This document shows, piece after piece, positions 1 through 64,000 of a stretch of DNA of 64,000 nucleotides. This DNA is from Fusobacteria bacterium ZRK30 (GTDB lineage Bacteria; Fusobacteriota; Fusobacteriia; Fusobacteriales; Fusobacteriaceae). Under the pieces are notes generated by a model. That model was not told the origin of the DNA and searched no databases. It worked only from the letters and a program-made list of their open reading frames with translations. A program made the position numbers and the translations under genes. The stretch covers positions 1,798,001 to 1,862,000 of the forward strand of contig CP102405.1 in the NCBI GenBank assembly GCA_024628785.1. The letters are read 5' to 3'. How positions within the stretch are numbered: the stretch's first letter is position 1; each line of letters begins with the position of its first letter.

Positions 1-927
1 GGACACGATTTAAAAGATTTAGAGCAGCTATTAGAACAAACAAAGGGAACAGGAGTAGATGTATATACTCATTCTGAAATGTTACCTGCTAACTCTTATC
101 CTGCATTTAAAAAATATGATAATTTAGCTGGAAACTATGGTGGTTCCTGGTGGCATCAAACTAAAGAATTTATTTCATTTAATGGTCCAGTTTTATTTAC
201 AAGTAACTGTATAGTACCTCCTAGAGGGCAAGCTTCAGAATACATTGATAGAATCTATACTACCAATTCAGCTGGATTAACAGGTGCTAAACATATCCTC
301 AAAGATAAAGATGGTAAAAAAGATTTTTCTGCAATTATAGAACATGCTAAAAAATGTGCTCCTCCTATAGAAATAGAAACTGGTACTGTTACTGGCGGTT
401 TTGCTCATAACCAAATACTAGCTGTTGCTGATAAAGTAGTTGAAGCAGTTAAATCTGGTGCAATCAAAAAGTTCTTCGTTATGGGTGGTTGTGACGCCAG
501 GATGCAGGATAGAAAATATTATACTGAATTTGCTGAAAAATTACCAAAGGATACTGTAATTCTAACTGCCGGGTGTGCAAAATACAGATATAATAAATTA
601 GATTTAGGAGATATTGGTGGGATACCAAGAGTCTTAGACGCTGGTCAATGTAATGACTCTTATTCTTTAGCAGTTGTAGCTATGAAATTACAAGAAGTTT
701 TCGGATTGGATGATATAAATGATCTTCCTATTGTGTTTAATATTGGATGGTATGAGCAAAAAGCAGTTCTTGTACTATTAGCATTATTACATCTAGGCAT
801 CAAAAATATTCATGTAGGACCAACTCTTCCTGCATTTTTATCACCAAACGTTACTAATGTATTAGTTGAAAATTTTGGCATTGGAACTATCAGTGATGTA
901 GATAGTGATCTAGCTAAATTCTTATAA
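1..927 (+). CDS. hcp: Hydroxylamine reductase (hybrid cluster protein), 3' part
   Basis: The frame is open from base 1, so the gene begins outside the window; 308 C-terminal residues are visible. The family reduces hydroxylamine and nitric oxide in the cytoplasm at a hybrid Fe-S-O cluster. The ligands expected in this half are all seen: Glu in HSEMLPA, Cys in FTSNC, GGCDAR, TAGCAKY and AGQCND, and the Glu/Lys pair in WYEQKA. A rubredoxin gene follows after 15 bp, which suggests a shared transcript and a local electron donor. The sequence looks intact and probably active. Confidence 0.96.
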
Positions 928-942
928 AAAAGGAGGAATAAT

Positions 943-1104
943 ATGGACAAGTGGATGTGTATACCTTGCGGTTATATTTATGACCCTGAAATTGGTGATG
1001 ATACTACTGATATAGGACCAGGTGTGAAGTTTGAGGACCTTCCTGAAAATTGGGTGTGCCCTTTATGTGGAGCACCCAAGGAAGATTTTGAAAAGGTAGA
1101 ATAA
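943..1104 (+). CDS. Rubredoxin
   Basis: Small one-iron electron carrier of 53 residues, the usual length. The two metal knuckles are CIPCG (Cys6, Cys9) and CPLCG (Cys39, Cys42), with the aromatic residues typical of the fold (Trp4, Tyr11, Tyr13, Trp37). ATG at 943 follows AGGAGG at 931-936. It lies 15 bp after hcp and is probably co-transcribed with it, so it may deliver electrons to Hcp or to the desulfoferrodoxin encoded at 58.1 kb. The partner is inferred from position only. Confidence 0.95.
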
Positions 1105-1142
1105 TTGTGATTTTTATTTATTTGTTGTAACTTTAAAATATA

Positions 1143-1191
1143 GCTATGCTAGTCATTAATTTCAATTTTAGTGGCTAGCATAGTTTTTTAT
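1143..1191 (+). terminator. Terminator of hcp-rubredoxin
   Basis: Stem CTATGCTAG / CTAGCATAG (1144-1152, 1175-1183) followed by a run of six T. The rest of the 1105-1415 interval shows no reading frame or recognisable site. Confidence 0.85.
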
Positions 1192-1382
1192 TTCTAAATA
1201 ATATTTAATTGTATAATAAAATATAGGGATGATATTAGGGGCTTACAATAAGAATACAATTTCAGAAGAATTGATTAAAGAAGATTGATTTTATTGATTT
1301 CATTTCTAGATATTTTAAATTGAATAATTCATGGTTTCCAAAGAAACCTACTTTTAGTTGAAGTTTACATAATTTAAGTAAT

Positions 1383-1414
1383 AAAAAATACCAGTCTTAA
1401 AACTGGCATTTTTT
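1383..1414 (-). terminator. Terminator of the 1416-2159 gene
   Basis: Stem CCAGT / ACTGG with an A/T loop; read on the minus strand it ends in a T run. It begins at the stop of the minus-strand gene. Confidence 0.75.
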
Positions 1415-1415
1415 A

Positions 1416-2159
1416 TTACTTTTTCACTATTACCGAAGAGTCCAGATCAAAAGGATTGGTTCTGCAGGCAAGGGAAAATAAATAAGGGTAACTTTCTCTT
1501 AAATGATCTATATAGCTTACCCATTGATTTTTTAATTCACCATAAACTCTGTTCATATCTCCTGTTAGATGTTTATAATCTTCTTCAGGAAGACCTATGA
1601 GAGTATCTCTATGCTTCAGCTCTTCAGTAAGGTGGAATACAGCCCACAAAAGATCTGTAAAACTTTCATGCTCCAGTAAATTATTATTTTCAAGGAGCCT
1701 CAATAAAAAATCTTTTTTATTTTCCAAAAGAAATTTTAATTTTTTCCAGTCAACATCTTTATGATTGAATTGACTTTTATGTTCCTTTAAAACTGTACAT
1801 ATATTTTGAAATTCTTCCTTTGAAGGATGATCTGTTATTTTAAATTTAGATTGTGATCTTACTATCTCCACATCCATATTTGCAATAACACTCAAAAGTT
1901 CTGTACCTATCTCACTGTAAAAAGTTCCTATAACCATATTCAATTTTTCCATCCGTTCTTTTTTTTCCCTGTTATCAAGAATTTTATGAATAATCAATGT
2001 AACCAATAAAACCTCAATAAACAAAAAAGCAATATCTTCTATTAAAAATACCAAGATATGATGTATATCTCTAAATAAAAAATATTCCAAAAGATAAAAA
2101 GAAGCTGACATCATTATCAGTAACAAGCCCATATAGATTTTCCAATTTACTTTTTTCAT
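1416..2159 (-). CDS. Two-helix membrane protein with cytoplasmic domain, unknown
   Basis: Not recognised as a named family. It has about 247 residues from the ATG at 2159, which is preceded at good spacing by AAAGGTGG; an upstream GTG at 2168 overlaps that site and is less likely. Two hydrophobic helices occupy roughly residues 8-28 and 35-60. A charged, mostly helical domain follows with the tract NREKKERMEKL just inside the membrane. The layout resembles small membrane-anchored sensors or adaptors, but no catalytic motif is visible. It is alone on its strand with its own terminator. Confidence 0.75.
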   Translation of the reverse strand: MKKVNWKIYMGLLLIMMSASFYLLEYFLFRDIHHILVFLIEDIAFLFIEVLLVTLIIHKILDNREKKERMEKLNMVIGTFYSEIGTELLSVIANMDVEIVRSQSKFKITDHPSKEEFQNICTVLKEHKSQFNHKDVDWKKLKFLLENKKDFLLRLLENNNLLEHESFTDLLWAVFHLTEELKHRDTLIGLPEEDYKHLTGDMNRVYGELKNQWVSYIDHLRESYPYLFSLACRTNPFDLDSSVIVKK

Positions 2160-2544
2160 TTTCGCCACCTTTGTTAAATAATTTTTTAATCAACAGCTTT
2201 TAAAAAATTTATTTTCTTCTCTTATAGAAATTACTATTTCAGCAAAAGATAAATCATTTTTTAAGCTTTATCCAAGAGTAATTTTAGCTTTAAATCTTTA
2301 AAAAGTCAATTTTTTTAAAGTTTTAATGCTCTCTCAGGATTAATATAGAAAACTTTTGCCATCTTTGTAATTTTTTTTGCTTTTTAAAGATTGAACCAAA
2401 TAATTTTGATGCATATATTACTCTAATGAAAATAGACTTTTAACATTAAAAATTAAATAGTAAACTTAACTTGAAATCCATTTCTTATTGTAGTATATTT
2501 GGTACTATAATTTAATAATTTTAAGAACTAGGGATGTGAAGAAA

Positions 2545-3345
2545 ATGGAAACAATAATTAACTACTATAATAAGTACGATGAAGAACCCAGACTCATGAG
2601 AACAAAAGCTAATATATTAGAATTTGAAACGACTAAATACCTCCTAAAAGATTATATTAAAAAAAATGATATAATTTTAGAAACAGGTGCTGCTACTGGG
2701 AGATACTCTTTTCATTATGCTAACGAAGTAAAGCATGTTACTGCTACAGATCTGGTTCCTAAACATGTAGAAATCATGAAAAATAAAGCTTTCGAAAAGA
2801 AAATAAATAACCTTACAATAGGATTAGCTAACGCTACTAATCTAGAACAATATGCAGATGAATCTTTTGATGTTGTTCTCTGTCTTGGCCCAATGTATCA
2901 CCTGATGGCAATCGAAGATAGAGAAAACTGTATAAAAGAAAATTTAAGGGTTTTAAAGCCGGGAGGTATTTTAGCAGTTGCTTATATAAATAAACACTAT
3001 ATCCTTTCCAACCTTCTCTTTAAAGATGAAAAATTTTTAAATAATGATTTTATAGATAAGGTTTTAACAAAGGGATGTTTAAGTGAAAATGATGGGTTTA
3101 ATTTTTGGACAGATTCATGTTACTACACTCCTAAAGAAATTGAAGAATTCTTGATGAAGTTCAACATAAATAAATTAGAGAACGCTGCTACAGACGGCTT
3201 AGGAAGACTCCTTCCAGAAAAAGTGAATAATCTTACAAATAAAGAATTTGAGATCTATAAAAACTATCACTTTAAAAGCTGTAGAGAAGAATCACTAGTT
3301 GGTTATAGTAATCATGCCCTTTATATAGGTAGAAAAAGCATATAA
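2545..3345 (+). CDS. Class I SAM-dependent methyltransferase
   Basis: Rossmann-type methyltransferase of 266 residues. Motif I is LETGAATGRYS near residue 46, an acidic residue in TATDLVP ends strand 2, and motif IV is DVVLCLGPMYHL, followed by the post-motif RVLKPGGIL. The substrate cannot be read from sequence; the C-terminal half resembles small-molecule methyltransferases of the UbiE/BioC-like class. A GTG nine bases upstream is in frame, but AGGGA at 2530-2534 sits only one base from it and about 10 bases from the ATG at 2545, so the ATG is chosen. Confidence 0.88.
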   Translation: METIINYYNKYDEEPRLMRTKANILEFETTKYLLKDYIKKNDIILETGAATGRYSFHYANEVKHVTATDLVPKHVEIMKNKAFEKKINNLTIGLANATNLEQYADESFDVVLCLGPMYHLMAIEDRENCIKENLRVLKPGGILAVAYINKHYILSNLLFKDEKFLNNDFIDKVLTKGCLSENDGFNFWTDSCYYTPKEIEEFLMKFNINKLENAATDGLGRLLPEKVNNLTNKEFEIYKNYHFKSCREESLVGYSNHALYIGRKSI

Positions 3346-3384
3346 ATATTTTTGTTTTTTTATTAAAAAAAATCATATAGTTTT

Positions 3385-3640
3385 AAGAAGGTTTTCACAA
3401 AGAAAGCCCTCTTAATAATGGGACTGTTGCAAGTTTTGTGTAAACTCTAAAAATTAATGTACTAAAATCTAAACTATTATTAGGTGTTTTACTAAGATAT
3501 TCTCTAATTAATTCTTTTCGCGCTAATTCATCAGGGGATAAATCATTTCTTCTTTTTCTCATAAAAAAACCTCCAAATTAATGTAATTGTAGCTTACACT
3601 AATTTGAAGGTTTTCACAAAATATGGGACAGATCCTTAAT
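3385..3640 (-). mobile_element. Internally deleted IS256-like element relic
   Basis: The minus strand carries a ribosome site and ATG (3562) opening a 55-residue frame that begins MRKRRNDLSPDELARKELI, like the first residues of IS256-type transposases, then runs straight into a terminal-repeat-like sequence. The ends GGATCTGTCCCA.. (right) and GGACTGTTGCAAG.. (left) are imperfect inverted repeats, both followed by TTTTGTG(T/A)AAAC. The transposase body is missing. Just inside the right end is an inverted repeat built on CAAATTAATGTAA / TTACACTAATTTG. Family assignment is by eye. Confidence 0.55.
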
Positions 3641-3768
3641 AATTAAAAGCAAATGTCTCTCCCTCAATGATTTTCCTTCTTAAGGGTAGATTAATTTCCT
3701 TGTTTTAAATTTAGCTAGTTATTAACCCCGGTTGGGATAAAGTCTCCTATATCATTTAACTTAGTGTC

Positions 3769-6700
3769 CTAATACTGTATCTCTATCCTTCTGTTTTTTC
3801 TCCTTCCTTCTAGAGTATCGTTACTCTCTAGAGGCTGGTTATTCCCTTCTCCCTTTGTTGATATTTCTACTTCTGGTAAGGTCTTTAATAATTGTGATTT
3901 AGCTGATTCTGCTCTTTTTAAGGATAGTTTTTCATTAAAAGCTTTTGGTCCTGTATTATCTGTGTGACCTGTCACCTTTATTTCTTCTAACTTTTTCCTT
4001 TGTATCTCTAAAGCGGCCTTATCCAGTTCTTTTTCCATTTCTCTTGTTAGTTTAGATGAGTTTAGATTAAAGCCGCTTATATTATTTATTATTGCTGTGT
4101 TATTAATTTCTTGGGTTTCGGTTTTTACATCAGCAATAGTATCTACTACCGTTGATGTTTTGATCTCTTTTTTTACATTTGATGTATTACTAGTTTTTGC
4201 AGGGATGAAATCTTTTAAATTATTAAATTTAAATCCTATTCCTACACTTGCATAGTATTCATCTCTATTTTCACTAGGAAGATATCCTCCTCCTACACTA
4301 TAGATTACTCCATTATTATGCTCTACATCAAAAGATCCCTTTATCTTTACTGTTCCCTTTTCCCTTTCTGGTACTAAGATATCAAAATCCGATCCTCCCT
4401 GAAATCTTCCGGTTACATAATCATTATCACTGCCATCTAAAGCATAAACGTAAGATACTCCTAATTTAACTTTTCCCTCTCCATCTTCAAATAGAATGTT
4501 TCTTACTAAATCCATTCCTAACTCTGTATCTACGTAATTAAATGACTCTTTATCTGTTTCTATACTCAGAGCGCCCTCTTCTTCTACTGATTCTTGACTT
4601 ATTCTGGCATAAGACAAATTAACTTTTGGTTCTAACGACCATTTATCATTTATTGCATAGTCATAAGTTAATCCTGCATATGCTGTAAATCCATTTGTTG
4701 ATATCTCCTCTTCATATTTGTTACTTTGATAGCTGTTTCCTGCTACCCTGATTGTATCGTAATCTCCATATTGATATCCTAATCCCGCTATTAATCTAAA
4801 GTTGTTTTTCTCTGTTTTTGTATACCCTCCTACATAGATACTATCTCCATCTATCTTTGACCCATTAGATATACTTGTATTACTATTTGCTCCTCCTGCA
4901 ATAAACCCAATAGATGTATCCTTACTTAGTCCGTATTCTGCAAGAGCATATCCTCCGTATATATCACTATCTGTATTAATATCTATACCATAATCATCAA
5001 ATCCATAATAATTACCCTTTATATGGTTTTTGTACCCTGAATCATAATCGTCTCCTCCAAATGTCAGCCCGCCGTAGATCATCCAGTTTCCTTCATTGGC
5101 TCTGAATGGGTTGTTAAGGACCATCTCGTTAAAAAGACCCATACTGTCTTTAGAAGTTCTCGCTGCATAACCATATGGATTTGCCATAAAGATATCGTTT
5201 AGGAGCACTAATAAATTTTCCCCTGCTTCATCCTCTGTTTTATCATTTCTATTTACTGTAGGATAAAGAGCATCTATATGAATAGCTGTATCATCACTAG
5301 AAAATACACTTTTGTACATTAAATCTAATTTCTCATAGTGGCTGTCAATAGCCCACTGAGGTACTTTCGGTTTATCTGGATTTGTTGGATCTGTTGGATC
5401 TGTTGGGTCTGTTGGGTCTGTTGGGTCTGTTGGGTCTGTTGGGTCTGTTGGGTCTGTTGGGTCTGTTGGGTCTGTTGGGTCTGTTGGGTCTGTTGGATCT
5501 GTTGGATCTGTTGGATCTGTTGGATCTATTGGATCTACTACCGGTCTTTCTACTGTAGGATTCCCAAATATCCAGTCTAATCCATCTCCTACTACTACTG
5601 TTACATCACTTCCATCTACCTGAGCTCTGCTTAGTATTGAATCTGTTCTTACATATAATTCATCGTCTAAAGTAGTGGTTCCCATAGAGATAGTGCCTCC
5701 ATCTCCCATTCCACTAGTAATTAAATTCAGTACTCCTCCACTTGTGTCTCCCTCTACAGACATTCCAACTCCTGATTCTCCAGTTATTGTCGCTCCACTA
5801 TCATATAATGCATGTCCTATGACTTTGTTATCATCATCTGTTTTTGTAGGGTCTACCCTTAGATTAAGACTGCTGTTTTTCTCTATATGGATACTTTCTC
5901 CCCCTTCTACCTTAGCTGTTTCATACAGAGTGGCTATCCCTTTTATTTTTATCTCTTCAAATCCACCTATTGTATGAAATAGATGGATTCCACTATTTAC
6001 TTCCTCTGTTTTCGTAGAGACAGCAGTGGTAGTTCCATCACCTAGGTTTAATACATCCTTTCCAGCTCCCCCATAGAGATCACCGTTTATCTGTACTGTG
6101 TTTGCTATTGTTAAGTTATCTATTCCATCTCCCAGGTCAACCTTTCCGTTTATTATAGATTCACCTGATAAATTAAGGGTATTATTACCACTATCTCCCT
6201 CTATTACACTGGTATATTCTAAAAGATCATCTGTATTATCATCTGGAGTTCCACTGTCGTTCCATTTTCCTATCCCTCCACCATTAAATATAGTGTCTGT
6301 AGCTGTTAGTGTAGATTCTCCATTTAGTGTAACTGATTTATCATATCCGTTAATTATAGAGTTTTCCAGTGTTACCTGACTATTATCAAGGGTTAAAGCT
6401 CCTGTCCCGACTCCTGCTCCATTTATTATGTAATTCTCATAAACTGTATCTGCAGCTACCAGATGATGGCTGTCTGCCCCGTTCTCTGTAGGAAATATCT
6501 CTGCGTTTAATATGGTATAGGTAGTTCCATTGATATCCATTGTTCCTCCAGAACCATTGGTTATTCCTCCTATAGTTCTATTTTCATCGTTATTAAATTT
6601 TATCTCTATCCCATAGTTTTTGTACTGATCTTCTGTCAACCCTTCTATTCCTGTAAGACCTCCATATACTTCATAATCAACTATATCATCTATAGGTCTT

Positions 6701-7791
6701 TCATGAGCAATTATTTCACTACCATCTCCTATGATCTCACGACCTGCAAATATACCATAGTTTGTAATACTTCCTGTAAGATAGTCTGCATCATCCATAG
6801 CAACTGCACTCTCACTTCCTGCTACAAGTCCGCTATTTTTAAAGTTACTATAAAATGTTCCTTCAACCAAAATACCGTTTCCTGAAGACTTTATCATTTC
6901 AAAGTCTTTAAAGATAGCGCCATCTTTCGAATAAGTTCCAGAATCTCCTCTATACATCCCTCTAATAGTGCCATCATTACTTCCTTCTCCATCTTCATCT
7001 CCATATCCAAATACTCCTCTTACTCCATTTCCACTTGAGATTGTGCTTACTTCTCCGTATCTGTTGTCATCATCTCCAATTACATCTGTCATACCGCTTA
7101 TTACCCCTGCATTATGACTTCCATTTCTTTTTACAGTTAGATATGCTCCATTTCCACTTTTGATTGCCATAGGGGAGTATCCTCCAGTTCTTACCATTCC
7201 GCTTGTTACTCCTGTATTACTTCCTAGGCTTCCATTTACCCCATTTCCATTCTCGAGTACGTCGGTGTCTGAAAAATCTCCCATACCGCTTATTACCCCT
7301 GTATTACTTCCTACTTCTCCATATACCCCACCTCCATTCCCGCGTGCGGAGAGGTTTGAAAGATCTGCCATTCCGCTTATTATCCCTGTATTACTTCCTA
7401 CTTCTCCATATACCCCATTTCCACTCCCGAATACGTTGGAGGCTCCTGTATTTCTTACCATTCCGCTTATTACTCCTGTATTATTTCCTACTTCTCCATA
7501 TACCCCATTTTCTTTCCCCATTATCACCGGAACCGCTACAACTAATGGTGTCACAATAATTCTTCCGCTATTATTTAATGTCACATTAGGAACAGTTATA
7601 TCTACTCCGTCATAAATTTCATCTGATGAGATATTGTATATCCCATCTTCCGGTCTGTTACTGTCATCTATCACTAATCTTTCTCCATAAGCAACTCCTC
7701 CTGTTATGAGAAATATTATTAATAATGCCTCTGTTATCCGTTTTTTTCTCTTTAGAAAACGTTTTAGTGCATTTTCGTTATTCCTTTTCAT
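3769..7791 (-). CDS. Type V autotransporter with OmpA-like C-terminal domain
   Basis: A protein of 1340 residues. The signal peptide (about 1-36) has a basic start and hydrophobic core ending VAYG. The passenger (about 37-750) is rich in G/N/S/T, with repeated GNGVYGEVGSNTG-like blocks near its start, consistent with a beta-helix. Residues 752-803 are a Pro-Thr-Asp linker. Residues about 880-1185 alternate as an outer-membrane barrel. Residues about 1215-1340 are an OmpA-type peptidoglycan-binding domain (GHTDNTG, RRIEI). ATG at 7791 is preceded by GGGGGAGTGAGG; a TTG at 7809 overlaps that site. Likely function is surface adhesion with cell-wall anchoring; the ligand is unknown. Confidence 0.93.
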   Translation of the reverse strand: MKRNNENALKRFLKRKKRITEALLIIFLITGGVAYGERLVIDDSNRPEDGIYNISSDEIYDGVDITVPNVTLNNSGRIIVTPLVVAVPVIMGKENGVYGEVGNNTGVISGMVRNTGASNVFGSGNGVYGEVGSNTGIISGMADLSNLSARGNGGGVYGEVGSNTGVISGMGDFSDTDVLENGNGVNGSLGSNTGVTSGMVRTGGYSPMAIKSGNGAYLTVKRNGSHNAGVISGMTDVIGDDDNRYGEVSTISSGNGVRGVFGYGDEDGEGSNDGTIRGMYRGDSGTYSKDGAIFKDFEMIKSSGNGILVEGTFYSNFKNSGLVAGSESAVAMDDADYLTGSITNYGIFAGREIIGDGSEIIAHERPIDDIVDYEVYGGLTGIEGLTEDQYKNYGIEIKFNNDENRTIGGITNGSGGTMDINGTTYTILNAEIFPTENGADSHHLVAADTVYENYIINGAGVGTGALTLDNSQVTLENSIINGYDKSVTLNGESTLTATDTIFNGGGIGKWNDSGTPDDNTDDLLEYTSVIEGDSGNNTLNLSGESIINGKVDLGDGIDNLTIANTVQINGDLYGGAGKDVLNLGDGTTTAVSTKTEEVNSGIHLFHTIGGFEEIKIKGIATLYETAKVEGGESIHIEKNSSLNLRVDPTKTDDDNKVIGHALYDSGATITGESGVGMSVEGDTSGGVLNLITSGMGDGGTISMGTTTLDDELYVRTDSILSRAQVDGSDVTVVVGDGLDWIFGNPTVERPVVDPIDPTDPTDPTDPTDPTDPTDPTDPTDPTDPTDPTDPTDPTDPTDPTDPTNPDKPKVPQWAIDSHYEKLDLMYKSVFSSDDTAIHIDALYPTVNRNDKTEDEAGENLLVLLNDIFMANPYGYAARTSKDSMGLFNEMVLNNPFRANEGNWMIYGGLTFGGDDYDSGYKNHIKGNYYGFDDYGIDINTDSDIYGGYALAEYGLSKDTSIGFIAGGANSNTSISNGSKIDGDSIYVGGYTKTEKNNFRLIAGLGYQYGDYDTIRVAGNSYQSNKYEEEISTNGFTAYAGLTYDYAINDKWSLEPKVNLSYARISQESVEEEGALSIETDKESFNYVDTELGMDLVRNILFEDGEGKVKLGVSYVYALDGSDNDYVTGRFQGGSDFDILVPEREKGTVKIKGSFDVEHNNGVIYSVGGGYLPSENRDEYYASVGIGFKFNNLKDFIPAKTSNTSNVKKEIKTSTVVDTIADVKTETQEINNTAIINNISGFNLNSSKLTREMEKELDKAALEIQRKKLEEIKVTGHTDNTGPKAFNEKLSLKRAESAKSQLLKTLPEVEISTKGEGNNQPLESNDTLEGRRKNRRIEIQY
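5381..5535 (-). repeat. 9-bp tandem repeat encoding (PTD)n linker
   Basis: About 16 units of a 9-bp sequence (plus-strand reading GGGTCTGTT, with GGATCTGTT variants at both edges). Each unit encodes Pro-Thr-Asp on the minus strand. The central units are identical in DNA, which points to recent expansion. The unit length keeps frame, so copy-number change would alter linker length and not switch the gene off. Confidence 0.95.
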
Positions 7792-8366
7792 ATTCCTCAC
7801 TCCCCCCAACCTTTTTGTATAAAGCTTTCGCTCTTAATTGTAAACTATAAATAGGCTCAATAGTTCTACCAGCTTTAATTGTTTTTTTTATTTTTTTTTG
7901 GTATAATATTTGTTTGGGCATTGAAAATAACGTCTGAAGAGATATTATAAACATATAAAAGATTGAAGATATTGTACTATTATAATGTATCTAGCAATTA
8001 AAATAACTATTAAAAATAGAGATATTACCTGAAAATTGCAGGTGAAATCTAAGGTCGATTCTCAACAATGTATGCTGATGAAATCCCAAAATAAAGCAAA
8101 AAAACATGCCAAGCTGCCTCTTAAAGGCTTACTTGACATGCTAAAATTTTAAACCTATACTTGAAATAATAAAGATTCATAATTTTTTATTGTATTAAAA
8201 TTATCATAAGAACTATTTTTTATTTGCAGATTTTCTGGACATCCTAAAATATTTTTATGAATTCTCCTTTTTAATTAACTAACCGTGGACAAAATTCTAA
8301 GAAATTTCCAGACAAAAGAATAAAATTAGTAAACTCTCGATTACTTTGATTGATTCAATTTATTTT
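7792..8366. other. Intergenic region
   Basis: No gene is seen. It holds a possible plus-strand promoter (TTGTTT at 7879, 17 bp, TATAAT at 7902), a short inverted repeat ACCTG / CAGGT near 8030, and the terminator listed at 8098. Confidence 0.4.
8098..8140 (-). terminator. Terminator, member of a repeated 3'-end family
   Basis: Interrupted stem CATGcCAAG / CTTGaCATG with inner GCCT / AGGC. On the minus strand a run of seven T follows. Stem and adjoining bases (ctaaaatttta..) closely match 18047-18120, so the two are related copies. Confidence 0.7.
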
Positions 8367-8687
8367 TTATCGAAGATAATGAAATATATTTAATAAATTT
8401 TTTTTTATTATTTTATTAAAGCTTTTTTTTATTTTATTATTCCCTCTATTTAATTCATCTATAAATTCTAAGACAGCCTTACTTTGGATTTCTTTTAGAT
8501 ATCCATTCTTACAATTTCTCAATATTGTTTCTACCATACCAATAGTCTTATCATAATCATACCTGGTCAATAATCCTCTTGCCAGTGCTATATCTGCTAA
8601 AATTTTATGTTCATTAGCTGCCCTTCTAATTTCATTTGCTTCTGTTTTCGCTGCTCCTAGATCTCCTAATAATACTTTTTTTATCAT
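8367..8687 (-). CDS. Hypothetical helical protein (106 aa)
   Basis: Not recognised. A soluble, basic, alpha-helical protein that starts MIKKVLLGDLGAAKTEANE and ends in a lysine-rich tail. A ribosome site AAGGAG lies seven bases before the ATG. It stands alone between two disturbed regions and has a minus-strand terminator about 230 bp downstream. The sequence shows no membrane segment, no cysteines except one, and no known motif. Confidence 0.6.
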   Translation of the reverse strand: MIKKVLLGDLGAAKTEANEIRRAANEHKILADIALARGLLTRYDYDKTIGMVETILRNCKNGYLKEIQSKAVLEFIDELNRGNNKIKKSFNKIIKKNLLNIFHYLR

Positions 8688-8793
8688 AACTCACTCCTTA
8701 ATTTATTTTTAATTCTAAAAATCAAAATAATCATACACCTTGGTCCCAGACCATGAGACACAATTATTTTCATCGAAATAAAAAAAGATCTAA

Positions 8794-9129
8794 TTCTTCT
8801 ACGAAACTCCTATATCTATTCTATTAATTCCTAATATATATATATACGTTTTAAAGCTTTCTCAATTTTTACCATATAATAGTAGTTATATATCAAAAAC
8901 TATTAAAAAGATGGAATCTAAAGGGTTCATAATTAGAGAGTCTATTTCAAATAAGAAAATTATTAAATTATCTGAAATAGCTTTAAAAACATTAGATTTA
9001 AGACCAGGTGGTAGGGAAGAATTTTTAACATTTCTTAATGAAAATGGACTGACAGTTGAGGAATTGAGAGGTTTTTTCTTTACTATGAATAAATTTTCTA
9101 AAATTCTTTCTAATACTTGTGAAGATTAG
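8794..9129 (+). pseudogene. 5'-truncated MarR-family regulator
   Basis: From about 8851 the frame reads as the second half of a MarR winged helix: a recognition-helix-like segment (SSYISKTIKKMESKGF), then a wing-like RESISNKKIIKLSEIAL and a C-terminal dimer helix with stop at 9129. The frame is open back to a stop at 8791, but no start with ribosome site and no N-terminal dimerisation helices are visible. A 72-residue product from the ATG at 8911 would lack most of the DNA-binding domain. It lies 1 kb from a desaturase with a palindromic operator, which might once have been its target. Confidence 0.55.
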
Positions 9130-9154
9130 AAGATTTGACTTCAGAGTTTCATGG

Positions 9155-9240
9155 GACTTGTTATCGATAAAAAAATCTCCAAATTAGTGTAGTTGCTGTT
9201 ACACTAATTTGAAGATTTGCATAAAACTTAAGATAGATCT
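9155..9240. mobile_element. End fragment of the same IS256-like relic family
   Basis: The stretch CTCCAAATTAGTGTAG..TTACACTAATTTGAAG and its flank match 3570-3640 with scattered differences. Only this end remains; no coding part is left. Confidence 0.5.
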
Positions 9241-9255
9241 CTTCTGCTAAAAAAA

Positions 9256-10155
9256 TTATTCTGATAAATCTTCCCCGCTTATTCCCCTTAACATAAGTTT
9301 AAAATATTTTTTTAAGGTAACTATATTTGCTTCTTTAGGTAGTGGTACTGTATTTGGAAAAGGTCTTAGGTATTCTCCAGGGAGAGTATGATGAAAAACA
9401 TGTTCTTTAGGGTCGTTATGGGTAAGTATTAAGAATAACTTTTCAACAAAACCAAAAGGCGCTATGTTTCGCGTGATCAAGCTTCTTTCTTTATAAGACC
9501 CCTCCTTAAGTAAAAATCCATGCTCTGATAATTGAGATTGATGTAAAAAAAATGAATGCATCCAGATACTCAAAAGGTAGCATATAATTAATTGGGTGAC
9601 CTCAATCTTAAAAAATATTATAGATAATGCAGCTATAGTAGAATAGATACATAATATTAAAAAGATAGAAATCAGATGAGAAAATACAGAAAACTTTTGT
9701 TTTGTCTTGGGGTTATTTGGTAATATAAGTGATTGAAGCCCTATAATAAAAGCGGCTCCAATAATGAATTCAAATATTCGATAGAATATTTTAAAGGTGC
9801 GGTGCTTAATTTCTCCTATAGGATAAAACTCAATATCATCATAGGTATGAACTTTTGAATGATGAGAGCCGTGTACAATTCTATAAATTTGTGGATCCAT
9901 AAATATTAATATCCCATAAATATAATAAAGTTTTTTATTATCAATATTAGAAAGATATTCGTGCCAAGTTTCATGAAACAGATAACCCAATAAGCAAAAC
10001 AAGAAATTCCCTATAAAAAAAATATAAAGAAAAAATATTATCTTGTGAGAGGAATATATTTTAGGAAGAAAAAAGAAATAAACCAACCATAAAGGAATTA
10101 CTAAATAAAACTTCCAAGCCTCTTTTTCAAGTTTTTCTTTTGATACTAAATTCAT
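9256..10155 (-). CDS. Membrane fatty acid desaturase family protein
   Basis: A 299-residue membrane protein with the three histidine clusters of the di-iron desaturase/hydroxylase superfamily: HETWH (61-65), HGSHH (95-99) and HVFHH near 253. An extra LSEHG lies between. Four to six hydrophobic helices surround them. The family inserts double bonds or hydroxyls into acyl chains or carotenoids with O2, which is odd for an anaerobe, so the acceptor chemistry is uncertain. The 5' third of the gene and its promoter are partly duplicated just upstream. A perfect palindrome precedes the start. Confidence 0.85.
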   Translation of the reverse strand: MNLVSKEKLEKEAWKFYLVIPLWLVYFFFLPKIYSSHKIIFFLYIFFIGNFLFCLLGYLFHETWHEYLSNIDNKKLYYIYGILIFMDPQIYRIVHGSHHSKVHTYDDIEFYPIGEIKHRTFKIFYRIFEFIIGAAFIIGLQSLILPNNPKTKQKFSVFSHLISIFLILCIYSTIAALSIIFFKIEVTQLIICYLLSIWMHSFFLHQSQLSEHGFLLKEGSYKERSLITRNIAPFGFVEKLFLILTHNDPKEHVFHHTLPGEYLRPFPNTVPLPKEANIVTLKKYFKLMLRGISGEDLSE

Positions 10156-10188
10156 GATAACTCCTCCTCGTTAATGAGATATAAGTTG

Positions 10189-10209
10189 AAATAGAAATTG
10201 TTTCTATTT
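10189..10209. promoter_or_regulatory. Palindromic operator candidate before the desaturase
   Basis: AAATAGAAA-TTG-TTTCTATTT is a perfect 9-bp inverted repeat, 34 bp upstream of the desaturase start. An identical copy lies at 10461-10481 in the duplicated segment. Confidence 0.6.
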
Positions 10210-10224
10210 TTCTTATAATTTTAA

Positions 10225-10494
10225 TTGCAATATAATATAAAGTTTTTTATTATCAATATTAGAAAAAATTCCATGAAACAGATAGATATTCCCTATAAAA
10301 AAAATATAAAGAAAAAATATTATCTTGTGAGAGGAATATATATAAAGAAATAAACCAACCATAAAGGAATTACTAAATAAAACTTCCAAGCCTCTTTTTC
10401 AAGTTTTTCTTTTGATACTAAATTCATGATAACTCCTCCTCGTTAATGAGATATAAGTTGAAATAGAAATTGTTTCTATTTTTCTTATAATTTT
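10225..10494 (-). pseudogene. Broken partial duplicate of desaturase 5' end and promoter
   Basis: Bases 10225-10494 repeat 9920-10222 almost exactly apart from several short deletions. The copied start codon (10427) and first 22 or so residues are kept. Deletions then shift the frame, and a stop follows at about residue 30. Ribosome site, upstream palindrome and flanking AT-rich promoter are retained. This is a decaying tandem duplication, not a second gene. Confidence 0.85.
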
Positions 10495-10676
10495 AATTCT
10501 AATATAAATAAATCATTCGACAAAATTCCAATAGATAATAAAATAAATACTTTAAATATATATCACGGAAATACAAAATATCCTTCTATTTTATAAATTT
10601 AAGCAGCTCGTTAGTATGATTGCTTAAAAATTAATTTTAAAGATTTCAAGTACTCTTGCTAATTCAGATTTTTTTT

Positions 10677-10711
10677 ACCTAAAAGAAGAGCTCCTAATTT
10701 AGGAGCTCTTC
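10677..10711 (-). terminator. Terminator of flavodoxin
   Basis: GAAGAGCTCCT / AGGAGCTCTTC (10685-10695, 10701-10711), a perfect 11-bp stem. On the minus strand it is followed by TTTT. Confidence 0.8.
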
Positions 10712-10770
10712 AAATATTTATTAACTTTTAAACTATTAAAATATATTTTTAATTACAATTTTTTATTATT

Positions 10771-11163
10771 TTAAAAAAAAATCGAATATCTTTCATAAAG
10801 AGTTTCCTCTATAGAATCTCTCTGAACTCTTAATCCATTCCCTATAACTTTAGCTCCTAACCCTTCTATTTTTTCTATCCATTTATCCATCCATGACTCA
10901 TCCCCTGAACCATAACTACCAAATAGCCCTACTGTTTTCCCTTTTAATTTATAGTTGAGATTATCTATAAATGTTTCCATTTCTAGACTCAGTTCTTCAT
11001 CTCCATAAGCGGCACAACCTAATATAAGAGTGTCCTCCTCTTTGAGAATATCAGAATCAAAATTATTAATGTTTTCTACTACTGCACTATCAAGTTTTTC
11101 TTTAAGTTTTAAAGCTACTTTTTCTGTGTTCCCTGTTTCTGTATAATATAAAATATATAACAT
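10771..11163 (-). CDS. Flavodoxin-like protein
   Basis: A short-chain flavodoxin of 130 residues. The FMN phosphate loop is TETGNTEKVA near residues 8-17, the strand-3 motif is LILGCAAYGDEEL, and the isoalloxazine loop is GLFGSYGSGDESWMD. The family carries electrons at low potential in the cytoplasm and can replace ferredoxin. ATG at 11163 is chosen because AAGGAG lies 10 bases upstream; an ATG at 11172 abuts that site. It lies beside an FMN-binding lipoprotein pair but has its own terminator. Confidence 0.9.
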   Translation of the reverse strand: MLYILYYTETGNTEKVALKLKEKLDSAVVENINNFDSDILKEEDTLILGCAAYGDEELSLEMETFIDNLNYKLKGKTVGLFGSYGSGDESWMDKWIEKIEGLGAKVIGNGLRVQRDSIEETLYERYSIFF

Positions 11164-11332
11164 TTCTATCATCTCCTTATTAAGATATATTTTAATTTTT
11201 TATTCAAAAATATTGTAACAAATTTAATTTTAATTTTCGGTAACATCTGTTACTCTTTTAACTAATTTTTTTTATAAAAAAAGTATAATCAACTATCTTT
11301 ATCTTTGTAGAAGCATAAAAAAAAACATCTCT

Positions 11333-11692
11333 TTATTTAAAATTAACTCCTGCTTTTACAGCAGCTTCCCTTACAGCTTCTTTGATTCCTTTAGATGTAT
11401 AGGTAGCTCCTGCAACAGTATCCACTTCTAAACTCTGATTCAAAATAATTTCCGGGATCAAACTATTTATAGCTGTTTTGGCTATTCCAGGAGTGTCCCC
11501 GTGTTTTGTTACTATAATGTTTTTAATTTTCTTTCCATCCACAGTAACCCTGACTCTGACCTCCCCTAAAAAACCCTTGCCTTTTCCCTCGTATTCGGGC
11601 AGAGCTGTAACCTTATCATAAAGGACTACAAATACTGCAATACAAACAAATGCTATTAGAAACTTCTGCCTAATATTTTCAATTCTTTTCAT
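11333..11692 (-). CDS. Membrane-anchored FMN-binding domain protein
   Basis: 119 residues with an N-terminal hydrophobic helix (about 10-29) and an FMN_bind domain. The flavinylation-type motif DTVAGATYTS holds the Thr that carries covalent FMN in this family. Related domains occur in RnfG, NqrC and extracellular-electron-transfer proteins. The domain would sit outside the cytoplasmic membrane. It is 38 bp downstream of a lipoprotein with a similar motif and is probably co-transcribed. No separate flavin transferase (ApbE) is in the window. Confidence 0.85.
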   Translation of the reverse strand: MKRIENIRQKFLIAFVCIAVFVVLYDKVTALPEYEGKGKGFLGEVRVRVTVDGKKIKNIIVTKHGDTPGIAKTAINSLIPEIILNQSLEVDTVAGATYTSKGIKEAVREAAVKAGVNFK

Positions 11693-11730
11693 TCTTAAAT
11701 CCCCCCTAAACTATCTAAAACTTTCTTCTT

Positions 11731-12768
11731 TTAAAAACGGCCCTTAATAAGATCTTTTTCATCAAGAACACCGGCTTTTACCAACGCATCCATATAAGAT
11801 GTATTTTCCCGTGACATACGCACTGTAGATCCAGCTATCCCGTCAAATGAATTTTGAACAGTTTTAGTTGCACCGGCAGTTATATCTATTCCAAAATAAT
11901 TATTTTTATTGATAGCTCCAGAGTACTTCTTAGGAGACCAGTCTATTAATGACTTTATCTCATTGACATTTTTACCAATAAGATATTCTCCAATGGCATT
12001 ATAATTCCCCTTCCAGCCTCCGTTAGAATGGAATCCGTATTTAGCATCCATCTTCTCAGGAACTCCGTTGTTAAACCTCACACCTAAAGCAGTAAGAACC
12101 TCAATAAGAGTTGAATCTTTATCCGTTCCCTTTAAAATCCCCCGTTCTTTAATTACGTTATTAAAAGGATGTATTGCATACAAACTTTTCCCTTCTAATT
12201 TAGACCATTCTTTTGGTTTTAACATTCCACTTTTTGAAGTTCTTACCGTAGGGACTAATTCTTTATTAATAGTCAGATCCTCAAATTTTGAATTGAAATC
12301 AAACCCCGGTTTAAACTTGGCTTCCAGCTGGTAACGAATAACAGCATCTACTATTGCAAGAGCCACTGTTCCATCACCATTTACTGCTACAGCATAAAAT
12401 CCCATTTTGTCGTTAGTTTTTATATCAAACATAGATATTCCTTTCTTATATTCAGGACCTGGAGTAGCTTTTACAGGATCTATTGAAAAATCTACTGACA
12501 CATCTGCTTCAGGATTATTTCTAGCTATCCACCTGCCACTTTTTAAAACTAAAAAATCTATTTTTACGTCTGAAATTGTTCCATCCTTTTCCAAAGTTAA
12601 AGCTGTTTCGATTTTTTGTTTAGCTTCTTTTTCAGTGACACCCTTAGAGTGGCCCTTCCAGTATATCCCCTTATATGTCCCGCTATAATCTTTTTCGCCT
12701 CTAAATCCACATGCTGTCAGGGAAAAGATTAATACACCTGCCCCCAATAACATTAATTTTTTTTTCAA
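11731..12768 (-). CDS. Lipoprotein with FMN_bind-like motifs
   Basis: 345 residues starting with a lipoprotein signal (lipobox LTAC). The C-terminal part has DITAGATKT, close to the covalent-FMN motif, then DGIAGSTVRMS, a second weaker version. The middle half has no motif I know. It resembles the surface-exposed immunogen lipoproteins that carry FMN_bind domains. It is the first gene of a two-gene set with the protein at 11333-11692, so both may form an extracytoplasmic flavin relay. That role is inferred. Confidence 0.75.
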   Translation of the reverse strand: MKKKLMLLGAGVLIFSLTACGFRGEKDYSGTYKGIYWKGHSKGVTEKEAKQKIETALTLEKDGTISDVKIDFLVLKSGRWIARNNPEADVSVDFSIDPVKATPGPEYKKGISMFDIKTNDKMGFYAVAVNGDGTVALAIVDAVIRYQLEAKFKPGFDFNSKFEDLTINKELVPTVRTSKSGMLKPKEWSKLEGKSLYAIHPFNNVIKERGILKGTDKDSTLIEVLTALGVRFNNGVPEKMDAKYGFHSNGGWKGNYNAIGEYLIGKNVNEIKSLIDWSPKKYSGAINKNNYFGIDITAGATKTVQNSFDGIAGSTVRMSRENTSYMDALVKAGVLDEKDLIKGRF

Positions 12769-13065
12769 AATGATACCCCCTTTTAATTTGATAATAAAAC
12801 AATTCTAACACAAAATATATTGTAAGTGAATAAAAAATGTTTTTATTATAAAATATTAATTTTCAAATAAAAATTAAATAGCGAAAAACTTAGATTTTTT
12901 TCTATTCATTATCAGTATTTATAAAAAGAATTAAAGTAAATGATTTTTAAGATACATAGTAATTATGGTAATAATTACTGCATTTTGAAGAAGGAAATTA
13001 ATTGCAATTTGTGTATATTCTATAAATTTTTAATTTATTTTTTTATCGATTAAAAGGAGGTTAAA

Positions 13066-13473
13066 ATGCAGAAAGGTGATTATGGTATTTTTATGTTGAG
13101 ATTAGGGCTGGGTATATTTTTTCTAGTGTTTGGTATTTTAAAATTTGTTAGTCATGAACCCATGTTAAATATGGTATACCCAATGTTCTATAAAGGCATG
13201 GCAGTATCTCATTATATCTATTTTTTAGGTGGGGTGCAGATACTGCTCGGAGTAATGATCATAATTGGATGGAAAACTTCTCTGGCTTCAACTATTTTAG
13301 CATTGATGCAATTTTCAACTGTTATAGTTACAATACAAAAGATTATTGCACCATTTAAATTCTCAGAAGGAATGCCACCTAACTTTTTATTTTTTAGCGC
13401 TATCCCAATTTTAGGAGCTTTAATTGCTCTAATGCTAATTGGACCTGGAAAAATGAGTTTAGATAAAAAATAA
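13066..13473 (+). CDS. DoxX family membrane protein
   Basis: 135 residues with four hydrophobic helices and the opening LRLGLGIFFLVFGILKF typical of DoxX. Family members are linked to thiol or oxidative-stress responses and quinol oxidation; the precise role here is unknown. A strong AAAGGAGG precedes the ATG and a terminator follows directly, so it is a single-gene unit. Confidence 0.82.
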   Translation: MQKGDYGIFMLRLGLGIFFLVFGILKFVSHEPMLNMVYPMFYKGMAVSHYIYFLGGVQILLGVMIIIGWKTSLASTILALMQFSTVIVTIQKIIAPFKFSEGMPPNFLFFSAIPILGALIALMLIGPGKMSLDKK

Positions 13474-13482
13474 TTTTTTATT

Positions 13483-13527
13483 AAAAAAGCTCTTCTAGAT
13501 ATCTTAATCTAGAAGAGCTTTTTCTTG
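13483..13527 (+). terminator. Terminator of doxX
   Basis: AAAAAAGCTCTTCTAGAT / ATCTAGAAGAGCTTTTT-type stem with T run; usable on both strands. Confidence 0.85.
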
Positions 13528-13588
13528 TACCATAAAGTACTATTGAGGTTTATTTTGAATTACATTTTTTGTAAAAACGATATAAACT

Positions 13589-14227
13589 TTATTTTAATTT
13601 TAATGTTCTCCCTCTGTCTAATAAGTAGATATCACCAAAAAACTCTAAAGTTGAGGTTACTTTTATTGCACTGTTATCAGTTATAGCAAAAATTAAATGA
13701 TCACTTGATAATTCAGTTAATTTCTCATTGAGATCACTCTCGGTTGGTTCAAAATGAGGAATGACAGTAATTGGACTGATTCCAAAGCCATCATACACCT
13801 TATTAGAACTGTCTAGATTATCTTTAAATACCATAGATGTTTCTCCCAAATTAATGGCCCCAGCAGACAACCCCATTAAGACACCATTAAATTCATCCAG
13901 TACTTTTTCCAATTGATATTCTTTGATAAATTTAAATTGATTTAATGTATCGCCACCACTCAGAAAAACAGTCGTAGCATTTTTTATTATGTTTTTGGCT
14001 TCATTAGAAGAATATCTTCTATCCAGTAAAATAGAATTTTTAAAGTCAATTCCAATATTTTTAAATAATTTCTTAGTTAAATCAAAATATTTTTTGCTTA
14101 TATCTGTGTTTCCAGGAATAGTTGGAATAAAAACAAAGTTATCTATATTTATATCATTTTTCAAGTTTTTTCCTATCTCCTTTGGAAAGTTGTTATTAAA
14201 ATCGCTGAATAAATAAATTTTCTTCAT
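13589..14227 (-). CDS. Peptidase E-like (S51) protein
   Basis: 212 residues of the class I glutamine-amidotransferase-like fold. The nucleophile elbow is MGLSAGAI (Ser), the oxyanion region is FLSGGDTLNQ, and a downstream VIPHFEP supplies the His. Peptidase E cleaves Asp-X dipeptides; other members process cyanophycin. It lies three bp downstream of a GNAT gene and a YwqK-like gene, all on one strand, so the three are probably co-transcribed. Confidence 0.82.
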   Translation of the reverse strand: MKKIYLFSDFNNNFPKEIGKNLKNDINIDNFVFIPTIPGNTDISKKYFDLTKKLFKNIGIDFKNSILLDRRYSSNEAKNIIKNATTVFLSGGDTLNQFKFIKEYQLEKVLDEFNGVLMGLSAGAINLGETSMVFKDNLDSSNKVYDGFGISPITVIPHFEPTESDLNEKLTELSSDHLIFAITDNSAIKVTSTLEFFGDIYLLDRGRTLKLK

Positions 14228-14230
14228 ATT

Positions 14231-14734
14231 TCACACCTCTTTATTAATCGTTATCCAATATCTTTTAGTTTCTTCTACTATATTCTCAAGAACTCCTCTG
14301 TTATCTTCTATTATCTTTTGAGAACCTATATTATCAATACTACATGTAATTAATACTTTCTCCATCCCTTCTTTTCTTAATAGATCCAGACACAATGAGA
14401 GCATCTTTTTTCCATAGCCTTTTCTTCTATAATCTTTTTTTATATAATATCCGATGTGCCCTCCTCGTTTAAGTAGAAATTCATTTATTTCTCTTCTTAT
14501 ACGAATAATCCCACAAGGTACTCCATCTGCATAGAGCAAATAAGTTGTCTGGGGTATCCTTCCCTTCTTTAAGTTAATTCCTAAATCCTCATTATATCTG
14601 TCCTCTAAATATTTTTGGAATTCATCTAGGGTTATAGAATCTAGTGACTCCCAATCACCATTGGCTGCATCTTGAAGTAAATGAAAAACTTCAATAGGTT
14701 CCTTTAATTCTAATTTTTTTAAATATGTGCTCAT
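14231..14734 (-). CDS. GNAT family N-acetyltransferase
   Basis: 167 residues. The acetyl-CoA loop is YRRKGYGKKML, following the strand-4 sequence GHIGYYIKKD. The substrate is not predictable. ATG at 14734 follows GGGAGG; a longer frame to 14764 would overlap the upstream gene without a ribosome site. It is in a tight run with peptidase E (3-bp gap) and the YwqK-like gene (10-bp gap). Confidence 0.85.
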   Translation of the reverse strand: MSTYLKKLELKEPIEVFHLLQDAANGDWESLDSITLDEFQKYLEDRYNEDLGINLKKGRIPQTTYLLYADGVPCGIIRIRREINEFLLKRGGHIGYYIKKDYRRKGYGKKMLSLCLDLLRKEGMEKVLITCSIDNIGSQKIIEDNRGVLENIVEETKRYWITINKEV

Positions 14735-14744
14735 TTTTCCTCCC

Positions 14745-15110
14745 TTAATCAATCTTTTCCCCATCTTTATAATTCATTTTTAGTTTAATTTCTCCATTTT
14801 CATAATAAGCGATTGATTCTCCGTCTTTTTCCCCGCCTTTATAATTTGCTTTAAGTTTGATTTCTCCACCTTTATAATAGGTGAGCCATTCTCCATCTTT
14901 TTTCCCATTTTTATAATTCCCTTTAAACATAACCTTTCCATTTTCACAGTATCCAATAACTTCTGCATTTTTTAATTTATTTTTAAAATGTCTCTCAGGT
15001 TTCATATTTCGTTCATATGATTGACTTTGATCAATTGATTTTCTATAACCAATTAAACTTATTTTAATTACTGATATCAATAATAACAGCAGTAACAGTA
15101 TTTTTTTCAT
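14745..15110 (-). CDS. YwqK/MORN-like repeat protein
   Basis: 121 residues with an N-terminal hydrophobic segment (signal or anchor) and three repeats of the form NGxxxxKxNYKxGxxDGExxxYY between residues 55 and 121. Such repeats are called the YwqK family and are often annotated as antitoxin-like, without strong proof. No toxin gene is adjacent. A second, larger member is at 25505-25993. Confidence 0.75.
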   Translation of the reverse strand: MKKILLLLLLLISVIKISLIGYRKSIDQSQSYERNMKPERHFKNKLKNAEVIGYCENGKVMFKGNYKNGKKDGEWLTYYKGGEIKLKANYKGGEKDGESIAYYENGEIKLKMNYKDGEKID

Positions 15111-15679
15111 GGTTTACACCTCTTTTTTTATGACTAAATTTAAAGTATTCCTATATACTTTATACTACAAACCCTACATAAAATCAATATTCCCTTAGTA
15201 ATCGGTAGGTGATTCCCCTGAATTTTTAATGGTATATTTACTTATTTAAGAGGGGTTTTTAATCAATCGAAAGAGTTGATCTGAAAATTTTAGTGGAGTG
15301 GAGATCTATTCTAAATTAAAAGGAATTAGTATATTTTTACTCTATTTTCAACCTAAAATAAGTCCACTGGATGGACCTTTAGTATTTTCAGTGGACTAAA
15401 GAATTTTTAACCTCTCTATTAACCTCTCTAAGGTAATAGTACCAATAGATAAATGAGCTCTCACTTAAGAAGTTTCAGCAGCTGAGATAAGCACAATGGG
15501 AAGTTTTTAGGAGGGATATGAGGAGATATTTTGAATTTCCTTATTTCTAATCCCCATTATTTGAGAAAGAGATAAAGATAGACCTAAGGGTTCCACCCCT
15601 AGGTTTAAGTTTTTTATTCTATTCACGAGTATCAAATTTATTTTTATTTAGAAAAATTAAGATAAAAAAAATATTTAAT
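15111..15679. other. Intergenic region with inverted repeats
   Basis: No convincing gene. It contains AGTCCACTG / CAGTGGACT around 15361-15399 and a terminator-like ACCTAAGGG / CCCCTAGGTT stem followed by a T run near 15583-15618 (plus strand), with no plus-strand gene to serve. It may be the remains of a lost gene. Confidence 0.4.
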
Positions 15680-16192
15680 CTACACTAATTCCAGTACCAT
15701 TACATATGCTTTCTTGACTTTATCTTTTAATGTTACATCTGCTTCTCTTATAGTTTTATAACCCAGGTTCTCCCAAAATTTTAACCCCTTAATATTGTCT
15801 TTAACAACCCCTAGTGTAAGCGACTTCCCACTGCCTTTTAAAACCATCTCAATTAAAGCATTGTGAACTATTTTTCCGACCCCTTTATTTCTATTTTTTT
15901 CCTTCAAAAGAAATAATCCGATGATCCATTGATCTATTACAGGGTAATCCTTTATAAGGTCTATAATCCCTACCAGCTCCTCCCTATAAAAGACTCCTAA
16001 CACAAACTTGTCTTTAAATTCTTTCTCCGGCGGCAGAGCTGTCAGTATTTCTTCTGTATCTTCTTCTGTATGAATAGCACCGTTAACCATTAAAAAATAA
16101 TCCTCGCATTCATTGCACAGTTGATCTATAGATCCCATATCATCTAAATCCAGAGATACAATTTTTATATTTTTATCCACTATTTTTTTCAT
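15680..16192 (-). CDS. GNAT family N-acetyltransferase
   Basis: 170 residues. The acetyl-CoA binding loop is NRNKGVGKIVH, and the C-terminal KFWENLGYKTI is the usual strand 5 / helix 4 region. It stands alone and the substrate is unknown. It is not closely similar to the GNAT at 14231. Confidence 0.85.
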   Translation of the reverse strand: MKKIVDKNIKIVSLDLDDMGSIDQLCNECEDYFLMVNGAIHTEEDTEEILTALPPEKEFKDKFVLGVFYREELVGIIDLIKDYPVIDQWIIGLFLLKEKNRNKGVGKIVHNALIEMVLKGSGKSLTLGVVKDNIKGLKFWENLGYKTIREADVTLKDKVKKAYVMVLELV

Positions 16193-16331
16193 CTTTTATC
16201 CCCTTTTATCTAAACATTTCTATTCTTTCTTACCTTAATTTTAAAGGCTCCCCTTTAAAATATGTTTCATTATATCATAATACAGGTTAATTCTGATAAA
16301 TCATAGGATTTAGTCTAAATACAGTAATTTT

Positions 16332-17147
16332 TTAAAAATCGTATCTCAAGCCTAATCCCATAAAATAATTTATTTGACTATTAACAATAGGAGAGTCTCC
16401 AATTTCATTTCCTATATATTGTATTTCTGCTATTGTAAACATAGACCATTTTGATGTGAAATTATATTTTGCCGTTAGGCCAACTGATGAAGCAAGCTCA
16501 AAATCATCAGGATTATAGACCTGGTTTAATTCTGTATTTTTAGGATTATTAACTTCATCTTCAGTTATACCGAAATAATAATCAACCATGTCGCTATCTA
16601 ATAATGTGAGGTTGATCTGAGGAATAACCAAGAATTTTTTTGTTATAAAAATAGGTCTGATTATAGATATTTTACCTGAGTTACCTCTTTCTCCTCCTCT
16701 TATTTCAGTTAGGAGTTTAATATCTTGATATTTTGTCTCATAACTTAATCTAAGTCCAAATTCTACTTGTGTTTTTCTGTCATTGATTCCTTTATAACCC
16801 TTTTCCATATCTGAATTATTGAGTTGCGTTCCCCCAATCACTCCTCCAATACCTTGTAAAGAAAGCCCACCAAATAACTGTGAAAATCCAGTAATAGAAG
16901 TTTGAGAATTTAATTCTTTTTTATAACCGACTTCAGTACCTAAAATATAAAAATTTTTGCTGACTAAACCTATAATAGGAACATAACGTGTATTTTTTTC
17001 ATCGTTCTTATAAAGTTTACTCCCATATCCTCCCATGAATCCTAAAGAAATTTTATAATCTTGCTCATTTCTTCTTTTGTTCATCTCATTTTCTGAAAAA
17101 CTTAATGCAGACAATAAAATAAAAACTACTAAAATTATTTTTTTCAT
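16332..17147 (-). CDS. MipA/OmpV family outer membrane protein
   Basis: 271 residues with a signal peptide (cut near SFSE), amphipathic beta strands throughout, and a terminal Phe as needed by the barrel-insertion machinery. The segment DSDMVDYYFGI matches the MipA/OmpV signature (YFGV). The family forms outer-membrane barrels linked to envelope remodelling or small-molecule passage. It is divergent from a Crp/Fnr-type regulator and shares a palindrome with it. A -10-like TAAAAT lies 31 bp from the palindrome centre, in the position expected of an activated promoter. Confidence 0.85.
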   Translation of the reverse strand: MKKIILVVFILLSALSFSENEMNKRRNEQDYKISLGFMGGYGSKLYKNDEKNTRYVPIIGLVSKNFYILGTEVGYKKELNSQTSITGFSQLFGGLSLQGIGGVIGGTQLNNSDMEKGYKGINDRKTQVEFGLRLSYETKYQDIKLLTEIRGGERGNSGKISIIRPIFITKKFLVIPQINLTLLDSDMVDYYFGITEDEVNNPKNTELNQVYNPDDFELASSVGLTAKYNFTSKWSMFTIAEIQYIGNEIGDSPIVNSQINYFMGLGLRYDF

Positions 17148-17211
17148 TTTTTCCTCCCTAAATTACTTAATTTGTATCGATGACTATTTTATCATTTAAC
17201 TTTTTCTTTTA

Positions 17212-17227
17212 AGTGACAATTGTCGCT
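17212..17227. promoter_or_regulatory. Crp/Fnr-type palindrome between mipA and its regulator
   Basis: AGTGACAATTGTCGCT, an inverted repeat with one imperfect pair. -10-like hexamers lie about 28-31 bp from its centre on both sides (TAATAT at 17245, TAAAAT read on minus at 17191-17186). Related sites are at 19470 and 23689. Confidence 0.6.
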
Positions 17228-17344
17228 AGAAATCATAAAATTAATAATATATTTTTACTTTAAAAATTGATTTTCTAATTAAATTAATATAAAATTAAAT
17301 TAGAAACCACAATTAAAAAATACAATCATAAAGAGGTTTAAATC

Positions 17345-18016
17345 ATGATAACGTCAGATATACTTTCAAAACTAAATTTAACAGAGCTTATAGATACAAA
17401 ATTTGAGGATTTTATAACAATAAAGAAATTTACTGAAGGAGATGTTCTACTAGATATCCTCCATAATAAATTAGGAGCTTGTTATATAGTAAAAGGACAG
17501 GTTGAATTGATCTCATATACTATAGATGGGAAGGAGTTCTATAGATATTTTTTCCCAGGAGATATAATTGGTATTGGTGAATGTTTTATCGATAAAAATA
17601 AAAATGAACTTGAAACAAAATTTGGAATGGATATGCATATATTAGAAAATTCCGAGATTGCTTATCTTCCATTTTTTGAACTGATAAGTTTAAAAATAGA
17701 GAAAAAAGATGAAATTCTAAGAAAACTTATTGTTATGACTACTAAAGAAAAATACAGAGAGAGCAGTCATTATTTAGGGAAGGCCTTATACTCTGATGAA
17801 GAGTTTATAGTTAAAGCTTTAGAGCATCTAAAAACCATAAAAACATCAAATACAAAAAAATTAGCTAAAGGGCTCAATATGAACCTTAGAAACCTTCAAA
17901 GGCTCTTGAAAAAATTAGAAAAGATGGACATAGTAACAAAGAATAGAGGAATTGTTTCAATAAAGGATTTTAAAAAATTCAATGAATATAAGAAATATTT
18001 AGAAAAAAAAATGTAA
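17345..18016 (+). CDS. Crp/Fnr family transcriptional regulator
   Basis: 223 residues. The N-terminal cNMP-binding-like beta roll (about 15-125) has GDIIGIGECF at the phosphate-cassette position. The C-terminal winged helix (about 165-215) has the recognition-helix segment LNMNLRNLQRLLKKLEK. It lacks the Cys cluster of oxygen-sensing Fnr; the three or so Cys are scattered. The ligand is unknown. It is transcribed divergently from mipA over a shared palindrome, so autoregulation and control of mipA are likely. Confidence 0.88.
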   Translation: MITSDILSKLNLTELIDTKFEDFITIKKFTEGDVLLDILHNKLGACYIVKGQVELISYTIDGKEFYRYFFPGDIIGIGECFIDKNKNELETKFGMDMHILENSEIAYLPFFELISLKIEKKDEILRKLIVMTTKEKYRESSHYLGKALYSDEEFIVKALEHLKTIKTSNTKKLAKGLNMNLRNLQRLLKKLEKMDIVTKNRGIVSIKDFKKFNEYKKYLEKKM

Positions 18017-18046
18017 TACTTCGAGAGTGAGCATACCTAGAATAAT

Positions 18047-18088
18047 AAAAAAACATACCAAGAAGCCTTTTTAGGCCTTCTCGGTATG
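18047..18088 (-). terminator. Terminator of the diguanylate cyclase gene
   Basis: Long stem CATACCaAGAAGCC / GGCCTTCTcGGTATG; on the minus strand seven T follow. Closely related to the terminator at 8098-8140, including 30 or so bases of adjoining 3' sequence. Confidence 0.85.
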
Positions 18089-18148
18089 CTGAAATTTTAG
18101 GACTACACTTAAATTAATAAAATAACAACTTTATATCCCTCCTCTAAC

Positions 18149-19258
18149 TTAAGAGATAAATATTGTTTTTTTCTTTGAATTCTTTGCCCTATACAGATTT
18201 TTATCTAACTGCATAAAATAGTCTCTTAAGTCTTTTTTCGAACCTAACTCCAATATCCCAATACTGATCCCAACCTTCCCGCCAAAATTATTGTAATAAA
18301 TATTTAAGTTACAGACCTCCTCCACAACTTTTTCCGCTAATTCCAGCGCTTCTTCTTTAGAAACTTTAGTAATTCCACAGAGAAATTCATCTCCTCCATA
18401 CCTTCCAATCTCTCCCCTATTAGAAAACAATTTTTTCAAAATTTCAGCAACCTTCATAAGAACTTCATCCCCTACAAAATGACCGAAGTTATCATTGACA
18501 CCCTTAAAATTATTCAGATCCATCAGATAGAGGAAAACTTTTTCATTTTTTAAAATAGATTTTCTATAGACCTTATCAAAGGATTCATAAAAAAATCTCC
18601 TATTATAAATCTCAGTAAGATCATCATATTTAGAATACTTCTCTAAAATTCTATTTGCCATTAATATTTTTTTATTTTGAAGGGTATTATTGAGAGCAAT
18701 ACTCATAAAAGGAATTAACTCCCTGCATACCTCTATCTCCTCTATTGAAAAAGTATCCCTTTCATAGATCTGAAAAGTAAATGCTCCAATTGCATCTTTT
18801 TCTATTATCAAAGGTGTAAAATAAGTCGCTGTTGGAATTCTACCGATAAAAACTGCAGGACCTTCCCTTGTATTTTTTTCATAGATATATTCTTTTTTAT
18901 CTAAAACTGCTTTTAATAATTTACTTGCACTCCCTTCACTATAGAGGATCTCCTCAAAGTCTAATCGTTCATTTTTCTCAAAGAAAAAACAGTCAGAAAT
19001 TCTTTTTTCTTTGGGATAATTAACTGCTATTCCAATAGTACATTCTCCATAGCTATCTCTCAAAAAATTATATACTATTTTTGACATCTGCTCTATGGAG
19101 CTGGTAGAGACCAAAGCTTTTGTAATTTCCCTTACAAAATAAAGGATATCTTTTTCCCTCATCAATTTATGACACTCTTCTTTATTTCTCCTGTTATTTA
19201 ATAAACTAACCCTTCTATAATTACTTTTAATAAATTTATTTATTTTGTTAAAATTCAT
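18149..19258 (-). CDS. GAF-GGDEF diguanylate cyclase
   Basis: 369 residues. A GAF-like sensor domain covers about 40-190; a GGDEF domain follows with signature RYGGDEFL near 290. The substrate region LMDLNNFKGVNDNFGH is intact, so c-di-GMP synthesis is expected. The RxxD product-inhibition site that usually lies five residues before GGDEF is not seen, so feedback control may be absent. No membrane segment; cytoplasmic. Confidence 0.92.
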   Translation of the reverse strand: MNFNKINKFIKSNYRRVSLLNNRRNKEECHKLMREKDILYFVREITKALVSTSSIEQMSKIVYNFLRDSYGECTIGIAVNYPKEKRISDCFFFEKNERLDFEEILYSEGSASKLLKAVLDKKEYIYEKNTREGPAVFIGRIPTATYFTPLIIEKDAIGAFTFQIYERDTFSIEEIEVCRELIPFMSIALNNTLQNKKILMANRILEKYSKYDDLTEIYNRRFFYESFDKVYRKSILKNEKVFLYLMDLNNFKGVNDNFGHFVGDEVLMKVAEILKKLFSNRGEIGRYGGDEFLCGITKVSKEEALELAEKVVEEVCNLNIYYNNFGGKVGISIGILELGSKKDLRDYFMQLDKNLYRAKNSKKKTIFIS

Positions 19259-19469
19259 AATAATTTCTCCTTTTCCACCATAAAACCAACAGAGTACTAT
19301 TTTAATTTTTGAATTGTAAATTTAAATTATAAAATTTATTTTGATGTAAAATATCCTAGTAATTTCTTTAATATATAATCCCATTTTCACTCCTAATTAT
19401 TGTTTTGTCAAGTTTTAGTTTTTTTTTGATATTTATAGATTAATATAGCATTTGTATTTATAAAGATAG

Positions 19470-19511
19470 GCGACAAATGCCACTACTTTTTTAAACTAAC
19501 TTTGTTAAAAT
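19470..19511 (+). promoter_or_regulatory. Crp/Fnr-type activated promoter
   Basis: GCGACAAATGCCAC at 19470-19483 differs at two positions from the mipA palindrome read in reverse. TAAAAT at 19506-19511 lies 32 bp from its centre, as in class II activation, and no good -35 is seen. It has the same architecture and -10 context (GTTAAAATAA) as the promoter at 23689. Confidence 0.5.
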
Positions 19512-19517
19512 AAATAA

Positions 19518-19598
19518 CTAAACTAAAATATAAGGAGTATTTAAAATAAAAAAAAGGCTACTTTCAACCCCTTTAGGGTGCTCAGTAGCCTTTTCTAT
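19518..19598 (+). ncRNA. Candidate small RNA (about 80 nt)
   Basis: Begins about seven bases after the -10 at 19506 and ends at the GGCTACT / AGTAGCC hairpin with T-rich tail. An AAGGAG is present near its middle, but no start codon follows it, so it is probably non-coding. It overlaps, antisense, the 3' terminator of the permease / di-cysteine peptide unit. Confidence 0.45.
19549..19598 (-). terminator. Bidirectional terminator after the permease operon
   Basis: GGCTACT..CCC / GGG..AGTAGCC. Read on the minus strand it ends in eight T; on the plus strand in TTTTCTATTTTT. Bases 19599-19740 hold no firm gene; a 35-codon frame there with a CSC motif lacks a ribosome site. Confidence 0.85.
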
Positions 19599-19740
19599 TT
19601 TTCACCTCTCATCATCAATAATACCATTGGATTGAGCCCTTTTAATTTTAGGTTTTAAGCTGCCCCCTATACTACAGGAACAGTTTCTAGAAGAGCTCAG
19701 GAGAAACAAGATAGATTAATTTCTTAAAGTTTCATACATA

Positions 19741-19902
19741 TTATTTCAATTTAGCAGCAGCAATCTCTTTATCCAAGTCTAAGGTGCAGCAAGATTTCTT
19801 TTTAGGTTCTTTCTGTTCTTTGACTTTATCTATCTCCTTATCTAAATCTACCAAACAACACCCTGTATCTTTTTTCCCAAGAATCTTCTTTAATAATGAC
19901 AT
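19741..19902 (-). CDS. Small di-cysteine repeat protein (53 aa)
   Basis: A soluble basic peptide containing two copies of one unit: GCCLVDLDKEI (Cys15-16) and SCCTLDLDKEI (Cys38-39), separated by a Lys/Glu-rich linker. ATG at 19902 follows AAGGAG. It starts 23 bp after the permease stop, so it should be co-transcribed with it. Vicinal Cys pairs suggest binding of a thiophilic metal or metalloid, perhaps to hand it to the permease. The CC-x3-hydrophobic-DK unit also occurs at the C-terminus of the nearby sigma factor. I know no named family for it. Confidence 0.8.
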   Translation of the reverse strand: MSLLKKILGKKDTGCCLVDLDKEIDKVKEQKEPKKKSCCTLDLDKEIAAAKLK

Positions 19903-19925
19903 ATTTTCACTCCTTATATTTTAAT

Positions 19926-20882
19926 TTATATTATTGCATTAAACAAATACCCTACACCCATAATACCAATCCCAACAATTGAAATAAATATTCCAATCAG
20001 CTGAACCTTGATAACTTTTTTTAATAACAACATCTCCGGTAATGACAGAGCCACTGCTGCCATCATAAATGCCATTGTAGTTCCAACTCCAACTCCTTTT
20101 GCTATTAACGCTTCTGCTATAGGAATAATCCCTGCTGCATCTGTATAGAGAGGAATAGCTACTAATGTTGCAAATGGTACAGCGAAAAGATTATCAGCTC
20201 CTCCATATTTACCTAAAAATTCAGTAGGTGCCCAGTTATGAACAGCTGCTCCTATCCCAATCCCCACAATAATATATGGCAATAATTTCCCAACCACATC
20301 TTTAGTTTCCTTCCACGCATATATTAATCTTGTTTTCCCTCTATATACAGGTTCTTTAGTCTGATCTAGATGCATCTTATACACATATTCTTCAATATAT
20401 TTTTCAACCCCTAATTTTCCTATGATGAGGCCCCCCACAACACCTATTACTATTCCTGAAACTGCATATATAGTAGCAATTTTCCAACCGAATATACTGA
20501 GAAGTATAATAAAAGCAGCTTCATTTACAATAGGAGAAGTTATCAGAAATGAAAAAACTACTCCTGTGGGAATCCCTGATTCAATAAAACCTATAAATAA
20601 TGGTACGCTGGAACAAGAACAAAAAGGTGTAACTACTCCTAATAAAGAGGCCATCAAGTTTGATTTTACCCCCTTATGAGTCTCCATAAATCTTTTAATT
20701 TTAGATGTAGAGATAAAAGTTCTGATGATTGAAATTATAAAAATTCCTAAACCTAAAAGAATTATTATCATGCTGGCTGCATGTAAAAAATAAAAAACTA
20801 CCTCTCCTAATTTAGACTCCAACGATAACCCAAAGACATTTTCAACTAACTTAACCCACTGTGTATCTAACCAAGTAAACAT
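19926..20882 (-). CDS. UPF0718/ArsP-like permease
   Basis: 318 residues with about eight membrane helices in two halves. The hallmark TPFCSCSSVPLF (Cys88, Cys90) and LITSPIVNEAAF identify the permease family that includes ArsP (efflux of trivalent organoarsenicals) and the SO_0444 metal transporters. The cargo is probably a thiophilic metal or metalloid; which one cannot be told. The gene is preceded by an ECF-type promoter like that of the sigma gene upstream and followed by a di-cysteine peptide gene. Confidence 0.88.
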   Translation of the reverse strand: MFTWLDTQWVKLVENVFGLSLESKLGEVVFYFLHAASMIIILLGLGIFIISIIRTFISTSKIKRFMETHKGVKSNLMASLLGVVTPFCSCSSVPLFIGFIESGIPTGVVFSFLITSPIVNEAAFIILLSIFGWKIATIYAVSGIVIGVVGGLIIGKLGVEKYIEEYVYKMHLDQTKEPVYRGKTRLIYAWKETKDVVGKLLPYIIVGIGIGAAVHNWAPTEFLGKYGGADNLFAVPFATLVAIPLYTDAAGIIPIAEALIAKGVGVGTTMAFMMAAVALSLPEMLLLKKVIKVQLIGIFISIVGIGIMGVGYLFNAII

Positions 20883-20920
20883 AATTGCATCTCCTTTAAC
20901 ATTTTTTTCTTAACACTTAT

Positions 20921-20949
20921 ATAGACGACAATGAATAAAAAAAGTTGCA
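20921..20949 (-). promoter_or_regulatory. ECF-type promoter of the permease unit
   Basis: On the minus strand: TGCAAC (-35, 20949-20944), 17 bp, GTCTAT (-10, 20926-20921), with the -10 reading CGTCTATATAAG. The AAC / CGTCTA pattern is the classic ECF promoter form. It matches the sigma-gene promoter at 21651-21679. Confidence 0.8.
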
Positions 20950-20966
20950 TATTTTTTATTGGATAA

Positions 20967-20999
20967 TAAAAAAACAGCAAATTAATTTACTGTTTTTAA
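20967..20999 (-). terminator. Terminator of the sigma gene
   Basis: AACAG.AAAT / ATTT.CTGTT stem followed on the minus strand by a T run. It separates the sigma gene from the permease, which has its own promoter. Confidence 0.7.
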
Positions 21000-21075
21000 A
21001 GTTTTCATAATGTTAGATCTGCTCCGAGTTACTAGTATTTAGCCGATTCTTTATTGTCAAAAATATTACTCAGTT

Positions 21076-21612
21076 TTATCTTTTTTTATAGTCTAAAATA
21101 TTTCCAAACTTGTCTATTTGAAAAACACAGCACTCATCCAGCTGATTTTTTAACTTTTCCTTTGCTCTTTTCAACCTGGATTTAGATGTATTTTCCTTGA
21201 TCTCTAATCTCTTACTTATCTCTTTGTGACTCATATCTTCGAATTCATACAGTTTAATTAATTTCTTTGAATCCACAGGAAGTTCCTCTATAATTTTTTT
21301 CATGCTGACCAATATCTCATCATTTAAATTATCTTCCTCTTCCTCGGTCATCTCTATATGATGTTCTTCAAATTCCACCTTTTTCAGTCTATAACATCTT
21401 TTATAGCAGTCATTTATGGTATTCCTGGTTATTTGGTATATCCAAGATACTATTTTTTTTTCATCATTGAGTGAGTCAATATTTTTATGCAGTTTAATAT
21501 AGATATCTTGAAGAATATCCTCTGCATCCTCTTTATTTTTTATTCTTTTCTTTATAAAAAATAATAATTGGGTATTTAATTCTTCCCAAACCTTCAATAA
21601 TTTTTTTTCCAT
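21076..21612 (-). CDS. sigZ: ECF sigma factor, SigZ-like
   Basis: 178 residues. Region 2 includes KEDAEDILQDIYIKLHK and VSWIYQITRNTINDCYK; region 4 includes LPVDSKKLIKLYEFEDMSHKEISKRL. The tail DECCVFQIDKFGNILDY matches the SigZ group, whose C-terminus carries a conserved CC pair. No anti-sigma gene is adjacent, so the sigma factor may sense its signal through its own Cys residues. The gene is preceded by a promoter of the same type as the permease promoter, which implies autoregulation. The symbol is by resemblance. Confidence 0.85.
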   Translation of the reverse strand: MEKKLLKVWEELNTQLLFFIKKRIKNKEDAEDILQDIYIKLHKNIDSLNDEKKIVSWIYQITRNTINDCYKRCYRLKKVEFEEHHIEMTEEEEDNLNDEILVSMKKIIEELPVDSKKLIKLYEFEDMSHKEISKRLEIKENTSKSRLKRAKEKLKNQLDECCVFQIDKFGNILDYKKR

Positions 21613-21650
21613 GGGTATAATATCTCCTTTATTTATAATAGTATACTTAT

Positions 21651-21679
21651 ATAGACTTTATAATTAAAAAAAAGTTGCA
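21651..21679 (-). promoter_or_regulatory. ECF-type promoter of the sigma gene
   Basis: On the minus strand: TGCAAC (21679-21674), 17 bp, GTCTAT (21656-21651), then ATAAG. Same elements and spacing as 20921-20949; flanks TATGCAACTTTTTTT and CTATATAAG are also shared or nearly so. Confidence 0.8.
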
Positions 21680-21805
21680 TTTTTTATTTTTTTATATAAA
21701 TTTTATAATCAATCAAATAATTGCAGATAAAATAGTTCAAAAAATTTATAATAATCCTGTAAATTTACTTGTTTTATTTACAGCAGATCTGCTTATAAAA
21801 TAAAA

Positions 21806-22735
21806 TTATTTTTCTAATTCCACTTTTACTTGTTTTACCTCATCTTTCGGCATTACCCTGTTAAATACCAGCGTAAATATTACCGCAAAAAATATCCTCC
21901 CCCAGAATATACCTATCATCTTTGCTCCTAAAGGGATCATCAGAAGGGTATCTTCTATAAGGGCATGACAAAGACTCATAAATACGGCCACCAGAAATAG
22001 ATCTCTCCTATTATAGTTTCCTTCCCTTGTTTCTTTTATGATGAGTCCGCTCCCATAGCTGATTCCCATGGTAAGACCAACTATACATGTCAGTGACAGT
22101 CCTGGATCAATTCCCAGAAAAGACATCACCGGAGAGAACTTGTCATTTATCCAGTCTATGACACCTATTTTTTTTAACCCCTCCATGAGGGCTAAAAGAA
22201 TAAATATAATAAGAAATATTGTTATATATTTTTTTAGCTCCCCCAGTATCCAACTTGTAATTCCTGAATCTGACTCCTTTATTGTAAACCTAAAGACTGC
22301 TGTTTCCTGGTAGACGTTAAAAAATTTAAATAATAAATTTAAAGATCCTCCCGCTATTACAGCACACAATACCCTTATGCTCAAAATTTTCCAGGGTTTT
22401 GCTCCTGTTTCCGATATGACCTTAAGCTCTACCGGAAGGGAGTGAGCAAATAAAATTATACTGGCCACTATGGTTATCTCTGCTACTGTGAATGCATTAT
22501 TTTGTGCCATGGTAAATAATACCAATATCCCACCGTATATATTGGTTATCATGGCTGTTGCCCATACAATCCCCATCTCCCCGCTAAGTCCCATTATTTT
22601 CATCAATGGGGACAAGGTCTTAGAAAGGATATCTATTATTCCAAAATTACTTCCGACCTTTACTAAAATACTTATAGGCAGCATTATCTTCAAAAGCTTT
22701 AAGCTAATCCTTGCACTTTCTTTTAATAATTTCAT
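21806..22735 (-). CDS. Nucleoside-recognition (Gate) domain membrane protein
   Basis: 309 residues, about eight helices in two related halves, with the Gate-type segments LSGEMGIVWATAMITNIYGG and SLTCIVGLTMGISYGSGLI. Proteins of this group (YjiH/SpmA-SpmB-like) are integral membrane proteins of uncertain transport role. A histidine and acidic pair in SLCHALIEDTLLMIPLGAK is typical. The gene is single, with an AGGAG-type site before the ATG. Confidence 0.8.
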   Translation of the reverse strand: MKLLKESARISLKLLKIMLPISILVKVGSNFGIIDILSKTLSPLMKIMGLSGEMGIVWATAMITNIYGGILVLFTMAQNNAFTVAEITIVASIILFAHSLPVELKVISETGAKPWKILSIRVLCAVIAGGSLNLLFKFFNVYQETAVFRFTIKESDSGITSWILGELKKYITIFLIIFILLALMEGLKKIGVIDWINDKFSPVMSFLGIDPGLSLTCIVGLTMGISYGSGLIIKETREGNYNRRDLFLVAVFMSLCHALIEDTLLMIPLGAKMIGIFWGRIFFAVIFTLVFNRVMPKDEVKQVKVELEK

Positions 22736-23276
22736 TTTTTCTTCTCCTCCACAATTAATTTTTTCTATTTCAATACTTTTGCTTTTATAAACTAAATCTT
22801 TTACAAAAGATCTATAGTAAAAATTTGAATTTAATATAATTATATGTCATTATAAAACATTAGTAAAATGAATTCTATTATTTCAACATATTAATCTGAT
22901 TCATATTTTTTTTAGCTGTATTTTATAATGAATATATAGGTGGGTAATTAATTTAATTAGAGGTTAAATCATTAATAAAGGAAGCGTTTATCTAAATTTT
23001 ATAGAAACTGAAAAATCTCAGACTACTGGTGTCGAAAGAGTAGAACTTTGAAAAAACCTATATGAGGGAGGAATAACTTCTTCTTGCGGAAGGGAAAAAA
23101 AGTATTAGAGTAAATGAAGATCCTTGTCCTTGTTCTTGTTCTTGTTCTGATAAGACCCAGAGGAGGATGTTTAAATAGATAAAATTAAGTTGATATAAAT
23201 AAAAATTTAAGTTATATTACTATTGTTATAGATACTCAAAATTTTATTAAGAAACAACACTTTAGGAGGAGAATCG
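22736..23276. other. Intergenic region with decayed coding traces
   Basis: No intact gene. Two short stretches look like former coding sequence: FIETEKSQTTGVERVEL around 22980-23052, and RVNEDPCPCSCSCS in another frame near 23107-23150, where a TTGTTC repeat has expanded. The latter faintly recalls a SEC-C metal-binding tail (NDPCPC). A single relic disrupted by frameshifts is possible. Confidence 0.35.
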
Positions 23277-23672
23277 ATGAAGGAGAAAAAAATGGATCTT
23301 TCTGTATTAGGTATTATGATTTTTTTTACAGTAATGGACCTATTCATTACAACAATTGAACCCTCAATAAGTTCTTCTACTAACCTTAATATATTAGAAT
23401 TTTTCAAAGGATTTGGAAGTATTATAGTTATAGTTAAGTTTGCCAAAGATTCTAATTATAAGTTTGGTTATCTTTTAAGTGGCACTTTTACAATAATAGT
23501 CTTAGAATTTATGACATTTTCTTTTATTGATTTTTATTTTAAAATGCCAAATTTGTACTGGACAATATTAATTCAAGGAGTCATTAGTGCTTTTCTCTAT
23601 TCATATATCTTTCAATCCTTTAAAAAATATTCCTATGAATCTATGAAGGAATTGGAAGTTTTTAAGGATTAA
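23277..23672 (+). CDS. Four-helix membrane protein, unknown
   Basis: 131 residues with four hydrophobic helices (about 8-28, 38-54, 65-84, 92-113) and short charged ends. A strong AGGAGG precedes the ATG. Not recognised. It stands before the 49-residue gene but a separate promoter lies between them, so they are probably separate units. Confidence 0.7.
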   Translation: MKEKKMDLSVLGIMIFFTVMDLFITTIEPSISSSTNLNILEFFKGFGSIIVIVKFAKDSNYKFGYLLSGTFTIIVLEFMTFSFIDFYFKMPNLYWTILIQGVISAFLYSYIFQSFKKYSYESMKELEVFKD

Positions 23673-23688
23673 AAAAATAGTATTTTTA

Positions 23689-23728
23689 CGACAATTGTCG
23701 GTAATATAATTTTATTAAATGTTAAAAT
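23689..23728 (+). promoter_or_regulatory. Crp/Fnr-type activated promoter
   Basis: Perfect palindrome CGACAATTGTCG at 23689-23700, and TAAAAT at 23723-23728, 31 bp from its centre, in the context GTTAAAATAA shared with the promoter at 19470. No -35 is evident, as expected for class II activation. Confidence 0.6.
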
Positions 23729-23772
23729 AACTATAGTAAAATTATATCCGTTATTTGAATGAGGAGGAGAGA

Positions 23773-23922
23773 ATGAAGACTAAAGTAAAATATAAAACCC
23801 CATTAAAAAAAGACCAACAAAATAAAAAAAATTTAAAAATAAAGGATGAAAGAAAACCAAAACAAGTTTGGAACACCCTTTCTGAGATAGAGAAATTAAA
23901 CATAATCTGCCTGCTTTTTTAA
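23773..23922 (+). CDS. Small basic protein (49 aa)
   Basis: Starts at an ATG after GAGGAGGAG and ends with a terminator 10 bp later. Residues 1-30 are extremely Lys-rich with Gln and Asn; the C-terminal part is WNTLSEIEKLNIICLLF. No family is known to me. The basic N-terminus suggests contact with nucleic acid or membrane. The gene has its own Crp/Fnr-type promoter, so it belongs to a regulated response and is unlikely to be a chance frame. Confidence 0.6.
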   Translation: MKTKVKYKTPLKKDQQNKKNLKIKDERKPKQVWNTLSEIEKLNIICLLF

Positions 23923-23925
23923 AAA

Positions 23926-23958
23926 TAAAAAATCAGGAGTATTTCTCCTGATTTTTAT
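23926..23958. terminator. Bidirectional terminator
   Basis: AAAATCAGGAG / CTCCTGATTTTTATT, between the 49-residue gene and the convergent mscS gene; T runs on both strands. Confidence 0.85.
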
Positions 23959-23974
23959 TTATTCTTATATTTTT

Positions 23975-24781
23975 TTACTTGTCCATATGAATATCCATTT
24001 GTGGATATGGAATTGATATTCCTGCCTTATCAAATTCAGCTTTTGCCATTTTCATAGATTGAAAATATACAGCCCAATAATCTGGAGTATTACACCAAAC
24101 ACGGTATACAATATTTACCGCTGAATCACCATACTCTATTATTTCTACGAAAATATCTGAATTCTTTAGGATTTTTTCCTGAGATTTGGCTATTTCAACT
24201 AATACTGCCTTTGCTCTATCCAGATCGTCATTATATCCTACACCAAAGGTAATATCTACCCTTCTTGTTGGGTTTTTAGAGTAGTTCATAAGAGTTTCAT
24301 TGGATAATTTACCATTTGGAATAACGATTCTCTTGTTATCTACTGTATTTAAAAGAGTGGCAAAAATTTGAATTTCTACTACCGTCCCACTTACTCCATT
24401 GGCTTCTATAAAATCACCAATTTTGTAAGGTTTAAATAGGATAATTAATACTCCCCCTGCAAAGTTAGCTAAACTTCCTTGAAGAGCAAAACCAACTGCT
24501 AAAGAAGCCGCACCTAATACTGCAACAAAAGAAGCTGTTTGAATCCCTAAAGTTGAAATTATAACAATAAATAAAAAAGTGTATAAGAGTGTATTAACAA
24601 TAGAATGTAAAAATTTTCTCAGAGTTATCTCTGTTTTCGTAATCTCCATTTTTTTATCCACTAACAACATTAATTTACTGATAACAAACTTCCCTATAAT
24701 CCATATTATGACTGCGTATAGAAGCTTAAGACCATAATCTACAAAAAGTTTCGATAGATAGTCAAAATCTATATTTTTCAT
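23975..24781 (-). CDS. mscS: Small-conductance mechanosensitive channel (MscS)
   Basis: 268 residues with three membrane helices; the pore helix is in VAVLGAASLAVGFALQGSLANFAGG (Gly/Ala packing), followed by the beta domain with KPYKIGDFIEANGVSGTVVEI and VIPNGKLSNETLMNYS. Length and layout match classic MscS. It opens under membrane tension to relieve hypo-osmotic stress. A second, longer and broken MscS-type gene is at 58697. Confidence 0.94.
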   Translation of the reverse strand: MKNIDFDYLSKLFVDYGLKLLYAVIIWIIGKFVISKLMLLVDKKMEITKTEITLRKFLHSIVNTLLYTFLFIVIISTLGIQTASFVAVLGAASLAVGFALQGSLANFAGGVLIILFKPYKIGDFIEANGVSGTVVEIQIFATLLNTVDNKRIVIPNGKLSNETLMNYSKNPTRRVDITFGVGYNDDLDRAKAVLVEIAKSQEKILKNSDIFVEIIEYGDSAVNIVYRVWCNTPDYWAVYFQSMKMAKAEFDKAGISIPYPQMDIHMDK

Positions 24782-24971
24782 GATGTACCTCCTAAAATAA
24801 ATTTAATACAGATTATTATAGCAGAGAATTCAGATAAAAATTAACTTTTTTTGAAAAAAATATAGTTCTTAATCACATTTCCTGTATATGAATTTTTTTT
24901 ATTGATTTCACACTGAATATTACTTTAATTTAATTTTTATTAACATATTTTAATTAGCGTTTTACTCAATA

Positions 24972-25011
24972 ATCAGTTAATATATTATATATAGATAATA
25001 TATTAACTGAT
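24972..25011. repeat. Perfect 17-bp inverted repeat
   Basis: Arms 24972-24988 and 24995-25011 (ATCAGTTAATATATTAT and its exact complement) with a 6-base loop ATATAG. No T run follows, so a terminator is unlikely. It ends 33 bp before the start codon at 25044, so it may be an operator or a structured leader. The rest of 24782-25043 shows no gene. Confidence 0.85.
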
Positions 25012-25043
25012 ATTTATAATTTCAATGAAAAAAGGGGGAAATT

Positions 25044-25334
25044 GTGAAAGGATACGCTATTTTAGAAGAAAGAGAAAATTTAAAACTACTTTGCTTGAGA
25101 GGCGGATTTTCTATAGAGCAAGTATTAAATTCAAATAATAATTTTTTAGGAGAAAACCTCAGTGATCATATTAAAAAAGAGCTCTGTATATCAAACATTA
25201 AGCTTGGCATAGATAATAATAAAAAATATAAATTTTATGAACTGGAACTAAAGACACTGCCTTTATACCTCAATAATTTTTTTAAATTTTTAAGAACTTT
25301 TACCGGTGGCATTCTAATTACGTGTGAAAAATAA
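25044..25334 (+). CDS. Hypothetical protein (96 aa)
   Basis: Not recognised. GTG start preceded by GGGGGAA. A soluble protein with mixed alpha/beta character, three Cys and no membrane segment. It is followed at once by a terminator and preceded by a large perfect inverted repeat, so it forms a compact, probably regulated single-gene unit. Confidence 0.65.
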   Translation: MKGYAILEERENLKLLCLRGGFSIEQVLNSNNNFLGENLSDHIKKELCISNIKLGIDNNKKYKFYELELKTLPLYLNNFFKFLRTFTGGILITCEK

Positions 25335-25351
25335 ATTTTTTAAAGTGTAAA

Positions 25352-25380
25352 AAGAGATATAACATCTCTTTTTTTTATTT
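25352..25380 (+). terminator. Terminator
   Basis: AAAAGAGAT / ATCTCTTTTTTTT just after the 96-residue gene. Confidence 0.85.
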
Positions 25381-25504
25381 CTCATTATTTTAAAAAGAAA
25401 TCTCTTATATTAACATGAGGAAAATTAAAATAAACTTAACCTTGACTTATTTAATATTAAGATATATTATTTTAATAGAAAAAGACTACAAGGGAAGTGA
25501 AAAA

Positions 25505-25993
25505 GTGAAAAAAAGATTATTAGTTGTATTTGTTTTATGTTTAATTTTAATAAGTTGTGAAAAAAGAGAAGAACTATTTTCTAATACACAAAAAAAAGAT
25601 GGCCTTATTTATATCACAAATGAAGGGAGACCATATACAGGGGTTTTAGTTACACACTATAAAGATGGACAGATCAAGGAAAAACTTAATTTTAAACAGG
25701 GTAAGTACGACGGGAAAAATTTTTCTTATTATAAAAACGGGCAGATCAAAGAAAAATTTAATTTTAAAAATGATATGTTAGATGGAGAAGTGATCTCCTA
25801 CTATGAAGATGGACAGATTGAAGCTAAATTTAATTTTAAACAGGGCAAGCAGGAAGGAGAAAATTTTTCTTTTTATAAAAATGGACAGATTGAAATGAAA
25901 CTTGATTTCAAAGAGGGTCAATTAGATGGGAAGATGATCTCATATTATGAAGATGGACAGATCAAAGATGAAATAAATTGGCAGGAATGGTAA
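25505..25993 (+). CDS. YwqK/MORN-like repeat lipoprotein
   Basis: 162 residues from a GTG at 25505 with a purine-rich site (AGGGAAG) upstream; the longer frame to 25415 lacks a site and would bury the signal. Lipoprotein signal with lipobox LISC. Five or so repeats of the form YYKDGQIKEKxNFKxGxxDGE fill residues 50-160. This is the YwqK family, often labelled antitoxin-like; no toxin is adjacent. It is related to 14745-15110 but longer and lipidated. Confidence 0.8.
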   Translation: MKKRLLVVFVLCLILISCEKREELFSNTQKKDGLIYITNEGRPYTGVLVTHYKDGQIKEKLNFKQGKYDGKNFSYYKNGQIKEKFNFKNDMLDGEVISYYEDGQIEAKFNFKQGKQEGENFSFYKNGQIEMKLDFKEGQLDGKMISYYEDGQIKDEINWQEW

Positions 25994-26089
25994 GACAGAT
26001 AAAAAATTATAAGTTTATTAAAGGATTATAAACTCTATTTTCTAATAACCTACAATAGGAGTTATTAGAAATTTAAAAGGAGGAAAATA

Positions 26090-26476
26090 ATGTGGAAAAT
26101 AAATAAAAACCTCATAATAACAAAGAAAGATCTTGAAGAAGATAATAAATATATATACGAAGTCGACCGTTATGGTCAATTTCTTTTCCCCAGTTGGGTG
26201 CTTAAGTTGGATTTAACAGATAATGCATTATATGTATATATTGAAATACTTAACAGACTTTTAAGTTTATCCATAAAAAATAATTGGATAGATAAAGATG
26301 ATAAAGCCTATATTTATTACGACGGAGAAGAACTTCAAAAAAAATTAATTGGTAATAATATTATTTTTAAACCTGAAGAAGATATCGGTAAAATTTTAGA
26401 TCTCCTAATTAACAGAGGATTTATTTTGAGAGAAAAGACAAATAAATATTACTTTAGACATATAAAATTTATGTAA
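26090..26476 (+). CDS. RepA_N-like winged-helix protein
   Basis: 128 residues. The middle, FLFPSWVLKLDLTDNALYVYIEILNRLL followed by SLSIKNNWIDKDDKAYIYY, resembles the N-terminal domain of RepA_N plasmid replication initiators, where the same order (short beta segment, helix, LSIKNNW, beta hairpin) is seen. It has no second domain, and no plasmid genes or iterons are nearby. It could be a domesticated remnant or a stand-alone DNA-binding regulator. Own ribosome site (AAAGGAGG) and terminator. Confidence 0.55.
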   Translation: MWKINKNLIITKKDLEEDNKYIYEVDRYGQFLFPSWVLKLDLTDNALYVYIEILNRLLSLSIKNNWIDKDDKAYIYYDGEELQKKLIGNNIIFKPEEDIGKILDLLINRGFILREKTNKYYFRHIKFM

Positions 26477-26523
26477 AGATTAAATTTATTCAGAGATTTA
26501 TATAAAGAATTATAATCTAAAAT

Positions 26524-26563
26524 AGAAAAAAGCATTGATTAATTAAAATCACTGCTTTTTTAT
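26524..26563. terminator. Bidirectional terminator
   Basis: AAAAAAGCA.TGATT / AATCA.TGCTTTTTT between convergent genes. Confidence 0.85.
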
Positions 26564-26588
26564 TTTTATACAGCTTTAAATTTGGGGA

Positions 26589-26777
26589 TCAGTCCTTATA
26601 TTTTTCATACTCCTTCTCCATGGTTTCTGTAGCTTTTTTTAATTTTTCCTGGGATTCCATATAGATCTTTTGATGTTTAATAATCTCATTATTTTTTTCA
26701 TTTTGAGATCTTCCTGTATAAAAATTTACCAAGATAAATATCAAAAAAAGCACTATTAAAAGTTCTATAATTTTCAT
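26589..26777 (-). CDS. Small membrane-anchored coiled-coil protein (62 aa)
   Basis: One N-terminal hydrophobic helix (about 4-20) followed by a charged coiled coil (about 28-60) rich in Glu and Lys. Strong site AAGGAGGGA before the ATG. It lies 77 bp downstream of the TPR lipoprotein on the same strand and may be co-transcribed. No family known. Confidence 0.65.
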   Translation of the reverse strand: MKIIELLIVLFLIFILVNFYTGRSQNEKNNEIIKHQKIYMESQEKLKKATETMEKEYEKYKD

Positions 26778-26853
26778 TACTCCCTCCTTTTTATTATTTA
26801 AATAATTAATGTACTGTCGATTCGATTTTTCTTGCCATCACTTAAATTTATTA

Positions 26854-27651
26854 TTAAAATCCTCGTCTTTTAATAATTTCACTATAATCCTGAGCTGCTC
26901 CCTTATGATCTCCTATTTTTTCCTTTGCTCTGCCTCTGTCGTTATATATGTCTAGATAGTTTGGATCGAGTTCTAGTGCTTTATCATAATCTTTTATTGC
27001 TCCTCTGTAATCTCCTAATTCAGCTTTCACTAATCCAATGCCGTAATATCCATCTACATAGTCTGGATCAAGTTCTATTACCTTTTTATAATCTTTCATT
27101 GCGCCCCTGTAATCTTCTAACATCTCCTTCACTAACCCTCTAAAGTAATACCCGTCTGCATAGTTTTGATCTAGCTCAACTACTTTGTTGCAATCCACTA
27201 TCACTCCTTGAAGATCTCCTGACATTAATTTTGCTACCCCTCTATCATAGTATGCCTCTTTATAATTTGGATCGAGCTCTATTGCTTTATCTAAATCTTT
27301 TATTCCCCCTCTATAGTCTTCTAATATAATTTTTATATTCCCTCTATTGTGATAGGGATCTCTATAATTTGGATCTATTGCTATTGCCTCACTATAATCT
27401 TTCATAGCTCCTCTATAATTCCCTAAATTTGTTTTTGCTATCCCCCTGTGATTATAAGTTTCTTTTATATAAAGATTTAATTTTATTCCTTCATTATAAT
27501 CCTCTATTGCCCCTTGATAATCTCCTAACTCATATTTTAGTAATCCACTATTGAGGTAGATATCTTCTTTTGGTCTTTCATCACTATCAAACTTAGAGCA
27601 TCCTGCCAAGACTAAAAGCAATAAAATTATCCCTATAATTTTATTTTTCAT
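26854..27651 (-). CDS. TPR-repeat lipoprotein
   Basis: 265 residues. Lipoprotein signal with lipobox VLAGC, then seven 34-residue tetratricopeptide repeats of the form YxxRGxxKxxLxDYxGAIKDYxKAIELDPNY covering about residues 30-262. Such repeats scaffold protein contacts; here they would face the periplasm or surface. The partner is unknown. Confidence 0.9.
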   Translation of the reverse strand: MKNKIIGIILLLLVLAGCSKFDSDERPKEDIYLNSGLLKYELGDYQGAIEDYNEGIKLNLYIKETYNHRGIAKTNLGNYRGAMKDYSEAIAIDPNYRDPYHNRGNIKIILEDYRGGIKDLDKAIELDPNYKEAYYDRGVAKLMSGDLQGVIVDCNKVVELDQNYADGYYFRGLVKEMLEDYRGAMKDYKKVIELDPDYVDGYYGIGLVKAELGDYRGAIKDYDKALELDPNYLDIYNDRGRAKEKIGDHKGAAQDYSEIIKRRGF

Positions 27652-27773
27652 CTTCCCACCTCCCTTTATTTAATTTACAATTATTTTCTAGACTATCCTT
27701 CATAAGATCTAAATTTATAGGCCTCAAAATAATAAAAAATTATATAACGATCTATTACAATTAGAAATTAAAG

Positions 27774-27802
27774 TTGACAATTTTCAAAATAAAATATATA
27801 GT
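27774..27802 (+). promoter_or_regulatory. Sigma-70-type promoter of the adenine deaminase unit
   Basis: TTGACA (27774-27779), 17 bp, TATAGT (27797-27802). Transcription would begin just before the riboswitch aptamer. Confidence 0.75.
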
Positions 27803-27814
27803 ATATAAAATAAA

Positions 27815-27925
27815 ATAATCGTATAACCCCGATAATTTGGTTTGGGGGTTTCTACGGGAAACCTTAATTTCTCATTACAAAATGAACGCTTTTATAGCAA
27901 TTCATTTTTGTGATGGGATTTTTTT
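27815..27925 (+). ncRNA. Adenine-type purine riboswitch with terminator
   Basis: Purine aptamer: J1/2 TATAAC, P2 CCCCGA / TTTGGGG, L2 ending TTTGG, J2/3 TTTCTAC, P3 GGGAAA / TTTCTC with L3 CCTTAAT (L2 GG can pair L3 CC). The specificity base after P3 is U (ATTA, not ACTA), which predicts adenine. P1 looks weak. The terminator 27868-27918, with seven T after it, reuses the 3' arm of P3, so ligand binding should block it and turn the gene on. Confidence 0.85.
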
Positions 27926-27966
27926 ATTTAACTATAGGTAAAATTTATATAAACGGAGGTAACACA

Positions 27967-29700
27967 ATGAATAACAAAATAAAGCATTTAATTGATGTAG
28001 CATCAAAACGAAAAAAAGCGGAACTTCTGCTGAAGAATTGTCGAATTATTAATGTATTTTCAAAGGAAATAATAGAAGGTAATTTGGCAATTGATTCTGG
28101 AAAAATAATAGGGATTGGAGATTATCAAGGTATACATGAAATCGATCTAAATGGTAAATATCTATCCCCAGGATTTATTGACAGCCATGTTCATATAGAA
28201 AGTTCTATGATCTCTCCTGGTCAGTTTGCACGGGCAGTAGTCCCTAAAGGTACAACCAGTGTAATTGCAGATCCCCATGAAATAGCCAATGTCTGTGGTT
28301 TAGAAGGTATAAAATTTATGATTGACTCCAGTGAAGATCTTCCCCTTAACGTCTATTCTATGCTCCCTTCATGTGTACCGGCAACACCATTTGAAAACTC
28401 GGGAGCAATACTAGAAGCCCAAGAATTAAAGGAGTTAATTGATAATCCTATGGTACTGGGTCTAGGAGAGATGATGAACTATCCAGGGGTAATACAGGGT
28501 GACAGTAAGATCATAGACAAATTAAAATTAGCTCAAGATCATAATAAAATAATAGATGGTCATTCCCCTGAGATCAGCGGTGAAGAGCTAAATGCATATA
28601 TAATAGGCGGAATAAAAACGGATCATGAATGCTCCACTGTAGATGAGATGCAGGATAGATTGAGAAAGGGGATGTATATTTCCATAAGGGAGGGAAGTGC
28701 CGCCAAGAATCTAGAAGCCTTAATAGAGGGAATCACCCCAGAAAATGAAAGCAGATGTCTGTTTTGTACAGATGACAGACATCCAGAGGATATAATAGAA
28801 ACCGGGCATATTGACAACAATGTGAGAACTGCTATAAAAAATGGGATAGACCCAATAACAGCAATTAAAATGGCAACTATCAATGTATGCGAATGTTATG
28901 GTATAAAAAATTTAGGAGCAATTGCTCCCGGATATGACGCAGACTTAATAATTGTAGATTCTTTAGAAAATTTTAATGTATTAGAAGTTATAAAAAATGG
29001 AAAGTTTGTCGCAAAAAATGGTAAAGCCCTCTTCCAGGTAAAAAAGGAAGAAATTACAAAGGTTAGTGGTACTGTAAATTTCAAAAAAATTCATGAAAAA
29101 GATCTAAAGATCAAGCTGACAAGTAATCGTGTCAATGTCATGAAATTATTGCCTCATAGTCTTTTAACTGAAAAAGTAATCCGTGAAGTAGAAACAGATA
29201 ATAAAGGCTGCTTTATATTTAACAAAGGTAAAGACATTCTAAAATTAGCAGTAATTGAAAGACATAACGCCACTGGAAATATAGGGTTTAGTCTGGTAGA
29301 AAACTTTAATCTTAAGGGTGGGGCCATAGCTTCTACTGTTTCAAATGATTCCCACAATATCTTAGTCATAGGAGATAATGATCACGATATGCATCTTGCA
29401 GTAGAAGAGATTGAAAAAATACAGGGAGGAGTGGTTATAGTCTCTAATGGTAAGGTATTGAAGAAACTAGAGTTGCCAATCGCGGGATTGATGTCTGATA
29501 AACCTATTGAGATAGTAAAAGAAATTCTCGAAGAGATGCTCCAGATAGCTTATGATAAATTGGGCGTAAATAGAGATTTAGACCCATTTATGACTTTGGC
29601 ATTTTTAGCCTTGCCTGTCATTCCAGAAATAAAAGTTACAGATAAAGGTTTATTTGATGTTGTTAATTTTAAATTTATAGATATAAGTGTTAATGGTTAA
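27967..29700 (+). CDS. ade: Adenine deaminase
   Basis: 577 residues, the usual length for the AdeC-type enzyme that converts adenine to hypoxanthine and ammonia. Amidohydrolase metal ligands: DSHVHIESSM (HxH), the Glu/His of GEMMNYPG and DGHSP, and the Asp of CTDDRHPEDI. The start is the ATG at 27967 behind CGGAGG; an upstream in-frame ATG at 27910 lies inside the riboswitch terminator. Induction by adenine through the riboswitch fits a salvage or catabolic role. Confidence 0.95.
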   Translation: MNNKIKHLIDVASKRKKAELLLKNCRIINVFSKEIIEGNLAIDSGKIIGIGDYQGIHEIDLNGKYLSPGFIDSHVHIESSMISPGQFARAVVPKGTTSVIADPHEIANVCGLEGIKFMIDSSEDLPLNVYSMLPSCVPATPFENSGAILEAQELKELIDNPMVLGLGEMMNYPGVIQGDSKIIDKLKLAQDHNKIIDGHSPEISGEELNAYIIGGIKTDHECSTVDEMQDRLRKGMYISIREGSAAKNLEALIEGITPENESRCLFCTDDRHPEDIIETGHIDNNVRTAIKNGIDPITAIKMATINVCECYGIKNLGAIAPGYDADLIIVDSLENFNVLEVIKNGKFVAKNGKALFQVKKEEITKVSGTVNFKKIHEKDLKIKLTSNRVNVMKLLPHSLLTEKVIREVETDNKGCFIFNKGKDILKLAVIERHNATGNIGFSLVENFNLKGGAIASTVSNDSHNILVIGDNDHDMHLAVEEIEKIQGGVVIVSNGKVLKKLELPIAGLMSDKPIEIVKEILEEMLQIAYDKLGVNRDLDPFMTLAFLALPVIPEIKVTDKGLFDVVNFKFIDISVNG

Positions 29701-29721
29701 AAAGATTAATTAAAACAAAAA

Positions 29722-29754
29722 TAAAAAAACCAGATTATTTTCTGGTTTTTTTCT
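29722..29754 (+). terminator. Terminator of adenine deaminase
   Basis: AAAAAACCAGA / TCTGGTTTTTTT stem and T run. Confidence 0.85.
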
Positions 29755-29847
29755 TTATCCTCTTCATTCAAATATACTAAAAATATATTTAGCGGCTATA
29801 CAATCTAAATTATGATAAAAATATTTTATCAATCGGGTAAAATATTC

Positions 29848-30063
29848 TTAACTATTTTTATCTAATGGCTTATAATTATCAAAAATATTGCTTATCTTTA
29901 CTGAATCCTCTGTATTCAATTTATCCTGAGAAGTTTCTTGTTCTTGAGATTTCTCCTTTTTATAGTTATCAAATATATTACTTATTTTTACCGTTGACCC
30001 TTCCTCACTTGAAAAAGATAACGAACCCATTACCAACATCATACCTAATATTATTTTCTTCAT
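29848..30063 (-). CDS. Small secreted protein, paralogue 1 (71 aa)
   Basis: Signal peptide (about 1-18, ending SLSFS) followed by a mature part of some 52 residues. It holds two copies of KISNIFDNYK (near 26-35 and 55-64) separated by a Lys/Glu/Gln-rich stretch. Not a family I know. AGGAGG precedes the ATG. It is the last of three tandem genes downstream of a MarR-type regulator, and an operator-like site lies at 30105. Over the first 52 residues it is identical to the next gene. Confidence 0.75.
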   Translation of the reverse strand: MKKIILGMMLVMGSLSFSSEEGSTVKISNIFDNYKKEKSQEQETSQDKLNTEDSVKISNIFDNYKPLDKNS

Positions 30064-30104
30064 ATCTACGCCTCCTACAGCTATTTACTTACCCTCTAAA
30101 AATT

Positions 30105-30118
30105 ATTCACTTTCGGAT
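30105..30118. promoter_or_regulatory. Operator-like site before paralogue 1
   Basis: ATTCACTTTCGGAT, 11 of 14 matches to the perfect palindrome ATCCGATTTCGGAT at 30942. Confidence 0.5.
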
Positions 30119-30170
30119 AATTGTTTTAAAAAAATTTTACCACGTTATTTATTATTTACATCTAAACGAT

Positions 30171-30362
30171 TTAACTACCAAAAATATTGCTTATCTTTAT
30201 TGAATCCCCTGTATTCAATTTATCCTGAGAAGTTTCTTGTTCTTGAGATTTCTCCTTTTTATAGTTATCAAATATATTACTTATTTTTACCGTTGACCCT
30301 TCCTCACTTGAAAAAGATAGAGATCCCATTACCAACATCATACCTAATATTATTTTCTTCAT
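30171..30362 (-). CDS. Small secreted protein, paralogue 2 (63 aa)
   Basis: Same signal peptide and first KISNIFDNYK as paralogue 1, with only two substitutions before the second motif, which ends early as KISNIFGS. The near-identity covers the ribosome site and upstream sequence too, so the pair is a recent tandem duplication. Function unknown; probably exported to the periplasm or beyond. Confidence 0.75.
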   Translation of the reverse strand: MKKIILGMMLVMGSLSFSSEEGSTVKISNIFDNYKKEKSQEQETSQDKLNTGDSIKISNIFGS

Positions 30363-30414
30363 ATCTACGCCTCCTACAGCTTTACAGTTTAATTTATATT
30401 CTTAAAACAAATTC

Positions 30415-30428
30415 ATTCATTTCCGGAC
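30415..30428. promoter_or_regulatory. Operator-like site before paralogue 2
   Basis: ATTCATTTCCGGAC, a weaker copy of the site at 30942, in the same place relative to its gene as at 30105 and 30834. Confidence 0.4.
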
Positions 30429-30477
30429 AATACATTTAAAAAAATTTTACACTATTAATTATATCTAATGACTTTAA

Positions 30478-30780
30478 TCACCAAAAAAGATGATTTAACA
30501 TCATTTTTCTTTTTAACTCTTCCCTAGGACAGCTAGCTTTAGCCCTTAATTTTAAATCCTCAAAATCATTTCTATCTATATCTTTATCATTAAAAAGTAA
30601 TCTCTCATCCCTAAAAACATTGCTCAATATTACTTTTCTGTTTTGCTTTAATTCTTTTTTGACGTGAGTAGCCTCAACCCTTAATTTCAGATCATTAAAA
30701 TCGTCTCTATCTATACCCCTATCGTTAGAAAAAGTTAAAAAAACCATTACCAACATCGTACTCAATATTAATTTTTTCAT
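30478..30780 (-). CDS. Small secreted protein, paralogue 3 (100 aa)
   Basis: Signal peptide similar to paralogues 1-2 (MKKLILSTMLVMVFLTFS). The mature part is built from two tandem units: DRDDFNDLKLRVEA..KKELKQN..LSNVF and DRNDFEDLKLRAKA..REELKRK..LNHLF. The LSNVF ending recalls ISNIF of the other two. Unknown function. It is first in the array, about 155 bp after a strong promoter with an operator in its spacer. Confidence 0.72.
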   Translation of the reverse strand: MKKLILSTMLVMVFLTFSNDRGIDRDDFNDLKLRVEATHVKKELKQNRKVILSNVFRDERLLFNDKDIDRNDFEDLKLRAKASCPREELKRKMMLNHLFW

Positions 30781-30833
30781 ATTTACTTCTCCTATAACTA
30801 TATAGTTTATTTTTTAATTCCTCAATATTAATT

Positions 30834-30847
30834 ATTCATTTTCGGAT
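30834..30847. promoter_or_regulatory. Operator-like site before paralogue 3
   Basis: ATTCATTTTCGGAT, 11 of 14 matches to the palindrome at 30942. Confidence 0.5.
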
Positions 30848-30936
30848 GATTGATTTAAAAAAATACGGTTTCCAACGTTATTAACAAATTAAATGGGGAA
30901 AATTCCCCTAAAATTTTATTATTATTGAATAAATAA

Positions 30937-30965
30937 AGTTTATCCGATTTCGGATGTTTTGTCAA
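30937..30965 (-). promoter_or_regulatory. Promoter with palindromic operator in its spacer
   Basis: On the minus strand: TTGACA (30965-30960), 17 bp, TAAACT (30942-30937). The spacer holds the perfect palindrome ATCCGAAATCGGAT (30955-30942). It drives the small secreted protein array. A protein bound here would cover the promoter core, so repression is expected. Confidence 0.75.
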
Positions 30966-30992
30966 TTCTATTTTATAATATTTTTTTCGACT

Positions 30993-31430
30993 CTATTTAA
31001 CTGGTTTTTTAATATTATCTTTCATATCCATAAGTATTATTTTTAAGTCCTTCTTCTGAGTTTCAGACAGTCCAGATGTAATTTTTTCTAAAAATTCAGA
31101 TGCTATTTCATCAAAGTCCCTTGCATATTTTAATCCTTCTTCAGTAAGTTTTACGTACAGGTGCCTCTTGTCTAGAGTGCAGCTTACTTTTTCGACAAGT
31201 CCCTGTTCAGAATATTTACGTAAAATATCACAGAGTGTTGATTTAGATTTTCTCCATCTATGTGCTATCTCCTTAAACTCTAGACTATTATTAGTGAAAA
31301 GTACCATAAATAAACCCACATGCTTCCCTTCGATTGGTATCTCTCTTTTTTTTAATTCAACTTTAAGATAGTCAGCATAGCTGTTGCTGATATGATATAT
31401 CATTCCTATTATAGAACTTGCTAAAACCAT
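30993..31430 (-). CDS. MarR family transcriptional regulator
   Basis: 145 residues with the MarR winged-helix core: helix-turn-helix EIAHRWRKSKSTLCDILRKY, then wing DKRHLYVKLTEEG. Good ribosome site GGAGG before the ATG. It lies directly upstream of the secreted-protein array on the same strand and is probably the repressor that uses the ATCCGA-type sites, including one in its own promoter. The effector is unknown. Confidence 0.85.
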   Translation of the reverse strand: MVLASSIIGMIYHISNSYADYLKVELKKREIPIEGKHVGLFMVLFTNNSLEFKEIAHRWRKSKSTLCDILRKYSEQGLVEKVSCTLDKRHLYVKLTEEGLKYARDFDEIASEFLEKITSGLSETQKKDLKIILMDMKDNIKKPVK

Positions 31431-31461
31431 ATTATTACCTCCATTATTATCTATTTATAAC

Positions 31462-31490
31462 ATCGTATACGATTCCGAATGAATTGTCAA
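31462..31490 (-). promoter_or_regulatory. Promoter of the MarR gene with operator-like spacer
   Basis: On the minus strand: TTGACA (31490-31485), 17 bp, TACGAT (31467-31462). The spacer contains ATTCGGAATCGTAT, 11 of 14 matches to the site at 30942. Bases 31491-31754 otherwise hold an ATTGAAAA / TTTTCAAT inverted repeat and no gene. Confidence 0.55.
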
Positions 31491-31754
31491 ATATTTTAGT
31501 TTGCTGGAGGGATATCATACTATTCCTTTATTTTTGAGATAAAATCCAGGTTTATTAAAGACATATAATTTTGGACAGTTTTTTTATTGAAAAATTATAT
31601 AAAATTTAAATTTTCAATAATAGATTATAGTCAATATGCAAAATTATCTATCAATAGTGTTAAAAAGTTATCGTTTTATTTGACAACGTTAAATTTATAG
31701 TGAAATATATATTATAAACATATTTCAAAATGAAAATAATAGAGGAGGCTAAAT

Positions 31755-32000
31755 ATGAATAATATGGAAGTAATAAGAAGATTTCTTGGCTGGTGCTCTA
31801 TAATCAATATTGGATTAGGTCTATTTTCACTAATCTTTATAACCTCCCTCCGAGGCCCGATTTTACGCATTCATTCTAAAATATTTAACATAAGTGAAGA
31901 AGATTTATCCCGTGGATATTTTCAATTTTTGGGTCATTACAAAATTGCCACAATAATGTTTAATATCGTACCATACCTTGTACTAAGAATAATATATTAA
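31755..32000 (+). CDS. Small membrane protein, DUF6868-like (81 aa)
   Basis: Two hydrophobic helices (about 10-30 and 62-80) with a short loop containing RIHSKIFNISEEDLSRGYFQFLGHYK. The order and the FLGxYK tail resemble the small DUF6868 proteins found in many Gram-negative genomes; function unknown. Strong GAGGAGG site before the ATG. Confidence 0.65.
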   Translation: MNNMEVIRRFLGWCSIINIGLGLFSLIFITSLRGPILRIHSKIFNISEEDLSRGYFQFLGHYKIATIMFNIVPYLVLRIIY

Positions 32001-32071
32001 TTTTTAATCCCCAAAAATAAGTAATAGAACCATTTTTTAATCAACTTAGAGTAGATTATCTTAGTTACATA

Positions 32072-32106
32072 CAAAAGGGAGATCGATTTAATCCGTCTCC
32101 CTTTTA
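32072..32106. terminator. Bidirectional terminator
   Basis: AAAGGGAGA / TCTCCCTTTT between convergent genes. Confidence 0.85.
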
Positions 32107-32115
32107 ACTTTATCC

Positions 32116-32970
32116 CTACATATGATATTCAATCTTTCTTTCCTCGATTACTTTTGGTTTTTCATCCTCGATACTGATTTTTTTAATCCAGTTATCATTT
32201 TCATCATACTTATATCTGTATATTGTTTTAGACATGATTAAATAATTCTCAAATTTAATCATTGTAGTCAGATCGTCTTTTTCTTTATTCTCATATTTAA
32301 AATTTTTAATAACAACATTCCCTTCTGTTATTACCTTTACTTCCAGTTTTCTTCCTTTACCGTCATATTTAATATATGTTTCTTCCTCCACTTCATCACC
32401 AGACCCATAATATATAGATTCAAGTACCCTTCCCTTTCTGTCATATTCAAATTTGAATTTAGAGTTCAGGCTGCCCATTAAATCATAACTATTTTTTTCA
32501 ACGGCATATCCTTTATCATTCCTTATATATATTATTTTACCCATGAACCTACCTTTAGAATCAAAGTCACTGGTTTCAATCAGATTCCCTTTATCATCTA
32601 TCCTGTATATTGTTTTACCTGTAAATTTATCCTTAGAATTAAAGTCCCTTACTTCCATTAACCTTCCACTATCGTTATATCTATATAACCTTTTCATCTG
32701 AATCTGATCGTAGGAGTCGTATTCTCCTTCTTCTATTTTAACTCCTTCCTCATTAAAATAGAAGTACCTATTATCCTGACCGGAACTACTCCGGGCACCC
32801 TTTTTTATCTCTCCAAATTTTAACTCTGCATCATATGTGGAGTATTTAACTGATTTAACCTTCCCCTTTAGATCTAAAAATTTAGTATGAGTTTCTCTAG
32901 CCTTCTCGCGGCCTCCACAGGCAGATAATAAAATTATTAAAGTCAATGCAGTAATTATTTTTATTTTCAT
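32116..32970 (-). CDS. YD-repeat-like lipoprotein
   Basis: 284 residues with lipobox LSACG. The mature part has several short YD/RHS-like repeats (YRYNDSGRLMEVRDFNS, YRIDDKGNLIETSDF, and more) between residues 60 and 280, of the sort seen in isolated surface lipoproteins of Bacteroidetes and Fusobacteria. No toxin domain is present. Probably anchored facing the periplasm or surface; role unknown. Confidence 0.75.
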   Translation of the reverse strand: MKIKIITALTLIILLSACGGREKARETHTKFLDLKGKVKSVKYSTYDAELKFGEIKKGARSSSGQDNRYFYFNEEGVKIEEGEYDSYDQIQMKRLYRYNDSGRLMEVRDFNSKDKFTGKTIYRIDDKGNLIETSDFDSKGRFMGKIIYIRNDKGYAVEKNSYDLMGSLNSKFKFEYDRKGRVLESIYYGSGDEVEEETYIKYDGKGRKLEVKVITEGNVVIKNFKYENKEKDDLTTMIKFENYLIMSKTIYRYKYDENDNWIKKISIEDEKPKVIEERKIEYHM

Positions 32971-33019
32971 ATCAAAACCATCCTTATTTGGTTTTTATCC
33001 TTGCAAAACAACTAAAACC

Positions 33020-33487
33020 TTATATGACCTCTTTAGATTTTTGTTTTTTTACATAATCTTTTAAAAATTTTAAATCTCTGGCCAGATCCCTGGCTACATT
33101 TAATATTATCTTTACAAAAAGTTTAGGATCTTTTTCGCTCATCTCTATAAAAAAACTTTTAGCAATTACACCCAGTTTAATATCTGTTTTGGCCATTGCA
33201 GATACCAGTTGTTTTTGGATACCTATGGTAGCTGAGGTCCCAAATAAAAGTCCTACCTCTCCATGGGCTATTTTTTCTTCTAAGATAAAAAAATCCATCT
33301 CTCCCTCTAAAAGAATATAAATATTTTCTGGAGAATCTCCCTCTCTGTATACATAGTTCCCGGCCTCGACTTTTTCCTCATGGATATACTCCATTATATT
33401 ATGTATCTCTTCATGTGACGTTCCTCCAAAAAATGAAAGTTGAGGAACAATCTTAAAAATTTCTTTCTCTAATTCATTTTTTTTCAT
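33020..33487 (-). CDS. Cyclic-nucleotide-binding domain protein without HTH
   Basis: 155 residues forming one cNMP-binding beta roll (about 15-135; GDSPENIYILLEGEMDFF then GEVGLLFG). The phosphate cassette lacks the Arg of true cAMP binders. There is no DNA-binding domain, unlike the Crp-type protein at 17345. It may act as a ligand-binding partner for another protein; the ligand is unknown. Confidence 0.8.
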   Translation of the reverse strand: MKKNELEKEIFKIVPQLSFFGGTSHEEIHNIMEYIHEEKVEAGNYVYREGDSPENIYILLEGEMDFFILEEKIAHGEVGLLFGTSATIGIQKQLVSAMAKTDIKLGVIAKSFFIEMSEKDPKLFVKIILNVARDLARDLKFLKDYVKKQKSKEVI

Positions 33488-33647
33488 GGTATTTATCTCC
33501 TCTCATCTGATTTTTTTATTCTTTCTGTACTCTCCCTGTCTCTTATTGCATATCTCTTTATATCTTATTATATATATACTAAAATTCCTGCAAAATCCTT
33601 TTTTTGAAAATATAATAGATAAACTTCTAAAACTCTTTCCAAAGTTG

Positions 33648-34703
33648 TTAAGCGGCTTTTTTTATTTTTCCCAGAACACACCTTATCTGTTCTGCAAAAT
33701 CCATTACATCTTCCTCGGTTATATCAAAAGATGTTACCCATCTTACCTCTGAGCGTACTGAATCCCAGACATAAAAAAAATATTTTTCCTGCAGAACCGT
33801 GATTATTTCTTCTGGAAGGATAGCATATACAGTATTGGCTTCAACTTTATTTGTCAGCTCAACTCCAGGGATATCCGATACACTCTCAGCCAAGAGTTTT
33901 GCCATACTATTGGACTGTCTTGCATTTTTTAATCCCAGTCCATCTTCTAAAAGTGCTGTAAACTGTGCACTTATATAACGCATCTTAGAATTCAACTGTG
34001 TACATTGTTTTTTTCGATAAGTAAAGTTTTCAGCCAGCTCTGTATTAAAAAATACCACAGCTTCTCCAAACATCATCCCATTTTTTGTACCCCCAAATGA
34101 CAATACATCCACTCCAAGATCCTTTGTCATCTCCTTAAATCCAATCCCCAGACTCTCAGCTGCATTAAATATCCTTGCTCCGTCTATGTGAAGAAGCATT
34201 CCATTTTCATGGGCAAAATCTGCTATTTTTTCTATCTCTTTTAGGGTATAGACACTCCCTACCTCTGTAGGCTGGGTTATAGAGATAACCCTCGGCTGGG
34301 AATGATGGATACTCCCTTTGGAAATTTCCAGGTAGTCCCTTACTCTTTCTACTTTCAATTTACCTCCTACATCGGAAGCTTTTATCCCTATCATTGGACA
34401 TCCTGTAAATTTTGTAGGAGCTCCTACTTCATATGTATTTATGTGTGCCTGCTCCGGACATATTACAGACTGAAATGATTCGGTCATAGCATCTAAAGCC
34501 ACCGTGTTGGCTCCGGTACCATTATATAAAAAATCAACATAGATCTCCTGACCAAATATCTGTTCAAATTTATCTATGGCTTTTTTAGTGTGCTTGTCTT
34601 CCCCATATGCTTTTGCGTGACCTAGGTTACATTCCATAAGAGCCTCCATTATTTTCGGATGTACTCCGCTGTAATTGTCACTTGCAAAACTTTTTTTCTC
34701 CAT
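33648..34703 (-). CDS. ltaE: Low-specificity L-threonine aldolase
   Basis: 351 residues, PLP fold type I. The PLP lysine is in SFGGTKNGMMFG, and HIDGARIFNAAES supplies the cofactor Asp. The enzyme splits L-threonine into glycine and acetaldehyde. ATG at 34703 follows AGGAGG; an in-frame ATG at 34724 lies upstream of that site. A tandem glycine riboswitch and terminator precede it, so its product glycine controls its own synthesis. Confidence 0.93.
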   Translation of the reverse strand: MEKKSFASDNYSGVHPKIMEALMECNLGHAKAYGEDKHTKKAIDKFEQIFGQEIYVDFLYNGTGANTVALDAMTESFQSVICPEQAHINTYEVGAPTKFTGCPMIGIKASDVGGKLKVERVRDYLEISKGSIHHSQPRVISITQPTEVGSVYTLKEIEKIADFAHENGMLLHIDGARIFNAAESLGIGFKEMTKDLGVDVLSFGGTKNGMMFGEAVVFFNTELAENFTYRKKQCTQLNSKMRYISAQFTALLEDGLGLKNARQSNSMAKLLAESVSDIPGVELTNKVEANTVYAILPEEIITVLQEKYFFYVWDSVRSEVRWVTSFDITEEDVMDFAEQIRCVLGKIKKAA

Positions 34704-34746
34704 TACTTTCCTCCTGTGATTCATAATAAATTTTTAAGCAAAAATA

Positions 34747-34786
34747 AAAGAGGTTATGACTGCAGTCTGCAGCATAACCTCTGAAG
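34747..34786 (-). terminator. Terminator in the ltaE leader
   Basis: AGAGGTTATG / CATAACCTCT with T-rich tail on the minus strand, between the riboswitch and ltaE; the likely expression platform. A second palindrome AACATATG / CATATGTT (34825-34844) lies directly after the aptamers. Confidence 0.8.
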
Positions 34787-34845
34787 TGGAAATAATCCAT
34801 AAGAATTTTTTAGAAGGCAAATAAAACATATGCATGCATATGTTT

Positions 34846-35034
34846 TCCTTCCTCTGTCCTTTTTACCTGAGAGTTTTGTCCAGTCTATAGACCAGTTTTG
34901 CTCCTTCGGTGCCCATTTTGGGTCTCTCCAGAGGCTCGTCCAGTAAGGGTCCATATCTGCCTTTGCAGAAACCTGAAAGTTTTACTTCTTCGGTGGCTTA
35001 TATTATAAGCTCTCTCCCCATACCTTCGTCCGAT
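34846..35034 (-). ncRNA. Tandem glycine riboswitch
   Basis: Two aptamers in series on the minus strand. The first has GGGGAGAGAGC..GCCACCGAAGAAGTAAA..CTTTCAGG. The second has TGGAGAGACCC..GGGCACCGAAGGAGCAAA..AACTCTCAGG..AAAGGACAGAG. These are the conserved P1/P3a and GCxCCGAAGGxGCAAA elements of the gcvT-type riboswitch. The first aptamer is more degenerate. Confidence 0.92.
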
Positions 35035-35050
35035 TTTATTTTTAGTTAGG

Positions 35051-35079
35051 ATTATAACAATTTTTTTTAATTATGTCAA
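35051..35079 (-). promoter_or_regulatory. Promoter of riboswitch-ltaE
   Basis: On the minus strand TTGACA (35079-35074), 17 bp, TATAAT (35056-35051): perfect consensus. Confidence 0.85.
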
Positions 35080-35175
35080 TTCCCTTACAAATTTAAATTT
35101 AGATACAAAATTATAACCACTATATTGACACCGTAATAACTATATGGTTTACTCTATACTGAAGGAGTGATAATT

Positions 35176-36090
35176 ATGAACGTTTTAGAAATAGAAAAAA
35201 TATCCCTCAAACAGGGAAGAAGATTAAATGTTGTTATGGGTATAATGGGTGTTACCTTTGCTATCCTGTCTCAATCAAGTGCCCTTATGGTAGACGGCTT
35301 ATATTCTATGGTGAATTTTGTTTCCTCTATGATAGCTGCAGGTGTTTCAGCAAAAGTTGCCATGGATGCCGATGAGGAGATGCCCTTTGGATATGACTTT
35401 TATGAAGCCCTCTATATAACTTTTAGAGCTCTCGTACTTTTGGGTATCATGTTATTTTCATTTTTAGGTGCAGTATCTAAGATAATCACCTATATAACAG
35501 GGGGCCCTATAGCAGAGATAAAGCCTGGATTTATCCTGATCTACACCGTGATAAATGTAATTCTCTGTTTCACTCTGGCAGGAATTCATAAGAGAAATTA
35601 CAGTAAAACCGGAAATAAAAGTGAGATATTAAAAGCGGAACAATCTGCAGCAGTGGTTGATGGTATGATAAGTTTAGGAGCCGGTGGAGCTCTTATGGCA
35701 TTGGCTTTTTTAAAGGGAACTGCCTTAGATTTTTTAGTTCCCATTGCTGATTCCATAGTTGTTTTAGTTTTGGTTACCTGGATGATAAAGGAGCCTTTGG
35801 GACTTTTCAAAAGAAGTCTCCAGGAACTTTTAGGTAAATCATTGGGGAAAAAATTAGAAAAAGAGATCATGATTCTTTTAAAATTAGCTGTTAATTTTGA
35901 AAAATATCATTTTATCGATCTCAAAATCTTAAAAGTAGGACGACATTACCATGCTCTTACACTGTTAAAACCTTTGGAAGCTGTTACAGCAGCAGAGATG
36001 GATGCAATCAGAACTAAGGTTCAGAAAAATCTTGGGAAGATAGATACAGTTAGGAGTGAAGTTATATTTACAGAAAAAAAATGGTATTAA
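35176..36090 (+). CDS. Cation diffusion facilitator-like transporter
   Basis: 304 residues with about six helices and a short cytoplasmic C-terminal domain, as in the CDF family. Helix 2 reads SALMVDGLYSMVNF and helix 5 AAVVDGMISLG. The Asp in each is kept, but the partner residues of the usual zinc site (second Asp of DxxxD, His of HxxxD) are replaced. Metal specificity may therefore differ from zinc exporters. ATG at 35176 follows AAGGAG; a GTG at 35167 overlaps it. TTGACA at 35132 is a possible -35. Confidence 0.82.
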   Translation: MNVLEIEKISLKQGRRLNVVMGIMGVTFAILSQSSALMVDGLYSMVNFVSSMIAAGVSAKVAMDADEEMPFGYDFYEALYITFRALVLLGIMLFSFLGAVSKIITYITGGPIAEIKPGFILIYTVINVILCFTLAGIHKRNYSKTGNKSEILKAEQSAAVVDGMISLGAGGALMALAFLKGTALDFLVPIADSIVVLVLVTWMIKEPLGLFKRSLQELLGKSLGKKLEKEIMILLKLAVNFEKYHFIDLKILKVGRHYHALTLLKPLEAVTAAEMDAIRTKVQKNLGKIDTVRSEVIFTEKKWY

Positions 36091-36113
36091 AAGATAAGCG
36101 TTAATTTCAAACC

Positions 36114-36143
36114 AAAAAAGGGACACTGAGTGTCCCTTTTTCA
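36114..36143. terminator. Bidirectional terminator
   Basis: AAAAAGGGACACT / AGTGTCCCTTTTT between the transporter and thrC. Confidence 0.9.
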
Positions 36144-36160
36144 GTTTGACAAATATATGT

Positions 36161-37609
36161 TTATAACTTTTTCAAAATATCCTTGAGTTTGTCTTTATCA
36201 ACTACTTTAGTATGCAATATTTTGAGTGATTTCAATTTTTTTATCTTCAATGGAACACCTTCTTTAGATAATTTTTCCAATGCCTCAATATTTTCAAATT
36301 CATTATTTTTTTCTAGATCAAATGCTTTTAAAATACTAGAAGAAAATTTATAAATATTGGCAGTGGAAAGAACAACTGTTTTACGTAATTTATTTTTTAA
36401 GGCTCCATTCATGGCAACTGAAGTATGGGGATCAATCATATAATTATTCTTATCAAATGTATTATAGATAGTTTCTAAACATTCCTCTTCGCTGCTATAG
36501 TCAGGAACTATGGTCTCCTGGATCTTTTTTAGAGATACTGCATCTAACTCTAATACTCCATTTTCTTCAAATTTATTATATATTTCATTTAAAACCTTAC
36601 CGTCTTCTAAAGTATGATATAGAAGTCTTTCTAAATTTGAAGAGACTAAAATGTCCATGGAGGGACTCATAGTTTTAAAAAACTCCCTCTCCTTATTATA
36701 AATTCCAGTTTTTAAAAAATCGTATAATACATTATTTTTATTGGAGGCACAGATCAATTTCCCCACAGGAAGTCCCATTTGTTTGGCATAATATCCGGCC
36801 AATATATCCCCAAAATTCCCAGTAGGAACGGAAAAATCTATCGTTTCTCCCAGAGTAATCTCATCATCTCTGAGTAATTGAAGGTAGGCCTTAAAATAAT
36901 ATATTATCTGTGGGAGGAGTCTGCCTAAATTAATTGAGTTAGCTGAAGAAAGTTTAAATTTAGCTAGAGATCTATTTAACTCATCATCTAAAAAAATATT
37001 TTTAACAGCAGTCTGACAGTCATCAAAATTCCCATTAACCCCAACTACCTCTACATTTTTACCTGCAGATGTCTGCATCTGAAGTCTCTGTACATCACTG
37101 ACACCATCAACTGGATAAAATACAACTACTTTTATACCATCTAAATCTTTAAAGCCTTCTAGTGCAGCTTTTCCTGTGTCTCCAGATGTAGCGACTAAGA
37201 TAAGGCTGTCTTTTTCGGCATTATTTTTCTTTCTTGCATAGGTAAAAAGACGAGGCATAATTTGAAGAGCCATATCTTTAAATGCCAGAGTCGGCCCATA
37301 CCAAAGTTCCAATACATAGACTCCATCTTTTAGTTTTACTACTGGAGTTTTTTCCGGATGGGAAAACGTTTCATCATAGACTCCTATACACTCCTTCAGC
37401 TCTTCCTCACTGTAGTCCATAAGATATCTTTTAAGTATACTTAAAGCTATCTCCTTATAGTCGCTCCCCTTCATTTTTTCGATCTCTTCCAAAGAAACCT
37501 TTGGAAATTCTTTAGGAACAAATAGACCACGATCACTACAGATCCCTTTTTCAATGGCCTGGGAAGCTGTAAATTCTTCAGCATTCCCCCGAGTACTAAT
37601 ATATTTCAT
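36161..37609 (-). CDS. thrC: Threonine synthase
   Basis: 482 residues of the fold-II PLP family. The PLP lysine is in GPTLAFKDMALQ, the phosphate loop in VATSGDTGKAA, and the SANSINLGRLLPQ segment is diagnostic. It converts O-phosphohomoserine to threonine. ATG at 37609 is preceded by GAGGAGG and overlaps the end of thrB by 14 bp, so translation is coupled. Last gene of the five-gene threonine operon. Confidence 0.95.
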   Translation of the reverse strand: MKYISTRGNAEEFTASQAIEKGICSDRGLFVPKEFPKVSLEEIEKMKGSDYKEIALSILKRYLMDYSEEELKECIGVYDETFSHPEKTPVVKLKDGVYVLELWYGPTLAFKDMALQIMPRLFTYARKKNNAEKDSLILVATSGDTGKAALEGFKDLDGIKVVVFYPVDGVSDVQRLQMQTSAGKNVEVVGVNGNFDDCQTAVKNIFLDDELNRSLAKFKLSSANSINLGRLLPQIIYYFKAYLQLLRDDEITLGETIDFSVPTGNFGDILAGYYAKQMGLPVGKLICASNKNNVLYDFLKTGIYNKEREFFKTMSPSMDILVSSNLERLLYHTLEDGKVLNEIYNKFEENGVLELDAVSLKKIQETIVPDYSSEEECLETIYNTFDKNNYMIDPHTSVAMNGALKNKLRKTVVLSTANIYKFSSSILKAFDLEKNNEFENIEALEKLSKEGVPLKIKKLKSLKILHTKVVDKDKLKDILKKL

Positions 37610-38534
37610 CCATTTCCTCCTCAAGTAAGATTAAAAGTTCTTTATAAGTCTTTACTTCCATATTTTTCCCTCTGTTATCCTCTACATACGATTTATTTAT
37701 CCTTAAAAAAATAAAGGTAAGAGCCATCTTTAAGACCATTTTTCTTAGTATTTTTTTCTCTTCAGGTAATAGTTTTCGCTCACATTCATATGAATATAAA
37801 AATATTTTTATAAGGTTCTTTTCTTTATCTTTAGGAAATTCTTTAATTTTAATCCAAAAATTTATCACAATAGCTAAATCTATAATAAGCGGAGCATTCA
37901 TACAGTCATTGAAATCAATCAATGAAAGTTTTTCTCCCATGAATACATTATCCGGGAATATATCATTGTGAACTATTCCCTTTGGAAGTCTTGAAAAATC
38001 AACTTCTTTTACCTCTTTATACCTTCCCATGATCAAATCATAGTCACCTTTTAAAACAAATTTTAGATCTATCTTTGAGATCTTCTCATAAAAAAAATCT
38101 AAATCTATTTTTCTTTTTCTTTCAATAGATCTGCCCTTAGACAGATTATGCAGTTTTCCAAGGGTAGATCCAATTTTTTCTAAAACATCTTCATCGACCT
38201 CTTTTACTTTATTGCCGTGGATAAAATCAAATAGACACCCCATTTTTTCCTGGATAAACATATGATTTTCCCCTGAATTATTTACAAATACCTGGGGACA
38301 TGAAACGTCATTTTCATTTAAGAAGTTTAAAAAATCCAATTCTTTTAACTCCTCTCCTATATTTCGCTTTCCCTCTAAGAGTCTGAATACATATTTTTTA
38401 TCCCTGTCTTTAATCAAGTAATTTGTATTTAATATCCCTTCTGAAATTTCGATAAAATCAGCATTTTCTCCCAAGTTGTAAAGAGCTCTTATATCTTTTT
38501 TATGTTCATTGGTTAAGTTAGTATATACAGCCAT
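37596..38534 (-). CDS. thrB: Homoserine kinase (APH-fold, ThrB2 type)
   Basis: 312 residues of the aminoglycoside-phosphotransferase fold: catalytic loop GIVHNDIFPDNVF and metal-binding LIDFNDC. This is the alternative homoserine kinase, not the GHMP-type ThrB. Position between lysC and thrC supports the function over other small-molecule kinases. Nine bp separate it from lysC. Confidence 0.88.
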   Translation of the reverse strand: MAVYTNLTNEHKKDIRALYNLGENADFIEISEGILNTNYLIKDRDKKYVFRLLEGKRNIGEELKELDFLNFLNENDVSCPQVFVNNSGENHMFIQEKMGCLFDFIHGNKVKEVDEDVLEKIGSTLGKLHNLSKGRSIERKRKIDLDFFYEKISKIDLKFVLKGDYDLIMGRYKEVKEVDFSRLPKGIVHNDIFPDNVFMGEKLSLIDFNDCMNAPLIIDLAIVINFWIKIKEFPKDKEKNLIKIFLYSYECERKLLPEEKKILRKMVLKMALTFIFLRINKSYVEDNRGKNMEVKTYKELLILLEEEMDEIY

Positions 38535-38542
38535 AAGGTCTC

Positions 38543-39700
38543 CTATTCAAATAATTCACGATGAAAAATAGCATTAGCATTATTTAATTTATTTTGAGAT
38601 ATCACATAGGATACACTCGTTTGATTAGAAGTTATTGAATCGATATTTATCTCGTTTAAATTTAAGATCTTAGCTAATTTTCTAGGGATATTATTAGATG
38701 CAATCCCCAATCCAATTACAGAGATCATACCTAGATCATCATTTAGTTCCAGAGAATAGCCACCTTTTTTTAAGACCTTGTAAAATCTCAGAGCATCTTC
38801 TTTTTCAGTTAAAATTGAAAATTTAGAATTGCTCAACTGCTGAAATAATTTTACATTGATATTATTTTCTTCCAAACGATCTACAAGTTCATCCATATTT
38901 TTTAAATTTATTTTTAGATTTGCCAAATTATTTATATTTGAGATTCCTCTCACAACTGAATTTTCCATAGTTTTCTCCTTTTTAATCCAAGTTCCTTCTT
39001 CCCATGTAAAGGCTGAACGCAGATGGATAGGGATCTCATATTTAGAAGCCAATTCCACACTCCTGCAATGTAAAACTTTAGATCCCTTATCCGCCATTTC
39101 AATCATTTCATCAAAAGAAATATTTTTAATTTTTTTAGCATCCTTTATAATTCTGGGATCTGAGGTATATACACCATCTACATCTGTGTAGATCTCAACC
39201 TTATGAGCATTAATAGCTGCTCCAATGGCTACAGCACTAGTGTCGCTTCCTCCCCTTCCCAGAGTAGTTATATTTCCTTCATCATCTACCCCTTGGAACC
39301 CAGTCACAATCACAACATAATCATCGTTTAAATTTTCTAGAATCTTTTCAGAAGAAATGTCTAAAATCTTGGCATTATTGTGTTCGCCGTTTGTTTTTAA
39401 CTGTAACTGTGAGGCGTTAAATGAAACAGCTTTCTCTCCTAATTCCTCTATTCCCATGGCAAGTAATGCGGCTGAAATTTGTTCTCCCACCGAAAGTAAC
39501 ATATCCAGCTCCCTTCCCCTTGGATTAGTGTTCATCTCCTTAGCTTCATTTATAAGGGAATCGGTCATCCCACCAGGGGCTGATACAATAATTACCATCT
39601 TATTCCCTTCATGTTTATTTTTTATTATCCATTTGGCTACCTCACGCAGTCTCTCACTGCCCTTCAGGCTTGTTCCACCAAATTTCTGAACGACTATCAT
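38543..39700 (-). CDS. lysC: Aspartate kinase
   Basis: 385 residues. Kinase signature KFGGTSLKG at the N-terminus, GRGGSDTSAVAIGAAINA near 150, and a C-terminal ACT-type regulatory region (about 260-385). First step of the aspartate pathway. The ACT region suggests feedback by an amino acid, most likely threonine in this context. Confidence 0.94.
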   Translation of the reverse strand: MIVVQKFGGTSLKGSERLREVAKWIIKNKHEGNKMVIIVSAPGGMTDSLINEAKEMNTNPRGRELDMLLSVGEQISAALLAMGIEELGEKAVSFNASQLQLKTNGEHNNAKILDISSEKILENLNDDYVVIVTGFQGVDDEGNITTLGRGGSDTSAVAIGAAINAHKVEIYTDVDGVYTSDPRIIKDAKKIKNISFDEMIEMADKGSKVLHCRSVELASKYEIPIHLRSAFTWEEGTWIKKEKTMENSVVRGISNINNLANLKINLKNMDELVDRLEENNINVKLFQQLSNSKFSILTEKEDALRFYKVLKKGGYSLELNDDLGMISVIGLGIASNNIPRKLAKILNLNEINIDSITSNQTSVSYVISQNKLNNANAIFHRELFE

Positions 39701-39702
39701 AT

Positions 39703-40638
39703 CTATCCTCCCAATTTGATCTTATAGATATCTGAAATTACTGCTGCAGCTGTGGCATCTCCACCGGCACCTTCACCATAAAAGATCGTTTTCCCAGTAT
39801 AATTCCCATCTAATTCCACAGCATTATAAACTCCATTTACACTATATAACAGTTCATCTTTTTTTATAGCTACAGGAGCCACATTTATATTTAATTCTTT
39901 CCCGTCAAAATTGGCTTCTCCTAGTAATTTATACCTTAATCCCTGGGATTTAGCTACTTCAATATCATCTTTAGTCAGTTCATCTATTCCAACAATAGAA
40001 ATTTTAGAAAATTCTTTTAACTCTCCCCAGGCCAGATGAGCTAAGATACTGATCTTGTGGGCTGTATCAATTCCTTTTACATCAAATGTCGGATCAGCCT
40101 CAGCATATCCTTTGAGCTGGGCATCTTCTAAAGCTTTTGAATAAGACAAACCCTCTTCCATCTTTGTCAAAATATAGTTACATGTACCATTTAGAATCCC
40201 ACGAATATTTTTAAAATTATTTACAAACAGATTTTCTTTTATCGGTGAAATAACCGGTATTCCTCCTCCTACAGAAGCTTCATATTGGAGTTTCACCTGA
40301 TTTTTTTCAGCCAGTGAAAATAATTCCTTTCCATGGAGAGCCAGAAGATGTTTATTTGCAGTAACCAAATTTTTTTTTGAATTCAGAGTGCTTTTAGAAA
40401 TTTCATATGCTGCTCCTACTCCTCCGATTAATTCTACCACTGTGTCTATTCTAGAATCATTGAGAATTTCTTTATAATCATCTGTAAAATCATATCCCAT
40501 AAGATTACTGATTTGAATATCACAAACTTTTAGGATCTCTATATCCCCAATCTCTTTATTTCTCCTGTTTTTTTCCTCTGATAATATCTTTACAACATTC
40601 ATTCCAACTGTCCCAAGACCAATAACTCCTATTTTCAT
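39703..40638 (-). CDS. hom: Homoserine dehydrogenase, short form
   Basis: 311 residues: Rossmann loop GLGTVGMNVV, TANKHLLALHG, the catalytic EASVGGGIPVI and GTCNYILTKM, and terminal GAGGDATAAAVISDI. The usual C-terminal ACT domain of about 90 residues is missing, so this enzyme should not be directly feedback-inhibited. Two bp separate it from lysC and it overlaps asd by 5 bp. Confidence 0.94.
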   Translation of the reverse strand: MKIGVIGLGTVGMNVVKILSEEKNRRNKEIGDIEILKVCDIQISNLMGYDFTDDYKEILNDSRIDTVVELIGGVGAAYEISKSTLNSKKNLVTANKHLLALHGKELFSLAEKNQVKLQYEASVGGGIPVISPIKENLFVNNFKNIRGILNGTCNYILTKMEEGLSYSKALEDAQLKGYAEADPTFDVKGIDTAHKISILAHLAWGELKEFSKISIVGIDELTKDDIEVAKSQGLRYKLLGEANFDGKELNINVAPVAIKKDELLYSVNGVYNAVELDGNYTGKTIFYGEGAGGDATAAAVISDIYKIKLGG

Positions 40639-41639
40639 AAATTTCTCCCCTTATTTTCAGCAATTAATAATTCCGCAATTTGAACTGTATTGGTCGCCGC
40701 TCCCTTCCTTATATTGTCGGCTACTACCCATAAGTTTATACCATTTTCAACACTCTCATCTCTCCGAACCCTTCCTACAAAAACCTCATCTTTTCCCTTT
40801 GCATTGATTGCCATAGGGTAGATATTTTTCTCTATATCATCTTCTAAAATTAATCCTTTTACACCAGCCAGATCTCTCTTTATTTGTTTTATGTTAAATT
40901 CTTTTTCAAATTCAATATTCATAGATACACTGTGGGAATGCAGCACAGGTACTCTGACACAAGTAGCCGTCACCCTGACATCTTTAGTCAGTATTTTTTT
41001 GGTTTCATCTATCATTTTTTGTTCCTCTTTTGTATTGCCGTTTTCTAAAAATACATCTATATGAGGCAGACAGTTGCCGGCTATTGGATAGGGATAATTG
41101 TCAGGAGCCTTTCCCTTTAATCCATCTTCTAAATCTTTAATCCCTGCAAATCCAGAACCGGATACTGCCTGATAGGTGGAATATACAATTCTTTTAATCT
41201 TATATTTTTCCTCTAAAACTTTTAAAGGTACTACTGACTGTATAGTTGAACAGTTAGGATTTGCTATAATTCCACTATGATTCCATACCTCCTCTGGATT
41301 AACTTCAGGAACAATCAGCGGAACCCCGTCTACCATCCTAAAAGCACTACTGTTATCTATCACTACTACACCTTTTGAGGCTGCTATTGGTGAAAACTTT
41401 TTTGAGATCTTCCCTCCTGCTGAAAAAAGTGCAACATCAATATCCTTATCGAAAGAATTTTCATTCAATTCCTCAACAACTATATCTTTCCCTCTATATT
41501 TTATTATTTTTCCTGCACTTCTAGATGATGCCATTAAGTATAAATTTTTAATGGGAAACTTTCTCTCCTTCAATACCTGTAAAAATGTCTGCCCCACCAA
41601 TCCAGTAGCTCCTGCAATTGCGATATTATATTTTTTCAT
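40635..41639 (-). CDS. asd: Aspartate-semialdehyde dehydrogenase
   Basis: 334 residues. NADP loop GATGLVGQTFL, active-site Cys in NPNCSTIQ, catalytic His in VLHSHSVSM. Reduces aspartyl phosphate to the semialdehyde. ATG at 41639 behind GGAGGAG; a longer frame to 41687 runs into a small GCAAC / GTTGC hairpin and lacks a site. First structural gene after the leader peptide and terminator. Confidence 0.95.
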   Translation of the reverse strand: MKKYNIAIAGATGLVGQTFLQVLKERKFPIKNLYLMASSRSAGKIIKYRGKDIVVEELNENSFDKDIDVALFSAGGKISKKFSPIAASKGVVVIDNSSAFRMVDGVPLIVPEVNPEEVWNHSGIIANPNCSTIQSVVPLKVLEEKYKIKRIVYSTYQAVSGSGFAGIKDLEDGLKGKAPDNYPYPIAGNCLPHIDVFLENGNTKEEQKMIDETKKILTKDVRVTATCVRVPVLHSHSVSMNIEFEKEFNIKQIKRDLAGVKGLILEDDIEKNIYPMAINAKGKDEVFVGRVRRDESVENGINLWVVADNIRKGAATNTVQIAELLIAENKGRNL

Positions 41640-41751
41640 GGTCACTCCTCCAAATTTTAACAAAAAGCAACATAACGTTGCACCCAATTAATCATAGTCA
41701 AAATTTTTATAAATTTAAATCCATTGATTAATTTCATGATTTCTAGATAAA

Positions 41752-41789
41752 TAAAAAAGTCTATTTAGACAAAAATTCTAAATAGACTT
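41752..41789 (-). terminator. Attenuator terminator of the threonine operon
   Basis: AAGTCTATTTAGA / TCTAAATAGACTT (13 bp, perfect) followed on the minus strand by a T run, between leader peptide and asd. Two overlapping upstream hairpins (41838-41864 and 41806-41847) share bases 41841-41845 and could switch. Confidence 0.85.
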
Positions 41790-41864
41790 ATAAAAACCCT
41801 ATATTAGAAGCATCTCTTGTTGGAATAACTAAAAGAGGTTTGCTTCTGTTTTTCGAAAGCAAAC

Positions 41865-41909
41865 TTAGGTCAGGGTTATTATGGTTGTTATCATATTTTT
41901 AATAAACAT
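41865..41909 (-). CDS. thrL: Threonine operon leader peptide (14 aa)
   Basis: Reads MFIKNMITTIITLT then TAA. Four Thr and four Ile codons make up eight of 14 residues, as in the enterobacterial thr leader. Ribosome site GAGGAG lies seven to eight bases before the ATG. The stop codon touches a hairpin that overlaps an alternative one, and a strong terminator follows. Ribosome stalling when charged tRNA-Thr or tRNA-Ile is scarce would favour readthrough into asd-hom-lysC-thrB-thrC. Named by analogy. Confidence 0.85.
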   Translation of the reverse strand: MFIKNMITTIITLT

Positions 41910-41970
41910 AGTTTTTCTCCTCTGTTGTACATTTTTTTAATCTTGTGTCCACCCCTTGTGGATTTAGAAT

Positions 41971-41999
41971 ATAATATACAAATTACTAAAAAAAGTCAA
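41971..41999 (-). promoter_or_regulatory. Promoter of the threonine operon
   Basis: On the minus strand TTGACT (41999-41994), 17 bp, TATTAT (41976-41971), about 60 bp before the leader peptide. Confidence 0.7.
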
Positions 42000-42050
42000 A
42001 TTAATTTTTTTTCATTTTTGTATTACAGTTAATATTTTATGATCTCTAAT

Positions 42051-42683
42051 TTAGATTATCCTTACAAATGCTCTTACTGGAGACCCATCTAAACCTTTTA
42101 TTTTTAGAGGAGTAATATATAACTCAAAATTTTTATTGATGAGATATTTTAAATTTTTTAGATTTTCTATAATTATCAAATCCTTTTTTAACAGGATATG
42201 ATGGATATCAAAAGTTTTACTTTCCATCGCATCTATAGATACGGCATCTATGCCTATACCTTTTAAATCAAACCCCACAATATATTTAGCTGCTTCTATA
42301 GTAAGAGATGGAAATCCATTAAAATATTCTTTCCTCCCCCAAAATTCATCCCAACCAGAATAAAATAACACAAAAGAAGCTTCTTTTATTTGAGTTTCAA
42401 ATTTCTTTAGATAATTTAAATCTATTAAATCATCTGACTCCAAAGGAATTACAATTCCCCTTCCTATAAATTTTTCAACAGAAAAATCACTCAATGAATT
42501 TCCATCCTCTATCATATGGACAGGAGCATCTATATGAGTTCCAGTATGAGAATACATAGTCAATAATTTCTCGGCAAATCCATCTTTTTTTATTGTATTT
42601 TTTTGAATAATTTTAGGTGGTTCTGTCCCTGGAAAAACAGGCATTTTTTCATCTATAATATGTGTTAAATCTATTATTTTCAT
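42051..42683 (-). CDS. Cyclase family protein (kynurenine formamidase-like)
   Basis: 210 residues with the metal-binding signature HTGTHIDAPVH near residue 46 and the C-terminal Asp/Glu-rich core GIDAVSIDAMES. The family includes bacterial arylformamidases and related hydrolases. With no tryptophan-degradation genes nearby, the substrate is open. Its stop lies near the thr promoter but it is a separate unit. Confidence 0.85.
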   Translation of the reverse strand: MKIIDLTHIIDEKMPVFPGTEPPKIIQKNTIKKDGFAEKLLTMYSHTGTHIDAPVHMIEDGNSLSDFSVEKFIGRGIVIPLESDDLIDLNYLKKFETQIKEASFVLFYSGWDEFWGRKEYFNGFPSLTIEAAKYIVGFDLKGIGIDAVSIDAMESKTFDIHHILLKKDLIIIENLKNLKYLINKNFELYITPLKIKGLDGSPVRAFVRII

Positions 42684-42834
42684 CCTTTCTCCCCCTTATA
42701 AATTTTAATAAGTTTATTTGTTATGCCTATAAAAATTTATTATTTGAATATATCTTTTAAGTATACCTCATCTTCTTCTTTTTTCAAAAAAACTAATAAG
42801 AGTTATCTCTGTTTTCTCCCTAAAAGGAGAACAA

Positions 42835-42868
42835 AAAAAAAATCCCTATTTTATCCGGGATCTCTTTT
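42835..42868 (-). terminator. Terminator of the MerR gene
   Basis: ATCCC / GGGAT stem followed by ten T on the minus strand. Confidence 0.7.
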
Positions 42869-42872
42869 TGTT

Positions 42873-43694
42873 CTATTTCTTACGGTATTTAACAGGAAAA
42901 GTTATCTGAGTGATCGAACCCTCTCCCTTCCCTAAATGAACTATAACTTCATTGAAAATCTCTATAGAGTCTCCAACAACCTCATACCCATTTTCTTCTA
43001 CATATTTGAGTAGTTTTTCATAACTTATCTCTATGGTGTCCCATGTATCTTTATGCATTATAGAAGCAAACCAGCCTCCCTCTATTTTTAGGCTATTTTT
43101 GTGATTACAGAAAGTGGGAGTAAAAAAACCAATAGTTTTTACTTCCATTGTATTTCCTAAAACAATTTCCTCCTTTGATATTCTCACAAAATAATCATCT
43201 CCTTCTATATTCAGCTCCTCCCTTATATCCATTAAATCGGAAAATGTTTTATCATATTTTAAATAATCACAAGGTTTTTCTATTTGGATAGCAATGGCTT
43301 CCATCGATTCAAAGTATATCATCTGGGGTTCGATATCATCCTTTTTCATCATATTTTTTATTTCAGATATTTTTCTATCTATTTTGACCTTAGATTCAAT
43401 CATTCTTTTTATTTTTAGATCCACCAGCCTTTTCTTCTCCTCTAAATAGTCCAGACTTTCCTCAGGAGAGCGACTTTTAGTATATTCTCCTATCTCCTTT
43501 AGTGAAAATCCAGCCTCCTTCAGTGTAAGTATAAACCTCAAATTAGAAAATTGTTCCTCTCCATAGTACCTATAAGAGGTTTCACTGTCTACAAATCTAG
43601 GTTTAAATAGCCCTATATTATCATAATAGATAAGGGTCTGACGAGAAATCTTAAAAAAACTGGCTATATCATTTATCTTATATTTTTTTTTCAT
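42873..43694 (-). CDS. MerR family regulator with GyrI-like effector domain
   Basis: 273 residues. N-terminal MerR helix-turn-helix (YKINDIASFFKISRQTLIYYDNIGLF), coiled-coil linker (about 75-120), and a C-terminal GyrI/BmrR-like ligand domain (about 125-270). Such proteins sense hydrophobic drugs and activate a pump. It is divergent from a MATE pump with a 20-bp-spaced promoter containing a dyad, the classic arrangement. Confidence 0.9.
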   Translation of the reverse strand: MKKKYKINDIASFFKISRQTLIYYDNIGLFKPRFVDSETSYRYYGEEQFSNLRFILTLKEAGFSLKEIGEYTKSRSPEESLDYLEEKKRLVDLKIKRMIESKVKIDRKISEIKNMMKKDDIEPQMIYFESMEAIAIQIEKPCDYLKYDKTFSDLMDIREELNIEGDDYFVRISKEEIVLGNTMEVKTIGFFTPTFCNHKNSLKIEGGWFASIMHKDTWDTIEISYEKLLKYVEENGYEVVGDSIEIFNEVIVHLGKGEGSITQITFPVKYRKK

Positions 43695-43712
43695 AAAACC
43701 TCCTAAATACTC

Positions 43713-43744
43713 TTGACTATATAGTATAATATATAGTTTATAAT
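43713..43744 (+). promoter_or_regulatory. MerR-type promoter of the MATE gene
   Basis: TTGACT (43713-43718), unusually long 20-bp spacer, TATAAT (43739-43744). The spacer holds the dyad ACTATATA / TATATAGT. Over-long spacers with a central dyad are the hallmark of MerR activation. Confidence 0.75.
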
Positions 43745-43769
43745 GTATAGAGAAACAAGGAGGTTAGTT

Positions 43770-45122
43770 ATGAAAAATTTAAGCCTGGAAAACGGGTGTG
43801 TAAAAAAAGTATTTTTTAAGTTCGCAATCCCTAGTATAGCAGGGTTATTGATTGTATCTATACAGATAATGATAGATGGAATGTTTATAGGAAATATCGT
43901 CGGACCCAGAGGTCTTGCAGCGGTTAATTTAGCTATGCCCTATATGAACACAATTATGAGTATCGTCATGATGATCTCAGCTGGTGGGGCAGTATTAGCT
44001 TCTATCTCTTTAGGGAAAAATCAAAAACAAAGAGCGGGAGAGATTGCTACCTTTACTCTGGTATCATATTTAATAATAGTCGGTGTAATCTCCATAGGAA
44101 GTCTGCTTTTTTTAGATAAAATAATATTATTTTTAGGAGCAGACGCAGGGTTATTACCCCTAGTAAAAGCTTATATGAAGCCCTTATTATTATTGTGTAT
44201 AGCTTTGAATCTTCCTATCTATACAGAAACATTTGCTAGAGTTGGAGAAAAACCAAACTCTGTTTTTTTAAGTGGTTTTGTATGCTGTCTGAGTAATATA
44301 ATCATGGATTACCTGTTTATTGTAAAATTTGGTTGGGGAATATCTGGAGCAGCTTATGCCACAGCAATAGCAAACCTCTTAGGTGGATTAACACTATTTG
44401 GTTATTTTTTCAACGGAAGATCACAAATACAATTTTATAAGGTTAAGCAAGACTTTAAATTATTAAAAAATATACTCTATAACGGAAGTTCTGAGATGTT
44501 GACAGTGGTTTCTACATCAATAGCAGCTTTTTTATTTAATAGAATAATTATGAAGGAAATAGGAGAAATAGGGATTTCAGCCCTTACAATAGTATTTTAT
44601 GTAAATACCATTGTTAACATCTCCCTCTATGGCCTGGCTCAGGCATTACAACCTATAATTTCATATAATTTAGGAGCAAAAAGAATACAGAAGATATATG
44701 ATGTATTAAAAGTTTCCCTCATAACTGGTGGATCTATAGGGGTCACATTCTTTGTTCTAATGAAGTTTTATAGTGCTCCCCTAGTAAATATGTTTACTGA
44801 TGGAAATGCTTCATTGACTACTTTAACAAACGAAGCTATTGCTTACTTTGTTTTTGCTTATATATTTTCTTTTATAAATATAATATCCAGTTCATTTCAT
44901 ACAGCTATAGAAAAACCGTTGGAATCTGCAAGTATAGCATGTCTCAGATCCCTTATTTTTGTTGGAATATTCCTTTTTACCCTTCCCTCTATATTTGGAG
45001 CCAAGGGGATATGGATGGCTATTCCTATGGCAGAAATTACCTGCCTGATTATAAGCACCTTTATGATGATGAAATCTTTTAGAAAAATCGAAAATAATAT
45101 GCAACTCGCTGTAATAAATTAA
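43770..45122 (+). CDS. MATE family efflux pump
   Basis: 450 residues, 12 membrane helices in two homologous halves. The opening ENGCVKKVFFKFAIPSIAGLL and repeated MIDGMFIGNIVGPRGLAAVNLAMP are typical of the DinF/NorM-like group. It exports cationic drugs using Na+ or H+. ATG at 43770 follows AAGGAGG; an earlier in-frame ATG (43743) falls in the -10 element. Confidence 0.92.
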   Translation: MKNLSLENGCVKKVFFKFAIPSIAGLLIVSIQIMIDGMFIGNIVGPRGLAAVNLAMPYMNTIMSIVMMISAGGAVLASISLGKNQKQRAGEIATFTLVSYLIIVGVISIGSLLFLDKIILFLGADAGLLPLVKAYMKPLLLLCIALNLPIYTETFARVGEKPNSVFLSGFVCCLSNIIMDYLFIVKFGWGISGAAYATAIANLLGGLTLFGYFFNGRSQIQFYKVKQDFKLLKNILYNGSSEMLTVVSTSIAAFLFNRIIMKEIGEIGISALTIVFYVNTIVNISLYGLAQALQPIISYNLGAKRIQKIYDVLKVSLITGGSIGVTFFVLMKFYSAPLVNMFTDGNASLTTLTNEAIAYFVFAYIFSFINIISSSFHTAIEKPLESASIACLRSLIFVGIFLFTLPSIFGAKGIWMAIPMAEITCLIISTFMMMKSFRKIENNMQLAVIN

Positions 45123-45124
45123 CT

Positions 45125-45171
45125 AAAAAATGCTGCTTGCTCCCTAATGGAAGTAAAAGCAGCATTTTTTT
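45125..45171. terminator. Bidirectional terminator
   Basis: AAATGCTGCTT / AAGCAGCATTTTTTT between MATE and the convergent DUF554 gene. Confidence 0.85.
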
Positions 45172-45173
45172 AT

Positions 45174-45851
45174 CTAAATAATTCCAAAAACTTTTGCTAT
45201 AAATGGAATTAAAAGAGCAGGAAGAAAGTTTAAAATTTTTATTTTAGCCATCCCCAGAATATTTATTCCCGTTCCTAAAATAAAGATCCCTCCCAATATA
45301 GTCAGCTGATTTAAGAGCTCTGGAGTTACTATATCCTGCATTGCACTAGCTCCAAGATATATACTTCCCTGCCAGAGAAAAAGTATAATCCCTACCAGGG
45401 CTATGGATATTCCATAATTTATTGAAAGAATTATAGAAGTTATTCCATCCAGCACAGCATTGGCATAAAGCATGGTATTATCTCCTCTTATGGCACTCTC
45501 TATAGGCCCTACTATAGACAATGCTCCGACACAAAACAATATAACTCCGATAACTATCCCCTGTACCGGGTTCTGAGTCCCTTCATATTTTTTACTTATA
45601 AGATCTATTTTTTTATCCAAATTGATCCATTCTCCCAATACAGCTCCTATTCCTATACTGAGTATGAATACCAATGGATTGTCTATAAGGGTCATTCCCT
45701 TTGAAATATTAGATATCCCTATGGCCATTGCGACAAAACCCATTCCCTGTATGGTTCTCTCTTTGTATCGTTCTTCAATTCCCTTATTAAGGAAACTTCC
45801 TATTGTTGCTCCTGCTACTATAGTAGCCGTATTTACTATTGTTCCCAGCAT
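45174..45851 (-). CDS. DUF554 family membrane protein
   Basis: 225 residues with about seven helices, starting MLGTIVNTATIVAGATIGSF, the usual DUF554 opening, and containing FCVGALSIVGPIESAIRGDNTML, the family's conserved loop. Function unknown; putative transporter. ATG at 45851 behind GGGAGG; an in-frame start at 45866 overlaps that site. Confidence 0.9.
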   Translation of the reverse strand: MLGTIVNTATIVAGATIGSFLNKGIEERYKERTIQGMGFVAMAIGISNISKGMTLIDNPLVFILSIGIGAVLGEWINLDKKIDLISKKYEGTQNPVQGIVIGVILFCVGALSIVGPIESAIRGDNTMLYANAVLDGITSIILSINYGISIALVGIILFLWQGSIYLGASAMQDIVTPELLNQLTILGGIFILGTGINILGMAKIKILNFLPALLIPFIAKVFGII

Positions 45852-45926
45852 TTTTCTTCCTCCCATTTAGATACTTTATATAATTTGAAGTATACAGTCT
45901 CCACCTGGTAGAGAGTCAATGCTAAA

Positions 45927-46727
45927 TTATTTTTTCTTTATCTCTATCCTCCTGATATATTCCTTTTCAGCAGGAGATATAGAAGTACTTACCAGAGCTA
46001 TCTCATAGAATAACCCCTCTGTTTCTAGGTTATTATCTTTTATATATCTTTCTAAAATTTTATAATATTTAGGAGAATCATCTCTTTTCCCTTTAAAATA
46101 TATGGTCAAATATTCCCCTTCCGGCTTTATAGAAACATTTGAAAGGTTTTTAAAATCTTTATTGATTAAATAAACACCTGTATATTTATTATAATCAGAA
46201 TACTCTTCCATCAAAAGACCTACATTTCCCAAGGTCAATGAATGGGAAAAATCTGTTTTTTCCCCTAACGCCCTCACTAAAAGCTCCAAATCACATTCTT
46301 TGTAGAACTCTTTATCTATGGTAAATATTTTCTCCGGCTCCATATGTTGAACCAATACCTTTTCAAAGTCAGGAATATTTTTTACCTCTTCTATATAACA
46401 GAGTCTCTCCTCCACACTTTTTTTAGCACACTCTAGCTCCTTTATTGTCCTTTCTAACTCTTCTTTCTGTTCTAAAAAAATTGTTTTTAGGAGGGAAATC
46501 TCTCCATTTTCTGTATATTCCCTTATTCTATCCAGGGGAATCTTGCTGTATCTTAAATTTAAAATATTATTTAACAGTTCAAATTGATCTGAAAAATAAT
46601 ATCGATATCCTGTATCTTTATCTATATATCCAGCTTTAAATATCCCTTTATTATGGTAGTGCCTCAATGTGGTTATAGGTATATTAAAAAGTTTACTGAC
46701 CTCTCCTATACTGTATTTTATTTTCAT
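45927..46727 (-). CDS. MerR family regulator with GyrI-like domain
   Basis: 266 residues. HTH YSIGEVSKLFNIPITTLRHYHNKGIF, coiled-coil linker (about 80-125), ligand-binding C-terminal domain. Start at ATG 46727 behind GAGGAG. Same architecture as 42873 but clearly diverged. It is not next to an obvious pump; DUF554 downstream on the same strand (75 bp) may be its target or operon mate. Confidence 0.88.
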   Translation of the reverse strand: MKIKYSIGEVSKLFNIPITTLRHYHNKGIFKAGYIDKDTGYRYYFSDQFELLNNILNLRYSKIPLDRIREYTENGEISLLKTIFLEQKEELERTIKELECAKKSVEERLCYIEEVKNIPDFEKVLVQHMEPEKIFTIDKEFYKECDLELLVRALGEKTDFSHSLTLGNVGLLMEEYSDYNKYTGVYLINKDFKNLSNVSIKPEGEYLTIYFKGKRDDSPKYYKILERYIKDNNLETEGLFYEIALVSTSISPAEKEYIRRIEIKKK

Positions 46728-46890
46728 CTCCTCCTCTGTCTTTTGAATAAACATTATCTTAGTAATTAAATGATACTATAGATCCAATTAATAATTCAAT
46801 CTTTCCCCAAAAAATATTATATATAAAAAAGAGCCACTTTATTAAACTGACTCTTTCAAATATTTTTATTCCTCATATTAAATTTATAAC

Positions 46891-47145
46891 TTAACTACTA
46901 ATAGGCATTGGTTCAAACCAGTTTTCTACCGGTTCATTTCTAGAATAAAACATTGCAGGAATTATTCTTGCTGGAAACCTTCCATATATCTGCTCATTTT
47001 TATTCCAATAAATATACGATTGTAATTGTATTTTTTCCAAAGATTTTATTACATGGAAGTCACTGGTATCATCTACTACTAAGTAAAAATCTTCATTTTT
47101 ATCTACCACTATCCCTTCTTCAAAAAAGTTTTCTGTATATCTCAT
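46891..47145 (-). CDS. Hypothetical protein (84 aa)
   Basis: Not recognised. A small soluble acidic protein with many aromatic residues (YWNKNEQIYGRFPARIIPAMFYSR) and an N-terminal beta-rich part. ATG at 47145 follows GAGGTGA; a GTG at 47154 overlaps the site. No neighbours on the same strand within 150 bp upstream apart from the disrupted FUSC gene further away. Confidence 0.6.
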   Translation of the reverse strand: MRYTENFFEEGIVVDKNEDFYLVVDDTSDFHVIKSLEKIQLQSYIYWNKNEQIYGRFPARIIPAMFYSRNEPVENWFEPMPISS

Positions 47146-47309
47146 TACAATCACCTCACTATTATTTGATGACGTACTCTGCTGTTAATATAACTATACC
47201 TTTTTTTACCTATAAATCCTTTTTGTTTTTTTCCTCTATATTCTTTCTGCTTCTTTGATTTAATATTCTATATACTTCTTAAACAAAATTTTAATAAAAA
47301 AAAGAAGAG

Positions 47310-49030
47310 TTACCTCCCCTGATTTTTCCAAAAATAATTTCTGTTGTCAAAATTTTCCATATAATGTTTCATCAATTCTAAAATTTCTATTATCATTGTA
47401 TCATCTATAGGACTTTCGAGTAAATTTTCAATTTTATCCTTGTATTTTAATATTTCTTGTGAATTTTCCATCCTTATAGAAACTATAGAACTTTTTACAA
47501 AATCACTTATCAAGATCAAAACTTCTACATATTTTACATCTATATCATTACTTCTTATCCTGGAGTACATTAATTTTAATTTATCCATAAATACAAGACT
47601 GTCTTTAAGTATCACCTTACTATTTTCTTCTCCGGCATTTTCCAGGTCTTTTATAAGGATTTCTCTAAACATATAACCCCTCATAATATATTCATCTAAA
47701 TGTTTTTTCCCTTTATTACCTAAAAGGTTTATCATTTCATCTAAAAGGACAACATCATTTTCAATCATTCGAATTAATCTTTTCTTTATGGTTACTCTGC
47801 TTCTGTCCTTTAATAAAAATTCTACAATGTACACTATTGTTCCTGCCATAATTGTATATAACATCCTGTGCATATAACTATTTTCCGGTGACAGATATGA
47901 TAAACTCATGAGTACTGCACTAATTGTTGCAAATATTACAACTGCAACATATGAAACTCTCATCAGACAGAAGGATGGATAAAAAGATAGGATTGCTATA
48001 ATCAATCTCCCTTCAGTACTTGGAACTGCTAAAATTATAATACTTACAGTGAGTAATCCAAATACTGTCCCTAGTATTCTGTCCCAAATTTTCTTTTTAG
48101 AATCCTTTCCATAGGGCTGTGCTATAACTACCATAGCAGTCGGCAGCCAGACTGCTTTAACCATTCCAAATTTTTGAAATATAAATATCCCTATTGTAAA
48201 AGTTGTCGCAAGCTGTATAGCATGCCTCATCCTGGTTGTATTCAGAGACAAACTCTCTTTCAGATAATATAGTGTCTTACGATTTTTTTTATACTCCCTT
48301 TCAGACTCATTTTCTTTTTTAACCAACAAATTTTTACGATTTTTCAAGATAACTTTTGCTGTATTTACAGGAATTCTCAATGTTTTTATATCTATATCTT
48401 TATTATTCTTTACATCTTTTAAAAAAATTTCCAGTTCTAGATATTTATCCTGAGTAAAAGGCTCTTTTTTATTCTTTATTCTAAATCTTTCAATGAGCTG
48501 ATGGAGAGAAAGGACAAATTCAAAACTTTTTTTCCCCTTTTCATCTCCTAAATATGATCCATAGGAAGTTTTATAAAATTCATCTAAAAATTTTTTATAA
48601 AATTTTCGTCCCTCTTCTCTTGCCCTTTGAATATTTTTTCCATTTCTGCAGGATTTCACCTCTTCTATGAGGGAATCCAAATAGTCTTCCACCGCCTGTT
48701 CCATCCTATCATTGGGATTATTTCTACAGAATATTCGAATATATAGATAACCTACTAAAATCCCTATTAAAACCCCGAGTAAACTTTTTAGATAATCATT
48801 TGGTTCCTTATTAAAAAATGAATAGATATAGATATACATAGCCGGGACATGGGCTAGAAATCCCCCCAGGTACTCCTCCAATGAGAAAAAAGCTGTAACC
48901 CCTACAAATATAAAAGTACATGCTACCAGAGCTGTGGTACTTTCCTTAGCAATATATGGTATGAGTACAGCCAGACTAAAAATTATCCATAGATTTATAG
49001 TTCTGATGGTTATTCTTTTTTTATCTTACG
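47310..49030 (-). pseudogene. FUSC/aromatic acid exporter-like protein, 5' end lost to IS
   Basis: The open frame runs from about 49024 with no plausible start until a TTG at 48881. It encodes membrane helices (IRTINLWIIFSLAVLIPYI..), a long cytoplasmic region, then a FUSC-type membrane block (VWLPTAMVVIAQPYGKDSKKKIWDRILGTVFG) and a C-terminal cytoplasmic domain. An IS30-type element abuts the 5' side. A matching N-terminal fragment is at 50083-50257. The frames do not join cleanly after removing the element (a TGA intervenes). The family exports aromatic acids or is involved in envelope stress. Confidence 0.75.
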
Positions 49031-50082
49031 TTGTCAAATTAAATGCAACACTTTTCAATTTCACCCCAAAATACTTCTTTTGGGGTTTTCCAATTTAAAC
49101 ACTTCCTTGGTCTATTATTAATTTTGTTTACCGCTTTATAAAATTCACATCTCTTTATCTTACTAAAAATAGTCCCTTTAGGGAAAGTTCTCCTTAATAA
49201 ACCGTTTGTATTCTCATTTGTTCCTCTCTCCCATGAGTGATAAGGGTTAGCAAAATAAGCTTTAATACCTAATGCTTCCTCTAATTCTTTAAATTTAGAG
49301 AATTCTTTCCCGTTATCCGATGTAAATGTTTTTATGTATTCTTTAGGTATATATTTAAAATTCTCTATTGTTGCCTCATTAAAAGTATCTGATTTTCTAT
49401 TAATCATTAGCTCCGCTACAAGATATCTTGATTTCCTATCAACATAAGTCATCATAGCACCTTTTTTTCCTGCGCCAACGATAGTATCGCTTTCAAAATG
49501 ACCAATCTCACTTCTATCATTCGCTTCTTCAGACCTTTCTTCTATCATCTTTTTATTAGGGATTTTACCCCTTGTTTCTTTCAATCCTCTAGGCTTTTGT
49601 TTGCCTTTTCTAGTTAAAAGGTATTTAGTACTCTCCGTAAGAAAATCAAGATATATTGCTCTATAAATTGTTTTAAATGAAATAGAATATTGGTTGTCTA
49701 ATTTAGCTCTTCCTGATATTTGTTCTGGACTCCAACCTGATTCTAACTTTTCTTGAATATCTACCAAAAGGATCGAATCTCTTAATTTGTGCTTTCTTCC
49801 ACAAAGTTGTTTTTTTTTTGTATAAAAACTGGGCTTTATTAGGAGTGTACTCACCATCAACTGAATTTCTATTAATTTCTCTATAAATACTAACTCTATT
49901 TTTCTTTAATTTAGCTGCAATAAAACTAATTGATTTTTTTTGCGCTAAAAATTTAAATATACTTTCTCTTTCTTCAATGGTAAAATGTTTATGATTCATA
50001 AATACTCCTTTAATGTTTGGTCGCACTTACATTATACCAAGGAAATATTTATGAATTTTTTTTGTTGCATTTAATTATACAA
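49031..50082 (-). mobile_element. IS30 family insertion sequence
   Basis: About 1052 bp. Terminal inverted repeats are TTGT..AATTAAATGCAAC (19 bp with two or three mismatches). The transposase fills the element. No clear target-site duplication is seen next to the ends (acg on one side, ttc on the other), so a later rearrangement or slightly misplaced ends are possible. Confidence 0.9.
49039..49999 (-). CDS. IS30 family transposase, frameshifted in a poly-A tract
   Basis: The first frame starts at ATG 49999 (ribosome site GGAG) and holds the helix-turn-helix (FTIEERESIFKFLAQKKSISFIAAKL). The catalytic frame holds the DDE residues (GHFESDTIVG, TFTSDNGKEF, ERGTNENTNGLLR). The two meet at a run of ten A on the coding strand (49819-49810); nine A would give one continuous protein. 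This is either an inactivating one-base insertion or a site of transcriptional slippage or frameshifting. Confidence 0.85.
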
Positions 50083-50257
50083 TTCAAGTATTCAAACCCT
50101 TTAAATTAAAAAAATATCCTCCCACTGCTGATACAGCACTTAAAAATGAAGGTATTCCTCCTAAAAGGTAAGAGGCTATCCCATAGGCCGTAACTCCTAT
50201 AAGTAATATTTTAAATGCCTCCCACAGCATTAATTTTTCATATAATTTTTTTAAAAT
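50083..50257 (-). pseudogene. N-terminal fragment of the disrupted FUSC gene
   Basis: Starts behind AGGAGG (50265-50270) at an in-frame ATT (50257) or an ATG (50230) and encodes two hydrophobic helices (AFKILLIGVTAYGIASYLLGG, SFLSAVSAVGGYFF). It ends at a stop beside the IS. The helices fit the first FUSC membrane segment. Confidence 0.55.
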
Positions 50258-50307
50258 TTTAATTCCTCCTCTAGCTTTCTACAAAATCTATTTATTATTA
50301 TAAATCT

Positions 50308-50466
50308 TTATCCCTTTTGTGTCCATAAAACTTGATAAAGATAAAAAATTAATATCATTAATTTTGAAATATAACTTAAAATCAATAAATTTAATTTCCA
50401 ATATTCATCGGTAATCCAATGTCCAACTGATTTTAAACTACTAGAAGTAACAGGCTTTCTAGGCAC
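50308..50466 (-). CDS. Small single-helix membrane protein (52 aa)
   Basis: GTG start at 50466 with an ideal AGGAGG site eight bases upstream. Basic N-terminus (PRKPVTSSSLKSVGHW), one hydrophobic helix (about 26-48), short polar end. It lies 38 bp upstream of the FUSC ribosome site on the same strand, so the two were probably one operon. Not recognised. Confidence 0.6.
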   Translation of the reverse strand: MPRKPVTSSSLKSVGHWITDEYWKLNLLILSYISKLMILIFYLYQVLWTQKG

Positions 50467-50492
50467 AAAAGAACCTCCTTTCCTGCTAATTT

Positions 50493-50527
50493 AAGTATAG
50501 CATAATAAAAAATTGTATGATATACTT
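50493..50527. promoter_or_regulatory. Operator candidate before YczE-like gene 1
   Basis: AAGTATAGCAT, 13 bp, ATGATATACTT: inverted repeat with one mismatch. The same form occurs at 51859-51894. Confidence 0.65.
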
Positions 50528-50561
50528 GTGAGAAATATGTTATAGAACGTGGAGGTAAGTC

Positions 50562-51218
50562 ATGAAAAAAGAGGTCCTAAGATATTTAAAATTATTTTTA
50601 GGTTTATTTATTTGTTCCTTAGGAGTAATTATTATTATTAAATCTAATTTAGGATTTTCTCCATGGGATGTCTTACACCAGGGGATATCCAAAGTCACTC
50701 ACATCACAATAGGTCAGGCTAGTATTTTTGTTGGATTCATAGTTATAATTCTGGATTTTTTTCTGGGAGAGAGAATAGGAAGTGGCAGTATATTAAATAT
50801 TATTTTAGGAGGTGTCTTTATGGACTTAATTCTTTCTCTGGACATAGTTCCTCTAGGTACAGGCGTACCCATAGGAATTTTTATGATGTTTTTGGGATTA
50901 CTGGTACTCAGTCTAGGATGTTATCTTTATATCTCTACCGGTCTGGGATGCGGTCCTAGAGATGCCCTTATGGTTGCCCTAACCAAAAAAACCAGACTTT
51001 CAGTAAGAGCAGTAAGGAATATCATTGAGATCAGTGTTTTAAGTACAGGATACCTTCTTGGAGGATATGCAGGAGCGGGAACAATTCTCACAGCTATTTT
51101 CACAGGGAGTTTTATTCAGGGAGTTTTCAAACTTTTCAAATTTGATGTGAAATCTGTAGTTCATCGGGATATAAAAAGTGAAGTTGTTTCATTAAAAAGA
51201 TTCATAGTTGATAGATAA
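50562..51218 (+). CDS. YczE/YitT-like membrane protein, paralogue 1
   Basis: 218 residues with about five helices. Typical features are SNLGFSPWDVLHQGISK and GLGCGPRDALMVAL, conserved in the COG2364 (YczE) group of putative transporters. It is roughly 80 percent identical by eye to the gene at 51952, and the two flank an XRE-cupin regulator. Cargo unknown. Confidence 0.88.
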   Translation: MKKEVLRYLKLFLGLFICSLGVIIIIKSNLGFSPWDVLHQGISKVTHITIGQASIFVGFIVIILDFFLGERIGSGSILNIILGGVFMDLILSLDIVPLGTGVPIGIFMMFLGLLVLSLGCYLYISTGLGCGPRDALMVALTKKTRLSVRAVRNIIEISVLSTGYLLGGYAGAGTILTAIFTGSFIQGVFKLFKFDVKSVVHRDIKSEVVSLKRFIVDR

Positions 51219-51276
51219 AAAAATACTCCCAAACTTATTTGAGAGTATTTCTTATTTCATTGGATAAAAATATAAA

Positions 51277-51828
51277 TTAATTTTTATGATAGACATTGAT
51301 ATTTTGAAATCTGCACTTAATATTTTCTAAATTTGAATATTCATGATCTACATTTGCTCTAAATTTTAAGGCTTCCCCTGTTTTTAAAGTTATAGATTCT
51401 TTCCCTATTTTCACTCTCAGAACTCCTTCAATAACAAAGACATACTCCTCTACTTCATTTGGATGCTTAGGAGATGCATGAACACACCCCGGCTCTAAGT
51501 CTACATATAATATTTCAAAGTTGTCGTTATAGGAAAACATGGTGTAAATCTTCATATTTTCATCGCATTCCATTATCGGTTCTATATCTAAAGGTGAAAC
51601 AAACTGATAATTTAATTCGGGTTCCTTCATAAATTCTGAAAAAGGAACTTTCAGTCCTGAAGCAATTTTCCAGAGAGTTGTTACTGTAGGATTAGATATT
51701 CCCCTTTCTATCTGCCCCAGCATGGGCTTACTTACTCCTGTAGCAGCAGAAGCTTCATCTAAACTTAAATTCTGGCTTTTTCTTATGGACTTTAAATTTT
51801 GCCCAATTAATATATTTAATTCTTTCAT
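51277..51828 (-). CDS. XRE family regulator with cupin domain
   Basis: 183 residues. Helix-turn-helix (about 8-62; NLSLDEASAATGVSKPMLGQIERG) and a C-terminal cupin (about 105-180; PKHPNEVEEYVFVIEGVLRVKIG). Such proteins sense a small metabolite through the cupin and repress nearby transport genes. It lies between two YczE-like paralogues, each preceded by the same inverted repeat; one copy lies in its own promoter region. Confidence 0.9.
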   Translation of the reverse strand: MKELNILIGQNLKSIRKSQNLSLDEASAATGVSKPMLGQIERGISNPTVTTLWKIASGLKVPFSEFMKEPELNYQFVSPLDIEPIMECDENMKIYTMFSYNDNFEILYVDLEPGCVHASPKHPNEVEEYVFVIEGVLRVKIGKESITLKTGEALKFRANVDHEYSNLENIKCRFQNINVYHKN

Positions 51829-51858
51829 AATAACTTACTCCTTAAATTTTTATATAAT

Positions 51859-51894
51859 AAGTATAGCACAAAATATTTTTGTATGCTATACTAG
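51859..51894. promoter_or_regulatory. Operator candidate between the XRE-cupin gene and YczE-like gene 2
   Basis: AAGTATAGCA, spacer, TGCTATACTAG: inverted repeat AGTATAGCA / TGCTATACT. It matches the arms at 50493-50527 and serves a divergent intergenic region. Confidence 0.7.
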
Positions 51895-51951
51895 CTTGAA
51901 AAGATGTTATAAGATACAAAAATATGTTTTAATTTAATGCGGAGGTAAAGT

Positions 51952-52608
51952 ATGAAAAAAGAGATATTTAAATATTTGAAATTATTTTTAGGTTTATTTG
52001 TTTGTTCCCTAGGGATAATAGTTATCATTAAATCCAATCTGGGATTTTCTCCATGGGACGTATTACACCAAGGGATATCCAAGGTCAGTAACCTTACAAT
52101 AGGACAAGCCAGTATCTTTGTTGGATTCATAGTTATAACTCTGGATTTTTTTCTGGGAGAACGAATAGGAAGCGGTAGTATACTGAACATTATTTTTCTG
52201 GGGACCTTTATGGACTTGATCCTCTATCTAGAGATAGTTCCCTTAAGTAATAATATGTTCACAGGAGTTTTTATGATGTTTTCAGGGATGTTTATACTCA
52301 GTTTAGGATGCTATCTCTATATTTCTCCCGGTCTTGGATGCGGTCCAAGAGATGCACTTATGGTTGCCCTCACTAAGAAAACAAAGTTTTCAGTAGGAAC
52401 TGTGAGAAACATTATTGAGATCAGCGTCTTAATCACAGGATATCTTATGGGAGGATATGCAGGGGTAGGAACAGTTATCACTGCCCTCTTTACAGGAAGT
52501 TTTATCCAGGGAGTTTTTAAACTCTTCAAATTTGACGTGAAATCCGTAGTTCATAGGGATATAAGAAATGAAGTTGTTTCATTGAAAAGATTTGTAGTTA
52601 ACAGATAA
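51952..52608 (+). CDS. YczE/YitT-like membrane protein, paralogue 2
   Basis: 218 residues, same motifs as paralogue 1 (SNLGFSPWDVLHQGISK, GLGCGPRDALMVAL). Differences concentrate in the middle loop (EIVPLSNNMFTGV versus DIVPLGTGVPIGI), which may mark a change in cargo or partner. The duplication is recent enough to keep the promoter arms and C-terminal sequence. Confidence 0.88.
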   Translation: MKKEIFKYLKLFLGLFVCSLGIIVIIKSNLGFSPWDVLHQGISKVSNLTIGQASIFVGFIVITLDFFLGERIGSGSILNIIFLGTFMDLILYLEIVPLSNNMFTGVFMMFSGMFILSLGCYLYISPGLGCGPRDALMVALTKKTKFSVGTVRNIIEISVLITGYLMGGYAGVGTVITALFTGSFIQGVFKLFKFDVKSVVHRDIRNEVVSLKRFVVNR

Positions 52609-52611
52609 ATA

Positions 52612-52648
52612 AAAGGTACTCTCATAGAATTTGAGAGTACCTTTTTTA
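52612..52648 (+). terminator. Terminator of YczE-like gene 2
   Basis: AAAGGTACTCTCA / TGAGAGTACCTTTTTT. Paralogue 1 has a related but weaker one at 51219-51250. Confidence 0.9.
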
Positions 52649-52699
52649 TTGCATTGAATTTAAGTGAAAGTTATATGAAATAATCTTTATGAATCTTAC

Positions 52700-52918
52700 T
52701 TATTTCATTATTATTCCCACAATAAGTAAGCCAATAATAAATAATAATAATTTATAGTTATTGTCCTCTACACCATTATCATTTTCTAAATCATATATTT
52801 TCTGATGTGATATCTGATTCTCTTTTATTAAATTTTCGTTTTCTTTTCTAAGTTCCTTAATTTCCTCCATTACTGTTTTTAATTCTTTTTCAAGAATTTC
52901 ATACTTTAATTTTGTCAT
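52700..52918 (-). CDS. Small coiled-coil, tail-anchored protein (72 aa)
   Basis: Residues 1-45 form a charged coiled coil (EKELKTVMEEIKELRKENENL), residues 54-71 a C-terminal hydrophobic helix. Ribosome site AAGGAG precedes the ATG. Not a named family; could be a membrane-tethered adaptor. Compare 26589, which has the same parts in reverse order. Confidence 0.6.
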   Translation of the reverse strand: MTKLKYEILEKELKTVMEEIKELRKENENLIKENQISHQKIYDLENDNGVEDNNYKLLLFIIGLLIVGIIMK

Positions 52919-53424
52919 CTATATTCTCCTTGATTATTTATTCCTTTTTTCTATCTATCCCTTAAAAACGAAAGAAAACTCTAGAATTCTTTACTCGTAA
53001 ATCTTTTTGTTTCACTGAATAATTTCAAAAATTTAGTTTACCCTTTCTTTTTTTCATTTGATTCGACGAGAATAAATAGAAAAAAGTTTAAAAACATTAA
53101 AAAAAATTAATTTATTTTTTTACAATTTTTTATCTGGAAAAAAACAATAAAACACCTCTTAGTAAAATATTGTCCTGTTTATAATTTGAATGTTTTAATT
53201 GGTTCTAGTGTTTATAATAAAAAAATAAGAAGTCTTAGTTTATTATTAATGAATTCTAATAATTTTAAGTTCTTTTAATAAACATTTGGTTTTTAAAAAA
53301 AGCATTTTGGAAAACTTGCATTTTTTTTGCGTATAATATACTATAAATAACTTACCAATGTAAAAGTAGTGTAAAAACTATGTAAAAACTGTGTAAAAAT
53401 AAATTTTAGGGAGAGTAAAAAATT
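52919..53424 (+). promoter_or_regulatory. Long AT-rich leader of the adhesin cluster
   Basis: No gene. It holds TATAAT at 53335 with a poor -35 and three tandem 11-bp repeats of the form GTAAAAACTRT at about 53358-53400, just before the ribosome site. The sequence TAAATTTTAGGGAGAGTAAAAA before the 53425 start recurs before the 54490 gene. Confidence 0.45.
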
Positions 53425-53961
53425 ATGAAGAAATTTAGTGTGTTATTAGTAGTGGTATCGATGGTGATCTTTACAGGGTGTAGTAATGTTGTGGCGACCA
53501 GGACAACTTTTGACATTGAATCTACAAAGTTAAGTGAAGACCAGGTGTTGACTATCGTTGAAAAGATCTTATCTGAAGAAGGAATGATGGTTTCCAACAG
53601 AGAACAACAAGAAACGTTTAAGATGGTAAAGGCATCACATATAGTAGATACCGATAGAAAATCCAGCACCAGTGAGCAGGTGGTAGGAATGACTCTTAAA
53701 TATTTAGTGGGAACTGATGAGTTTAAATTATACTTTGTTTTAGATGATGGAAAGATGTATCTCTACGGGACTTTGAAAAATGTGAAAGATCAGATTGTAA
53801 CAAAGAAAACTACATATATAGACATGACTCAGGACTTTGGTAATAGTTCCCTTGCTAAAATGAATAAAATAGCTGCAAGGATCAAAGAAGAAAGCGGGAT
53901 TGAAGGAAGGGTATGGAACACTACCGGTAAAAGGTTAGGTTCGGAATACGGTGTAAACTAA
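53425..53961 (+). CDS. Lipoprotein, unknown
   Basis: 178 residues with lipobox FTGC at about residue 18. The mature part is alpha/beta (LSEDQVLTIVEKILSEEGMMVSNREQ, then beta-rich). It has no family I can name but resembles small outer-membrane-associated lipoproteins. First gene of a three-gene run (53425, 54021, 54490) ending with a trimeric adhesin; may help its assembly. Confidence 0.7.
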   Translation: MKKFSVLLVVVSMVIFTGCSNVVATRTTFDIESTKLSEDQVLTIVEKILSEEGMMVSNREQQETFKMVKASHIVDTDRKSSTSEQVVGMTLKYLVGTDEFKLYFVLDDGKMYLYGTLKNVKDQIVTKKTTYIDMTQDFGNSSLAKMNKIAARIKEESGIEGRVWNTTGKRLGSEYGVN

Positions 53962-54020
53962 ATATAGAAAAGTAGGGGATATATCTTATCCTCTATCACT
54001 TTTCTAAGGATGGAGGAAGT

Positions 54021-54428
54021 ATGAAAAAATATTTTAAAACACTTATATGTATATTTTTCTTAGGATCTTTAGTACTAATGGGAGCAGATATGGGTAAACC
54101 AGATACCCATGGAGCTGAATTTATAAGATATGAAAACGGCTCTATCAGCCATATTGTAAAAGAAATAACAGATGATAATGGGTATCTGATCGGAAAAGGG
54201 GAGATTGGAGATCTTCAAGATTTTGAACGCCTCAGTGAACTAGAAGTTTTAGATACTATTTATTTTGAAGTTTATTATTCAGAGGGGAAAAAAAGATTTA
54301 TCTATGTACATGAATTTAATGATATATATACATATATCATCTTAAACTCTAGGGACAAAGAGTCTTTAAATGCTCTGGCTATAGAGACTATTGATTTAGT
54401 AAAGAATTTTGAGTTAGAATTTTTATAA
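54021..54428 (+). CDS. Secreted protein of the adhesin cluster, unknown
   Basis: 135 residues with a signal peptide (about 1-22) and a mature part of about 113 residues, beta-rich with aromatic residues (YFEVYYSEGKKRFIYVHEF). No lipobox. Ribosome site GGATGGAGG. Between a lipoprotein and a trimeric autotransporter on the same strand; likely a periplasmic helper, which is inferred from position only. Confidence 0.65.
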   Translation: MKKYFKTLICIFFLGSLVLMGADMGKPDTHGAEFIRYENGSISHIVKEITDDNGYLIGKGEIGDLQDFERLSELEVLDTIYFEVYYSEGKKRFIYVHEFNDIYTYIILNSRDKESLNALAIETIDLVKNFELEFL

Positions 54429-54489
54429 AATAATAGAGATAATCTGTTAGAAACAAAAATAAAATAAATTTTTAGGGAGAGTAAAAATT

Positions 54490-55938
54490 ATGAAAAAGAA
54501 GTTATTATTATTAGGAGCACTGATGTTATTATCTACAGGAGTTGTGGCAGATGATGAAGACAGAATTAGGGATATGAAAATTTCAAAAAATATAGTTAAC
54601 AATGCTGGGTCAATGTGGTTAAACGGTAAATACCAGAATATTAACCCAGGAGAAGACGGATATCTTAATGGTAAGGAATATCGAGAAGAAATTTTGAACT
54701 CAACACTGAAAGCATTAGATGACACATATACGGTTATAAAAAATAATAAACTACAAGTGAGTAAAAATGACCTCGCAATACAAAATGCGAATTTAGAAGT
54801 GCAAAAGGTGGACGCTAAAATAGGTACTGTTAAAAGGGAACTTGGAGCAAAATATAGGGAAGTCAATACAAAAGTTGCTAAAAATGAAGAAATGGCTACA
54901 TTAAATATGATAAATCAGAATGATGCTACAAACGGAATGATTAATGCTGTTGAAGAAAAACTTGGTGTAAAGGTAGAAACAGATGCTAACCCAAGCGAAA
55001 CTGGTAAAAAACAAGCAGCAGCTTTTGAAGTGGTAGCAGGAGTAGTAAGGGAAAATAGAGATGATATTTCTGAAATAAAATCTGACTTCTCAAAGCATAC
55101 ACTAGAAGCTGAAAAAAGAGATAAGATCCAGGATGAACATATAGAAAAACTTAAAGACGCTGATATAAAATTTGCTGAAGCAGATAAAAAGTTTGCAGAT
55201 ACAGATAAACAACTTAAAGAAAAAGATGAACACTTGTCGAGAGTTGATGAAACACTTGCTAGCAATATGAACGATATAATAAAGCACAATAATGCTATCG
55301 CTGATCACAATAGTGCAATTTATGAGGATAGCTCATCATATGCAGTTAGAACTGGATCTAATATAAAAGCTGATAATAACAGAGATAGAATAGTAACTCT
55401 TGAAAATGCTAGGGCAACTACAGAGGAACAGACAACTATAAACACTGGTGATATAGCTACAAATAAAGCTGATATAGCAAAAAACACAGATAACATAGAT
55501 AAAGTAGAAAAAGATCTTTATGTTACTGATGACAATGGCGAAGTCGTTGTAGGTGAAAACGGGAACAAAACAACTCAACTTGATGAATTCAGAGAGACTT
55601 CTTATGAAGCTATAACCTCGATGAATGGAGATATAAACAAGAACTCTAAGAGAATAGATGGACTAGAGAAAAAGGTAGATGGATTAGAAAGTAAGATGAA
55701 TAAAGGATTAGCTATGGCAGCAGCTACATCTTCAATAGTCTATCCACACCTGGGAAGAGGAGACGTAGGAATTGGAGCAGGTATGGGTGGATATGGTGGT
55801 TCACAGGCTATCGCCATCGGGGTAGCTATGCAGCCAACTGAAAATGTAAGGATAAATACCAATGTATCTACTTCAGATACTTCTGACACTATGTACGGTG
55901 CAGGTGTTGGTTACAAGTTTAACATCTTTGGAAGCTAA
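54490..55938 (+). CDS. Trimeric autotransporter adhesin (YadA type)
   Basis: 482 residues. Signal peptide 1-21. Residues about 80-390 are predicted coiled coil, with repeats such as FAEADKKFADTDKQLKEKD and NTGDIATNKADIAKN. The YadA anchor fills the last 75 residues (LAMAAATSSIVYPHLGRGDVG.. to terminal GYKFNIFGS). No globular head domain is evident, so it is mainly a stalk. The last gene before two strong terminators. Confidence 0.88.
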   Translation: MKKKLLLLGALMLLSTGVVADDEDRIRDMKISKNIVNNAGSMWLNGKYQNINPGEDGYLNGKEYREEILNSTLKALDDTYTVIKNNKLQVSKNDLAIQNANLEVQKVDAKIGTVKRELGAKYREVNTKVAKNEEMATLNMINQNDATNGMINAVEEKLGVKVETDANPSETGKKQAAAFEVVAGVVRENRDDISEIKSDFSKHTLEAEKRDKIQDEHIEKLKDADIKFAEADKKFADTDKQLKEKDEHLSRVDETLASNMNDIIKHNNAIADHNSAIYEDSSSYAVRTGSNIKADNNRDRIVTLENARATTEEQTTINTGDIATNKADIAKNTDNIDKVEKDLYVTDDNGEVVVGENGNKTTQLDEFRETSYEAITSMNGDINKNSKRIDGLEKKVDGLESKMNKGLAMAAATSSIVYPHLGRGDVGIGAGMGGYGGSQAIAIGVAMQPTENVRINTNVSTSDTSDTMYGAGVGYKFNIFGS

Positions 55939-55990
55939 AGCCAGGAGCCCTTCGGGGCTCTTTTATAAAAAAAGGGGCCAAAGCCCCTTA
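55939..55990. terminator. Back-to-back terminators
   Basis: GAGCCC-TTCG-GGGCTC-TTTT on the plus strand, then GGGGC / GCCCC with a T run on the minus strand for the convergent gene. Confidence 0.9.
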
Positions 55991-56986
55991 TTATTCCATG
56001 ATTTTTAAAACTTCATTCAGATAAAATACCTTTGAATTAGGGCATCCACCAATAGTTATTTTATTATGTTCTGCCATAAAAAAATTGATCTTTGAAGCCG
56101 TTGACATTGAAATGCCTACATCTTCTGAAATAAGTCTGTTAGTAAATACAGGATTTGCAATTATATAATCTATATATTCCTTTAAGATTTTATTTTCTTC
56201 AGCAAATTTTATCATTTCTTTATGTAATTTAACCATTTCCCTTACTTTCTTTTTAGATCTTTGACACTGTTTTATTATACAGTTCAAAAAAAACCTTATC
56301 CAAGGTTCCCAATTATCGCTGTTTTTCACCTGATCCAATAAACTATAATAATCATAAAAATCATCTTCAAATTCCTCTGAAATAAAGAACCCATTATCAA
56401 CCATACCGGTTTTACCGACATATAGTGATAAAAGAATATTCCCAATATTATCAGTGTCAGTCCCGTAGGGGTTTAAAATATGAAATTTAGCATAGATCAC
56501 AGCTGCTTTCACCAGAGAATCTAAATTAGATATTTTATTTTTGTCAACAAATTTTTCAAGTTCAAGTATCGCTGCCTTAACATCTTTTTCTAAATTTAAT
56601 ATGTTTTCATTTTTCTTACTTCCCGAAGAAATTTTAGACTCCAAAATATCCAGAACTCCAGAGTCAATTTTATCACATGAATATTTTTCACCTGCCATTA
56701 ACGCTATATTATAGTTTATGGTTTTCTCCACTGAAGCAGAACAATGTTTTTTTAACCTACCTTCTAAAAAAGATCTTAAATCCACTTTTAAGCCGGATAA
56801 TTTACCGGCATTTATTGTTCCATTATATGTCGCTATTTTATAATATTGATCTTTTATTCCTGATTTATAGATAGATTTATCTAAATTAAATAATGATTCT
56901 CTGGCTTTCACCGATAATTTTAGTAGATCTAGTTCCGTTTTAGTGTCCAATATTATTTTTAACTTATCTAAATCACATAATTCCAT
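55991..56986 (-). CDS. Fic-fold protein with degenerate active site
   Basis: 331 residues from ATG 56986 behind AAGGAG. An N-terminal segment resembles Fic_N; the core reads AKFHILNPYGTDTDNIGNILLSL where active Fic proteins have HPFxxGNGRxxR. The catalytic His is Asn, and the GNGR phosphate loop is rewritten with two extra residues. A downstream LLDQVKNSDNWEPWIRFFL and a C-terminal winged helix (GISMSTASKINFFM) match the Fic/wHTH architecture. AMP transfer is therefore unlikely; a regulatory or binding role is inferred. Confidence 0.75.
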   Translation of the reverse strand: MELCDLDKLKIILDTKTELDLLKLSVKARESLFNLDKSIYKSGIKDQYYKIATYNGTINAGKLSGLKVDLRSFLEGRLKKHCSASVEKTINYNIALMAGEKYSCDKIDSGVLDILESKISSGSKKNENILNLEKDVKAAILELEKFVDKNKISNLDSLVKAAVIYAKFHILNPYGTDTDNIGNILLSLYVGKTGMVDNGFFISEEFEDDFYDYYSLLDQVKNSDNWEPWIRFFLNCIIKQCQRSKKKVREMVKLHKEMIKFAEENKILKEYIDYIIANPVFTNRLISEDVGISMSTASKINFFMAEHNKITIGGCPNSKVFYLNEVLKIME

Positions 56987-57326
56987 TTTAAACTCCTTGT
57001 TAACTATAATTTTATAAAAAATACATAATTGCATTATTTATAAGTATAACATATTATTTTATGTTTTATTATAACAATTAATCTCCTTCAAATTTCCTGA
57101 TTTAATTTGTTTCTATACAAAAATTTCAAATAGATCATTTATAAATCTACATTTAAAATAGTATTTTAACTTAATGCTACCACTTTATTACAAACTTCAT
57201 ATTTTACAATTTAAACGATAAAAAAAGGAATTTTTAGAATTTTAAAGAAAATAATATTAATCGATAAAAGCTTTTCTATTAGAGAATATACTTGGACTTA
57301 GAAATTATAAAAACGGAGGTAATAAA

Positions 57327-57593
57327 ATGAATAATAAAAAACAGAATTGGAAAGAGAAATTAGATTATGAATATGATGGTCATATCTACACTATGCAGGA
57401 TACAGAGTTTGATAATTCTATTTTAGAAAGTTTTGACAACAACATGTATGAACTTTATTTAGCAGTTAGATCTACAGACCACACCACTAATAGATATAAA
57501 AAATTGATAAGAGCCATAGAAAATTTTAACAACCTCTGTGACGGGCAAAAAAATATTTTTGATCTGGATATAAGGTGTGAAGAGATCCGATAG
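57327..57593 (+). CDS. Hypothetical protein (88 aa)
   Basis: Not recognised. A soluble acidic protein, helical in its second half (MYELYLAVRSTDHTTNRYKKLIRAIENF). Ribosome site CGGAGG. Its stop lies 17 bp before the DUF503 gene, so they form a two-gene unit. Confidence 0.65.
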   Translation: MNNKKQNWKEKLDYEYDGHIYTMQDTEFDNSILESFDNNMYELYLAVRSTDHTTNRYKKLIRAIENFNNLCDGQKNIFDLDIRCEEIR

Positions 57594-57610
57594 AAAATGG
57601 AAGTGATCCT

Positions 57611-57898
57611 ATGTATGTTGCAGCTGTACAGATAGAAATAAGACTTTCTTGGGCTAGATCTCTTAAAGATAAAAGAATGGTTATAAGAAGCCTTAAGGAC
57701 AAGTTTTTAAAAAGGTTTAAGATACAGTTAACCGAAGTAGGACTTCAGGATATAAAAGAGAGAGGAATGGTTGCCTTTGCCCTTGTATCAGGAAGTCAGA
57801 AATCTGCTTTGGATATCCAGGGAAAGATGATAGGATTTTTTCTGGAAAACTGTCCGGAGGAGATAGTAGAAATAGAAAGATATCTCGATAAATATTAG
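57611..57898 (+). CDS. DUF503 (YlxP-like) protein
   Basis: 95 residues, full family length. The opening MYVAAVQIEIRL followed by SLKDKRMVIRSLKDKF is typical of DUF503. B. subtilis YlxP lies in the ribosome-maturation/translation cluster, but here the neighbours are different. Function uncertain. Confidence 0.9.
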   Translation: MYVAAVQIEIRLSWARSLKDKRMVIRSLKDKFLKRFKIQLTEVGLQDIKERGMVAFALVSGSQKSALDIQGKMIGFFLENCPEEIVEIERYLDKY

Positions 57899-58128
57899 AT
57901 GGTAGTTATGAATATAAAAGGGAATTTTAATTTAACCCTTCAAAATTTCCTTATTGAGGTCTCCCCTATAAATTATATTTATTAAAATAACAAATAATAA
58001 AAAGCAAGTAGTTTTAAAAAGAAAATTATAATTTATTTCAGAAAAAAAAACAAATTAAAAAAAGGAACTTTATCCTTCTACTGGTATAGATATTTGTAAT
58101 ATTTTTTTATAATACAAGGAGGCAAAAT

Positions 58129-58515
58129 ATGGCAAAATTATTTGAAATTTATAAGTGTGAACTTTGTGGAAACATTACTAAGATCTATCATGAAGCTGGT
58201 GGTACTTTAAGTTGTTGCGGGGCAGATATGGTCCTTCAGGCAGAGAATACAACAGATGCTGCAGTTGAAAAACATGTTCCGGTTATAACTAAAATAGAAG
58301 GTGGATTTGAAGTTAAAGTAGGAGAAACTCTCCATCCTATGACTGAAGCTCACTATATTGAATGGATAGAGCTAATTGTAGATGATTGCTGGGTAACTAC
58401 TGCATTCTTAAAGCCTGGAGATGAACCTAAAGTTACTTTTAAAGGATGTTCAGGAAAAAAAGTAGAGGCTAAAGCATACTGTAATCTACATGGATACTGG
58501 AAAGCAACACTTTAA
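58129..58515 (+). CDS. dfx: Desulfoferrodoxin (superoxide reductase)
   Basis: 128 residues, two-iron form. The N-terminal desulforedoxin centre has CELCG and SCCGAD; the catalytic iron site has EKHVPV, HPMTEAHYI and CNLHGYW. It reduces superoxide to peroxide with electrons from rubredoxin (encoded at 943). TATAAT near 58110 precedes it. A terminator follows at once. Confidence 0.97.
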   Translation: MAKLFEIYKCELCGNITKIYHEAGGTLSCCGADMVLQAENTTDAAVEKHVPVITKIEGGFEVKVGETLHPMTEAHYIEWIELIVDDCWVTTAFLKPGDEPKVTFKGCSGKKVEAKAYCNLHGYWKATL

Positions 58516-58532
58516 TATTGCAAAAATAGACA

Positions 58533-58566
58533 GTAAAACAGGGATTAATTTCCCTGTTTTTTATTT
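58533..58566 (+). terminator. Terminator of desulfoferrodoxin
   Basis: AAAACAGGGA / TCCCTGTTTTTT. Confidence 0.9.
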
Positions 58567-58696
58567 GACTAAATCTTAGAAAAAATTCTGAAAAAACACC
58601 TAGACCTCTATATATAGATTTTTTAAATTGACAACTGAGGAGATCTAAGGTTATTCTATATTATCTAAAAATCAAAAAAAATAGAAGGAGTATTGT

Positions 58697-59924
58697 ATGA
58701 AGTTTAATTTACAAAAATTAGTGGGAAATAAAAATTACCCGTATATATTAGGATTAATTTTATTTATTATCTATGTAATTTTAATGAGGATATGTTACCG
58801 GTTATTAAATAAACTGACCAGAAGATCTCTGGTATACTATAAAATTAAAGTAGGAGATAAAATAACAGGTATCAAGATAGGAAACTATGAAATCATAAAT
58901 AGTAAGATGCAGTTTGCCTTTGTAAAGATAGTTTTAAAAGGAGTTAAATTTTTAAGTTTTGGGATAATATTAATCTTTAGTTTACCGGCTTTATTCTATT
59001 TTAACCCCACTACAAAAGACATGGTAAGCAGTTTATTCACCTTTGTTTCCGATCCCATAAAGATGATATTATTAAATATCATAGGAATTATACCAAATTT
59101 TATAACCATTATTATTATTTTGCTATTTGTTAAATACCTTTTAAAATTTTTAAGATATTTAGCAGACGAGATCTCAACCGGATCAATGAAGGTCAATGGA
59201 TTTTATCCGGAGTGGGCAAATCCCACATTTAACCTGTCCAAACTATTTATATATATATATATTAACTCTAACTATCGTATCTCCATACCTGCCTGGGGCC
59301 GGTTCACCTGCTTTTAAAGGTATCTCTATATTTGCAGGGATATTAATTTCACTGGGATCGAGTACATATATAGGAAATGTAATTGCAGGGTTTATCCTAA
59401 CTTATATGAGATCATACCAAGTAGGAGACCGTATTAAAGTAAATGAAATAACAGGAGATGTGGTAGAAAAAACCATCCTTGTAACCAGGATAAAAACTCC
59501 TAAAAATGAAAGAGTAACTGTTCCTAATGCTTCTATTTTATCGGGGCATATAATAAATTATACTTATTCTGCTAGAAAATATAATATAATACTGCATACA
59601 AATATAACTATTGGATATGACATAGACTGGAGGCTTGTCCACAAACTGCTGGTAGAATCTGCTCAGTCAATCGATGGTGTATTGAGTACTCCAAAACCAT
59701 TTGTCCTGCAAAAAGCCTTGGGAGATTTTTATGTTGAATATGAGATAAACTTATATACTTCTGAAGAAAAAAAGATGCAGAAGATCATGTCTGATCTTCA
59801 TGCTAATATTCAGGATAATTTTCATGGAGAAGGGATAGAGATCATGTCTCCACACTATAGGGTTCATCGTAATAATGAAGATATAGCTATCCCAAATAAA
59901 TACATCAAAACAGAAAATAAATAA
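58697..59924 (+). pseudogene. Long MscS-type channel, frame broken in a TA repeat
   Basis: The first frame (58697-59317) has the membrane helices up to NPTFNLSKLFIYIY; the second frame carries on with ILTLTIVSPYLPGAGSPAFKG, the pore-like GISIFAGILISLGSSTYIGNVIAG, the beta domain RSYQVGDRIKVNEITGDVV and the C-terminal domain. The break falls exactly in seven TA units (59248-59261); one more TA would restore a single frame of about 409 residues. Sequence quality on both sides is that of a working gene, so reversible slippage is as likely as decay. Confidence 0.8.
59248..59261. repeat. (TA)7 microsatellite inside the channel gene
   Basis: Seven TA units at the frame break. Gain of one unit (or loss of two) would join both frames. 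Confidence 0.85.
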
Positions 59925-59952
59925 AACTATAATAAACATTATAAGCTTTTAT

Positions 59953-59999
59953 ATAAAAGGTAGTAAAAAAGATTTTATTCTTTCTTAACTACCTTTTTT
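59953..59999. terminator. Bidirectional terminator
   Basis: AAAGGTAGT / ACTACCTTTTTTA. Confidence 0.8.
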
Positions 60000-60029
60000 A
60001 TTTCTCTTTATATTATCTTTGATAATTAT

Positions 60030-60731
60030 TTAAAAAATATCTGGATAATTTGTAATTATTCCATCTACACCAAAAGAATCTAAGGTTTTTGCTTCTTCTG
60101 CTGTATTGACTGTCCAGGCATAAGTTTTGATATTGTTATTTTTTAGTTCATCTACGTTTATTTTACTTATAAATTCACCTCCGCAATGAACACTATAGAG
60201 ATCAAAATTAGAAATATAATTTTTTATATTCAACAGACCTGCAGTTATAAGTAATCCTATTTGTATTTCTGGTTTTATTTCTTTGATCCTCTTAATTATC
60301 CTATGATCAAAAGATGAGATAATTATATTGCTATTAATTCTAGATTTTTTTTCTAAAATTTCTACAACTTTTTCCTCTATTTGATTGACCTCTCCATGGC
60401 GAACTTTAATTTCTATATTCAGTAATTTTTCTTTTGAAATAATATCTAATAATTCTTCTAAGGTCAACACTTTTTCACCTTTAAACTCCTTTGAAAACCA
60501 GCTTCCAATATCTAAAGTTTTTAATTTCGCTAAAGTTTGATCTTTTAAGAATCCATTTCCATCAGAAGTCCTCTCCAATGACCAATCATGAAAGACTACA
60601 ACCTTATTATCTTTTGTCAGCTGAACATCCACCTCAAAGCCGTCACATCCTCTTTTTAACCCCTCTAAAATAGAGGCTTTAGTATTTTCCGGGGCATATC
60701 CAGATGCCCCCCTGTGTGCTATAATTTTCAT
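60030..60731 (-). CDS. Glycerophosphodiester phosphodiesterase
   Basis: 233 residues, GDPD TIM barrel. Active-site pairs: AHRGASGYAPENT, FEVDVQLTKD, VVFHDWSLERTSDG and LNIEIKVR. It has no signal peptide, so it is cytoplasmic (UgpQ-like), releasing glycerol-3-phosphate from phospholipid head groups. Single gene. Confidence 0.93.
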   Translation of the reverse strand: MKIIAHRGASGYAPENTKASILEGLKRGCDGFEVDVQLTKDNKVVVFHDWSLERTSDGNGFLKDQTLAKLKTLDIGSWFSKEFKGEKVLTLEELLDIISKEKLLNIEIKVRHGEVNQIEEKVVEILEKKSRINSNIIISSFDHRIIKRIKEIKPEIQIGLLITAGLLNIKNYISNFDLYSVHCGGEFISKINVDELKNNNIKTYAWTVNTAEEAKTLDSFGVDGIITNYPDIF

Positions 60732-60924
60732 CTTTTTCTCCTTTTTATTTTTATATTATTATTAATGTATATACCTAATGTTTAGTCTTGTCAATTTATA
60801 TTTTCTCTCATAAAAATATTTGTCTAAAAAACTTTTATTTCGTGATAGAATAAATAATATAATTTTTATCAGAATTCAATGGGGATAAAGATTAAAGTAA
60901 AAATTTAAAAATGGGGGAAGAAAT

Positions 60925-61347
60925 TTGGAAAAGATTAAGATTTTAGGGATGGAAGAAATTCCACTATATGAAAATATAAAAGTAATCGATGGTGCTTTTG
61001 TTTACGGAGAAGAAGTTGGGACATATACACTCGTTAAAACCCATTATAGCCACTATAATGAGCCATTGGTAGCAATATTAAATACAGATGATTCAATGAG
61101 TTCCGATGACCCCCAAAATAGTATCCCCAAAGATTATTTTATACTAGGTGAGATGGATACTCCAGTAAGAAAAGGTAACTTAGGTATTTTCTCATACAAT
61201 GGAGAATGTATAGTCAGAAGATTAAAAATTTCAGGAAAAAATGCTGTTTTAGAGGCTTTTAATAAAAATTATTCTGATATCAGTGTGGAAGGTGAGGATG
61301 AATTTTATATTCTGGCAAAAGTTATAGAAGCTTCCAGAAATTTTTAA
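60925..61347 (+). CDS. S24/LexA-like domain protein without HTH
   Basis: 140 residues from a TTG start behind GGGGGAAG. The fold matches the C-terminal peptidase domain of LexA/CI repressors: NTDDSMSSD at the nucleophile position and CIVRRLKISG at the general-base position, where the usual Lys of VKRL is Arg. There is no DNA-binding domain. Autocleavage is doubtful. It may be a degenerate phage-repressor remnant or a binding domain. No phage genes are nearby. Confidence 0.65.
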   Translation: MEKIKILGMEEIPLYENIKVIDGAFVYGEEVGTYTLVKTHYSHYNEPLVAILNTDDSMSSDDPQNSIPKDYFILGEMDTPVRKGNLGIFSYNGECIVRRLKISGKNAVLEAFNKNYSDISVEGEDEFYILAKVIEASRNF

Positions 61348-61446
61348 TAAAATCATTTTTTAATTAATATATGCATTAAAGAAGAATAACATCGAATAAA
61401 AAAATTTAGTACCATAAGATAAAGAACTATAAAGGGAGATTAATAT

Positions 61447-61854
61447 ATGAAAATAAAATCATTACACCATATCTGTATCCAAACAGAGTGCTACAACGAG
61501 TCTAAAAAATTCTATACTGAAATTTTAGACTTTAAAGTTATAAAAGAAACTCCGGATTTTCACAAAAGGGAGTATAATACATGGTTGAAACTAGGTGAAT
61601 TTATGATAGAGCTTCAAACGGCTAAAATATCAACAAATTTAAATAAATGGAGTTCTTTAAATGAAGGCCCGGTGCACATCTCATTTCTTGTAGAAGATAT
61701 TCATGAGGCATATGAGGAGATCAAATCTAAGGGATATAATAATTTTAAACTTAAAAATGAAAAAGAGATCTATAAAGTTGAAAACGGATATCTTTTTAAG
61801 GTGAAAGCTCCAGAAGGAACAGAAATTGAAGTAAGAGACCAGCAGAAAATCTAA
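61447..61854 (+). CDS. VOC (glyoxalase-like) family protein
   Basis: 135 residues with two beta-alpha-beta-beta-beta modules: SLHHICIQTECYNESKKFYTEILDF (metal His), FMIELQ, PVHISFLVEDIHEAYEEIKSKG, and GTEIEVRDQ. These fit glyoxalase I/dioxygenase-type metal sites (His, Glu, His, Glu). Substrate unknown. Confidence 0.88.
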   Translation: MKIKSLHHICIQTECYNESKKFYTEILDFKVIKETPDFHKREYNTWLKLGEFMIELQTAKISTNLNKWSSLNEGPVHISFLVEDIHEAYEEIKSKGYNNFKLKNEKEIYKVENGYLFKVKAPEGTEIEVRDQQKI

Positions 61855-61987
61855 AAAATATTTTTTATGGGAGAAAAAATCTAGGCTGTGATCCGGTTTA
61901 TTTTATTCTCCTTTTTTTATTATCTAGAAAATTTTAAAATTTATAAAACAACTTAAAAATTTTAAGAATCTGAATTGTGCTTATTCG

Positions 61988-62016
61988 GATGCAACGTCAC
62001 GTTGCTTTTTTATTTA
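61988..62016 (+). terminator. Terminator after the VOC gene
   Basis: GCAACG-TCA-CGTTGC followed by TTTTTTATTT. Confidence 0.75.
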
Positions 62017-62017
62017 A

Positions 62018-62060
62018 AAATAAAAAGAGTCTTCCACTATTTGCAAAGTGGGAGACTCAG
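62018..62060 (-). terminator. Minus-strand terminator
   Basis: GAGTCT.CCACT / AGTGG.AGACTC; read on the minus strand it ends TTTTTATTTTT. The only minus-strand transcript it could end is one from the promoter at 62417. No gene is seen between 62061 and 62332. Confidence 0.7.
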
Positions 62061-62331
62061 AGGAAAGTATAAGTAAATTTATTCTCTAAAATAAATCTAC
62101 TAAGGAGGTTTCTATCCATCAATCCCTGGGAAGATTAATGAATATACTTTATAAAACCAACTATAAACTAATTTTAACTCAAATTAAACCTAAAGTCAAC
62201 TTAAAAAATGAGGAATGTTAAAAAATTCTAAACCTTAATAACTATAAATTAATTTTTATGTATTTTTAAAGATATTCCATTGAATAGACCATCAATAAAA
62301 AATTACGCTGTAATACCTCTATAAATATATA

Positions 62332-62411
62332 AGGGAGCTCCGAAAAGCTCCCTATGTGATGAAATCTCTTAGGAGAGAGTGTAGTTTAAAAAAACATCTG
62401 TATTTCATCAC
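62332..62411 (-). ncRNA. Candidate structured small RNA (about 80 nt)
   Basis: On the minus strand the RNA would start near 62411 with TGTGATGAAAT, which pairs perfectly over 11 bp with ATTTCATCACA (62365-62355). A CTCT / AGAG hairpin is stacked inside. The RNA then forms GGGAGCT-TTTCGG-AGCTCCC followed by a U-rich stretch. An 18-codon frame starting at its 5' end lacks a ribosome site. No known RNA family was recognised. Confidence 0.55.
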
Positions 62412-62416
62412 ACCAT

Positions 62417-62445
62417 ATTGTATAAAATTTTAATACAAAAGTCAA
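62417..62445 (-). promoter_or_regulatory. Promoter of the candidate small RNA
   Basis: On the minus strand TTGACT (62445-62440), 17 bp, TACAAT (62422-62417). The predicted start falls on the first base or so of the stem. Confidence 0.65.
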
Positions 62446-62627
62446 TCATGAGACAACAACAATAGAAAAATATGACTTTAGAAGGTTAAAATAAAGCTTA
62501 ATTGAAATAAACCTAAATATAATCAATTTATCAATTATCACACATTTTCTACTAAAATATTAAAGTTTGTGCTATATTATAGGCATTAAGTCTTTTTTTT
62601 AGATATAAAAGTATACTGGGAGGAAAC

Positions 62628-63443
62628 ATGAATTACATAACTTTAAAAAATAATAAAAAATTAGCCTATATCTCTGAGGGAGAAGGAGAAGTATTAGTTT
62701 TTATCCACTCATTTTTATGGGACAAGGAGATGTGGAGACCTCAAATAGATTTCTTCAAAGAGAATTTTAGATGTATCTCCATTGATTTAATGGGGCATGG
62801 GGATTCTTCTAACCTCTGTGAAAACAAAGAAAATTACTCTTTGGAAGAGATTTCCAATGACATTTTAGAAGTTTTAGACAGTTTGAATATAAAAAAATAC
62901 CACTACATAGGATTGTCTGTAGGAGGAATGTTAGCTCCTTATATTGCAGAAGATATTAGAGCTACCAGCATGATCATAATGGATTCATATGTAGGAGCTG
63001 AACCTTCAGAGACCCAAGAAACATATTTTCAACTATTAAATAATATAAAAAATTTACAATATATACCTGAACCTATGGCAGAACTGATATCTCCGATGTT
63101 TTTTTCCCCCAAAACAACAAAGGAAAAAAATAAATTATATTTAAATTTTCATAATCATCTATTGAACCTGCCGAAAGAAAATATAGATACCATTGTAGCT
63201 ACTGGATTTGGAATATTTGGCAGAGAAGATACTCTGAATAGATTAGAAAAAATAGATATTCCAACATTATATTTAGCTGGAGAAGTTGATATTCCTAGAC
63301 CGATGAAGGAGTCCAAAGAGATGAGAGATCTTACAAAAAACTCAAACTTTAAAATAATTGAAGGTGCAGGACATATTTCAAATTTAGAAAATCCAAACAG
63401 TGTAAACTCAATAATTCAAGAATTTTTGAATAAAGTCAAATAA
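62628..63443 (+). CDS. Alpha/beta hydrolase
   Basis: 271 residues. Nucleophile elbow GLSVGGML (Ser), acid in LAGEVDIPRP, His in GAGHISNLENP, and the oxyanion His of FIHSFLW. Closest in layout to small esterases and 3-oxoadipate enol-lactonase-like proteins; the substrate is unknown. An AGGAGG-like site precedes the ATG. Confidence 0.9.
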   Translation: MNYITLKNNKKLAYISEGEGEVLVFIHSFLWDKEMWRPQIDFFKENFRCISIDLMGHGDSSNLCENKENYSLEEISNDILEVLDSLNIKKYHYIGLSVGGMLAPYIAEDIRATSMIIMDSYVGAEPSETQETYFQLLNNIKNLQYIPEPMAELISPMFFSPKTTKEKNKLYLNFHNHLLNLPKENIDTIVATGFGIFGREDTLNRLEKIDIPTLYLAGEVDIPRPMKESKEMRDLTKNSNFKIIEGAGHISNLENPNSVNSIIQEFLNKVK

Positions 63444-63615
63444 AATATAGATTTTTTTGAAAGATATAAAGGAAACCCTATAAAAAATAAGTATATTAAT
63501 TTAGAAGTTTTTTTATTTGTTGATTTAAAAAAATGTTTAAGCTGCAGTGAGAATAGAAAAAAATAATAAACTTAGATTCAGTTTTTAATTTCAATAGAAA
63601 AATGGAGGTGACCTT

Positions 63616-63837
63616 ATGATAACTATTGCTACAATTTTACTTTTGATAACTATATTATTTTTATATTTAAAAAATCAAAATAATAAAAAAGTTGAATATG
63701 TATATATAAATGAAAAGACGAAAAAATATCATTTAGAAGAATGTCCATATGCTAAAAATTTAAAGGGTGTTTCTTTAAAAGATGCAGTTAAAAATGGATA
63801 TACACCATGTAAAATATGTAATCATAATCAACTCTAA
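63616..63837 (+). CDS. Membrane-anchored zinc-ribbon-like protein (73 aa)
   Basis: One N-terminal membrane helix (about 2-19), then a metal-binding module: KYHLEECPYAKNL..SLKDAVKNGYTPCKICNHN. The pattern H-x3-CP..GYxPCxxC is the small Ada-like/YHR zinc module often found at the ends of nucleases and surface proteins. On its own its job is unknown. Confidence 0.75.
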   Translation: MITIATILLLITILFLYLKNQNNKKVEYVYINEKTKKYHLEECPYAKNLKGVSLKDAVKNGYTPCKICNHNQL

Positions 63838-63847
63838 TAAAGTTTAA

Positions 63848-63880
63848 CCCTAAAAGGACACTATGAATAGTGTCCTTTTA
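63848..63880 (+). terminator. Terminator
   Basis: AAAAGGACACTA / TAGTGTCCTTTTATT. Confidence 0.9.
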
Positions 63881-64000
63881 TTTATTCATAGAATTTATTA
63901 AAGATTAACTTCTTTAAAAGAACACCTATAAAACACCATAACTTTCAGAATTAAGGGCTCTTTGATAACCTTTGCCATTACCTGAAAAATTTTATTAAAT

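Follow-up and report, generated by a model that had tools for sequence, protein, structure and literature searches.

Introduction

A description of the sigma factor SigZ of Bacillus subtilis was published in 1997; a review from 2020 still gives its role as 'not yet determined' (PMC7522486). CorE and CorE2 of Myxococcus xanthus (former ECF44, ECF238) are ECF sigma factors that have no anti-sigma factor and carry a metal-sensing Cys-rich tail (PMC8999054).

The arsI-acr3-arsC and arsP operons are under the control of the repressor ArsR. Arsenite is bound by the protein ArsD via vicinal Cys pairs. ArsD is an arsenite chaperone (PMC6205960), and ArsP exports trivalent organoarsenicals such as methylarsenite, which are cleaved by ArsI and made by ArsM (PMC6205960, PMC11653729). 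The permease superfamily PF03773 also includes the SaoE transporters and SO_0444, for which the export of Cu and Zn was reported (PMC3219624). The SAO system includes SaoC, a Cys-Cys-COOH protein (PMC13188914). A literature search for SigZ or ECF sigma factors in connection with arsenic yielded no relevant link.

Here, a locus in a 64-kb stretch of genomic DNA (referred to as "the window") is compared with these systems. With SigZ of B. subtilis (TIGR02959 / PRK09637) its sigma factor shares the best full-length family match, a tail with CC, D and GN, and a promoter type that is also found beside sigZ in related Priestia plasmids; it differs in lying just under the curated cut-off and in being encoded together with an exporter and a small peptide. 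The likeness to CorE comprises the missing anti-sigma factor, cysteines both in the tail and close to the sigma2-sigma4 linker, and a tie to metal handling. CorE differs in having a CXC motif in the linker and a Cys-rich domain, while the window sigma factor has a CxxxC motif and only one Cys pair in its short tail; neither a CXC in the sigma2-sigma4 linker nor a Cys-rich C-terminal domain was found in it. The SigZ-linked genes are of the same kinds as the targets of ArsR (ArsI, ACR3, ArsC, ArsP-type permease), but SigZ, as a sigma factor, would control them positively and not by repression. The permease has the superfamily in common with SO_0444 and SaoE, yet it scores far below both curated cut-offs. 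In contrast to ArsD, the CC peptide is much shorter and repeat-like, and no sequence relation between the two was detected.

Results

Organization of the module

Three genes follow each other on the minus strand of the window, encoding a SigZ-like ECF sigma factor, an ArsP_1 permease and a 53-aa peptide with CC pairs (Table 1). The sigma gene and the permease gene look like separate transcription units. Because hairpins with T runs close both the sigma unit and the permease-peptide unit, the promoter upstream of the permease gene probably drives a transcript of its own. No anti-sigma-like gene was found beside the sigma gene when the open reading frames of the neighbourhood were analyzed with Pfam, which agrees with the preliminary description of this DNA. 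Furthermore, no Rfam family was detected between positions 17000 and 24000, and no further arsenic gene was seen adjoining the module in this genome. Elsewhere in the window, two proteins contain MORN-like/YwqK-type repeats (14745-15110 and 25415-25993).

Table 1. Features of the module and their positions in the window.
Feature	Position	Strand	Evidence
SigZ-type promoter of the sigma gene, TGCAAC-N17-GTCTATATAAG	21646..21679	-	Genome, Fusobacteriota and matrix scans
SigZ-like ECF sigma factor gene (178 aa)	21076..21612	-	NCBIfam SigZ models; Pfam sigma-70 regions 2 and 4
Codons 69-73, CxxxC, end of sigma region 2 / start of linker	21394..21408	-	Kept in P. maris
Codons Cys161-Cys162 (CC, then D, GN), SigZ tail, candidate sensor site	21127..21132	-	Conserved in SigZ of other phyla
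Terminator-like hairpin with T run at its end, between sigma and permease genes	20970..20997	-	Fold -9.8 kcal/mol, z -3.3
SigZ-type promoter of the permease-peptide unit, TGCAAC-N17-GTCTATATAAG	20916..20949	-	Conserved upstream of the permease gene in G054 (P. maris) and G055
ArsP_1 family permease (318 aa), TPFCSCSS motif	19926..20882	-	PF03773, 216.9 bits
53-aa peptide, two CC pairs	19741..19902	-	Homologues in G054 and G055
Strong intrinsic-terminator-like hairpin with T run, end of the permease-peptide unit	19550..19596	-	Fold -23.4 kcal/mol, z -4.6

The sigma factor

The sigma factor had been called SigZ-like in the preliminary description. Two NCBIfam models of SigZ are indeed by far its best families, with scores below the curated cut-offs (PRK09637, 169.4 bits versus 212; TIGR02959, 160.9 bits versus 168.65; next family, 101), and Pfam sigma-70 regions 2 and 4 were matched. 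Judged by best match, tail and promoter, the protein can be regarded as SigZ-like, just under the curated score.

An alignment revealed that the CC / D / GN tail is common to the window sigma factor and SigZ of Priestia, Vibrio, Photobacterium and Hymenobacter. Of 37 SigZ proteins from Bacteroidota, 30 have a CC pair among their last 45 residues, and many SigZ tails contain further Cys residues; in the window sigma factor Cys161 and Cys162 are the only ones in a tail of about 20 residues. As the tail CC is shared with SigZ of other phyla, it is a trait of the family and not special to this module. The CxxxC motif at residues 69-73 is kept in Propionigenium maris, reads CYRKC in a further genome of the window's genus (G055) beyond a frameshift (see below), and is absent from SigZ of Priestia and Vibrio. 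An AlphaFold model of the sigma factor was weak (mean pLDDT 69, pTM 0.52) and did not place the Cys pairs. Poor patterns derived from the linker region of the sigma alignment retrieved only P. maris and other ECF sigma factors in a search of contigs.

The permease and the CC peptide

The permease was verified to be of the ArsP type, since it exceeds the cut-off of PF03773 (ArsP_1) by far (216.9 bits versus 32.3, model positions 3-293 of 294). It does not belong to the SO_0444 family NF033936 (103.5 bits, cut-off 300) or to SaoE (NF040736; 118.3 bits, cut-off 325). The window permease is 78% identical to its copies in P. maris and G055. The window's genome encodes a second ArsP_1 permease with 57% identity (L160:5600-6592), the gene of which is followed by a gene for a CobW-type GTPase and has no SigZ-type promoter. 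Fusobacteriota also have further members of this superfamily (about 45% identity); their genes often adjoin those for ArsR-, ACR3-, ArsC- or thioredoxin-like proteins and are without the SigZ motif.

The 53-residue peptide that had been noticed downstream of the permease gene is confirmed, with CC pairs at residues 15-16 and 38-39. It has no meaningful family match in NCBIfam or Pfam and no match on plasmids, and a search in 296 Bacteroidota genomes, for which a positive control was lacking, gave zero matches. Among 98 Fusobacteriota genomes relatives occur only in P. maris and G055; they have 65 aa and end in CCG. C-terminal CC tails were also observed in neighbours of SigZ in Vibrionaceae, i.e., a GST-like protein and an ArsR-like regulator (L081:4157-4864; L082:4697-4990, 5628-6362). 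Together with the tails of ArsI proteins and of the CC peptides (SSCCG), vicinal-Cys tails recur in SigZ-linked proteins.

The promoter pair and its conservation in Fusobacteriota

The preliminary description had pointed to a pair of promoters with TGCAAC, a 17-bp spacer and GTCTAT upstream of the sigma and permease genes. The pair is present on the minus strand, and the 17-base spacer applies to both, to TGCAACTTTTTTTTAATTATAAAGTCTATATAAG (21679..21646) upstream of the sigma gene and to TGCAACTTTTTTTATTCATTGTCGTCTATATAAG (20949..20916) upstream of the permease-peptide unit. At 0, 1 or 2 mismatches the full motif yielded just these two sites in the whole 3.6-Mb genome, while 30 more appeared genome-wide at three mismatches, which equals the rate of a reversed-pattern control. 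The bare motif TGCAAC-N16-18-GTCTAT has one extra match in the genome, which is located inside a coding sequence elsewhere.

The sigma factor, the close form of the permease (78% identity) and the CC peptide occur in the same three of 98 Fusobacteriota genomes, each of which has all three genes, and two gene orders were found: sigma-permease-peptide in P. maris (G054) and permease-peptide-sigma in G055. The earlier claim had been made dependent on conservation of the promoters in related genomes. All three carriers have retained the permease promoter, which reads TGCAACCTTTTTTGAAGTTTGGACTCTATG in P. maris and TGCAACTTTTTTTTTAAAATTGACTCTATG in G055; upstream of the sigma gene of P. maris no clear promoter site was found. 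A refined motif had six matches in the 98 genomes, four of them upstream of module genes in the three carriers. Of the remaining two, the match in G006 is apparently a chance site. The other lies in G061, a genome of the window's genus, in which a SigZ-type promoter precedes a short remnant of sigZ and, after it, a gene for a cation-diffusion-facilitator-like transporter (L187:1503-2646). Promoter and remnant are a putative trace of lost autoregulation, and the promoter may have been taken over. In G055 the sigZ reading frame is broken by one A in an A-tract, which has 8 instead of 9 (L006:1520-1530), the rest of the protein being conserved; a sequencing error, a slippage site or a very recent loss may be the reason.

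A SigZ-linked promoter type in other phyla

SigZ loci of Bacteroidota have a recurrent TGCGTC-TTTTT-N11-CGTCTA or CGACTA upstream of sigZ and of ars genes, with the spacing of the window sites. The motif TGCGTC-YTTT-N12-13-CGWCTW was found 22 times in the 36 Bacteroidota genomes with SigZ versus once in the reversed control, and 18 of the 22 sites are at most 6 kb away from sigZ. Because the first scan had been seeded by the window motif, two extra checks were added, a 6-mer count and a matrix. In the unseeded de novo count, TGCGTC came first among the words upstream of ars genes (12 of 15, as against at most 10 after shuffling), and after removal of close relatives it was present in 8 of 11, a value that the shuffled maximum of 8 equals. 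It was also the most enriched 6-mer upstream of sigZ (12 versus 1.5 expected). A matrix built from the Bacteroidota sites alone ranked the window promoters first (22.96) and second (19.01) in the 64 kb, followed by a site with 14.84, and simulated maxima did not exceed 13.8, so that both window promoters are of the SigZ-linked type; as the Bacteroidota sites were initially found by the seeded search, this test is not fully independent. With the same matrix, the best site in Priestia faces an aldo/keto reductase gene beside sigZ, and sites just upstream of a GST gene were detected in Vibrio cortegadensis and in Photobacterium.

A likeness of the two window promoters by mere chance, for which it could be argued that T-rich spacers are frequent in AT-rich genomes, is hardly credible. 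It was rejected in view of the uniqueness of the sites in the genome, the conservation upstream of the permease gene in relatives, and the top two ranks with a matrix trained in another phylum.

SigZ and arsenic genes in Bacteroidota

The Bacteroidota sample comprised 296 genomes, 36 of which have SigZ, with 37 SigZ loci (close relatives were tallied as separate loci). At 15 of these loci a gene for ArsI/CadI, ArsM or an ArsP-like permease is located downstream on the same strand, in some cases with ACR3 and ArsC, and at the other 22 the tested ArsI/ArsM/ArsP genes are absent nearby. Fourteen of the 296 genomes have ArsI/CadI, and 11 of these 14 are among the 36 with SigZ (odds ratio 38, p = 5e-9, close relatives tallied separately). 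The ArsI/CadI gene lies directly downstream of sigZ in 10 of 14 cases. In the three ArsI genomes in which SigZ was not detected, an ArsR-like gene precedes arsI, and hence sigZ-arsI-acr3-arsC and arsR-arsI-acr3-arsC represent alternative layouts. The ars-linked SigZ are scattered over the tree, so that the link extends beyond a single clade. The thiophilic-metalloid theme of the preliminary description thus finds its counterpart in arsenic genes that adjoin SigZ in other genomes.

SigZ-type sites were also seen upstream of genes for a PAP2-type phosphatase with a Cys tail, a secreted protein and a PhzF-like protein (L139, L146, L132-L134, L141, L148). As these genes have no known arsenic role, a wider regulon is possible.

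Discussion

It is considered fairly probable that the module is a stand-alone, self-amplifying SigZ switch without an anti-sigma factor, which senses a trivalent arsenical (or a related soft thiophile) via its Cys tail and induces export and a thiol peptide. The sigma factor would recognize TGCAAC-(T-rich)-N17-GTCTAT upstream of its own gene and of the permease-peptide unit. The C-terminal Cys pair, perhaps together with the CxxxC that closes region 2, would bind a soft thiophilic toxicant, for which a trivalent arsenical (e.g., methylarsenite) is the most likely candidate, and binding would make the sigma factor active. The active sigma factor would then amplify itself and induce permease-mediated export, and the CC peptide would bind the toxicant or hand it over. 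Methylarsenite would unite the targets, because it is exported by ArsP, cleaved by ArsI and made by ArsM.

The preliminary description had envisaged a sigma factor that directly senses a thiophilic metal or metalloid, activates itself, and induces an exporter and a metal-binding peptide. This was borne out in part: self-regulation, a single promoter type, the permease-peptide unit as target, the missing anti-sigma factor and the thiophilic-metalloid theme are supported by sequence comparisons. On the same basis, the predicted regulon and autoregulation of the module are well supported and its putative link to arsenicals moderately, while we infer direct sensing by the sigma factor, the identity of the ligand and the role of the CC peptide.

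The family signal may exceed arsenic, since 22 of 37 Bacteroidota loci are without the tested ars genes and the sites in Priestia and Vibrio belong to an aldo/keto reductase and a GST. SigZ might thus respond to thiol-reactive electrophiles or disulfide stress in general, with the arsenic genes as one target set and the permease as exporter of another thiol adduct. The same loci, including the GST genes in Photobacterium, speak for this explanation, yet it is rated as unlikely, because most ArsI/CadI genes in the Bacteroidota sample directly follow sigZ, because this position is occupied by an ArsR-like gene in the genomes in which SigZ was not detected, and because the window module targets an ArsP-type permease together with a CC peptide and not a redox enzyme. 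Somewhat less likely still is an efflux switch for Cu, Zn or Cd after the manner of SO_0444 and CorE/CorE2, to which arsenic would be incidental. In its favour, cells under Zn or Cu stress need SO_0444 (PMC3219624), Cd and Cu induce a relative (PMC10092412), CorE and CorE2 sense metals without an anti-sigma factor, and the sigZ remnant of G061 precedes a cation-diffusion-facilitator-like gene; however, the window permease is far under the SO_0444 cut-off, and the recurrent neighbours of SigZ (ArsM, ArsI, ACR3, ArsC) are arsenic genes. It also seems improbable, to a higher degree than for the other two, that the activity of the sigma factor is constitutive or depends on an unlinked regulator, with a purely structural Cys tail in a plain autoregulated expression unit. 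The searched literature shows no direct sensing for any SigZ and the structure model is too poor to judge the tail, but Fusobacteriota, Bacillota and Gammaproteobacteria have the Cys pair in common, and there are many tails with even more Cys.

Beyond the window, it is tempting to speculate, at somewhat less than an even chance, that SigZ is a cross-phylum, anti-sigma-free ECF family that directly senses trivalent (organo)arsenicals by a vicinal-Cys tail, uses a TGCRWC-T5-N11-CGTCTA promoter and replaces ArsR in arsenic operons. The window would then hold the version of an anaerobe, with an ArsP exporter and a new family of CC-repeat peptides.

The promoter consensus, the neighbouring arsenic genes and the alternation with ArsR supply concrete candidate inducers and target genes for SigZ. 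The old question of its role in B. subtilis, given as 'not yet determined', thus becomes accessible to experiment. The activation of arsP in an anaerobic arsenic methylator was described as 'mechanism unknown' (PMC11653729), and the proposed role of SigZ may bear on it. If the proposal is true, arsenic resistance would gain a positive control by a sigma factor.
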